Positions 1 to 38,742 of a DNA stretch of 38,742 bases are shown here, in pieces. Made by a program: the position numbers and the translations under genes. Origin of the DNA: an uncultured Acidobacteriota bacterium (lineage in GTDB: Bacteria > Acidobacteriota > UBA6911 > CAINFC01). Under the pieces are notes generated by a model that was not told the origin of the DNA, searched no databases, and saw nothing but the letters and a program-made list of their open reading frames with translations. The stretch is taken from the NCBI GenBank assembly GCA_903847975.1, contig CAINFC010000231.1, positions 1 to 38,742 of the forward strand, given 5' to 3'. How positions within the stretch are numbered: position 1 is the first letter of the stretch; each line of letters begins with the position of its first letter.

Positions 1-1
1 G

Positions 2-718
2 ACATGGAATGGAGCGGGACTGTCGGGGGTGGTGATGGGCGGACTGCCGGGAAGTCCGGTGACGGACAGCGGGGGGACCTATACGGGGACGGTGGACGCG
101 GGGTGGAGCGGGACGGTGACGCCTTCCAAGGCGGGGTACAGCTTCAGTCCCGCGAGCCTGAGCTACACGAACGTGCTGGCGAGCCAGACGGGAAAGAACC
201 ACACGGCAACGCTGAACCAGTATACGGTCACCGGGCAGGTGACGTGGAACGGAGCGGGGTTGACGGGGGTGGTGATGAGCGGACTGCCGGGAAGTCCGGC
301 GACGGACGCGGCTGGGAACTACGCGGTCACGGTGAATGCCGGATGGTCCGGAACCGCTGTACCAGTCAAGGAAGGATATTCATTCAACCCGCCTTCCTGC
401 AACTATTCCAATGTGTCTGCCGTTCCGACGCCCCAGGACTACACGGCCTCTCCGGTGACGTTTTCCATTACCGGAAATGCCGGAGTATCCGGTGCGGCTT
501 TAAGCTTCCAGGACGGGACACAGAAAACGGCGACGGCCGACGGCAGCGGGAATTATTCCTTCACGGTTTCCTATAACTGGTCCGGCACGGTCACGGTGAG
601 CAAACCGGGCTATCTGTTCACTCCGGCCGGCCGGAGCTATTCGAATGTGACGTCGAATCAAACCGGCCAGAACTATTCCTGCCGCCGGGCCACTTACCTG
701 CCCCTGGTATTCAGGTAG
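2..718 (+). CDS. C-terminal part of a repetitive secreted protein with Ig-like/carboxypeptidase-regulatory-like repeats
   Basis: The reading frame is open at the left edge of the window, so this is only the end of the gene. It holds three tandem beta-rich repeats of about 80 residues. Each contains GLPGSP or an equivalent, then G-x-Y, a GWSGT/NWSGT turn, GYSF/GYLF, and S-Y-x-N-V. Units 1 and 2 both begin TWNGAGL and lie exactly 240 bp apart, with high DNA identity; unit 3 is more diverged. The protein ends in a short tail, ATYLPLVFR. Repeats of this kind occur in long cell-surface or secreted proteins, where they act as spacers or binding modules; no catalytic motif is visible. The gene runs convergently towards the kinase gene. 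Confidence 0.75.
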   Translation, partial: TWNGAGLSGVVMGGLPGSPVTDSGGTYTGTVDAGWSGTVTPSKAGYSFSPASLSYTNVLASQTGKNHTATLNQYTVTGQVTWNGAGLTGVVMSGLPGSPATDAAGNYAVTVNAGWSGTAVPVKEGYSFNPPSCNYSNVSAVPTPQDYTASPVTFSITGNAGVSGAALSFQDGTQKTATADGSGNYSFTVSYNWSGTVTVSKPGYLFTPAGRSYSNVTSNQTGQNYSCRRATYLPLVFR

Positions 719-789
719 GCGGGCGGCCGGTGGTCCGGAGCAACCGGGCTGGAAACGGTACGGACGAGCAGGGAAAAAACCCGACGGTC

Positions 790-3456
790 TCAGTTTCCGT
801 GCGGCTTTTCCTCTTGGACCACCGTATTCTTCTGAATCCATTCGGCAGCCTTTTCCGGCCGGCCCCAGTCCCGGTAGAGGTTCCCGATCCACTTTTCCGC
901 GTCCCCAATCGCTGCCTGGTCCCAGGTGGGGATGGCATCTTTCCGCTGGACCAGCCCTTCATGGCCGCGGATCAGCAGCGGCTCCGCTTCGGAATACTTT
1001 TTCTGGCCGGCCAGGCAGGCGCCAAGAAGGCTCCGGCCGCTGTAGGCCATCCAGTCGTCGCGCCTGTTTTTTTCGTAAATCTGCAGCGCGTGGCTCAGGG
1101 CCTTTTCTGCCTGGGGATAATTCTGCTGCTGCAGCTGCACGCGGGCCCAGTAGACGAGCGCATCGGCGGTACGCGGGTGATCCGCGCCGCGGGTACGCCG
1201 CCGGGTTTCCAGAATCCGGCCGAACAGCGATTCGGCCTGCACGTATTTTCCCTGAACGCGATACATTTCCGCCAAGGCGAGGGTGACCTGCAGCGTGTTG
1301 GGATGCTCCGGTCCCAGAACGCGCTGCAGCGCGTCCAGTGCCTTTCCAAAGGAGGGTTCCGCCAGATCGTAATCTCCCCGGTCTCGATACAGCTCCGCCC
1401 TATTGGCCATCAGCATCAGCGTGTCAGGGTGATCGGGCCCGAGCACCCGCAGATGAAGCTCCAGGGCTTCCTTGTAAAGGGTCTCGGCCTGTGCGTACTT
1501 GCTTTGGATGTGGCAGACCCCGGCCAGGTTGTTGAGGCTCATCAGGGTGTCGGGATGCTCCTTTCCCTGAACCTGCCGCGAATACTCCAGCACCTCGGCG
1601 AACTGCCGCTCGGCCGGGGCGTATTTCCCCTGGGAAAAGTAGACCACGGCCAGATTGTTCATGGTGTTGAGCGTGTCCAGGTGCCTGGGACTCAGAACCC
1701 GCCGCTGCCCTTCCCGTGCTTCCGTCAGAAGGCTTTCGGCCCGGGCAAAATTGCCTTCATGAATGAAGTGGCTGGCCAGACTGTTCATGCTTTTCAGTGT
1801 ATCCGGGTGGAGGCTCCCCAGCATCCTGCGCCGGATTTCCAGGGTTCTGGTCCGTAACGGCTCGCCCTGTCCGTATTTGGCCTGGTCGTCGTAGGCTTTG
1901 GCCAGCCGGTCCATGCTGACCAGCGTGTCGGAATGATTTTCGCCCAGAACCTGCCGGCGAAGCCGGAGGGCACGATCCAGGTGCTGTTCCGCCTCCGGGT
2001 AAAGTCCCAGGTCCAGATAGGTGCTCCCAATGGTATGCTGAATAGCGGCTTCTACGGAGGGCTGGGCCGGGAACCTGCCTTCCATTTTGGACGCCGCCCG
2101 GTCCAGGGCGGTGCGTACCTTCAGGTTGGGATCGGGCTTGGAGCTGGATTGAGCCTGGGCATCGGGGCTGGCCTGCGCCAGCAGGTCATTGCGCAAAAAG
2201 TCGCTGACCGCCCGGGCTTCGTTTTCGGCACGGGCGGCGCGCACCGCCATCCAGGCGCTGACCACGATTCCGGCGATCAGCACCGCCGTGAAGGCGGCCG
2301 CCGTGGCGATCCACAGCCGGTATTTGCGCACGAATTTTCCCATCCGGTAGGCCCGGGAAGGAGGGGCGGCCTCGACCGGTTCGCCGTCCCTGTAACGCTG
2401 CAGGTCCCGGGCAAAACCGTTTACCGTCTCGTAGCGCCGGGCCGGATCTTTCTCCAGGGCTTTGAGCGTGATCCAGTCCAGCTCCCGGCTCAATTCCCGG
2501 GGGAGTTTAAGGGTTTGGCATCGCCGCTGGTCCGCCGCCTTATGGGGTTCGGCGCACCGCAGCAACCGCGCGCTGGGAGGCGGGGGTTCTTCCTCGCGAA
2601 TGCGCTGCAGGATCTCCACGTAGCCATTTTTCCCCTGGGCTTCATGCCGCAGGGGAGTTTCGCCGGTGAGCAGCTCATAAAGCACCGCCCCCAGCGAATA
2701 AACATCCGTGCGGGTGTCGACGTCCTGTCGGCCGAGGTCCGCCTGCTCGGGACTCATGTAGTCCAATGTGCCGACGACCGTGCCCGCCGTGGTCATTCCG
2801 GCCGAACCAGGCTGGTTGCCCAGCGCCTTGGCCAGACCGAAATCGATGACCTTGGGGATGGATTGGTTTTCCAGCTCCTTGACCAGGATATTCGACGGCT
2901 TGATGTCGCGGTGAATAATCCCTTTCTGGTGGGCATGCTGTATGGCCTGGCAGACCGGAAGGAAGAGTTCGATCCGCTCGCGGAACGTCAACCGCCTGGA
3001 ATCGCAGTAGTGTGTGATGGGCACGCCTTCGACCAGCTCCATGACGAAATAGGGCAGACCGCGCTCCGTGGTGCCGGCGTCGTATACCCGGGCGATGTTG
3101 GGGTGGTCCATCATGGCCACTGCCTGGCGCTCGCTTTCAAAGCGGGCGATGATCTCCCGGCTGTCCATGCCCGGCTTGATCACTTTCAGGGCTACATCTC
3201 TCTGGATCGGCTGGGACTGCCGGGCGCGGAATACCGAGCCCATGCCCCCCTCGCCGAGCGGCTGGATCAGCTGATAAGGGCCAATGGTGCTCTCCATCCG
3301 TATCGGGTTCCCGGGGGAGGATGGGGCGGATCGGGCGATCGTTTCCACCAGGGTCCCTCCTTCGGCTTCCGGCCTGCCGGGCCCGCCACCGGCGGGAGAA
3401 ACGTTTTCCAGGAATGTGGGACGGTCGGTACTCGGTTCAGGGGATTTGGGCTTCAT
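790..3456 (-). CDS. Membrane-anchored serine/threonine protein kinase with C-terminal TPR repeats
   Basis: About 888 aa. The N-terminal PknB-type kinase domain (roughly residues 60-340) has the glycine loop GEGGMGSV, the ATP-binding lysine in VALKVIKPG, the catalytic loop HRDIKPSN and the DFGLA metal-binding motif, so it should be active. One hydrophobic segment follows near residues 370-400 (around 2255-2340). The rest is a long series of kinesin-light-chain-type TPRs of about 42 residues with the pattern LGxxHPDTLxSMNNLAxxY, probably a protein-binding scaffold. The topology implies a cytoplasmic kinase with an extracytoplasmic sensor/scaffold. The start at 3456 (MKPKSPEP) is preferred over an in-frame ATG at 3504, because the extra 16 residues do not resemble this family; neither start has a strong ribosome site. 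The phosphorylation target is unknown. Confidence 0.88.
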   Translation of the reverse strand: MKPKSPEPSTDRPTFLENVSPAGGGPGRPEAEGGTLVETIARSAPSSPGNPIRMESTIGPYQLIQPLGEGGMGSVFRARQSQPIQRDVALKVIKPGMDSREIIARFESERQAVAMMDHPNIARVYDAGTTERGLPYFVMELVEGVPITHYCDSRRLTFRERIELFLPVCQAIQHAHQKGIIHRDIKPSNILVKELENQSIPKVIDFGLAKALGNQPGSAGMTTAGTVVGTLDYMSPEQADLGRQDVDTRTDVYSLGAVLYELLTGETPLRHEAQGKNGYVEILQRIREEEPPPPSARLLRCAEPHKAADQRRCQTLKLPRELSRELDWITLKALEKDPARRYETVNGFARDLQRYRDGEPVEAAPPSRAYRMGKFVRKYRLWIATAAAFTAVLIAGIVVSAWMAVRAARAENEARAVSDFLRNDLLAQASPDAQAQSSSKPDPNLKVRTALDRAASKMEGRFPAQPSVEAAIQHTIGSTYLDLGLYPEAEQHLDRALRLRRQVLGENHSDTLVSMDRLAKAYDDQAKYGQGEPLRTRTLEIRRRMLGSLHPDTLKSMNSLASHFIHEGNFARAESLLTEAREGQRRVLSPRHLDTLNTMNNLAVVYFSQGKYAPAERQFAEVLEYSRQVQGKEHPDTLMSLNNLAGVCHIQSKYAQAETLYKEALELHLRVLGPDHPDTLMLMANRAELYRDRGDYDLAEPSFGKALDALQRVLGPEHPNTLQVTLALAEMYRVQGKYVQAESLFGRILETRRRTRGADHPRTADALVYWARVQLQQQNYPQAEKALSHALQIYEKNRRDDWMAYSGRSLLGACLAGQKKYSEAEPLLIRGHEGLVQRKDAIPTWDQAAIGDAEKWIGNLYRDWGRPEKAAEWIQKNTVVQEEKPHGN

Positions 3457-3579
3457 ATTTGTGTTTCCGGAGCTATGCAATTCAGGGAGAATACAGCATG
3501 CCATAACAGGATGGCTAGGGGTTGCTCTGTTTTTGAGGCGGAAACCCCGCAGGACGGGACATTTTCCAGAAGCGGTTCC

Positions 3580-3608
3580 TTGCTTTCCTTCCGGCCCTCC
3601 GATAAACT
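3580..3608 (+). promoter_or_regulatory. Candidate sigma-70 promoter for the beta-helix protein
   Basis: TTGCTT and TAAACT separated by exactly 17 bp, about 70 bp before the beta-helix start. Inferred from consensus match and spacing only. Confidence 0.45.
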
Positions 3609-3680
3609 TTTGGGTAGTCCTGGGGAAAACATGCCGCTGTTTGCTGCCAGATCTGCAGTTATCCGGTGGGAGGCGGAAGA

Positions 3681-5054
3681 ATGAAGAGCAAATCCTTTTT
3701 TCCAGTCTGGGCGCTCCTTATGGCCTGGGCCCCGCCGCCGCCCGCTCTGTCCGCCGGGAATCCGGCCTCAGCCCGGCAGGCCGATTTCTACGTGGCCCCG
3801 GATGGCAGCGATTCCAATCCGGGGACCCGGAGCCAGCCCTGGCGAACCATTCAGCGAGCTGCGGACTCGCTGCTGCCGGGCGATACGGTTTACATCCGGG
3901 CCGGGACGTTTCGCGAGCGCGTTCTTCCGCTCAACTCCGGCAGCGATGCCGCCCACTGGATTACTTATTCGGCTTATCCCGGCGAGGTGGTGACCATCGA
4001 CGGAACCGGGATCAACGTACCCGCCGATGAGGGTCTGATCTATATTTTGCAGAAGAGCTACATTCGCATGGCCGGGCTGCAGATCGTCCATTCCTCCTAT
4101 GCCGGTCTGCTGGCGGAAGATTCCGACCATATCACCATCGAAAACATCCGGACGTACGACACCGCCTCTTCCGGGATCGGCATATGGGGAGGCAGCCACG
4201 TTCTGCTGGCCGGCAATCGTGTCGAACAGGCCGGCTCCAACGGGATGCAGGAGTGCATCACCGTCGCCGGCACCGGCACCTTCGAAGTCCGGGACTGCGA
4301 GGTACTGCAGTGCCGCAAGGAAGGGATCACCGCCAAGGACGGCGCCTCCAACGGCAAGATCTGGAGAAACCGGGTGCATCACACCGACCACGTCGGCATT
4401 TACGTGGACGGCGAGTTTACCTACACCTTCAATATCGAGGTGTTTCAGAATACGATCCACGACATTGTTTACAAGGATGGAATCACCGTGGCCACCGAGG
4501 CAGGCGGCCTGGTCGAGAATGTCTCGATTTACAACAACCTGACCTATGACAACGGCTTTTTCGGTATCGGTATTTCCGCCTGCTGCCCGGTTGCCGAGCA
4601 CCATCCCATCCGCAACGTCCGAATCCTAAACAACACTGTCTGCCGCAACGGGACCAGCGGCTGGGGCGGGGGTATCTCCATCGGCGAAAACCCGGACCTG
4701 GAGGGGATCGTGGTCCGCAACAATATCGTCAGCCAGAATGTTTCCTTTCAGATTGCCGCCGATGCCGCGGTCCCGCCGGCCAGCCTTGCCGTCGATCATA
4801 ACCTCATCGACGGGTATCGGGACTACGAAGGGGAAACCGACGGAACGGACATGGTCCTCGGTGATCCGCGGTTTGTGAATCCTGCCGCAGCGGACTTTCA
4901 CCTGCGGCCGGGTTCGCCGGCGATCGGCAAGGGTTCGTCGCTCCTTGCGCCGGCACAGGATCACGACGGGTTCCCGCGACCTCCGGCATCCATCGACCTG
5001 GGGGCATTGCAATTCATTCCCTGGCGCCTTTTCCTGTCCTTTGTCATGCGGTAG
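3681..5054 (+). CDS. Secreted right-handed parallel beta-helix protein (DUF1565/pectate-lyase-like fold)
   Basis: About 457 aa. The start at 3681 is chosen because GGGAGG lies 7 bases upstream; an in-frame GTG at 3666 is less likely. A signal peptide (MKSKSFFPVWALLMAWAPP, ending near ALSAG) is followed by the DUF1565-type opening DFYVAPDGSDSNPGT and QPWRTIQRAADSLLPGDTV. Successive beta-helix rungs follow, with repeated I/V-x-I-x-N-N patterns (for example VRILNNTV and IVVRNNIV). The C-terminus has the usual closing strands with PGSPAIGKG. Proteins of this fold bind or cleave acidic polysaccharides in the periplasm or outside the cell. I cannot identify catalytic residues, so lyase activity is unproven. 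It runs convergently with the next gene. Confidence 0.82.
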   Translation: MKSKSFFPVWALLMAWAPPPPALSAGNPASARQADFYVAPDGSDSNPGTRSQPWRTIQRAADSLLPGDTVYIRAGTFRERVLPLNSGSDAAHWITYSAYPGEVVTIDGTGINVPADEGLIYILQKSYIRMAGLQIVHSSYAGLLAEDSDHITIENIRTYDTASSGIGIWGGSHVLLAGNRVEQAGSNGMQECITVAGTGTFEVRDCEVLQCRKEGITAKDGASNGKIWRNRVHHTDHVGIYVDGEFTYTFNIEVFQNTIHDIVYKDGITVATEAGGLVENVSIYNNLTYDNGFFGIGISACCPVAEHHPIRNVRILNNTVCRNGTSGWGGGISIGENPDLEGIVVRNNIVSQNVSFQIAADAAVPPASLAVDHNLIDGYRDYEGETDGTDMVLGDPRFVNPAAADFHLRPGSPAIGKGSSLLAPAQDHDGFPRPPASIDLGALQFIPWRLFLSFVMR

Positions 5055-5102
5055 CCGCGGGCATTTCCGCAGGACGGGGTATGGTTGCTTCTGCTCCCCG
5101 CC

Positions 5103-6308
5103 CTACGGCTTTTTCCCTTCCATCCTTCGGAAGCTTGCCGGAGAATCCTTCATGGTCCTCTGCCGGAAATTCCGGAAACGGTGAAAAGTGAGGTAGTTGG
5201 CATCATGCTGATTGGGAGCGCCGCCGGCCGGATCGTCGAAGGCAGTGCGGACGACCGCGATGATGTCGGACCCCTCAAAGAGCCAGTCGGGGTACTGAAA
5301 GCCGTGGGTGGCGGTGTCCGGGTGATGTAAAAGCACGGAGCGCACCTCCCAGGTTCGAAGGTCGGCCGAGTGGAGCAGCGCCAGGGTATTGCGGACCCTC
5401 TCCGGATTGCCGGAGCGGTGGAATTCAGGCACGTAGTTGGCCAGCGCCCAGTAGCCAGGGCCGGCAGGATCCCTGCGGACGGTAAACTTCTTGCAGCCGC
5501 CGGGAAAATCGATGAATCCGCTCTGCGGATCGAAGGATACCTGGCGGCCGTCGGCGCTGACCTCCACCCGGGCCGCTTTTTCCGGGCCCGGCCGGTAATC
5601 CACGCGCAGGAGGTTGACCAGATTTCCCTCCGGGGCCACGACCGCGTTTCCCTCCAGCCAGCCGCCAAACTTTCCTCCCAGCCACTCCGGATTGCGGTCC
5701 AGCCGGTTGCTGAAGGTCCAGCTTGCGGCTTGCAGCAGGTCGGAATCTTCCGGGGCCGACATCAGGAAGGACCGGAAATGGCTTCCCCAGCCGTCCGGCC
5801 CCCGGGTGTCTTCCATGGCCCGCCAGATTCTTTCTCCATGGAGGACCACCGGAACGGGAGCACAGTGGTATCCGCCATCGCCCAGCAGCAGACCGGTTCG
5901 GCTATCGGCCGGTGTCGTCCAGCTTCTGCCGCCGTCGGTGGAACGGCGGATGGAGGCGCAGCCGTTCTCTTTGCTGGTGCCCATCAGGTACAGGGATCCG
6001 CGGTGAAAAAAGAGCGTGGACCACCACTGGCCCCGGATCTCGGCCAGCCGCTCCCAGTGCTTTCCCTGATCGCCCGAGGACAGCACGATGGTCCGGTCTC
6101 CGGTGCTGCCCGGCCCGAATAGATCGTGGCTGGCGATATACCTGCCGTCCGTCCACACTGCCAGGCTGGGAGAGCCGATATACTGGCGCGAGGAGGCCGG
6201 ACTGTGATCGATCACCACTCCGGGCGGTGCGGCCGGCTTTTCCGCTCCCGTGATCCCTTCCGGAAGGGCAAGAAAAAGGAAGAACCAAAAAACATATTGT
6301 TTGGTCAT
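5103..6308 (-). CDS. Secreted sialidase-fold (BNR/Asp-box) glycoside hydrolase-like protein
   Basis: About 401 aa from ATG 6308; AGGAT lies about 9 bases upstream, and an ATG nine residues further out is less likely. A hydrophobic signal peptide (MTKQYVFWFFLFLALPEG) precedes a six-bladed beta-propeller-type sequence with two clear Asp boxes, SGDQGKHW and STDGGRSW, the hallmark of the sialidase/BNR superfamily. Family members cleave sialic acids or other sugars from glycans, but many Acidobacteriota and Planctomycetes members have unknown substrates. I cannot place the full catalytic arginine triad, so true sialidase activity is uncertain. It diverges from the glycan operon that starts at 6401, leaving only 92 bp between the two starts. 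Confidence 0.72.
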   Translation of the reverse strand: MTKQYVFWFFLFLALPEGITGAEKPAAPPGVVIDHSPASSRQYIGSPSLAVWTDGRYIASHDLFGPGSTGDRTIVLSSGDQGKHWERLAEIRGQWWSTLFFHRGSLYLMGTSKENGCASIRRSTDGGRSWTTPADSRTGLLLGDGGYHCAPVPVVLHGERIWRAMEDTRGPDGWGSHFRSFLMSAPEDSDLLQAASWTFSNRLDRNPEWLGGKFGGWLEGNAVVAPEGNLVNLLRVDYRPGPEKAARVEVSADGRQVSFDPQSGFIDFPGGCKKFTVRRDPAGPGYWALANYVPEFHRSGNPERVRNTLALLHSADLRTWEVRSVLLHHPDTATHGFQYPDWLFEGSDIIAVVRTAFDDPAGGAPNQHDANYLTFHRFRNFRQRTMKDSPASFRRMEGKKP

Positions 6309-6364
6309 GGCAATGATCCTGCGCGATGATTCCAAGGGGCCTTGTTGCTGCCGGCGTGCCTTGC

Positions 6365-6393
6365 TTGATTTCGGATTTTCCCTCTGATAAACT
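6365..6393 (+). promoter_or_regulatory. Sigma-70 promoter giving a probably leaderless transcript
   Basis: TTGATT and TAAACT are separated by 17 bp. The -10 ends 7 bases before ATG 6401, so transcription would begin at or next to the start codon. No Shine-Dalgarno sequence is present, which fits leaderless translation. Confidence 0.5.
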
Positions 6394-6400
6394 ATCGCGG

Positions 6401-8032
6401 ATGTCCCAGAGAAAACAAGCTCTCTCCTTCCGAATATTCAATTCTTTATTTTTTTCCCTGCTTTTTGTTTTCTTCTTTCTGGCGCCCGACTTTCTTGCGG
6501 CTTTCTTCAATACGCGGCTCCATACGGTGGTCCCCCCATCGACGGTCCTGCTCCTTCTTTTGGCCGGGCTTTCCATCCACTTCCTGCCCCGGCGCCACGC
6601 ATGGGCGGCCCTGCTTTTTCTTTTTCTCCTCCAGGTCACCGCCCTTGGCTACCTCTGCTATTTCGGCCGAAGCCTTACGGCCCGGGAAATCCCTTTCATT
6701 TTTCATCAGTGGGACGAAGTCGTCTGGATGGGCTGGGGAACGTTCCTGGACTATTGGTACGTTCTGGCCGCCTGCGGCACGGCGCTGGCCGGTAACCTGT
6801 GGGCGGCTTCCTCGGGGAAGGCACCCGCAAAGACTCGCTGGGCCTGGCTGGGGCTGGCTGCCGTGGTTTTGCTTCCCGCCCACCCCTTCCGGTCCGCTTC
6901 CACCGAACTGTCGGTATCGGTGGCCAGCCCTTACTGGCCGTCGATTCGATCCGGCACCACGGCCTTTGCCTGGCTCCTGGCGAGAGGAGTTGTCCCGGGT
7001 CCTCCCGGCCCGGCCTACGCGCCCTACCGGGTTCAACGCCGGTCCGGCAGCGCTGCGCGCAACCTGGTGCTGGCAGTCGCCGACAGCTGCTCCACGCGCT
7101 ATATGTCCCTTTACGGCTACGGACGCCCGACCACTCCGCTTCTGGAGCGGTACCGGGGAACCCCCGGATTTCTCTTCCGGCCGGGGCTCTCCGGCAGCAC
7201 CGCTTCGCTGGCCTCCATGCGCGTGCTGCTTAATCTGGTGCGTGAGCCGGGGAACGGGGAGGCCCTCTGGTCGCGTCGAACCAACCTCGTTCGCCTGGCC
7301 CGGGAGGCGGGCTACCGGACGATCTTCCTTTCGGCCCAGCGCGCCAAGAACACGGCCCTGGCCGGCCCGGAGTTCGCCGAACTGGCCTTCCACGAAGACG
7401 GCCCTGCGGGGAGTCCAACTGCCGAGGGGCGCGATGATGCCCTGCTGGCCGCCCTGCAGAAGGTTCCGCTCGGGGAAAAAAATTTTATCGTCCTGCACCA
7501 GCGCAACCTGCACAACCCTTATGCCTGGAATACGGAAACGCATCCCGAGTGCCGATTGTTTCCGGAGGCCAATTCGTTCGGCTCCTACCTGAACGCCATG
7601 GTCTGCTACGACCGCTGGGTCGATGCCCTGTTCCGCTGGTGCCGCGAGCACCTGGAAGGGGAATCCTATGTATTCCTGACCAGCGACCACGGCGAGACCT
7701 TCGGGGAGCAGGGAATCAACGGCCACCTGACGCTCGATCCCCTGGTGGCCGACGTTCCGGCCATGGTCTACGGCATCCGCCCGGATTCCGATTTCTTTTC
7801 GCAGGTCGAAGCCTTCCGCGTCCTGACGCATCACGACCTCGGGCTGCTGATGGCCGACCGCCTCGGCTACGAGATCCATAATCCCAATGCCGTCGAGGGT
7901 TCCTACGTCATTCAGGATATCAACCTGGAGCACGGAACCCGCTTCATTCCTGTCCGTATCGACACGAAGGGGGCCACCTTCCTTCCGGCTCGCGGCCTGG
8001 ACGAGGCCAAAGCGGCACCGGCAAGCCCGTGA
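6401..8032 (+). CDS. Inner-membrane phosphoethanolamine transferase-like protein (sulfatase/alkaline phosphatase fold)
   Basis: About 543 aa. The N-terminal third has about five membrane helices (for example FFSLLFVFFFLAPDF and VLLLLLAGLSIHFL). A periplasmic alkaline-phosphatase-fold domain follows. Compared with EptA/OpgE-type enzymes, VLAVADSCSTRYMSLYGY corresponds to the GE(T/S)AR..SL.GY segment, SGSTASLASM to the nucleophile-threonine segment, and TSDHGETFGEQG to the zinc-binding DHGE motif. Such enzymes move phosphoethanolamine from phosphatidylethanolamine to lipid A, core or glycan. The metal-binding Glu of the first motif appears as Asp, so activity or donor may differ. It heads an operon with two glycosyltransferases and a ligase, which points to decoration of a surface polysaccharide. 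The start is chosen from promoter position. Confidence 0.75.
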   Translation: MSQRKQALSFRIFNSLFFSLLFVFFFLAPDFLAAFFNTRLHTVVPPSTVLLLLLAGLSIHFLPRRHAWAALLFLFLLQVTALGYLCYFGRSLTAREIPFIFHQWDEVVWMGWGTFLDYWYVLAACGTALAGNLWAASSGKAPAKTRWAWLGLAAVVLLPAHPFRSASTELSVSVASPYWPSIRSGTTAFAWLLARGVVPGPPGPAYAPYRVQRRSGSAARNLVLAVADSCSTRYMSLYGYGRPTTPLLERYRGTPGFLFRPGLSGSTASLASMRVLLNLVREPGNGEALWSRRTNLVRLAREAGYRTIFLSAQRAKNTALAGPEFAELAFHEDGPAGSPTAEGRDDALLAALQKVPLGEKNFIVLHQRNLHNPYAWNTETHPECRLFPEANSFGSYLNAMVCYDRWVDALFRWCREHLEGESYVFLTSDHGETFGEQGINGHLTLDPLVADVPAMVYGIRPDSDFFSQVEAFRVLTHHDLGLLMADRLGYEIHNPNAVEGSYVIQDINLEHGTRFIPVRIDTKGATFLPARGLDEAKAAPASP

Positions 8033-8056
8033 AACGCGCAGGATGAGGGGCAGGGC

Positions 8057-9139
8057 ATGAGGGTCTTGCAGGTTATGGCAGGCGCCGAGTGCGGCGGGGC
8101 GGAGACCATGTACGCCGATGGCGTTCTGGCGCTTGCCGGGGCGGGCACGGACCAGCTCCTGCTCACGCGCCCCAGCCGTCTGCGCGATTCCCTGTGGGTA
8201 AGGCACGGTCTGGCGGTCCGGCACGCCTCCTTTCCGCGTCCCTGGATGGGGCGGAGCACCCGGAAGGCCATCCGCCAGGCCATTGCCGATTTTAAGCCCG
8301 ATCTGTGCCATTACTGGATGGCCCGGGCCGCTTCCTATGCCGCGGCGGACAGCGGGATTCCCAACATCGGCTGGTTCGGTGCGCCGTCGCCCCTGGATTA
8401 TTATCGCCACTGCCAATTCTTTATCGGCCTCACACAGGAGCTGGTTCGTCACATCGTGGCCGGGGGTGCCCGCCCGGAAGCCGCCGTATGCATCCACCCC
8501 TTTGCCGATCTTCCCGCCGGCCCGCCCGCGGACCGCGCGGCGCTGGATACTCCTGCCGGGGTTCCGGTTCTGCTTTCCCTGTCGCGGCTTCACTGGCACA
8601 AGGCGATCGATGTTCTGCTCCGGGCCATGCCGCAGCTGCCGGAGGCCTACCTTTGGATTGCCGGGGAAGGACCGGCCCAAAAGAGCCTTCAGGCGCTGGC
8701 GGCCTCTCTTGGCATCGAAGCGCGCGTGCGCTGGCTGGGGTGGCGCACCGACCGCGGGGCCTTGCTGGCGGCCAGCACGCTGTGCGTCTTTCCTTCGCGG
8801 GTCGAGCCTTTCGGCAATGTGATGGTCGAGGCCTGGGCCGCCGGGGTACCGCTGATCGCCGCTGCGGCCCAGGGTCCGAAGGCTTACTGCCGGCACGAGT
8901 TCAACGGGCTGCTGGTCGAGCCGGACGATGTCCCGGGCCTGGCGGCCGCCATACGGCGATGCCTCGCCGAGCCCGACCTTTGCCGCCGCCTGACCGAGAA
9001 CGGACGCCGCTGCTACGAGACTTCCTTCACCAAAGATGTTTTTGTCCGCGACATGACCGCCTTTTACCGGATGGTGCGGGAGGCCGGCGGTCCCGGTTGC
9101 GCATCCGCGGGGAGGAGCAGGGCATGCCCGGGAAAATAG
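8057..9139 (+). CDS. GT4-family glycosyltransferase (first of pair)
   Basis: About 360 aa, with GAGGGG upstream of the start. The N-terminal GT-B half opens MRVLQVMAGAECGGAETM, the usual GT4 glycine-rich acceptor-side loop. The C-terminal half has LSLSRLHWHKAIDVLLRA, WIAGEGP and the donor-binding region PSRVEPFGNVMVEAWAAGVP, including the E-x7-E motif (E of VEPFGNVMVEA). It therefore probably transfers a sugar from a nucleotide donor on the cytoplasmic side during LPS-core, O-antigen or exopolysaccharide assembly. It lies 24 bp after the transferase-like gene and overlaps the next glycosyltransferase. Donor and acceptor cannot be read from the sequence. Confidence 0.88.
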   Translation: MRVLQVMAGAECGGAETMYADGVLALAGAGTDQLLLTRPSRLRDSLWVRHGLAVRHASFPRPWMGRSTRKAIRQAIADFKPDLCHYWMARAASYAAADSGIPNIGWFGAPSPLDYYRHCQFFIGLTQELVRHIVAGGARPEAAVCIHPFADLPAGPPADRAALDTPAGVPVLLSLSRLHWHKAIDVLLRAMPQLPEAYLWIAGEGPAQKSLQALAASLGIEARVRWLGWRTDRGALLAASTLCVFPSRVEPFGNVMVEAWAAGVPLIAAAAQGPKAYCRHEFNGLLVEPDDVPGLAAAIRRCLAEPDLCRRLTENGRRCYETSFTKDVFVRDMTAFYRMVREAGGPGCASAGRSRACPGK

Positions 9140-10245
9140 CGGTGCTGCAGGCGGTGCCGGCGCTTTTTGCCGGGGGCGTGGAGCGCCAGACCGTCGCCCT
9201 GGCCCGGCACCTGGCCCGAAGAGGCCACCGTTCCATGGTTATATCTGCGGGAGGGCCTCTCTGCGCCTGCCTGGAAGAGGGCGGAGTGAAGCACCTCGCC
9301 TGGCCCATCGGGCGCAAGTCCCCGGCCATGCTGGCCCGGGTGCCGGCTCTGGTCCGGATTCTCCGCCGGGAGCCGGTCGATGTGGTTTTGGCCGCCTCGC
9401 GGTTTCCCGCATGGATGGTCTGGCTGGCGCGAAGATTCATGCCCGTGGGACACCGGCCGGCTTTTCTCACCGCGGTTCACAGCTTTTACTCCGTAAACCT
9501 TTACAGCTCCATCATGACGCGCGGGGACCGGGTGGTTACGGTCTCGCGGGCTGCCACCGGGTATGTCCTGCGGAACTACCGGTCCATGGACCCGGCGCGC
9601 ATCCGCGAGGTGGCCCTGGGGATCGACCGGGGCGCCTATCCCCACGGCTATCGTCCGCCCGAAGAGTGGACGGCACGCTTTCTCTCCGAATACCCGCTGC
9701 TGGCGGATCGTCTGCTGGTGACGCTTCCGGCGCGCTTTACGGGATGGAAGGGGCCGGACCGGCTCCTCGATCTGCTCGGTGGCCTGGTCCGCAGAGGCAT
9801 TCCCGCAGCTGCCGCGGTATGCGGCGAGATTCCCCGCCGCCACCGGGGAGCGGCCCACAGGCTGCTCGAGAGGGCCCGGCGGGAGGGGCTGCCTTTGGTC
9901 CTGCTGGGACACCGGACCGATATCCGCGAAGTCATGGCGGCTTCCGCGGTGGTGGTTTCCCTTTCCGCCCCCCGGCCGGAAGCCTTTGGGCTTGCGGTCC
10001 TCGAGGCCCTCAGCCTGGGCGTTCCGGTCGTCGGCTGGGACCACGGAGGGGTCGGCATCCTCCTCCGGGAAATCTTTCCGCAAGGGGCCGTTCCACCCGG
10101 AAGGTGCGGGCTCCTGGAAGAGCGCGTGGCCTCTTTTCTCTCCCGCTCCCCGGCGGTTCCTCCCTTCCCGGGATACGAAATCGCAACCACCCTGGAAAAG
10201 ATGGAGGAGGTTCTCCTGGAATCTGCGGAAGGGAGCCGGACTTGA
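9124..10245 (+). CDS. GT4-family glycosyltransferase (second of pair)
   Basis: About 373 aa. It starts inside the end of the preceding gene (16-bp overlap), with GGAGGAG 6 bases before ATG, so the pair is probably translationally coupled. The opening KIAVLQAVPALFAGGVERQTVALA is the GT4 acceptor-side loop. The donor side has LPARFTGWKGPDRLLDLLGG and SAPRPEAFGLAVLEALSLGVPVVGWDHGG, with the E-x7-E pair. It is expected to act after or alongside its neighbour in assembling a surface glycan. The two are only distantly similar, so this is not a recent duplication. Confidence 0.88.
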   Translation: MPGKIAVLQAVPALFAGGVERQTVALARHLARRGHRSMVISAGGPLCACLEEGGVKHLAWPIGRKSPAMLARVPALVRILRREPVDVVLAASRFPAWMVWLARRFMPVGHRPAFLTAVHSFYSVNLYSSIMTRGDRVVTVSRAATGYVLRNYRSMDPARIREVALGIDRGAYPHGYRPPEEWTARFLSEYPLLADRLLVTLPARFTGWKGPDRLLDLLGGLVRRGIPAAAAVCGEIPRRHRGAAHRLLERARREGLPLVLLGHRTDIREVMAASAVVVSLSAPRPEAFGLAVLEALSLGVPVVGWDHGGVGILLREIFPQGAVPPGRCGLLEERVASFLSRSPAVPPFPGYEIATTLEKMEEVLLESAEGSRT

Positions 10246-11513
10246 TCCTGCGTGTTCCTTCCTTCTGGCGCAAATACCTGCCGGGTTCCCGCGGGACGCT
10301 GGAAAGCCTGCTCGACCTTTCCGGGCGGGAGAGGCTTCTGGCCGTCGCCCTGGGTGCGGTTTTTTTTCTTTTTCCCATTTCCTCCGGCCTGCGAAGCGGT
10401 GCGCTCCTGCTGGCGGCGGCGGTCTGGGTGGGAACGGGGCTGGTTCTGCGGGGCTTTCGGCAGGGAGTGCGCCAGACCTGGTTCCTGCCGCTTCTCTATG
10501 TCGTGCTGCTGACTTTCGCCGGGCTTCTCTGGTCCCCCGATCCCGCCATGGGGCTGGATGATGCCCGACGAAACTACCACTGGCTTTTGGCCCTGGCCGT
10601 CGCTTCGATACCGGTCACCCTGCCTCTTTTCCGCGGATGGATGTCGGCCTTTCTTTGCGGGACTTCCCTGACCGCCCTGGTGGCCCTCCTGCAGGTGGCG
10701 GGCTCTTTGCCATTCTGGAAAAAGGCTCCTTCGGCCTTTCAGCCGAAAATCGCTTTTTCTCTCCTTCTCGCCGCGGCCATTCTGCTGTTCCTCCGGCGCC
10801 TGGCCATGCCCTGCGGGACGGCCTCCCGCATCCTCCTGTCCTGCGGCGGCCTGGCCTGCTGGGCAGCTCTCGTATACTGCCGGGGGCGCGCCGGAGTTCT
10901 GGCCCTGGCGATCGGACTTCCCCTGGCGGCCTTGCTCCTTTTTTTCCCGCGGAAAGGGCTGAGGGGGAAGGCTGTCCTTCTGGCTCTGGCGATCGTGGCG
11001 GCCACCATGGCCATGCCGGTCGTTCAGATGCGGATGTCCCAGGGCCGGAGAGACTTGCAGATCTTCATGGCCAGAGGCGGAGTGTTCAGTCTCGGCGCCC
11101 GGCTTCTTTATTGGAAGGAGGGATGGCAGATGTTTCTCGAACATCCTCTGGCGGGAGTGGGGTCCGGAGGCTACCGGGTTACCTTCCAGGAGCGATATCC
11201 CAAATTTCCCGGTCGCAAGCCCCACGCCCACAGCAGCTACCTGACGGTGGCCTCCGAACTCGGCCTGGCCGGCCTTGTCGGGTGGGGAGCGCTCGGTTGG
11301 GTCCTCTTCCGGGCGGCATGGAAGAGGCGCCGGGATGAAGTCGGGTACACGGCGCTGGCCTTCGGGCTGGTTCTGCTCGTCGGCAGCCTGACGGATATCG
11401 AAATCCAGAAGGGCGTCATGCTCTGCTTTCTGGCCCTGGTGACCGGCAGCCTGTCGGCTTCCCCTGCGGGAGACCTTCCAAGAGGCTCCGAAACGGCTCG
11501 CCGGCGCGCATAG
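10242..11513 (+). CDS. O-antigen ligase/polymerase family membrane protein (WaaL/Wzy-like)
   Basis: About 423 aa from a TTG start that overlaps the previous stop (TTGA), with GGGAG about 7 bases upstream. Roughly ten hydrophobic segments are visible (for example LLAVALGAVFFLFPI, VVLLTFAGLLW, IAFSLLLAAAILLFL, VLLALAIVAATMAMP). A large periplasmic loop contains GVGSGGYRVTFQERYP and the HAHSSYL motif, matching the HNxYL-type motif of the Wzy_C/O-antigen ligase family. CRGRAGVLAL resembles the conserved SRxG(x)xL segment. Such proteins polymerise glycan repeats or join them to lipid A-core. It closes the glycan operon. Its last 41 codons lie in the 123-bp repeat that also encodes the end of the ankyrin gene on the other strand. 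Confidence 0.85.
   Translation: MILRVPSFWRKYLPGSRGTLESLLDLSGRERLLAVALGAVFFLFPISSGLRSGALLLAAAVWVGTGLVLRGFRQGVRQTWFLPLLYVVLLTFAGLLWSPDPAMGLDDARRNYHWLLALAVASIPVTLPLFRGWMSAFLCGTSLTALVALLQVAGSLPFWKKAPSAFQPKIAFSLLLAAAILLFLRRLAMPCGTASRILLSCGGLACWAALVYCRGRAGVLALAIGLPLAALLLFFPRKGLRGKAVLLALAIVAATMAMPVVQMRMSQGRRDLQIFMARGGVFSLGARLLYWKEGWQMFLEHPLAGVGSGGYRVTFQERYPKFPGRKPHAHSSYLTVASELGLAGLVGWGALGWVLFRAAWKRRRDEVGYTALAFGLVLLVGSLTDIEIQKGVMLCFLALVTGSLSASPAGDLPRGSETARRRA
11391..11513. repeat. 123-bp direct repeat, copy 1 (3' end of the ligase gene)
   Basis: Matches 12574-12696 at 115 of 123 positions by my count, in the same orientation. It is in frame with the ligase on the plus strand. Read on the minus strand it encodes the same tail as the ankyrin protein. 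The left boundary is sharp; weaker similarity continues to the right for about 55 bp. Confidence 0.9.
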
Positions 11514-11570
11514 CTTTGAATCGTTTGCCGCGGTGCACGGCAGACCGCGGCGGCATGATCCGGGTCGGAG
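11416..11570 (-). pseudogene. Frameshifted remnant of an ankyrin-gene 3' end
   Basis: On the minus strand, AGEPFRSLLE plus the tail after it are intact here. Upstream, in a different frame, lies SDPDHAAAVCRAPRQTI, which lines up with ADPDIRSEFGETPREKAI of the intact ankyrin protein. At the DNA level GCGGCATGATCCGGGTCGG here corresponds to GCGGATGTCCGGGTCGG in the intact gene, with two single-base differences in length. This suggests a decayed partial copy antisense to the ligase end. The extent is approximate. Confidence 0.4.
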
Positions 11571-11647
11571 CGGCGCACCACAACACCCTTGCCTTTCCTG
11601 TGGATCTGCCGACCGCAAAGGAGACCGACGACGACTCCGGAATCCAA

Positions 11648-11677
11648 TTGCAGGTTTTCCTTGTTTTCTGATATCCT
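11648..11677 (+). promoter_or_regulatory. Candidate promoter of the toxin-antitoxin pair
   Basis: TTGCAG and TATCCT with an 18-bp spacer, followed by a strong AGGAGAAGGAGAA ribosome site before ATG 11698. AbrB-type antitoxins usually repress their own promoter, so the operator probably overlaps this stretch; no clear palindrome was seen. Confidence 0.4.
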
Positions 11678-11697
11678 TCTTGTAAGGAGAAGGAGAA

Positions 11698-11943
11698 ATG
11701 CTTTGTAAGGTTACATCGAAAAACCAGATCACATTGCCAAAGGAGCTGATCGATTCCCTCAAGATCAGTGAGTATCTCGATGCCCGTATCGAGAACGGAT
11801 GCATAGTACTCGAACCGATGATTGTCCGCCCTCTTGTCGGCCGGCGACTGCAGGAGATTCGCCGGAAGATTGGAGAGCGAAACCTGCGCGAAGAGGAAGT
11901 CTCCGGGATCGTCGATGAGGTTCGACGTGCTGGTCGTCTGTGA
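11698..11943 (+). CDS. AbrB/SpoVT-type antitoxin
   Basis: 81 aa. The N-terminal swapped-hairpin AbrB fold is clear: KVTSKNQITLPKELIDSLKI, then ARIENGCIVLEPM. The C-terminal part (about residues 45-81) is helical and charged and would wrap the toxin. It is the DNA-binding, toxin-neutralising half of a type II pair and probably autorepresses the operon. Its end overlaps the toxin start by 29 bp, a usual arrangement. The base composition of the pair looks less GC-rich than its neighbours, consistent with acquisition. Confidence 0.87.
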   Translation: MLCKVTSKNQITLPKELIDSLKISEYLDARIENGCIVLEPMIVRPLVGRRLQEIRRKIGERNLREEEVSGIVDEVRRAGRL

Positions 11944-12382
11944 CACCAATGTGGTGATCAGCGCACTGCTTTGGGATGGACCGACGTCCGCTATCCACCG
12001 AGCCTGGGTAGAGGGAATTTGCAGCCTGACCCTGGACGAAACGATTCTCGCCGAATACCGTAGGGTACTGTCCTATCCGAAATTCGGTCTGTCTCCGGCG
12101 GATGTCAATTTTTTGCTTGAAAATGAAGTCATTCCCTTTGGAATAATGGTTCGTGAAAGCGATTTGCCCCTGGGGTCCTGGATTCCGGACGACCCCGAAG
12201 ACGATGCATTTATAAGGCTGGCGCTGGCGGCAAAAGCCGATGCCTTAGTCTCGGGAGATCGACACATCCTGGCAAGACGGGATAATCTGCCCTGCCGCAT
12301 CCTTACCGTAGCTGAATTCTTGGAATTCGTGTCTTCGTACCTTCGTCTGAACCAGGAAGATAATCGCAAGGACCGACGCTGA
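11915..12382 (+). CDS. PIN-domain toxin (putative ribonuclease)
   Basis: 155 aa. The start MRFDVLVVCDTN is chosen because it places the first acidic residue (D10 in CDTNVVISALL) where PIN domains have it and overlaps the antitoxin. Further acidic residues are in LDETILAEYRRVL (E42/E47), PDDPEDDAF (D96/D97) and SGDRHIL (D115), so the metal-binding active site looks complete. It resembles the family annotated as 'putative toxin-antitoxin system toxin component, PIN family'. These are usually Mg-dependent endoribonucleases inhibited by the cognate antitoxin. The target RNA is unknown. The pair lies between the two copies of the 123-bp repeat. Confidence 0.87.
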   Translation: MRFDVLVVCDTNVVISALLWDGPTSAIHRAWVEGICSLTLDETILAEYRRVLSYPKFGLSPADVNFLLENEVIPFGIMVRESDLPLGSWIPDDPEDDAFIRLALAAKADALVSGDRHILARRDNLPCRILTVAEFLEFVSSYLRLNQEDNRKDRR

Positions 12383-12573
12383 CTCCGCCATCGACGGCCG
12401 GCACGTTTCCGAAGAGCCGGAGGCGGCCGGGTGCTGCACACCAGGCAGCTGATGATCTCAGGAAAAGTCCCTTTTCCCTTCCCCAATACACGGATGGTTT
12501 TTTTCTTCCTTTTGATAAGCGGTCACCGTTATCCTGCTGCTGCCTCCTGATCGACTGTTTCTCCTCTTGGGCA

Positions 12574-12696
12574 ACGGATATCGAAATCCAGAAGGGCGTC
12601 ATGCTCTGCTTTCTGGCCCGGGTGACCGGCAGCCTGTCGGCTTCCCCGGCGGGAGATCTTCCAAAAGGCTCCGAAACGGTTCACCGGCACGAATAG
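12574..12696. repeat. 123-bp direct repeat, copy 2 (3' end of the ankyrin gene)
   Basis: Counterpart of 11391-11513. Here the minus strand is the functional reading: it holds the last 32 codons and stop of the ankyrin gene, plus 25 bp beyond it. On the plus strand it still encodes TDIEIQKGVMLCFLA, the ligase tail, although no ligase gene leads into it. Confidence 0.9.
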
Positions 12697-13099
12697 CCTT
12701 TTCCCTTGGGGTTTCACCGAACTCGGAGCGGATGTCCGGGTCGGCGCCGGCCTCGAGCAGTGCCCGGACGATCGCTTCCAGGCGCAAAGCTACGGCGATA
12801 TGCAGCGGGGTTTCTCCCATATCCCCGACGGCGTTCACCGGCGCTCCGGCTTTCAGCAGCAAAGCGACACCGTGCAGATCGGCCCGCCAGACCAGAACAT
12901 GCAGAGGCGTATCGCCGTCCGCGTCGCGGCTGTCGACGGCAACTTTCTTCTGCCCGAGCCCGCCGGGAAAGAGCACATCCGAAACCGACTGCAGCACCTC
13001 TTCCCGCGTTCGTTCTGCCTGATTTCGGGCGAAGGAACCTTTGCCGTCGGGAAGAGACGCTCTTCGGTCCTTCCGGCCCTTCCTGCCAGGGATTGCCAT
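12599..13099 (-). CDS. Small ankyrin-repeat protein
   Basis: 166 aa. After a basic N-terminus (about 45 residues) come about three ankyrin repeats: DADGDTPLHVLVWRADLHGV, GDMGETPLHIAVALRLEAIV and SEFGETPREKAIRAGEPFRS. The final part is a Pro/Gly-rich tail. There is no signal peptide, so it is probably a cytoplasmic protein-binding adaptor. Its ATG lies 4 bases after the stop of the PEP/pyruvate-binding protein, so translation is probably coupled and the two may interact. Its 3' end falls in the 123-bp repeat shared with the ligase gene. Confidence 0.8.
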   Translation of the reverse strand: MAIPGRKGRKDRRASLPDGKGSFARNQAERTREEVLQSVSDVLFPGGLGQKKVAVDSRDADGDTPLHVLVWRADLHGVALLLKAGAPVNAVGDMGETPLHIAVALRLEAIVRALLEAGADPDIRSEFGETPREKAIRAGEPFRSLLEDLPPGKPTGCRSPGPESRA

Positions 13100-13103
13100 G
13101 GCG

Positions 13104-15749
13104 TCAAACCTGTCCGCCGGCGAGGGATCCGGCTTGCGGTCCGGAAGTCTGGCGAAAGCAGAGAGCCCGCTGGGAGTGGGTGTCGGCGGCGAACCGCAGT
13201 TCCTCGTCCGGAGCCGGCCTCAGGAGGCGGACCACTTCCGCCATGAGTCTCTCTTCGGGGAACAGATCCGTCAACCCGTTGGTTCTCCCTTCGAAAAAGG
13301 AATGCTCCAGGATGTTGCCCTCCTTTCCCGGGAAAAGGGCCAGGTACAGCATGTCCGACTCGACGATGTCGTTGAAGAAGTGCGTGCCCAGGGAGACGTC
13401 GGGGATCAGGCCGTCATGCATGGCCACCACTTCGCAAAGAACAGAGACCGGGCTGATGTCGTGGAACTTGACCGGAACTCCCAGTGCGGGCGAGGTGCTA
13501 CCCCAGCGACCCGGACCGATCAGCAGGATGCGCCTCGCGCCGCCGGCCGCCTCGGTGTGGGCCAGCCGGCCGACCAGGTGGGCTACCGCGTACCTTTGCT
13601 GCATGGGGAGGGCGGCATAGGCCGAAGGCACCACGTAAATGATCCGGTCCACCGCCAGCTTTCGGCTGTGGCCGATCAGGGCGCCGTGCGCCGCAAAAAG
13701 CAGATCCTCGCCTCTTACGGCGGGAAGCTCCACGCGGCCTCCCATGTCCACCACCTGCAGGGGCCGGCACTGCACCAGGTTGATGCGAAACTCCTCCCCG
13801 CCGGTGAAGTTGGCGGCGAACTCGACGTCGACGGGCGAGCCGTATGCCTCCTCCAGCGTGCGGAGTATGCCGCTCATGTGCGGCACGAAGCCGCTCTTGT
13901 GGAGAAACTTGTCAAAGGTCAGCACCGGAGGAACGGAGCGGTGCTGGCCCAGTTCCCGAAGCCGCCGTTCGAGAGCCGGGTCGCGGGAAACGAACCAGTC
14001 CAGAGGAAGTCCCGCGCCCCGCTGCACCACGCTCTCAAACTCGCAGGAGAGCAGCTGGTTGGCGTCCAGGTCGATCACATCCACCCGCCGCTGGGCATAG
14101 CGCCGCACGTCGTCGAGCTCCGATTCCGGCCGGCGCTCCGGGGCGTTGAGCGCCACAACGCGGGTGTAATCCTCGTCGTGACGGTCCACCGCACGGGTTC
14201 CCAGGCCGAACACCAGGCGCACCACGCCCGAGCGGGGGTCGATGGCGCTGTTCCAGACATAGGGGTTGTAGGACAGGCCCACGCCGGCCACCTGGGGGAA
14301 AAAGAGGTCGCCGTATTTCACGCCGGATACCCGCTGGACCAGCAGAGCCATCTGCTCGTCGCGCTCCAGGAGTCCGCGCCGCGCCCGGTAGTTGAGCGCA
14401 TTTTCGCTCATGGTGCTGGCATAGATGGTGCGCACCGCGGTGAGCAGGTCCTCCAGCCGCTGGTGGCGGGGCCCCTGGTTGGGGCAGAAAACGCTCTCGT
14501 ATTTGCCGGCGAATGCGTTTCCGAAGGTGTCCTCCAGAAGGCTCGATGACCGTATGACGATGGGAGACTGCCCGTAATAGTCCATCATGGCGGCAAGCCG
14601 GGCGACCGTCGCTTCGGGAAAAGTTCCCACCAGCATCCGCTGGCGGGCCCGCCTGGCCCGGTCCAGAAAGTCGGCCAGGTTCTGCTGCCGCTCGCGCATC
14701 CACCAGAGGCCGTTGTGCACCACGAAGCTGTAATACACATCGGAGCCGATATAAAAGGAGTCGTGCGATTCGAGCATGGCGCTGGTGGCCTGGCTTTTCT
14801 CGCGGAGGATGGCCCGGGCCAGAATCATGCCCACCGATTTGCCGCCGATCAGCCCGGTGCCGATCATGCGCCGCTGCACGGCCACCGCATCGGCCAGATG
14901 CAAGTAGCGGGTGAGCAGAGCCAGGACGCGGGCATCCCGGGTAAAGCAGGTCCGCAATAGCTCCGCCAGCAGCTCCTGCTCTTCCGCCGGCCGCAGCTCC
15001 TCCCCGCCGGCGGCGGCCTGGAGCGACGCTTCGGCGCGTGCATAAATCCGCTGCACCACGCCTCTGGCCGGTGCGGTGCCGAAGCGGCCGGCTCCGGAGC
15101 TTCCGGTCATGACTTCGGAAATGGTGGCGCTTTCCGCCACGGGCAAAAAATCATCTCCCTGGCGGACGTGAAGCATGTGCATGGTGGAGGAGTAGCGCTG
15201 CTGCACCTTGTTGGGGTGCAGGTAAAGGCGCCCGCGGTAGCGAAAGACGTCCACCAGGACCTGGGCGGTACGGGAGATGGGATCCAGGGCGTCCGGAGAG
15301 TGGTATCCCTGCTGCAGGCCGAAGTAGGCAATGGCTCCCACATCGTAGAGGTACGGGCAGGTCAGCATGAAGAAGTTGCCGAGCATCTGATCCGAGTACC
15401 ACCCCGCGGCCAGGTCCGAAAGCATGTCGAACAGATAGTAGCCGCCATGTCCGTTTCGCTCGATGGTGCGGTGGATTCCCCAAAGAAAATTCTCGAAACC
15501 GTCTTCCGGCTTGAGCTCCACGATTTCGACGTTTGCCTCCGGCGTCAAGAGCGGCGGATGCCGGGCGAATCGGAAGTAGAGCAGGGGAATGCCGCGCGAC
15601 AGCGCGAAGCTTCGGAAGGACTCGGCAAAAGGAGCATAGTCCTCCAGGGAGGCCACCTGCCAGACGATATTGTCTCCGGGGATGAGGCCGGTGAAAAGAC
15701 GGTCCAGACCCGCAAGCCCGGTGGAAAGCTCAGGATCGATCTGCGGCAT
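13104..15749 (-). CDS. PEP/pyruvate-binding ATP-grasp protein with a degenerate KaiC/RecA-like N-terminal domain
   Basis: 881 aa. Residues about 1-210 resemble a KaiC-type ATPase domain (TGLAGLDRLFTGLIPGDNIV), but the expected GxxGxGKT P-loop is replaced by VASLEDYAPF, so this part probably does not hydrolyse ATP. From about residue 300 a PPDK_N/PEP-synthase ATP-grasp domain follows: IGGKSVGMILARAIL, SPIVIRSSSLLEDTFGNAFAGKYESVF, and RINLVQCRPLQV closing the domain. A C-terminal region has LLIGPGRWGSTSPALGVPV and DVSLGTHFFND. The swivelling phosphohistidine domain and the PEP-binding TIM barrel of PpsA/PPDK are absent, so it cannot run the full PEP-synthase reaction by itself. The function is unknown; a regulatory or phosphotransfer role is possible. 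Confidence 0.78.
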   Translation of the reverse strand: MPQIDPELSTGLAGLDRLFTGLIPGDNIVWQVASLEDYAPFAESFRSFALSRGIPLLYFRFARHPPLLTPEANVEIVELKPEDGFENFLWGIHRTIERNGHGGYYLFDMLSDLAAGWYSDQMLGNFFMLTCPYLYDVGAIAYFGLQQGYHSPDALDPISRTAQVLVDVFRYRGRLYLHPNKVQQRYSSTMHMLHVRQGDDFLPVAESATISEVMTGSSGAGRFGTAPARGVVQRIYARAEASLQAAAGGEELRPAEEQELLAELLRTCFTRDARVLALLTRYLHLADAVAVQRRMIGTGLIGGKSVGMILARAILREKSQATSAMLESHDSFYIGSDVYYSFVVHNGLWWMRERQQNLADFLDRARRARQRMLVGTFPEATVARLAAMMDYYGQSPIVIRSSSLLEDTFGNAFAGKYESVFCPNQGPRHQRLEDLLTAVRTIYASTMSENALNYRARRGLLERDEQMALLVQRVSGVKYGDLFFPQVAGVGLSYNPYVWNSAIDPRSGVVRLVFGLGTRAVDRHDEDYTRVVALNAPERRPESELDDVRRYAQRRVDVIDLDANQLLSCEFESVVQRGAGLPLDWFVSRDPALERRLRELGQHRSVPPVLTFDKFLHKSGFVPHMSGILRTLEEAYGSPVDVEFAANFTGGEEFRINLVQCRPLQVVDMGGRVELPAVRGEDLLFAAHGALIGHSRKLAVDRIIYVVPSAYAALPMQQRYAVAHLVGRLAHTEAAGGARRILLIGPGRWGSTSPALGVPVKFHDISPVSVLCEVVAMHDGLIPDVSLGTHFFNDIVESDMLYLALFPGKEGNILEHSFFEGRTNGLTDLFPEERLMAEVVRLLRPAPDEELRFAADTHSQRALCFRQTSGPQAGSLAGGQV

Positions 15750-15810
15750 GGATATCCACGGGCAACCGTAAAGCGGGGCGAGCGGTTATTTTCCTGTCTG
15801 CCATTCGGCG

Positions 15811-15839
15811 ATTGTAGAGCGCGGTTCCATCAAAGTCAA
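15811..15839 (-). promoter_or_regulatory. Sigma-70 promoter for the ATP-grasp/ankyrin operon
   Basis: On the minus strand TTGACT and TACAAT are separated by exactly 17 bp, about 60 bp before ATG 15749. This is a strong consensus match. Confidence 0.65.
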
Positions 15840-15867
15840 GCCAGGCGGGGAGGAACCCGGGATGGCT

Positions 15868-16962
15868 TCAGAGGCGGATGAACACCTTGTGGCGATAGAG
15901 GAAGTAGCCGGTGTACCAGAGCATCAGGGCCACCAGGAGGGTGGAGATAACCGTGATGCTCCCTTCGCCGATCCCCGCCAGAATGCGGTAAAGATACGGG
16001 TTGACCAGCTGGCTGAAAAAATTGCGAAACCGGCTGCCCATGAGATACATGAAGAGCGGATTCATGCCGAACACCGCAAAAAACATAGGTACTTTTCTCA
16101 GGCGGAGAACGTCGGTCAGCACCAGAGAGGCCGCCAGAGCGATCAGGCACCAGCCTCCGCTGACGATTATGAAGGAGCTGGTGCAGATGTGTTTGATGAT
16201 CGGAATGAAAGGATGCATCGAATAGCCGACCAGAACCCCCAGCATGCCGAGGCCCGTCAGCGTCAGGATCTTTCTTTTCGGCGCCCAGTCCCCGGCCAGC
16301 AGCCCGCCGGCCAGGACGCCCCAGATGGTGTGCGCGGAAGTGGACACGGCGTTGAAGGGCACCCAGTTGCCGTGTTCCAGGCTGCCGGTGAGGGCCATGT
16401 CGGTCCAGGAGCCGAAGTTGTGCCCGGCAACGAAGGGCTGGTTGAATCCCTCCACCGGCCAGAAGCGGTAAAGCAGGTCGGATACAAGAATCAAAGCAAA
16501 GGAGGCCAGGAGCTGCCATCCCACCGGGGCGCGCATCAGCAGGAAGGCCACCAGGTAGGTCACCGCGAGCTGAGCCAGAACGTTGTTGAAATTCGAATTG
16601 GTAGGACTGGAGCTGATCGCCCACCCGATGGCCAGCAGGAAAAAGCAGCGGACCAGGACATGCCGGAAGGTCTTCCTCCAGCTGTCCCCTTTGGCCCAGC
16701 GGCGCGAAAGGGAAAACGGCATAGCCACGCCGACAATGAACATGAAAAAGGGCTGGATGAGGTCCCAGAAGTGCAGGCCTTCCCATGGTACGTGGGAGAG
16801 CTGGCGCTGCAGGAACAGCACCACCGGCCCGCTCCGGGCGGGATCCATTTTGCTGAACAGGCCCTCCAGCCCGCCCACCAGCATAAACATGGTGAAGCCC
16901 CGGAAAAAATCCACGGAAAAGACTCTGTCCTGCTCCCGAGAGAGCTGCGCCGATTCGCTCAT
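15868..16962 (-). CDS. DUF5009/heparan-alpha-glucosaminide N-acetyltransferase-like membrane acyltransferase
   Basis: 364 aa with about ten membrane helices. The N-terminal signature VFSVDFFRGFTMFMLVGG resembles the R-G-x-x-x acyltransferase opening (S/A)-x-D-x-x-R-G. FFMFIVGVAMPFSL and FGMNPLFMYLMGS are also typical of this family (related to NagX and lysosomal HGSNAT). Characterised relatives move acetyl groups across the membrane onto amino sugars; the bacterial substrates are mostly unknown. Its ATG overlaps the stop of the GH32 gene as ATGA, so the two are coupled. That suggests action on a sugar connected with the fructan hydrolase. Confidence 0.8.
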   Translation of the reverse strand: MSESAQLSREQDRVFSVDFFRGFTMFMLVGGLEGLFSKMDPARSGPVVLFLQRQLSHVPWEGLHFWDLIQPFFMFIVGVAMPFSLSRRWAKGDSWRKTFRHVLVRCFFLLAIGWAISSSPTNSNFNNVLAQLAVTYLVAFLLMRAPVGWQLLASFALILVSDLLYRFWPVEGFNQPFVAGHNFGSWTDMALTGSLEHGNWVPFNAVSTSAHTIWGVLAGGLLAGDWAPKRKILTLTGLGMLGVLVGYSMHPFIPIIKHICTSSFIIVSGGWCLIALAASLVLTDVLRLRKVPMFFAVFGMNPLFMYLMGSRFRNFFSQLVNPYLYRILAGIGEGSITVISTLLVALMLWYTGYFLYRHKVFIRL

Positions 16963-18449
16963 CGTTTCAATCCTTGCGGTGGGAGGAATGTTGGAATGGC
17001 CCCCGTCGAATTAGCCGAAGCGGTGGTCCATATGGATTTCAACGGAAAGATTTCCAGGGAGAGGAGGCGCGCGGCACCCCCGACGGCAAACAGCTCCAGA
17101 CCGGGGCGTCCTTCCTCCGGCAGGAAACAGGTGGGCATGACGAGCTCGCCGTCATTGGCAAACACTTCCATGGAGGTGCGGTCCGCCAGGATACGGATTT
17201 TGATTCTGCCGTCCCGCAGCGGAACAGGAGCGCTCAGCGGCCCGTTCTGCAGGGAATACTCGCGGGCGTTTTCCTTCCACCGGGCGGTTACCGTCCAGCC
17301 GGAAATGCGGAAGCCGACCTCTTGCGCCTGGCCCGCTTCGATCTCCGCGTGAATGTCCCACAGGTCACCCTGCATTCCGGCCAGCGGATTCTCCCCGGGC
17401 TTGACGACCTGATCCTTCCAGCGCCGGGGGGCGGCGCGCAGCGAATCGATTTCCGTAATCGGCAGGGCGAAGAGCCGGTAGGAGTCATAGCCGTAACGGC
17501 GCAGCTTCAGCTCGTAGGGGAAGCTCATCTGCTGGTTGAATGGCATGTCCGGATACCGGCCGCCGCTCATCCAGGCCATCTGTACCCGGCGGTCCTGCGG
17601 CAGGTCGCTGAAGGTCTGCGCCGCATAGTAATTGGCGCCGTAGCTCAGCGGCTGGGTCATGACCTCCGCCTGAAAGCGCCGCCCGTCAAAGCTTCCCACC
17701 AGGTAGCTGCCATTGGCCCCGGTCCAGACCCACTTGCGCACTCCAGCTTCATTCTCCACGGGCATTTCGAAGAAATCGGGGCACTCGCCGACCTTGGGAA
17801 CGCTGATCTTCTGCTGCAGGGTCCATTTCTTCAGGTCCGGGGAGGTCAGAAAGCCGTAGGTGCTTCCGTCCAGGAACAGGGTCATGATCCACTGCCGTGA
17901 GGGGGCGTGCCAAACGACTTTGGGGTCGCGGTTGTGTCCCACCAGGTTGGGAACGACCGGATTGCCGGCAAACTTGATCCAGGTGCGCCCCCGGTCGTTG
18001 CTGCAGGCCATGCACTGGGTGTAAGGCTGGCCCTGGGATTCCGGGCTGGTGCCGCCGGCGGCGGTGTAAAAGAGGACCAGGGTTTTGTCTTCTCCTTTTT
18101 GCAGTCCGGCGGTGTTGTTCCAATCCACGACCGCGGAGCCCGAGAACATGGTGCCCATGCGATCGGGCTCCAGTGCGTTGGCTTCCTGTTTCCAGTGGAC
18201 CATGTCAGTGCTGACCGCATGTCCCCAGGTCATGTTGCCCCATTTGACATCCAGCGGATTGTGCTGGAAAAAGAGGTGATACCGGCCCCGGTAAAAAACC
18301 AGCCCGTTGGGATCGTTGGTCCAGCCTTTGCGGGGGCTGAAGTGAAACTGGGGCCGGTATTTTTCGGCATAAGCGGGCTGTGTCGTTTGAGCCGGCAAGG
18401 GACGGGCCAGGGCCAAAGAAGCCAGGAGCGAGAACTGTCTGCGGTTCAT
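16959..18449 (-). CDS. Exported GH32 fructan hydrolase (levanase/inulinase/invertase type)
   Basis: 496 aa. The three GH32 catalytic acids are visible: nucleophile D46 in WTNDPNG, transition-state stabiliser D175 in NRDPKV, and acid/base E222 in GECPD. The N-terminal five-bladed propeller is followed by a beta-sandwich (about residues 370-480, with DRTSMEVFANDGE, the typical GH32C strand). The N-terminus, NRRQFSLLASLALA, looks like a twin-arginine signal, implying export of a folded enzyme. It should release fructose from fructans or sucrose outside the cytoplasm. The ATG at 18449 overlaps the previous stop (ATGA), so upstream in-frame codons belong to antisense sequence of the LOG-like gene rather than to this protein. 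Confidence 0.92.
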   Translation of the reverse strand: MNRRQFSLLASLALARPLPAQTTQPAYAEKYRPQFHFSPRKGWTNDPNGLVFYRGRYHLFFQHNPLDVKWGNMTWGHAVSTDMVHWKQEANALEPDRMGTMFSGSAVVDWNNTAGLQKGEDKTLVLFYTAAGGTSPESQGQPYTQCMACSNDRGRTWIKFAGNPVVPNLVGHNRDPKVVWHAPSRQWIMTLFLDGSTYGFLTSPDLKKWTLQQKISVPKVGECPDFFEMPVENEAGVRKWVWTGANGSYLVGSFDGRRFQAEVMTQPLSYGANYYAAQTFSDLPQDRRVQMAWMSGGRYPDMPFNQQMSFPYELKLRRYGYDSYRLFALPITEIDSLRAAPRRWKDQVVKPGENPLAGMQGDLWDIHAEIEAGQAQEVGFRISGWTVTARWKENAREYSLQNGPLSAPVPLRDGRIKIRILADRTSMEVFANDGELVMPTCFLPEEGRPGLELFAVGGAARLLSLEIFPLKSIWTTASANSTGAIPTFLPPQGLKR

Positions 18450-19060
18450 GAGTGGGCCTCCAAAGGAAAAAGATCCGCTGCTGACAGCTCCCGGCGAAGC
18501 AGCTCCTCCAGTTCGGTGATGGAGCCGGCGGTTTTTACCTGGCTGGCATCCCAGGCTTTGGCCAGGAAATGGTTCGCGGAAAAAGTATCCACCTTGTGCC
18601 CTCCCAGAAAAAGGAGGAGCGACCGGCCGTAATCGATGCGCAGCATGGCCTCCGAATAAGTCCCTGCTTCGCCCGGCAGCAGCACCAGGGCGTCGGCGCT
18701 GAGAACGTTGATGTGATTCCGGCTGCGCACGTCGCGGCCCTGCGCTCCGCTCAAAGGGAGGTGGGTGCGGATCGGTATCTCCACCCACGGGTTGGGCGGC
18801 GCAGGGGTGTGAATCAGGCGTTCCCGCTTTCCCTCCAATCGGACTTCCCGTTCTCCCTTGAGAATGCCGATAGACAAGCCGCGCCGCGGGACGGTTTCTG
18901 TAAATGCCCGGCCGGCTTCCGCCATTACGCCGCCGCCTCCTCCGGTGAGCAGGTGGCATCCGAGGCGGGCCACCAGTTTCCCCACAGGCCCGGCCAGCTC
19001 GGGAAACCCGCGGGTTCCGGATCCCATCACCCCTACAATCGGTATCCGCGCTGCTGTCAT
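18446..19060 (-). CDS. LOG/TIGR00725-like nucleotide-binding (SLOG) protein
   Basis: 204 aa. A Rossmann-like fold with the PIPIVGVMGSGT-type opening (here RIPIVGVMGSGTRG), the TGGGGGVMAEAGRAF loop and LLPGEAGTYSEAML, which corresponds to the PGGxGTxxE motif of the cytokinin-activating LOG/lysine-decarboxylase-like family. The second Gly of that motif is Glu here, and the segment between the motifs is long, closer to the TIGR00725/SLOG group than to true LOG phosphoribohydrolases. It probably binds a nucleotide or nucleotide sugar. It is first in the operon with the GH32 enzyme. A -10 element lies 10 bases before ATG with no ribosome site, so the messenger may be leaderless. Confidence 0.75.
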   Translation of the reverse strand: MTAARIPIVGVMGSGTRGFPELAGPVGKLVARLGCHLLTGGGGGVMAEAGRAFTETVPRRGLSIGILKGEREVRLEGKRERLIHTPAPPNPWVEIPIRTHLPLSGAQGRDVRSRNHINVLSADALVLLPGEAGTYSEAMLRIDYGRSLLLFLGGHKVDTFSANHFLAKAWDASQVKTAGSITELEELLRRELSAADLFPLEAHS

Positions 19061-19069
19061 CGTGTAGCG

Positions 19070-19075
19070 ATTATA
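19070..19075 (-). promoter_or_regulatory. -10 element for the LOG-GH32-acyltransferase operon (leaderless)
   Basis: Perfect TATAAT on the minus strand, ending 10 bases before ATG 19060. No good -35 at 17 bp was found; the upstream bases belong to the end of a hairpin repeat (19078-19204). Confidence 0.45.
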
Positions 19076-19077
19076 GA

Positions 19078-19204
19078 GGACAATCTCGTAAAAAGTCGAG
19101 AACCCTGAAGGGGTTCCGGAACACAGCCCGGGGTTGCGCCGTACAGGCGCTACCCCGGGTGGGCGGATTTGTTTTAAAAACAGCCCTGTAGGGGCTGCGC
19201 AAAC
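19078..19204 (-). repeat. Multi-hairpin intergenic repeat, copy 1
   Basis: Read on the minus strand: hairpin GCAGCCC/GGGCTG, then a long palindrome around CCCGGGGTAGCGCC/GGCGCAACCCCGGG, then CTGTGTTCCGGAACCCCTTCAGGG, and the ending GACTTTTTAC followed by TTGTC. It faces away from copy 2, 16 bp away, so the two form an inverted pair. With copy 2 it fills most of the 376-bp gap between the LOG-like and flotillin genes. Confidence 0.75.
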
Positions 19205-19220
19205 ACCTGCCATAGCTGGA

Positions 19221-19356
19221 TTTGGCGCAACCCTCACAGGGTTGCCCGATCCGTAGATCTCTACCCCGGGTAGGCGCGATGCGCGCCAACCCCGGGCTGC
19301 AATCCGAAGCCCTTGCAGGGCTTCCGCGAGAACGCACGACTTTTTACACTTTCGTC
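19221..19356 (+). repeat. Multi-hairpin intergenic repeat, copy 2
   Basis: Plus-strand copy: GCAACCC-tcaca-GGGTTGC hairpin, then CCCGGGTAGGCGCG-atg-CGCGCCAACCCCGGG, then CTGCAATCCGAAGCCCTTGCAGGGCTTC, ending with GACTTTTTAC. It lies downstream of the flotillin gene, which is on the minus strand, and could act as its transcription terminator or as an RNA-stabilising structure. Confidence 0.75.
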
Positions 19357-19436
19357 ATAGGGACAATACATACTTCCAGTGTGCTCCCCGCGGCTTTGGG
19401 TCCCGTTCCTGCTTCTTTCGCCTATTTTCGCAGCTA

Positions 19437-20915
19437 CTACGATTTGTCCGGCTTGCCGGCAGGGGGCGATGGCTGGGCACCCAGGCCGGGGATCTTTTCC
19501 AGGACGGCTTTCAGGTCGAAGCCCCCCAGCGTCTTGACCACTTCGGGGATCTGGGTGATGGCCCGGGCCACATCCGCGGTGAGCCGGGAGGTCCCGCCTT
19601 CGCCGTCCGTGCTCACGATGGAAATCCTGTCCACCTTGGCCAGGGGCTCGGCAATGGCCCGGGCCAGCTCCGGCAGTGCGGAGATGAACAGCTGGGCGAT
19701 GGCCGCCTCATTGTACTCCTTCCAGGCTTCCGCCTTCTTTTTCATCGCCTCCGCCTCCGCGGTGCCTTTCAGGGCGATGACCTCGGCCTCCGCCTGCCCG
19801 GTAGCCCGGATCACGTCGGCCTGCGCGGCGCCTTTCTGCCGGGCGGCTTCCGCCTGCCCGCGGGCCTCGGCCTCGATCCGGAAGCGGGTTGCTTCCGCCT
19901 CGGTCTGGATCCGGTAGCGCTCGGCATCGGCCTGCTTCTTGACCTGGGCCTCCAGCTCGCGCTCCCGGCGCTGAATTTCCCTCTCCTGCACCGAGGTCTG
20001 CTGCTCCTTTTCCACCACGGAGACCTGGATCTCCTCTTTCTTCAGGGACTGATTGGTCTTGTACTTCTGCAGATCGTAGGCCAGATCGGCTTCGGCCTGT
20101 TTGGCGTTGCTCTGCGAGTCGTACTCGGCCTTGTTGATGGAAAAGTCGCGGCTGGCCTCGGCGATTTTGGTCTCCGCCAGAAACTTGGCCACTTCGCCCG
20201 CCTGCCGGGCCTGCGAAGAGCGGATGGAGGCATCGCGGTCCGCTTCCGCCTGGGCGATGGTGGCATCGCGCTTGACTTCCGCAGTGCGCGGCTTGCCCAG
20301 AGCCTCCAGGTAGCCGTGCAGGTCGCGGATGTCGCGCATCGTAAAAGAGACGATCTGCAGGCCCATGTTGGCCAGGTCGCTGACCGCCACCTCCTGCACG
20401 CTCTGGGAGAACTGATCGCGGTTCTTATAAATCTCCTCGACGGTCAGAGTGCCGATGATGGCCCGCAGATGCCCTTCCACGGTCTGCAGGGCCACGTCCT
20501 TGATCTGCTCGACGCTTTTGCCCAGAAACTGCTCCGCGGCCGTGCGGATGCTGGTTTCATCGCCGCGGATCTTGACCTGGGCTACGCCGTCGACGATGAT
20601 CGGGACACCCGGCTTGGTATAGACTTCCGGGGTGGTCACATCGAGAGTGATCACCTCCAGGGACAGGTAGTCCACCTTCTCCAGCAGGGGAAAGATAAAG
20701 GCTCCGCCTCCGGAGCGAATCCGGTACCCCACGCTATCCGCGGTTCCGTCTGCCTTGCGGATCTTGTGCTTGCGTCCGGAAATGATCATCACCTGGTTGG
20801 GCCCGACTTTTTTATAGCGCCGGGCTACGGCGAAGATCAGCAGGAAAAGGATGACCACCAGGCCGGCGGCCACCATGACCACTCCACCACCTAAAACGGG
20901 AACCGTATCTTGCAT
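19437..20915 (-). CDS. floT: Flotillin-like SPFH-domain membrane-scaffold protein
   Basis: 492 aa from ATG 20915, supported by AGGAG 7 bases upstream; an in-frame TTG at 20933 is weaker. There is one N-terminal membrane helix (VVMVAAGLVVILFLLIFAV) and an SPFH/band 7 domain (about residues 35-230: GPNQVMIISGRKH, PGVPIIVDGVAQVKI). A long Ala/Glu/Lys/Gln-rich coiled coil (about 230-410, many AEA/EAE motifs) and a short C-terminal tail follow. Flotillins form membrane microdomain scaffolds affecting signalling, secretion and membrane fluidity. The gene follows an NfeD-like gene by 66 bp, the arrangement known from yuaF-yuaG (floA/T loci). Confidence 0.88.
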   Translation of the reverse strand: MQDTVPVLGGGVVMVAAGLVVILFLLIFAVARRYKKVGPNQVMIISGRKHKIRKADGTADSVGYRIRSGGGAFIFPLLEKVDYLSLEVITLDVTTPEVYTKPGVPIIVDGVAQVKIRGDETSIRTAAEQFLGKSVEQIKDVALQTVEGHLRAIIGTLTVEEIYKNRDQFSQSVQEVAVSDLANMGLQIVSFTMRDIRDLHGYLEALGKPRTAEVKRDATIAQAEADRDASIRSSQARQAGEVAKFLAETKIAEASRDFSINKAEYDSQSNAKQAEADLAYDLQKYKTNQSLKKEEIQVSVVEKEQQTSVQEREIQRRERELEAQVKKQADAERYRIQTEAEATRFRIEAEARGQAEAARQKGAAQADVIRATGQAEAEVIALKGTAEAEAMKKKAEAWKEYNEAAIAQLFISALPELARAIAEPLAKVDRISIVSTDGEGGTSRLTADVARAITQIPEVVKTLGGFDLKAVLEKIPGLGAQPSPPAGKPDKS

Positions 20916-20981
20916 ATGGCTGCTCCTTGGCAAAAAGGCCTGCGATAGGGCTTACAGCGGACTATCGGGACCGGATCCTGT

Positions 20982-21536
20982 TTATTCGATTTTTCTCACA
21001 TAATGAGTGGTACCCACAATCCGCACAATGACGACCGGGGTGTGCCTGGCAATGGGCTGCCCGTCCAGGCTGCACGCCGGGGCGTTGGTGCGGGTCCCCT
21101 TGGTATTGTAGGCGATTTCGCCGTAGCCGTTTTCCGGGATGGCGGTGATGATTTCCGCAGGCAGGCCGGCCAGCTCGCTGGTCTGGTACTCCGATCCTCC
21201 CTGCGTCCGGCTGTACAGCAGGCCCAGCAGGAAGAAGGCGGAAAAAGCCAGGAACAACCCGCCGGCGATCGAAGTGACGGCCCCGGGCAGGACCGACCAG
21301 GTGGTCAGGGAGGTGACCAGGATTCCGGTGCCCCCGAACCCGGAGATGAAGGCCGCCACAATGGTCGGGCTGAGCACGGAAATGGCCGCATCGCCGTGGT
21401 CGCCACCCCCGTGGCCGACATCCCCGTGGTGCACATCATGCCCGCCGCCGAAAAAATAGCTCAGGGCGCTGGAAATGAGGGCATAAAAAAAGCCCACGAA
21501 AAAGCAGGCATAATACAGAAGCCTAATGCCGACCAT
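20982..21536 (-). CDS. NfeD/YuaF-like membrane protein with a C-terminal OB-fold
   Basis: 184 aa, with GGAGGAG directly before the start. The N-terminal helix (LLYYACFFVGFFYALI) precedes a His/Gly/Asp-rich loop (GGGHDVHHGDVGHGGGDHGD), possibly metal-binding. Two further helices follow (AAFISGFGGTGILVTSL and GGLFLAFSAFFLLGLLY), then a C-terminal soluble domain (about residues 120-184) ending VVIVRIVGTTHYVRKIE, as expected for the NfeD OB-fold. NfeD-like proteins partner flotillins. Its start overlaps the NUDIX gene end by 14 bp. Confidence 0.8.
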   Translation of the reverse strand: MVGIRLLYYACFFVGFFYALISSALSYFFGGGHDVHHGDVGHGGGDHGDAAISVLSPTIVAAFISGFGGTGILVTSLTTWSVLPGAVTSIAGGLFLAFSAFFLLGLLYSRTQGGSEYQTSELAGLPAEIITAIPENGYGEIAYNTKGTRTNAPACSLDGQPIARHTPVVIVRIVGTTHYVRKIE

Positions 21537-22092
21537 CGGCGCTCCTCCGTATGCGGTCCAGGTGGTGCAGCCCCAGGGATACCGTGGCAGTCCAGGAAAG
21601 GGCTTTGAAACCGCCGGCCGACAGCGCGGTTTCCAGGCCGGAAGAGTCCAGGAGTATCAGCTCCTGCCGCTCCAGGTCGCCCCCCAGGCAATCGCCGGTT
21701 CGGCACGCGCCCAGGGCCAGAAAAAAATAGGCAGTTCCGGCGCCGCGGTTGGGGTCCACGCGGTAGCTGCCCAGGGGAATCCACTCCCGGGCTTCAAACC
21801 CGGTCTCCTCCTGCAGCTCCCTCCTGGCGCCGGAAAGAGGCTCTTCTCCCGATTCCAGGAAGCCGCCGGGGACGGCCAGCGAGAGCCCGTCAATTCCGTA
21901 TTTCTCCTGGCGGAAGCAGAGGAACTGTCCGCTGTCGGTCTGCGCCAGGATGGAAACGAAATCGGGTGTCCGGATCCAGGTCCAGTCGGGAATCACCTGG
22001 CCGTCCGGCAGCTCCACCCGGTGGCTTTCCACCGTGAGAAATGGCCGGCAATCGAGAATCACCGAGGCTTCCAGCGTTTTCCAGGCGGCCAT
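21523..22092 (-). CDS. NUDIX hydrolase, ADP-ribose pyrophosphatase-like
   Basis: 189 aa. The NUDIX box is intact: GGFLESGEEPLSGARRELQE followed by ETGF, matching G-x5-E-x7-RE-U-x-EE-x-G-U. Upstream strands (VSILAQTDSGQFLCFRQEKYG) are like those of ADP-ribose or sugar-nucleotide pyrophosphatases. It would hydrolyse a nucleoside-diphosphate linked to another group, with Mg2+, in the cytoplasm. It begins 17 bp after the cytochrome gene and overlaps the NfeD gene, so it probably lies in one long transcript with both. No strong ribosome site precedes the ATG. Confidence 0.87.
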   Translation of the reverse strand: MAAWKTLEASVILDCRPFLTVESHRVELPDGQVIPDWTWIRTPDFVSILAQTDSGQFLCFRQEKYGIDGLSLAVPGGFLESGEEPLSGARRELQEETGFEAREWIPLGSYRVDPNRGAGTAYFFLALGACRTGDCLGGDLERQELILLDSSGLETALSAGGFKALSWTATVSLGLHHLDRIRRSADGRH

Positions 22093-22109
22093 AGGAGCTC
22101 AACGCTTTT

Positions 22110-24065
22110 TCAGTACAGCTTTTTCGGAGTCTCGTGCGTGTCGGCTCTCTGGCTCATGTGCTCGATGGCCTCCGTTTCGAAGCGGTGCTCGGCTTCCTCC
22201 GCGGTGATATAGCCGGTCAGCCAGGAGGTGTTCATGGGGTATTCGGCCGGATGCCAGATGGTCTGGAACCCGTGCCAGATCAAAATGGCCAGCGCCGCCA
22301 GGACCGCCTCGTAGAAATGGATGATCCGGGCCACGTTGATCACCCAGGGGGGCCAGCTGCCGGGAATCATCTTGGGAAACCACAGGATAATCCCAGAGAC
22401 GACCATCACGATCGTCCCCCACGCCAAGGCCCAGAACTCGAACTTTTCCGCGAAGCTGAAAATTCCGCTGCGCGGGGATTCCTTTTCCAGGCCGCAATAG
22501 AACCGGAGGTGATACCAGAATTCCTTGAAGTCGCGCCATCCCGGGATGAACTCCACCAGCATGATCCGGCCCCGTTTTTCCAAAAGCATGTAGAATCCGA
22601 ATACCACGACATCCACGGTCATCAGAACCGCGGAGGAGCGGTGGATCAGGGCCCGCACCCGTTCGGTCATGCCGATGGAAAAGAGCCACTGCACCCAGAA
22701 GGCGTCCGGGTACTTCAGGGCGAATCCGGTGACCGTCAGGGTGGTGAAGGTGATGAAGAGAATGAAGTGGCACACCACCTCGAAGGGGGTGAGGCGGTTG
22801 ATGTGCTTGTGGGTCAGCTGTTCGCGGTATTTGCAGCGCACCGCCCAGAACCAGATGAGCCCGTTGTAGGCCAGCATGCCGCCCACGCTGACCACGATCA
22901 GCAGGACGTAAATCAGGCTGATGATGTCTTCCAGCTTCTTGCCGGGATAATCGAGAGCCGCTTTGTGGGAAAAGCTGCGGGCGAAGCTATCGCTGACCTG
23001 CCCGTGGCACTGGCCGCAGGCCGCCCCGCGGTTGGAGATATGCATCCGCGACTGCTCGTGGTCGGAGGGTAGGGAGTTGTGGGCATCGTGGCAGTCGGCG
23101 CAGGTGGCGCTGGCGCCCAGCGTGCCGCGCTGGGTCAGGCCGTGGAAGTCCTTCATGTAGCTGTCCACCGGGGCGGTATCCAGGCCGTAGCGAACCATCA
23201 TCCGGTAGTTGCCGTGGCACCAGACGCAGACCTGGGTGGCGGCCCACTGCTTGGAATCGCCGACCCGGCTGCGCAGGGAGGTCATGTCGTGATCGCCGTG
23301 GCAGGTAGTGCAGGTGGGGCTGTCATGGCTGCCGTTGATCAGGGAAAGCCCGTGGGGGCCCTTGTTGAAATGCTGCACCTCGTCGGGATGGCACTTGTTG
23401 CAGACGTTGGCCACCCCGGTAATGGAAACGGTGGAGTCCGACCGGGAGGAGGGAAGAATGGTATGAAAACCGTGGCAGTCGGTGCAGGTGGCGCCTTTTT
23501 TCTTCTCGGTCACCGCCCGCCAGTGAACGCTGGCGGTATAACGGGTAATCAGGTTGCGCTTGAATATGCCCTCCTCCTCGTTGAGCTTTTCGCTGCCATG
23601 GCATTTTCCGCAGGTCTGCGGCTGCTTGTCGCGCGACATGACCGATTCCGGGGAGGAAACAGGCAGAATATTGTGGCCGCCATGGCAGTCGTTGCAGTAG
23701 GGCGCCCGGGGGTTTTTGGTCCGGTATCCATACCCGTGAATGTCCTTCTCCCGATACAGTTTGTCTTCGTCGGTATGGCACTCGGCGCAGCGCAGGGTCA
23801 TCGGCGTCGTGGCGTGCGGGACATCCTCAAACGTTTTGGCTCCGCCGTGGCAGTCGGTGCAGGACATTCCTGCATGGGCGGATTCCCCCAGCACTTTGGC
23901 GTCCACGAAAAGGGTCAGTTTCTTGCCGCGGTCGGTCACCGCCTCCAGGTCTTTTTCTCCGTGGCAGCGCAGACAGTCTTCGTTTTTCATTTCGTTTTTG
24001 GGCTGGGCAGAAACCGCCGGCGCAACCAGGCACAAAGCAACCAAAGGTATAAATAATGGCTTCAT
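22110..24065 (-). CDS. Undecahaem c-type cytochrome fused to a b-type cytochrome membrane domain
   Basis: 651 aa. A cleavable signal peptide (MKPLFIPLVALCLVAPAVSA) is followed by 11 CxxCH haem motifs between C31 and H354 (first CLRCH, last CGQCH), then a membrane domain from about residue 375 with five helices. Helix histidines such as HFILFITFT, IHRSSAVLM and IIHFYEAVLAALAILIWHGF could ligate two b haems as in the cytochrome b561/formate-dehydrogenase gamma family. It would pass electrons between the quinone pool and periplasmic haems. AGGAG precedes the start. It diverges from the HybA-like/NrfD-fusion operon across a 198-bp gap, so the products probably work together. Confidence 0.88.
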   Translation of the reverse strand: MKPLFIPLVALCLVAPAVSAQPKNEMKNEDCLRCHGEKDLEAVTDRGKKLTLFVDAKVLGESAHAGMSCTDCHGGAKTFEDVPHATTPMTLRCAECHTDEDKLYREKDIHGYGYRTKNPRAPYCNDCHGGHNILPVSSPESVMSRDKQPQTCGKCHGSEKLNEEEGIFKRNLITRYTASVHWRAVTEKKKGATCTDCHGFHTILPSSRSDSTVSITGVANVCNKCHPDEVQHFNKGPHGLSLINGSHDSPTCTTCHGDHDMTSLRSRVGDSKQWAATQVCVWCHGNYRMMVRYGLDTAPVDSYMKDFHGLTQRGTLGASATCADCHDAHNSLPSDHEQSRMHISNRGAACGQCHGQVSDSFARSFSHKAALDYPGKKLEDIISLIYVLLIVVSVGGMLAYNGLIWFWAVRCKYREQLTHKHINRLTPFEVVCHFILFITFTTLTVTGFALKYPDAFWVQWLFSIGMTERVRALIHRSSAVLMTVDVVVFGFYMLLEKRGRIMLVEFIPGWRDFKEFWYHLRFYCGLEKESPRSGIFSFAEKFEFWALAWGTIVMVVSGIILWFPKMIPGSWPPWVINVARIIHFYEAVLAALAILIWHGFQTIWHPAEYPMNTSWLTGYITAEEAEHRFETEAIEHMSQRADTHETPKKLY

Positions 24066-24124
24066 GATTCTCCTGCTTCGAAAAATTCCAGGCCAATTCC
24101 AGGCCGCAAGACTTCGCTAACGCT

Positions 24125-24133
24125 ATTATAGCA
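24125..24133 (-). promoter_or_regulatory. Extended -10 promoter for the undecahaem cytochrome operon
   Basis: TGCTATAAT on the minus strand, about 60 bp before ATG 24065; no clear -35, as expected for an extended -10. Confidence 0.45.
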
Positions 24134-24145
24134 CCAAATTATATC

Positions 24146-24174
24146 TTGACTCTAAACTGCCGGATCAATAGAAT
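24146..24174 (+). promoter_or_regulatory. Sigma-70 promoter for the ferredoxin/NrfD-fusion operon
   Basis: TTGACT and TAGAAT separated by exactly 17 bp, about 90 bp before ATG 24264. It sits back to back with the cytochrome promoter, so a regulator here could control both transcripts. Confidence 0.65.
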
Positions 24175-24263
24175 CTGAGAGAAATATCGGAGGAAAACCA
24201 TGTTTTTCTTCCGGATTGATTCATATCGTTAATTCTTTTTTTTTAAGACCCTTGGGGGTAAGC

Positions 24264-25238
24264 ATGAGTTTCGATCGAAGAGATTTTTTCAGGGCGGCTT
24301 TGGCTGCCGGGGGTGCCGGTACGGCTACTCTGCTGGCGGCCGAACCGGAGCCTGCCAAAGAAGAGACCGCGGAACCGAACCATGTCGGCTGCCTGGTGGA
24401 TACGACCTTGTGCATCGGGTGCCGGCAATGCGAATCGGCCTGCAATACGCGTAATAAGCTGCCGAAAAGTACCATCAATTTTGCCGACCGGACCATTTTC
24501 CGTAGCGAGCGTCGCCCTTCCGAGACCGCCTTTACGGTTGTCAATGAATTTCCGGGGAGCCCTTCTCCGGATCAGGGAAACGTGAAGGAAACGTTTGTGA
24601 AGGTGCAGTGCATGCACTGCCTGACTCCATCCTGCGTTTCGGCCTGCATCGTTGGAGCCCTGACCAAAGCCAGCGACGGATCCATCGTCTACAATCCGGA
24701 TATCTGCCTCGGATGCCGGTATTGCCAGGTTTCCTGCCCCTTCGAGATTCCGGCCTATGAGTTCGACGAGCCGCTTACTCCCAGGGTCCGCAAGTGCGAA
24801 TTCTGCACCGACCGCCAGAAGGGAATCGGGGCCAACCCGGCCTGCGCCGCCTCCTGCCCCACCGAAGCTCTGGTGTTCGGCAAGAGGGCGGAGCTGATTC
24901 ACCTGGCACGGGACCGCATGGCCAAGCGCCCGGACCGCTATACGGAAACGATCTACGGTGAAAAGGAGGTGGGCGGAACTTCCTGGCTCTACCTGACCGG
25001 CCGGCCCTATACGGAAGTCGGCCTGCTGAAGCTGCAGGAAACGGCTCCGGCCCTGCGAACCGAGGCGATCCAGCACGGGATTTTCAAGTACGGATTTTTC
25101 CCGATCGCCTTTTACGGGCTGCTGAGCGGAATCATGTGGTTCAACAACCGCAAGGAAAACCCGGATTCCGGCCATGGTCCATCGGATAGCCATACATCAC
25201 AGGCCTCCGCACAGGACGGGAAAGGAGGCCGGTCATGA
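24264..25238 (+). CDS. HybA-like four-cluster ferredoxin with Tat signal and C-terminal membrane anchor
   Basis: 324 aa from ATG 24264 (GGGGG just upstream). The Tat signal MSFDRRDFFRAALAAGGAG is followed by four cysteine groups: CIGCRQCESAC (C50-C60), CMHCLTPSCVSAC, CLGCRYCQVSCP, and CEFC paired with CAASCP. These give 16 cysteines for four [4Fe-4S] clusters. A C-terminal hydrophobic segment (FFPIAFYGLLSGIMWF) anchors it, as in HybA. Its stop overlaps the NrfD-fusion start (ATGA). By family analogy it relays electrons between the NrfD-type quinone site and periplasmic haems. Confidence 0.9.
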   Translation: MSFDRRDFFRAALAAGGAGTATLLAAEPEPAKEETAEPNHVGCLVDTTLCIGCRQCESACNTRNKLPKSTINFADRTIFRSERRPSETAFTVVNEFPGSPSPDQGNVKETFVKVQCMHCLTPSCVSACIVGALTKASDGSIVYNPDICLGCRYCQVSCPFEIPAYEFDEPLTPRVRKCEFCTDRQKGIGANPACAASCPTEALVFGKRAELIHLARDRMAKRPDRYTETIYGEKEVGGTSWLYLTGRPYTEVGLLKLQETAPALRTEAIQHGIFKYGFFPIAFYGLLSGIMWFNNRKENPDSGHGPSDSHTSQASAQDGKGGRS

Positions 25239-28200
25239 AGCACGAGGGATATCATCGGGTGGAAAAGCCGTTTTTCACCTTCGGGACCATGACGATTCTA
25301 ATCTTTATGGTCATCGGATTCGCCTTCGGTTTGACCCGGCTGCTCCTGGGCCTGGGAAATGTCACCAACCTGGACAACCACAACCCCTGGGGAATCTGGA
25401 TCTCCTTTGACGTGGCCTGCGGAGTAGCCCTGGCTGCCGGCGGCTTTACCACCGCCGCCCTGGTGGATATTTTCGGAAGAAAGCAATACCATGCCTTGCT
25501 GCGGCCGGCCATCCTGACGGCATTCCTGGGTTATCTCTGGGTGGCCATTGCCCTCAGCTTCGACCTGGGGCGCTACTGGAACATCTGGCGGCCCATCTTC
25601 AACTGGCAGGGCAACTCGGTGCTGTTCGAAGTGGGCATGTGCGTCACGTTCTATCTCATGGTGCTGAGCGTCGAAATGTCGCCGCCGATCCTGGAAGGAC
25701 TGAAGCACCGCCTGGCTCACAACGAGCCCGGGGCCTGGCTGCTGCGCAAGTTTGAAGGGCCCATCTACACCCTGCACTCCTGGGTAAAGGTGATCCTGCC
25801 TATTTTTATCGTTGCCGGGGTCGTTCTTTCCTTCATGCACCAGTCCTCCCTCGGGACCCTGATGCTCATCTCCCCGACCAAAACCAGCACCCTCTGGAAT
25901 ACCTCAATCCTGCCGGTCCTGTTCCTTCTTTCGGCGATCATGGTCGGATTCCCGATGGTTATTCTGGAGTCGATCTACGCCAGCATCAGCTTCGGCCGCG
26001 ATCCGGAAATGGAGCTGCTCTCCCCGCTGGCCGCCAAGATTCCCACCTTCATCGGCATATACGGCCTGGTCAAGTTCGGGGACCTGGCTTTCCGCTGGAA
26101 TCAGCTGGACTTCGTGGTGCATCCGGCGGGAACGGTGTCCCTGGTGATCGAGCTGCTGATGGGCATCGTGGTCCCCTTCGTGCTGCTCAACATCAAAGCG
26201 GTGCGGAGGTCGGTCGGGTGGCTCTTCTTTTCCATCATGCTGGTCATCTTCGGGGTGATCCTCAACCGCATCAACGTTTTTCTGGTCGGCTACAATCCGC
26301 CCTACACCACCAAGTTCTATTTTCCATCGGTGGGTGAAATCGCGCTGACGGTGGCCATCGTCTGCAGCATCATGTTCTGCTACCGGATTTTTGTCACCTT
26401 TTTCCCGGTGCTGCCCGGTTTCCAGCCGGAGCAGGAGGAGAGGGAGATCCAGGAGAGGGAAAAGACCGTATCCCCCTTCTGGACCTGGGTTATCCGGGGA
26501 ACCGCCCTGGGGTTCGTTCTGGTTTTCGTTCTGCTCTATACCGTGGTTCACCGGCAGGCGATCTCCGAATCGTTCAAGGCATACCGCGACGTGCAGATTG
26601 TCCGCAACAAAAAGCTGGTGCTGCAGCCGCGCATCGCTGCCTCTCATGCCTTCCGGCCGGAAGGTTACAAAAATGTCTATTTGCTGAGCAGCCCGCTGGT
26701 CAACGACAAGTCGGACAGCTACGAGCCGGTACGCTTCAGCCACCGTTCCCATGACGTGAACACCGGCGGGGACTGCGGAGTCTGCCACCACCGCTTCGCC
26801 ATGAGCAAGGACGACAAAATCGGCGAGGACATCACCAAAATGCACCTGGGGATCGAGGTGCGCATCGGCGGAGCCTGCAGCTCCTGTCATAACATGACGG
26901 AGAAAAAGCCGCAGAGCTGCCACGAGTGCCATACCTTGCCAAACGAGGCAGACAACCCCGGGCGGATCGGCCTGAAAGGCGCCTATCACCGGCAGTGTAT
27001 TGGATGCCATCAGCGTCTGCCGGCTACCGCCTATGCCCCGACCGACTGCATTTCCTGCCACCACCCGCAGACGCCGGATCACGGCTCCCTGGTGGCGGCC
27101 ATACCCGGCGGCGCCGATCCCCGGGCGGTTACCGCGGATTGCATCCGCTGCCACGAAACTTCCGCCCAGGATATCCTGAAAACGGCTCACTGGAACTGGA
27201 AAGGGAAGACCCCCGATATCGCCGGCCACGAGCACAGCACCAGCCTGGGATTCATCAACACCGTGGACAACTATTACCTGAGCGTCGGTGCCAACATCGA
27301 GGAGTTCAGCAACATCCATATCGGCTACGGGCGGATCGACGGCAGTTTCAATTTCAAGGATCCGAAGTCCATCGACTGCCTGATCTGCCATGACACGACC
27401 GGCACCTATAAGCGGGAAAAGGGATCCGTGGGAATGCCTGCCGCCGACTCCAATCTGGCTTCCGCGGCCCGGGCGGTGGGCCGTCCCTCCCGTTCCAACT
27501 GCGGTTCCTGCCACTTTTATACGGGCGGCGGCCCCAATGCCAAGCACGGGGACCTGGAACCATTCCTGGCTCGCCCCACTCCGGAGCAGGATGTCCACAT
27601 GGGAATGATGGATATGCGCTGCCAGGACTGCCATCGCACCGAAAAGCATGCGGTGGCCGGGCTGGCTTTCGCAGCCCCGGTGGTGGAAGGACGGGTTTTC
27701 TGTGAAAAGTGCCACAGCGAGCGGCCGCACGGAATTACCGGACCTCTGAGCCGGCACCTGGACAGCCACGTCAAGGCGCTGGCCTGCGAAACCTGCCACA
27801 TTCCGCAGATTGCCCGCCAGTATCCGACCCGCCTGACCACCGATTTTTCCCAGGCCGGCAAGGATCTGCCCTCTGCCAAGGACGCCAACGGCATGCCCAC
27901 CTTCGACAAATCGTGGGGGGCGATGACCTGGGGCAAAGATATTCCTCCGGTATACCGCTGGTTCAAGGGGGAGAGGGAGTCGCGCATGGTCGGGGAGAAA
28001 ATCCAGCCCAGCGAGACGGTGGCGCTCAACGCGCCGCTCGGGGAGCGGCAGAATCCGGAGTCGCGCATTTACCCGTTCAAAATCCACACCGCGGTCATTC
28101 CCTATGACTCGGGCAGCAACACCCTGGCTGCGCCGCTTCTTTGGGGGAGCTTCCTGAAGGACTTCAACTGGACCACGGCGGTGGCCGACGGCATGAAGCG

Positions 28201-28504
28201 GCTGGAGCAGCCGTTCTCCGGGAAGGTCGGCTTCGTCAAGACCGAAATGTATTCCGGGATTCACCACGGCGTATTCCGGGCCAAGCAGTCGCTGGGCTGC
28301 GCCGATTGCCACAAGGTAGAGGCCATCAGCTGCCGGCGCTGCCACAAGGACGCCGCGACCATGGAGCAGCCGGAGCATACCCGCATGGTCTACCCGCAGG
28401 TCAAGAACCGCCTGGACTACCAGGCGCTCGGCTACAAGGATGATCCCGCGGTCATCGGCGGGCGCTTTTACATCTACGTGGGCCGCGGCCGTCCGCCGCA
28501 ATAG
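25235..28504 (+). CDS. NrfD/HybB-type quinone-site membrane protein fused to a 13-CxxCH multihaem cytochrome c
   Basis: 1089 aa. Residues about 1-390 have ten or so helices of the NrfD/HybB/HmcC family (for example NPWGIWISFDVACGVALAAGGF). One more helix near 415-440 leads into the periplasm. Residues about 505-625 hold five CxxCH motifs with FSHRSH and AYHRQCIGCH, resembling a class III (c3/c7) cytochrome. From about 640 the sequence resembles octahaem tetrathionate-reductase-family cytochromes: IDCLICHDTTGTYK, CGSCHFYTGGG, KHGDLEP, CETCHIPQIAR, YRWFKGE, PFKIHTA. There are 13 motifs (first C514, last CRRCH at 1033-1037). Where the family has a CxxCH before IGYG, this protein has FSNIH (691-695). 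It probably links quinones to periplasmic electron transfer. Confidence 0.87.
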   Translation: MKHEGYHRVEKPFFTFGTMTILIFMVIGFAFGLTRLLLGLGNVTNLDNHNPWGIWISFDVACGVALAAGGFTTAALVDIFGRKQYHALLRPAILTAFLGYLWVAIALSFDLGRYWNIWRPIFNWQGNSVLFEVGMCVTFYLMVLSVEMSPPILEGLKHRLAHNEPGAWLLRKFEGPIYTLHSWVKVILPIFIVAGVVLSFMHQSSLGTLMLISPTKTSTLWNTSILPVLFLLSAIMVGFPMVILESIYASISFGRDPEMELLSPLAAKIPTFIGIYGLVKFGDLAFRWNQLDFVVHPAGTVSLVIELLMGIVVPFVLLNIKAVRRSVGWLFFSIMLVIFGVILNRINVFLVGYNPPYTTKFYFPSVGEIALTVAIVCSIMFCYRIFVTFFPVLPGFQPEQEEREIQEREKTVSPFWTWVIRGTALGFVLVFVLLYTVVHRQAISESFKAYRDVQIVRNKKLVLQPRIAASHAFRPEGYKNVYLLSSPLVNDKSDSYEPVRFSHRSHDVNTGGDCGVCHHRFAMSKDDKIGEDITKMHLGIEVRIGGACSSCHNMTEKKPQSCHECHTLPNEADNPGRIGLKGAYHRQCIGCHQRLPATAYAPTDCISCHHPQTPDHGSLVAAIPGGADPRAVTADCIRCHETSAQDILKTAHWNWKGKTPDIAGHEHSTSLGFINTVDNYYLSVGANIEEFSNIHIGYGRIDGSFNFKDPKSIDCLICHDTTGTYKREKGSVGMPAADSNLASAARAVGRPSRSNCGSCHFYTGGGPNAKHGDLEPFLARPTPEQDVHMGMMDMRCQDCHRTEKHAVAGLAFAAPVVEGRVFCEKCHSERPHGITGPLSRHLDSHVKALACETCHIPQIARQYPTRLTTDFSQAGKDLPSAKDANGMPTFDKSWGAMTWGKDIPPVYRWFKGERESRMVGEKIQPSETVALNAPLGERQNPESRIYPFKIHTAVIPYDSGSNTLAAPLLWGSFLKDFNWTTAVADGMKRLEQPFSGKVGFVKTEMYSGIHHGVFRAKQSLGCADCHKVEAISCRRCHKDAATMEQPEHTRMVYPQVKNRLDYQALGYKDDPAVIGGRFYIYVGRGRPPQ

Positions 28505-28962
28505 CTCCTCTTGTCGCCCGGGTCGGTTCCTGTCGGGCGGGTGGATTCGTTCCTCCGTCCGCAGGGATGCCCCGGGTTACCAGCAGCGGATGGGTAGGGT
28601 ATAAAAGGTCCGGGCAACAACCGAAAACAAACTTTCAAACGAAAACCGTTTGGGGTACGACCTTTAGGCTGCGCGCTGCGAGCGGGTTTCCGCCTGGGCC
28701 GCGCAAGCTAAAGCTTGAACTCCGAACAGGTTGTGTTTGGCAGATGGTTATGCAGCCATTGCAGGGCCGGTTCCGAAAAATCTGCCTATCCGGGGTAGCG
28801 CCTATGCGGCGCAACCCCGGGCTGTGATCTGGAACCCTTTTCGGGCTCCAGACTTTTTACCGGGTTGTCAGAGAAGGTGCCGTCGCAATAAGTAACAGGT
28901 AACCGGGCTTTTCCCTGGGAAAGGCCGTAAAGGGCTGCGGATCGCAGCCCGGGAGGCAAGTT
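28505..28962. other. 458-bp intergenic region with hairpins and a dispersed repeat
   Basis: No credible gene was found. Just after the NrfD fusion, CGCCCG (28515) pairs with CGGGCG (28534), a possible terminator hairpin without a T-run. Around 28706-28719 is the inverted repeat CAAGCT-AA-AGCTTG. Copy 3 of the multi-hairpin repeat fills 28730-28868. A weak promoter candidate (TTGTCA at 28865, TAAGTA at 28889, 18-bp spacer) precedes the triple-repeat gene. Confidence 0.5.
28730..28868 (+). repeat. Multi-hairpin intergenic repeat, copy 3
   Basis: Shares CCGGGGTAGCGCC-tatg-CGGCGCAACCCCGG, then CTGTGATCTGGAACCCTTTTCGGG and the ending GACTTTTTAC...TTGTC with copy 1. Its 5' part (GCAGCC...) is more degenerate. 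Confidence 0.7.
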
Positions 28963-29544
28963 ATGAGAAAGCTTTGGATATGTTCCACGTTTGTGTTGCC
29001 TTTGGTGTTCGCCGTCATGAGGACCTATGCGGAGGATCCCGTGGATTACAAGGTCGTGGCTACCACAAAAACATCGACCAGCGAAAAGGAGATGAACCAG
29101 GCGGCGGATGCGGGATTTCGCTTCGGCGGCGTCATGGGCGGAGAGACCAGCTTCGGAGGCTCCGAGGTCGTCGCCATCCTTTATCGGAACCCGGGCGCGG
29201 AACCCGGCCGCTACCGCTATAAATTGCTGGCCACCAGCAAAACCTCCACGATGCAGAAAGAGATGCAGGAAGCGGGGGATGCCGGATACGAATACAAAGG
29301 GCAAACCGTTTTCCAGTCCACTTTCGGCGGCAAGGAAGTGGTCGTGATTTTGGAGCGGGACAACAGCGTGAAAACCCCGGCCATGTATGAATACAGGCTG
29401 CTGGCGACGAAAAAGACCTCCACGATGCAAAAGGAACTGACGGAGGCGGGTGCGGGCGGATTTCAATTTGTAGGGGTGACGGTTGCCGAAACGGCCATGG
29501 GCGGGGCTGAAATCGTGTCTATTTTGAGAAGGCTGAAAAATTAA
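28963..29544 (+). CDS. Secreted protein made of three tandem 55-60-residue repeats
   Basis: 193 aa, with GGGAGG about 6 bases before ATG. An N-terminal signal peptide (MRKLWICSTFVLPLVFAVM...YAE) is followed by three repeats of the pattern Y-x-Y-(K/R)-L-L-A-T-x-K-T-S-T-x-x-K-E-(M/L)-x-x-A-G-x-x-G-(Y/F), then a middle part (F/V-GG-x-E-V-V) and an end like VVVILER/VSILRR. The repeat has the alternating beta-alpha-beta look of a small ferredoxin-like or DUF4177-like unit, but I do not recognise the family. No catalytic motif is visible. It is probably periplasmic or extracellular. It sits alone, convergent with the hydrolase gene. Confidence 0.78.
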   Translation: MRKLWICSTFVLPLVFAVMRTYAEDPVDYKVVATTKTSTSEKEMNQAADAGFRFGGVMGGETSFGGSEVVAILYRNPGAEPGRYRYKLLATSKTSTMQKEMQEAGDAGYEYKGQTVFQSTFGGKEVVVILERDNSVKTPAMYEYRLLATKKTSTMQKELTEAGAGGFQFVGVTVAETAMGGAEIVSILRRLKN

Positions 29545-29592
29545 AACGGGCCTTCCTCGCACGATCCACGGCCGCCGCCCGCTGCGCGCGCC

Positions 29593-31005
29593 TTACTTTT
29601 TCATCGTGGCCTGAAGCCAGTCTGCGATAGCCTGCAGGGCCGTCGGGGAAAAAGTCTCTTCGATCTTTCCGTACTCCTCCGGCCCTCCGGTCTGGCCGGT
29701 TTGAAAGAGGTGATTCAATCCCGGCAGGAGGATCGTCCTGCTCTTCCCGTTTCCGCCCGCCTTCAGCGCCGCTTCCATTTCCTGCCGGTTTTCCGCCGGA
29801 ACCACCTGCAGATCCTTTTCTCCGTACAGGGCCAGAACCGGGCAGGTCACTTTTTGCAGGAAAAGGCGCGGGTCGGCGGCCAGAAAGTACCGGTACCAGG
29901 GGGACAGGATGTGCTGCAGCTGGGCGTCGATGGCAGGGCCTTCCAGCGCCTTCCGCTCCTCCGCAGAGAGGTTCTCCTTCGCTTGCGCCAGGGTTTCCTT
30001 CAGGCGGGCCAGTGCGGCCGGGTTGTCCTTTTCCTGTTTGACGATGTCAAACAGCCGCTTCTGCAGCGCTACCTTTTCCTGCAGGGCGGCATCGGAAAGC
30101 CCCTGCGCTTTCCCCAGGGCGGCGATCTGTCCGAGAACCACCACTTCGCCGGTTGTTGCGGGGCCGGCCAGCAGGATCAGGAAGGCCACCTCCTTTTCGC
30201 GGGCGGCCACCATCGGAGCAATCAGGCCGCCCTCGCTGTGGCCCAGGATTCCGATTCGCTTTTTGTCGGCCTCCCTGCGGCTCTGGACGTAGCGATAGGC
30301 GGCGAGGGTGTCCTCGGCAAAATCCTGCGTGGTGGAGGCGGCGAAATTTCCTTTGGACTGCCCGATGCCCCGGTCGTCATAGCGAAGCACCGCAAACCCC
30401 TCTCGGGTAAGGCGGTCGGCCAGAACCCAGAAAGGCTTGTGCTGGAATATGGTTTCATCGCGATCCTGGGGGCCGGAGCCGCTGACCAGGATGACCGCCG
30501 GGAACGGTCCTTCTCCGCGGGGCATGGTCCAGGTGCCGGCCAGGGTAATGCCGGCCTCCCGGTTTTCGAAGGTGACCTGCTCTTCTTCGTAAGGGTAGGG
30601 CTTCTGCGGATTCTGGGGCCGCCGCGCCTCCTGCACTTCCTGAACTCTTTTCAGTGTCAGGGGAAAGGTCATCCCCGCCTGCTGCCACTCGCCGCGGATT
30701 TCCTGCCCGTCCGGCTGCAGCGCCCCGCTAAAGCCACCCCGGACGGCCTTGATGCCGATTTTCAGTGCCCCGTCGGAAAAATCGACGGAGTCGGTGGGGA
30801 TATCCCTGGCGCCCTGATCCGGGCTGTCCATTTTAGCCGAGAGTTTCCCCTCCGCGTCCCTGCTGACTTTGAACACCACCCGCAGTTCGGCCGCGCCGGC
30901 TTTCAGCGTGCCCTGCCAGATTCCGGCCACATCCGCTGCTGCCTGCAAGGCAGGGGAAAAAACGATTACCGCAAAGGCCGTAATGAACAGGAATCCGTTT
31001 TTCAT
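29593..31005 (-). CDS. Exported alpha/beta hydrolase (serine esterase/peptidase-like)
   Basis: 470 aa. The signal peptide MKNGFLFITAFAVIVFSPALQA is followed by an N-terminal beta-rich domain (about residues 25-120, GIWQGTLKAGAAELRVVF) often seen in these exported hydrolases. The catalytic domain then has HGG-replacing VSGSGPQDRDE, RYDDRGIGQSKG, nucleophile S257 in GHSEGG, an Asp in LYGEKDLQV, and the His in LPGLNHLFQ, so the triad is complete. It is related to exported hydrolases annotated as 'alpha/beta fold hydrolase' or dienelactone-hydrolase-like; the substrate is unknown. AAGGAG lies about 8 bases before ATG. It is downstream of, and probably transcribed separately from, the feoB-dtxR operon. 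Confidence 0.87.
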   Translation of the reverse strand: MKNGFLFITAFAVIVFSPALQAAADVAGIWQGTLKAGAAELRVVFKVSRDAEGKLSAKMDSPDQGARDIPTDSVDFSDGALKIGIKAVRGGFSGALQPDGQEIRGEWQQAGMTFPLTLKRVQEVQEARRPQNPQKPYPYEEEQVTFENREAGITLAGTWTMPRGEGPFPAVILVSGSGPQDRDETIFQHKPFWVLADRLTREGFAVLRYDDRGIGQSKGNFAASTTQDFAEDTLAAYRYVQSRREADKKRIGILGHSEGGLIAPMVAAREKEVAFLILLAGPATTGEVVVLGQIAALGKAQGLSDAALQEKVALQKRLFDIVKQEKDNPAALARLKETLAQAKENLSAEERKALEGPAIDAQLQHILSPWYRYFLAADPRLFLQKVTCPVLALYGEKDLQVVPAENRQEMEAALKAGGNGKSRTILLPGLNHLFQTGQTGGPEEYGKIEETFSPTALQAIADWLQATMKK

Positions 31006-31028
31006 TCTTTTGTCTCCTTGGGTATGGC

Positions 31029-31034
31029 ATTATA
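31029..31034 (-). promoter_or_regulatory. Candidate -10 for the alpha/beta hydrolase gene
   Basis: Perfect TATAAT on the minus strand, 24 bases before ATG 31005, between the DtxR stop and the ribosome site. The -35 is poor. Confidence 0.35.
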
Positions 31035-31040
31035 TCCGCT

Positions 31041-31703
31041 CTACAGTTTCAATCCGAAAATGCCGGCGGCGATATCCTGCTCCAGGGCGATCTGCGTGTT
31101 GTCGATCTGGATGATGTAGGCCGGGAACTTTTGCCGGATCTTCAGGCGCTTGCCGGGGGAAACGCCGAAGGAAACCAGCTTGCCCACCAGCACCGGGTCG
31201 CTCTTGCGTATGAAGGTGATCCGGATCTCGTCGCCGATGGAAAGGGCATCGAGCGACTTGACGAAGGTTTTTACCGAGCTTTCCGCCCGGCGGCAGCAGT
31301 CCCCTTCCGGAATCGGGGAGCCGTGCGGGCACTCTCGGGGGTGGCCGAGCAGAGTGCAGATGGCTTCCGTCAATCCGGGAGCCAGGGTGTGCTCGTATTC
31401 GCAGGCCGATTCCTCCATCTCCTCGAAAGTCATTCCCAGAACGTCCACCAGGAGCCGTTCGGCCAGCCGGTGCCGGCGGATAATCGGCATAGCCTGCGCC
31501 CGGCCCTCTTCGGTCAAGGAAATATCCGAACCGGCAAAGTGGATCAGTCCGCTTTTTTCCAGGCCGCCGAGCACCTCGTCGTCGACCACGTACCCCGCCG
31601 AGCCCGCGTGGGCGCTCTTTACCATCTCCCGGGTGCAGCTCCCTTTCTCCAGCAGGGTCCACACGGTCTCGATCACTTCATCGGCAATATGTACGATCTT
31701 CAT
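31041..31703 (-). CDS. DtxR/MntR-family metal-dependent regulator with C-terminal FeoA (SH3-like) domain
   Basis: 220 aa, with AAGGAGG 5 bases before ATG. The N-terminal winged helix (residues about 1-65) is followed by the metal-binding/dimerisation region RRHRLAERLLVDVLGM and ESACEYEHTLAPGL, the H-x-x-x-E-x-x-x and C/H-E-x-E-H ligands typical of DtxR proteins, then HPRECPHGSPIP. The last 75 residues form a FeoA domain (SLDALSIGDEIRITFIRKSD...VLVGKLVSFGVSPGKRLKI). It should sense Fe2+ or Mn2+ and repress iron uptake. It lies 18 bp downstream of feoB, with no separate feoA in view, so the FeoA part may also serve FeoB. Confidence 0.9.
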   Translation of the reverse strand: MKIVHIADEVIETVWTLLEKGSCTREMVKSAHAGSAGYVVDDEVLGGLEKSGLIHFAGSDISLTEEGRAQAMPIIRRHRLAERLLVDVLGMTFEEMEESACEYEHTLAPGLTEAICTLLGHPRECPHGSPIPEGDCCRRAESSVKTFVKSLDALSIGDEIRITFIRKSDPVLVGKLVSFGVSPGKRLKIRQKFPAYIIQIDNTQIALEQDIAAGIFGLKL

Positions 31704-31721
31704 TTTTCCCTCCTTCTGAAA

Positions 31722-33683
31722 TCAAAATTCGAAACGGCCCCAATGCAAAAGAAAGTTCATAACCACCCCGGTCGACAGGGCGGCCGCGGTCACCAGGGCG
31801 AGAATGGCCAATGCCTTCCGTGTTCCGAGCTCCTTGACGATCAGCATGAAATTGGTTACGCAGGGGGCGAAGAGGATGGTGACGATCATGGCTACCACCA
31901 GCTGCCGGTGGTCCATGACGCCGCTGTCCACCATGCGGCTGAGCACGGCGATGCCCGCCTCTCCGCGGATGAAGCCCATCAGCAGCGATTCCGCAAACTG
32001 CGGCGGCAGCCCCAGCCCGCCGCGGATGACCGGGGCGGCCAATTCCTCCGCCCAGGAGAGAAAGCCGATTTTCGCCAGGGAAAAAAGCCCCAGGGCGCTG
32101 ATCAGGAAAAGCGGGAGCGATTCGCGAAGAAAAATCCAGGAGCGGTAAAAGGTTCTCTGCAGCACATTCTTCAGGCTGGGAATCCGTATGGCCGGGATTT
32201 CCATGAGGAAATGCGACGGCTCGGCGGGCATCCAGCGGTTCAGCATCACGCCCGCCAGGACCGTCAGCAGGAAGACCACCCCGAACACGGTCAGGAAGGC
32301 GGCAAAGCCGACCCGGGCCAGGATGACCAGGATCAGGCTCAGCTTGGCCGAACAGGGAACACCCAGGCTCAGAAGGAAAATGGCAATGAAGCGTTCGCGC
32401 CGGCTGTCGAGCACCCGGGTGGACATGGTGGCGGTGGTCACGCAGGAAAAGCCGAGCATGATCGGCAGGACCGCTTTGCCGTTGAGCCCCACGCGCCGGA
32501 ACAGCCGGTCCAGAAGAACGGAAAGCCGGGAGATGTAGCCGGAATCCTCGATCATCCCGAAAGAGAAGTAAAAGAAGGTGACCACCGGCAGTACCAGACC
32601 GAGAACCGGGACAATCGCCATGGGATAAAGACCATACGGGCCGAGGGCGATCTCCTGCAGAAATGCCCACGGAATCCCTTCCGCCAGCCGCTCGAGCAGC
32701 GGGCTGACCCCTTCGCCGAAAAACCGGTTGACCAGCAGGTCGACCAGCAATCCGGCGGCCAGCCGGCCGATGGCGAAATAGAGCAGCGCCAGGACGAGAA
32801 AAAGGGTGAGGGACCCGGCTACCGGCGTCAGTGCCATGTCTCCCAGCCGGTTGAGCCAGGGTGTGGAGCTGACCGGGCTCTGTTCCGCCGAATCCCGGGC
32901 CAGCGATTCCGCCCAACCCTCGTGCGCCAGGGAGCAGACCAGCGACAGCGGGCGGTAGAACGGGCGGCCTGTCTCCTCGATGATCTGCCGGGCGGCGGAG
33001 TAGTCTTGGATCTCCGCTTTCTGCAGTGTCCAGCGGGAGGTTTCTTCGTCCCCGGTCAGGGCCAGCAGCGCCAGGCCCCGGCGCGCGCCCGCTGGCATCG
33101 CCGGGGAGGCCATGAGCCCGGCCAGGTCCTCAACCGACTTGCCGATCTTATCCGGCAGCCGGGAGCGGAGCGAGGGCGCTTTCCGCTGAGGCAGGGCGGA
33201 AAGCAGCGCCGCCGTACCGATTCCCTCCGCCGCCACCGTTTCGATGACCGGGATACCCAGTGCCGCTTCCAGGCGCTGCCTCCGGATGCGGATCCCTTTC
33301 TGCGCCGCTTCGTCGGCCATGTTGGCCACCAGGATCATCGGCAGTCGGAATTCGGCCAGCAGTGCGGTCAGGACGAGGGATCGTTTCAGGTTCTTGGCGT
33401 CGGCCACCTGGATCACCAGGTCGGGGGCTTCCTCCACGAGGAGGCTGCGGGCGACCTTTTCGCTGTCGGCATTGGTAGAAAGGCCGTAAATGCCAGGCAT
33501 GTCAACGATTTCGACCTCCTGCCCTTCCAGCCGGAGATTCCCCCGCTGCACCTCCGCGGTGGAATCGGGGAAAGCGCTGACCCGGCCCCCGCGGTGGACC
33601 AGGCGGCGGAAAAGGGTGCTTTTGCCGGTGTTCGGCAATCCGATCAGCAGGATCCTCTTCCAATGACGTTTTTCCGGGGCCAT
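31722..33683 (-). CDS. feoB: Ferrous iron transport protein B
   Basis: 653 aa, short for the family (usually 700-780). The N-terminal G-domain has the P-loop GLPNTGKST (residues 15-23), a G2 threonine near 42 in PDSTAEV, G3 DMPG (61-64) and a G4-like VANMAD. A helical stalk follows, then the membrane domain with Gate motifs: VLPIMLGFSCVTTATMSTRVLDSRRERFIAIFLL and VPCSAKLSLIL. These show the conserved cysteines thought to line the iron path. It imports Fe2+ across the inner membrane. No Shine-Dalgarno precedes ATG 33683, but an extended -10 lies 8 bases before it, so the transcript may be leaderless. Confidence 0.93.
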   Translation of the reverse strand: MAPEKRHWKRILLIGLPNTGKSTLFRRLVHRGGRVSAFPDSTAEVQRGNLRLEGQEVEIVDMPGIYGLSTNADSEKVARSLLVEEAPDLVIQVADAKNLKRSLVLTALLAEFRLPMILVANMADEAAQKGIRIRRQRLEAALGIPVIETVAAEGIGTAALLSALPQRKAPSLRSRLPDKIGKSVEDLAGLMASPAMPAGARRGLALLALTGDEETSRWTLQKAEIQDYSAARQIIEETGRPFYRPLSLVCSLAHEGWAESLARDSAEQSPVSSTPWLNRLGDMALTPVAGSLTLFLVLALLYFAIGRLAAGLLVDLLVNRFFGEGVSPLLERLAEGIPWAFLQEIALGPYGLYPMAIVPVLGLVLPVVTFFYFSFGMIEDSGYISRLSVLLDRLFRRVGLNGKAVLPIMLGFSCVTTATMSTRVLDSRRERFIAIFLLSLGVPCSAKLSLILVILARVGFAAFLTVFGVVFLLTVLAGVMLNRWMPAEPSHFLMEIPAIRIPSLKNVLQRTFYRSWIFLRESLPLFLISALGLFSLAKIGFLSWAEELAAPVIRGGLGLPPQFAESLLMGFIRGEAGIAVLSRMVDSGVMDHRQLVVAMIVTILFAPCVTNFMLIVKELGTRKALAILALVTAAALSTGVVMNFLLHWGRFEF

Positions 33684-33691
33684 CCGGAATC

Positions 33692-33700
33692 AGTATAACA
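33692..33700 (-). promoter_or_regulatory. Extended -10 element of the feoB-dtxR operon
   Basis: TGTTATACT on the minus strand, ending 8 bases before ATG 33683. A second, better -10 (TATAAT, 33757-33752 minus) lies upstream inside a direct repeat, so two start sites are possible. Confidence 0.4.
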
Positions 33701-33741
33701 TACAGGGTTCGCCGCAGATGCTCTTATTCGATTCTCGCCGG

Positions 33742-33786
33742 GAATTAATTCATTATATTGGATTTCATAGCCATTAAATTGGATTT
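33742..33786. promoter_or_regulatory. AT-rich candidate operator: palindrome plus 15-bp direct repeats
   Basis: A perfect palindrome GAATTAATTC (33742-33751) abuts two copies of CATTA(T/A)ATTGGATTT at 33751-33765 and 33772-33786, which differ by one base and are 21 bp apart, two helical turns. It lies between feoB and the TonB-dependent receptor, overlaps a TATAAT on the minus strand, and is strikingly AT-rich against its surroundings. Binding by DtxR or by a sigma-54 activator is inference. Confidence 0.45.
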
Positions 33787-33891
33787 TCCTGGTGTAAAAG
33801 TGTCATGAATTTAATCCGCACTTCGAGGGCAAAACGTTTACTTTCAATATTTATTTCACCATGTATGGAAAGGTTTCCAGACTTCCGGATA

Positions 33892-33907
33892 TGGCTTGAC
33901 TTTTGCT
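33892..33907 (+). promoter_or_regulatory. Sigma-54 (RpoN) -24/-12 promoter for the TonB-dependent receptor
   Basis: TGGCTTGACTTTTGCT fits TGGCAC-N5-TTGCA with GG and GC exactly 10 bases apart. Transcription would begin near 33918, giving a leader of about 100 bases with the hairpin TCTGCC-aacc-GGCAGA (33923-33938) and the ribosome site GGAGG (34006-34010). The whole 337-bp stretch between feoB and the receptor holds no gene. Confidence 0.5.
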
Positions 33908-34020
33908 TAGTGGTTTCCGTGTTCTGCCAACCGGCAGAGCATTCCCATTGTCTCTAGTGGAACTCTGGGGGATTCCCCGGAAGTTCCTTTTTTTAACTGT
34001 CAGATGGAGGATTTCATTCA

Positions 34021-37000
34021 ATGAATCGAAGATTTCATTCCCTTGTGGGAATCCTCGGTTTTTGCCTGATAGCCGCGCTTTTCATGACCTCGGCGAGCCT
34101 GTTCGCCCAGTTCAACCGCGGCCAGATATCGGGCTTTATCAAGGACCCCGGCGGTCTGTTCGTTCCCGGCGTGGCGGTGACTGTCACCAATGAGGCCACC
34201 AACGCCTCTTTTTCCGCTACCACCGAAAACAACGGCTTCTATATCGTTCCCGGTCTCGATGTCGGATACTATACCGTTGCTGTCGAGCTGACCGGCTTCA
34301 AAAAATATGTCAAGGATAAAGTCAAGGTCGATGCCAACGCCAAGGTCGCCCTGGACGTCTCCCTGGAAATCGGCGCTCTTACGGAAACCGTCACGGTGAC
34401 CGCAGCGGCCGCCGAATTGCAGAAGGACTCCGCGGCCCTCGGCCGGATCGTCGAAGCCAAGCAGATTGAAAGTCTGGCCATTTTTGGACGTAACCCCCAA
34501 AATTTGGTTCGCCTTAAAGCCGGTGTCCGCGGTGGTGGAACAAGCAGCGGTGACTCTACTACGGACGGCGGTTTCAACATTGCCGGCAGCCGCGGCGATG
34601 AAAACGTGGTCATCCAGGACGGCGCCATTATGACCCGAACCCGGTCTGCCGGTTCCATGAATGCCCCATTGAACATCGACTCCGTAGCCGAAGTCCAGGT
34701 GCTGACCAGCAACTATAACGCCGAGTACGGTCGAACTTCCGGCGGTCAGATCCGCTATGTCACCAAGAGTGGCACCCAGGAGTTTCATGGCGGTGTGTTC
34801 TACAGCATGCGCAACGCCGCATTGAATGCCAACAGTTGGAGTAGAAACCAAGTCGGGGCTTCGGACATAAACCAGTCGCGTCGACCCGCACCCTTCCGCT
34901 ACAACCAGTTTGGTTTCGATGCCGGCGGTCCTATCACCTTCCCTGGTTTCAATACAAAAAAAGACAAACTCTTTTTCTATTATGCCCAGGAATGGATCCG
35001 CAACCGATCCGAAGCTTCTCGAACATGGACGGTTCCTTCCACAAAAATGAGGGCCGGCGATTTCAGTGAACTTCTGGATGCCACCAATAGATTCACGAGC
35101 AGAGTAGTCATCATAAACGATCCCATGACCGGGCAACCTTTCCCGGGAAACATCATCCCCACCAACCGGCTGAGCCCGAACGGAACCGGGCTTTTAAAAT
35201 CCTATCCGAGCCCGACTTCCGGTTTTGCCCCTGCCGGATCCACTGCCAACTTTTATGAAGCAGTTCCGCAGTGGTCCAATTACGCCAAAGAGCTGTTAAA
35301 GGTGGACTACGTTCCCAACGCCCAGCATCGCATCTCCTTTCGCGGATCCCTTTTCCAATGGGACGCCATTAGCAGGACAGATCAAACCCACCGTCCCGGC
35401 CAGTCGGCGACCCTGAGCTGGACTTGGACCGTTCGTAATAACCTGATTAATGAAGCCAGTTTTTCACCGTCGGTCGATATCGTGGGCATTGATATCGCTC
35501 CCAACCTGCTGCCTTCCCAGAAGCGCTCCCAGTACGGAATCAACTACACATACCTGTTCCCCGGAACCAAAGTCCGCGACGACAAGATTCCGACTATTCT
35601 CATGGATCGAATTACAACCAATGACGGCAGCCGTCTGCCCCTATCCTCAACGGGGCCTATTTATGTTTTCAGCGATACAATGACCTGGATTAAGGGTACC
35701 CACATGTTCAAGTGGGGTGTGACCATCGAACGCTCCGGTGAGAACGACTACGACCAGATCAACGTTTCCACAACCGTTCCCGGCGCGACGAACAACGCGA
35801 ACGGGTCCTTCGAGTTCCGGGACAACCGCCCCAATGCTACCGGCTTCGCCATCAGCAACGCGGCTCTGGGTCTCTTCAATAACTATGGAGAAGTGGGTAC
35901 CCGTTCCTATACTCCCTGGCGCGCTACCGCCACGGATCTCTTTTTCCAGGACACATGGAAAATGCGGCCCAATTTCACGGTGGAATACGGCGTCCGCTAT
36001 GTTTACTGGCCTCCGTGGCATAGCCTTTGGGGAAATATCGCCCAGTTCGATCCGCGTTACTATGACACCAGCAAAAAGGCGATTGTCGATCGTACCTCCG
36101 GCTACATTATTAGCGGCGATCCATACAATGGCATTGTTTTGCCAGGGAGCGCCTGGCCAGACGCTGCTAAAGGAAGAGTCCCTGTGGCGTCGGACAGCTC
36201 TTACAATCGCCTCTTCAAGGGATTGCCTGGTGGCTTTGCTGAAACCAAGAAGAACGTATTCGAACCCCGGTTAGGCTTGGCCTATTCTCTCAACCAGAAG
36301 ACCGTCATCCGCACCGGCGTGGGCATGTTCCACAACCGCGTGCTGCTGAACGACAGCACCCTGCTCGGCGGCAATGCCCCCATCCAGCCGATGTCCGGCG
36401 TCAGTGAAGGGATTGCGGACGCTCCCGGCGGATCCGTGCAGCGGCAGTGGCCCTTCCTGATCACCGCCAACCCTTACAACTGGAACCATCCCACCAGCTG
36501 GGCCTGGAACCTGACTGTACAGCGTCAGCTGCCTTGGGGAATAACTCTCGAATCCGCCTATGTCGGACGTCGTGCTTACTACCAGCCGCGCGAGCGGAAC
36601 CTCAACCAGCTGCTTCCGGGGACACGACAATTGGCCGCCAATGTCGGAGCCAACACCGACTTCCTGCGGCCCTATCCGGGGTTGGGAATTATCCGTATTT
36701 CCGAACACACCGGGCAGTCCTGGTATAACGGCTGGCAGAATGAAATCAACCGCCGTTTCCGTAACGGTATTTCATTCGGTATTGCCTACACCTGGTCGAG
36801 GACGACCAATAATGCCGACGGCAAACGCACCTTGCTGCCAAACGCATATGACGATTCTCAATTCTGGGGATTGGCCTCCTTCCACCGCAAGCACATGTTC
36901 ATTTCCAACTACGTATGGGAAATTCCCTTCCTGAAAGGCGATAGTAGCTGGATTGGAAAGGCTTTCGGCGGATGGCAGGTTGCGGGAATCTTCGAGATTT

Positions 37001-37455
37001 CGTCAGGTAGTGTGGTCAATACCGGTGATCAAATTTTCGGTGCCGGATGGCGCGCATGGGATAACGCCGGCGTCGGAGTAGGAAGTGGCGGTCAAGCCTA
37101 CAACCTGGTTGGAGACTGGAAGGTCGACAATCCGCAGTTCTCTCTTGGAACCGCTTATGACAAGAACTATTTCTTCAATCCGGCCGCATTTGCTGCTCCA
37201 CCTGCGGGAACCTTCGGCAACATGGGAAGAAATGTTATCACCGGACCCAACGCGTGGAACACCGATTTGGCCTTATCGAAGGCAATTCGGTTCAGCGAGT
37301 CCAAGAGCTTCCAGCTGCGGGCGGATTTCATCAACTTCCCGAACCATCCCAACTGGGGCAACCCGAACGGCGATCCGAGCAGTTCCAATTTCGGTCGTGT
37401 AACCGGCAAGAGCGGTGAACGACAGATCCAGGTTACCGGAACCATTCGGTTCTGA
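34021..37455 (+). CDS. Large Oar-type TonB-dependent outer-membrane receptor with carboxypeptidase-regulatory-like N-terminus
   Basis: 1144 aa. The signal peptide MNRRFHSLVGILGFCLIAALF...FAQ is followed by a carboxypeptidase-regulatory-like beta-sandwich (about residues 30-120: GQISGFIKDPGGLFVPGVAVTVTN), then EIGALTETVTVTAAA and a plug-like region (LKAGVRGGG...DGAIMTRTR, SVAEVQVLTSNYNAEYGRTSGG). A long beta-barrel ends in QVTGTIRF, the C-terminal Phe recognised by the BAM machinery. This Oar-like type is very abundant in Acidobacteriota and is thought to import or bind large substrates such as glycans, peptides or metal complexes. The cargo cannot be read from the sequence; adjacency to feoB hints at iron but is not proof. 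Codon use looks less GC-rich than in neighbours. Confidence 0.9.
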   Translation: MNRRFHSLVGILGFCLIAALFMTSASLFAQFNRGQISGFIKDPGGLFVPGVAVTVTNEATNASFSATTENNGFYIVPGLDVGYYTVAVELTGFKKYVKDKVKVDANAKVALDVSLEIGALTETVTVTAAAAELQKDSAALGRIVEAKQIESLAIFGRNPQNLVRLKAGVRGGGTSSGDSTTDGGFNIAGSRGDENVVIQDGAIMTRTRSAGSMNAPLNIDSVAEVQVLTSNYNAEYGRTSGGQIRYVTKSGTQEFHGGVFYSMRNAALNANSWSRNQVGASDINQSRRPAPFRYNQFGFDAGGPITFPGFNTKKDKLFFYYAQEWIRNRSEASRTWTVPSTKMRAGDFSELLDATNRFTSRVVIINDPMTGQPFPGNIIPTNRLSPNGTGLLKSYPSPTSGFAPAGSTANFYEAVPQWSNYAKELLKVDYVPNAQHRISFRGSLFQWDAISRTDQTHRPGQSATLSWTWTVRNNLINEASFSPSVDIVGIDIAPNLLPSQKRSQYGINYTYLFPGTKVRDDKIPTILMDRITTNDGSRLPLSSTGPIYVFSDTMTWIKGTHMFKWGVTIERSGENDYDQINVSTTVPGATNNANGSFEFRDNRPNATGFAISNAALGLFNNYGEVGTRSYTPWRATATDLFFQDTWKMRPNFTVEYGVRYVYWPPWHSLWGNIAQFDPRYYDTSKKAIVDRTSGYIISGDPYNGIVLPGSAWPDAAKGRVPVASDSSYNRLFKGLPGGFAETKKNVFEPRLGLAYSLNQKTVIRTGVGMFHNRVLLNDSTLLGGNAPIQPMSGVSEGIADAPGGSVQRQWPFLITANPYNWNHPTSWAWNLTVQRQLPWGITLESAYVGRRAYYQPRERNLNQLLPGTRQLAANVGANTDFLRPYPGLGIIRISEHTGQSWYNGWQNEINRRFRNGISFGIAYTWSRTTNNADGKRTLLPNAYDDSQFWGLASFHRKHMFISNYVWEIPFLKGDSSWIGKAFGGWQVAGIFEISSGSVVNTGDQIFGAGWRAWDNAGVGVGSGGQAYNLVGDWKVDNPQFSLGTAYDKNYFFNPAAFAAPPAGTFGNMGRNVITGPNAWNTDLALSKAIRFSESKSFQLRADFINFPNHPNWGNPNGDPSSSNFGRVTGKSGERQIQVTGTIRF

Positions 37456-37487
37456 TTTACTCACCGCGGGGATAAGCCCGCACCTTT

Positions 37488-37527
37488 CGGAAAAAGCCCG
37501 GCGGCGAAAGTCGCCGGGCTTTTTCCG
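37488..37527 (+). terminator. Strong Rho-independent terminator after the receptor gene
   Basis: A perfect 16-bp stem, CGGAAAAAGCCCGGCG (37488-37503) with its complement at 37512-37527 and an 8-base loop. The A-run/T-run symmetry means it could also work in the opposite direction. Confidence 0.88.
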
Positions 37528-37578
37528 TTTATTGAGGTAGACTTTTCTGTCATGGATTGAAATTTCAGGGAGGGGGAG

Positions 37579-38541
37579 ATGCAGCGCAGACGATTTATCG
37601 GGAAAACCGTGGCGGGGGGTGCGTGGCTGGGCGGCGGCTGGAGCGTCAGCCAGCCCGGGATCATCCCTGCCGGAGCGGAAGTGTTCGTGGAGCGCGACCT
37701 GGCGGGCGAGCCACACAAGGGGAAAGTGCTGGCGGCCATCCAGCCGCACTCCGACGACATTCCGATTTTTGCCGCGGGCACGGTGGCCAAGCTGATCCGC
37801 GAAGGATACACCGGCTACCTGATCCGCACGTCCAATGATGATCATGCCGGCCCGGGAAGCCTGGGGGACACGGCGGTGGCCAACGAGATCGACAACCGCG
37901 AGGTGGCCCGGGCGCTGGGGCTGAAGAAGACCTTCGACCTCAACTACCGCAACCACAGCATGGAAGAGATCGACCTCATCGAACTGAAGGCCCGGCTGAT
38001 TTTTCTTTTCCGGGTGCTCAAGGTGGACACCGTGGTCGGCTACGATCCCTGGGGGCACTACGAGGAGAATCCCGATCACTATGTTACGGCCCGGGCGGTG
38101 GAGGCGGCCTGCTGGATGGCGGGCGGCTCCAAGGACTACCCGGAGCATTTCCGCGCCGGGATCGGGCCTCATGGCGTCCGGGAAAAGTATTATCATGCCC
38201 GCGGTCCGCAGCTGGTCAACCGCATCGTCGATATCAGCTCGGTCGTCGACCGCAAGATTGAGGCCAACCTGGCCAACCGGGCCCAGGGGCCGGCCGGGGA
38301 GAGCGGCGTCCGGCTGCGGGAGCGTCTGGCGCGGGAAGGGAAGCGGCTGCCGGTTCTGGATGGGGACGACCGTGCCGCCAACGCGAGGTACATCCGGGAG
38401 TTCCTGCTGGACAGCGACCGGGCCCTGGGAAGAAAATACGGCTGCGAATATGCCGAGGCCTTTCATTACATCGGCCCGGGTCCGGGCTACGCCCCGCGCC
38501 TGGACGAATACATCAGGAAAAACGCCGTCCCGCTGCGCTAA
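37579..38541 (+). CDS. Tat-exported PIG-L/LmbE-family deacetylase
   Basis: 320 aa, with GGGAGGGGGAG just before ATG. The N-terminus QRRRFIGKTVAGGAWLGGG is a twin-arginine signal. The zinc-site motif PHSDD (a variant of the usual PHPDD) near residue 57, a DNREVARALGL segment (the typical R-x-x-E-x-x-x-A-x-x-x-LG pattern) and PDHYVTARAV (the H-x-x-x-x region) identify the PIG-L family. Its members are zinc-dependent N-deacetylases of GlcNAc-type sugars or related amides. Export suggests a periplasmic glycan or glycopeptide substrate. It follows the strong terminator, so it is a separate transcript. Confidence 0.87.
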   Translation: MQRRRFIGKTVAGGAWLGGGWSVSQPGIIPAGAEVFVERDLAGEPHKGKVLAAIQPHSDDIPIFAAGTVAKLIREGYTGYLIRTSNDDHAGPGSLGDTAVANEIDNREVARALGLKKTFDLNYRNHSMEEIDLIELKARLIFLFRVLKVDTVVGYDPWGHYEENPDHYVTARAVEAACWMAGGSKDYPEHFRAGIGPHGVREKYYHARGPQLVNRIVDISSVVDRKIEANLANRAQGPAGESGVRLRERLAREGKRLPVLDGDDRAANARYIREFLLDSDRALGRKYGCEYAEAFHYIGPGPGYAPRLDEYIRKNAVPLR

Positions 38542-38542
38542 C

Positions 38543-38667
38543 TTTGCGCAACCCTTACAGGGTTGCGGTTGTCGGCGGTCTTACCCAGGGTAGGCGCGAA
38601 GCGCGCCAACCCTGGGCTGCGATCCGGAATCCTTTCCGGATTCTTCTGTATCGCGGCGCGGTGGCCA
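38543..38667 (+). repeat. Multi-hairpin intergenic repeat, copy 4
   Basis: Hairpin GCAACCC-ttaca-GGGTTGC (38548-38566), long palindrome CCCAGGGTAGGCGCG-aag-CGCGCCAACCCTGGG (38584-38616), then CTGCGATCCGGAATCCTTTCCGGATTC. It follows the PIG-L gene and may end its transcript. Confidence 0.8.
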
Positions 38668-38742
38668 TAGCGAGGTCGCAGGGCGACCGGGCTGCGATCG
38701 GGAATCCTTTCCGGATTCTTCTGTATCGCGGTGCGGTGGCCA
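38614..38742 (+). repeat. Tandem duplication of the 3' part of repeat copy 4
   Basis: A 54-bp unit (38614-38667) recurs at 38689-38742 with 2 mismatches, period 75 bp. The second unit runs to the window edge, so the array may continue. Confidence 0.85.

Follow-up and report, generated by a model that had tools for sequence, protein, structure and literature searches.

The Hmc and Nhc complexes of sulphate reducers combine an HmcB-like Fe-S protein, an HmcC-like membrane protein of the NrfD family and a c3-type cytochrome of the HmcA or nine-haem kind. An NrfD protein, a four-cluster Fe-S protein and a multihaem reductase are brought together by the same logic in MccACD (octahaem sulphite reductase) and NrfABCD (nitrite reductase), where the reductase is a separate subunit of a different haem family (PMC8076601) and, in NrfA, contains a CxxCK motif (PMC12285233). 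In the octahaem tetrathionate reductase (OTR) of Shewanella, the haem of the second motif along the chain, haem II, is reported to be the catalytic one (PMC4484225), and the active-site haem of OTRs has a lysine ligand that lies outside any CxxCK motif (PMC12285233). Tetrathionate reduction reached 93 units per mg with a recombinant OTR-type protein of Beggiatoaceae (PMC6449678), and a link to tetrathionate has also been drawn for OTRs of Acidobacteriota (PMC8528874). Multihaem proteins with membrane-anchor domains, one of them with coordinates adjoining those of an OTR-related octahaem protein, occur in Carboxydothermus ferrireducens (PMC7829351) and are a partial precedent for the fusion presented here. 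In the openly accessible literature searched, no description of an NrfD-multihaem-OTR fusion was found.

The window is the whole 38,742-nt stretch CAINFC010000231.1, and the fusion that it encodes at 25235-28504 on the plus strand is referred to as the window protein or window copy. The parts of this fusion and the gene that precedes it are as follows.

24264-25238, plus strand: gene for a HybA/HmcB-like ferredoxin subunit (NCBIfam, Fer4_11, alignment with E. coli HybA).
25235-28504, plus strand: gene for the fusion of NrfD, c3-type pentahaem and OTR-like domains, 1089 residues, 13 CxxCH motifs.
25235-26416, plus strand: HybB/HmcC-type NrfD membrane domain, residues 1-394, about 10 predicted transmembrane helices (PF03916, PRK10881, HmcC).
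26489-26545, plus strand: 11th hydrophobic helix, residues 419-437, past the end of HybB (hydropathy).
26726-27094, plus strand: c3-type segment, five CxxCH motifs at residues 514, 548, 562, 588 and 605 (Cytochrom_CIII, phmmer).
27116-28318, plus strand: OTR-like domain, residues 628-1028, seven of the eight OTR CxxCH motifs (TIGR04315, AlphaFold2, Foldseek).
27305-27319, plus strand: lost haem-II site F691-S-N-I694-H695 (TTC AGC AAC ATC CAT), where relatives have CxxCH.
27542-27544, plus strand: Lys770 of the KHGD sequence, opposite residue 153 of the 1sp3 chain (alignment).
28331-28345, plus strand: extra C-terminal CRRCH, residues 1033-1037, past OTR haem VIII.

The initial annotation had described three domains in one 1089-residue chain and expected matches to NrfD PF03916, Cytochrom_CIII and TIGR04315; its coordinates and its count of 13 CxxCH motifs are exact, and profile searches recovered all three families far past chance. 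The open frame runs through 1089 codons with no interruption. Pfam and NCBIfam searches place NrfD PF03916 (E = 1.3e-17), HybB PRK10881 (E = 8.6e-92) and HmcC (E = 8.1e-81) on residues 6-394, at scores below the NCBIfam equivalog cut-offs for HmcC (272 of 550 bits) and HybB (308.5 of 450 bits). Class III cytochrome c follows at residues 547-609 (E = 4.2e-10), and phmmer matches this c3-type segment to the C-terminal c3 domains of the nine-haem cytochrome and HmcA. Residues 628-1029 match TIGR04315 with E = 5.5e-126 and 421.1 bits, above the curated cut-off of 375, and a phmmer search against solved structures relates the window protein to Shewanella OTR 1sp3 (E = 3.9e-93). The 13 motifs divide into five c3-type motifs, seven of the eight OTR motifs and one extra C-terminal motif, and every cysteine of the putatively periplasmic part sits in a CxxCH pair.

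The fusion frame starts inside the last codons of the Fe-S gene with an exact 4-bp ATGA overlap, as had been noted for a HybA-like ferredoxin gene, and the product of that gene matches the profiles for HmcB (315 bits) and HybA (270.8 bits, cut-off 263) as well as Fer4_11. This subunit contains a twin-arginine signal (RRDFF), a C-terminal hydrophobic tail and 16 cysteines in four cluster motifs, for four predicted [4Fe-4S] clusters. All relatives whose sequence extends upstream have an HmcB/HybA-like Fe-S gene ahead of the fusion, and a search for a larger conserved operon at the fusion loci found that, beyond this gene, unrelated loci and families share no neighbour. Relative to Hmc and Nhc, the window protein has its cytochrome joined to the membrane subunit in one chain, with an OTR domain added, while no separate HmcA (16 haems), nine-haem cytochrome or HmcD/E/F adjoins the fusion. 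Relative to NrfABCD and MccACD, the OTR fold lies in the same chain, without a CxxCK or CX15CH haem site. The architecture is built from known families and would work in the manner of the Nhc, Hmc, Nrf and Mcc complexes; the OTR domain is new in this setting of NrfD, Fe-S and multihaem proteins.

Several neighbouring genes in the window can be described. A divergent gene at 22110-24065 (minus strand) encodes a 651-residue protein with 11 CxxCH motifs (c7/c3-type, DmsE-like) that ends in a cytochrome b561 domain; its relatives share 34-37% identity over nearly the full length, with matches in 38 of 60 genomes of the phylum, and it is a possible redox partner of the fusion. On the 3' side, 28963-29544 (plus strand) encodes a small protein that matches DUF4177 weakly and has a repeated segment containing 'KTST'; the related fusion loci do not share it. 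Farther away, at 31041-33683 (minus strand), FeoB adjoins a DtxR-like iron repressor bearing a FeoA domain. An Rfam search of the whole window gave zero matches.

Hydropathy peaks indicate about ten transmembrane helices in the NrfD domain, and alignment shows that D58, R89, Y99, D109, S129, E133, E148, H184 and R329 of E. coli HybB are identical, nine of nine, in the window protein (D59, R90, Y100, D110, S128, E132, E147, H202 and R345) and in six relatives. On the basis of mutants or models, a role in quinone binding, proton transfer or gating has been given to eight of these residues, all except E133 (PMC8076601; residue roles also in PMC6303296), and E133 lies four residues past the conserved serine, at the same spacing as S137 and E141 of NhcC (PMC8076601). 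The 11th helix at residues 419-437 is missing in E. coli HybB and is present in the relatives whose alignment covers the region. Ten-helix members of the family are placed with both ends inside by helix logic (PMC8076601), and for this reason the 11th helix would place the haem domains on the periplasmic side.

Is this fusion a genuine feature of the lineage? An artefact of assembly or sequencing might be suspected in a draft genome of 326 contigs. However, the same fusion is found in many independent assemblies, which rules out an assembly join as its origin, and an artefact behind either the fusion or the missing motif discussed below is extremely improbable. A scan of GTDB contigs with peptide patterns of the window protein, which favours close relatives, returned one fragment and five relatives whose alignments span 1027-1087 of the 1089 query residues (61-63% identity), every one from an Acidobacteriota MAG, in keeping with the phylum named in the initial annotation. 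The fusion is present in 13 of 396 sampled Acidobacteriota genomes (that of the window included), which represent seven families; it is essentially complete in one frame in ten of these and cut by contig ends in three, and full-length fusions in other Acidobacteriota assemblies are 47-63% identical to the window protein. In a tree of 34 OTR domains, in which some fused rows extended into the c3 segment, the fused OTRs group in a single clade (97/99) apart from stand-alone Acidobacteriota OTRs, and a single fusion event is therefore likely. These full-length relatives contradict the possibility, raised in the initial annotation, of a join between parts that homologues always encode separately. 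The parts are indeed encoded separately in some relatives, as NrfD-hexahaem proteins and stand-alone OTRs, but the fusion itself is conserved and probably of single origin. The NrfD-hexahaem proteins of other Acidobacteriota (L071, L077 and L078) share the HmcC-like domain, the extra helix, the c3-type haem motifs and the preceding HmcB-like gene, but at about 612 residues they stop after six haems, without an OTR domain, and look like a related stage. Their operons (L071:293-5152, L077 and L078) contain HmcF/DsrK-, HmcE- and HmcB-like genes followed by the 612-residue HmcC-hexahaem fusion; in L071 an OTR and b561 pair lies about 6 kb downstream.

Complete fused relatives have 14 haem motifs, comprising five c3-type, eight OTR and one C-terminal motif, the last being found in all fused relatives that reach that far. 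The window copy differs at the second OTR motif, where alignment to 1sp3 sets FSNIHIGYG of the window protein against CTSCHAGYG. The haem-II CxxC is missing only in the window copy and is kept in all others of the 34 OTR domains in the tree, with about 50 inspected overall, including the most divergent fused relative (L020, genome G148; 47% identity). An upstream cysteine, in the NNYC sequence kept in most relatives, is also replaced, by tyrosine. Since at least three substitutions over two codons (TTC and ATC, against TGC or TGT for cysteine) are required, without a frameshift, sequencing error was rejected at this site. A class-wide DNA search for a second copy lacking haem II yielded nothing beyond the fusions already known and two partial matches, both short; a fragment from genome G322 (L066), considered as such a copy, belongs to a divergent OTR that has a haem II of its own (CSKCHAG). 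The description of this region as octahaem reductase-like thus holds for its TIGR04315 score and fold but not for an intact octahaem site. Read from the sequence, the label 'octahaem' is misleading for the window copy, which appears OTR-like by fold and score and not an OTR by its catalytic haem.

Other elements of the site are retained. The motif histidine H695 is present, and K770 is invariant in 31 OTR rows; it is the equivalent of residue 153 of 1sp3, which we take to be the lysine that ligates the active-site haem; the count along the 1sp3 alignment agrees with this number. In L020, KLEA replaces KHGD, such that the lysine survives without the adjacent His-Gly-Asp. The initial annotation had also called for a structure prediction. 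A full-length AlphaFold2 model was discarded (mean pLDDT 38), and a model of the OTR domain built with 31 sequences reached a mean pLDDT of 74.6 and a pTM of 0.79. A Foldseek search with the latter gave 1sp3 as the sole significant PDB match (E = 2.8e-40, TM 0.80). The window OTR domain is thus homologous to that of Shewanella oneidensis over its whole length, with the same predicted fold and the lysine equivalent kept, and it differs in the NrfD and c3-type segments ahead of it, in the extra C-terminal haem motif and in the absence of the haem-II CxxC.

Among sites that are otherwise invariant in the fused proteins, the window copy is changed at 15 of 138 in the OTR part, against 5 of 240 across the NrfD domain, the linker and the c3 segment (Fisher p = 0.0005), a contrast that leaves out the divergent row L020; with L020 kept, the values are 7 of 103 and 5 of 212 (p = 0.06). 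We infer that the OTR changes may reflect a loosening of constraint near an active site that has been decommissioned, while the electron wire is kept. The same clustering could signify that the OTR part is a decaying remnant in a complex heading for loss, but the frame of 1089 codons is open, the remaining haem motifs, 13 in number, are maintained, as are the NrfD residues, and the predicted OTR fold is intact, which makes decay very improbable.

How would electrons move through such a protein? We propose, with a probability of about 0.5, that the two-gene complex is a self-contained quinone-periplasm oxidoreductase, in which the 14-haem relatives would act as quinol-driven reductases and the window copy as an electron conduit. 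The HybB/HmcC-type domain, together with the Fe-S subunit, would bind quinone or quinol near the periplasmic face, and the 11th helix would put the cytochrome part outside. Electrons could then pass between quinol or quinone at the NrfD domain, the Fe-S subunit, the five c3-type haems and the OTR-fold haem chain. Among the 14-haem relatives it would end at an intact OTR-type site, and these proteins most likely reduce tetrathionate, or else nitrite/hydroxylamine, at the expense of quinol. The window copy would no longer bind haem II, the catalytic haem, covalently, although its fold, its other OTR haems and the remainder of the complex persist, and it is therefore most likely that this copy works as a quinone:periplasmic-cytochrome oxidoreductase like Nhc or Hmc, handing electrons to another cytochrome or taking them from it. 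This agrees with the condensed quinone-to-periplasm complex proposed in the initial annotation, an idea that the analysis supports as a prediction. More tentatively, the lineage may have discarded the catalytic haem and kept the fold and wire, turning a fused terminal enzyme into a one-polypeptide quinone-to-periplasm conduit that would supply other cytochromes or draw electrons from them.

Some observations count against the conduit reading. Retention of Lys770 and H695 is one, since a site that was lost completely could do without them; others are that haem II is lost in one copy only and that the enrichment of OTR changes hinges on omitting L020. The window protein might still be a terminal reductase, using another haem such as the C-terminal one, or holding haem II without thioethers through H695 and K770, and the predicted fold is compatible with this. 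We regard it as improbable because both haem-II cysteines are gone, together with the conserved NNYC cysteine, and because the C-terminal haem motif coexists with haem II in relatives and hence is no replacement.

The direction of electron flow is a further consideration. The NrfD domain is nearest to HybB and HmcC, with the proton-path residues conserved, and a preference for reducing quinone has been suggested for the HybB/HmcC/QrcD clade (PMC6303296), so that quinol oxidation is not certain. Electrons could instead run from a periplasmic donor or cytochrome through the complex to quinone, as in HybB- and QrcD-containing complexes, and loss of the reductase haem would suit a non-reductase role. 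However, the intact fused relatives end in a reductase-type OTR site and no donor enzyme gene adjoins any fusion, and we consider reverse flow less likely.

The genome of the window also encodes a separate intact OTR (L072, contig C258) with eight haem motifs and a TIGR04315 score of 593 bits, followed by a PhsC-like cytochrome b561 and then a Sulf_transp/TsuA-like sulphur-transport protein. The reductase function could therefore be covered elsewhere in the same organism.

These findings carry a caution for annotation, as the window protein passes the TIGR04315 cut-off without active-site haem attachment, and the label 'tetrathionate reductase' is therefore probably wrong for it. The 14-haem relatives and the 13-haem window form provide a natural test of haem II as the site of reduction, and the same comparison bears on the direction in which HybB/HmcC-type modules work. 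More broadly, a modular respiratory complex has here been cut down to two polypeptides, such that quinone-to-multihaem electron transfer would be open to structural and electrochemical study within one protein.
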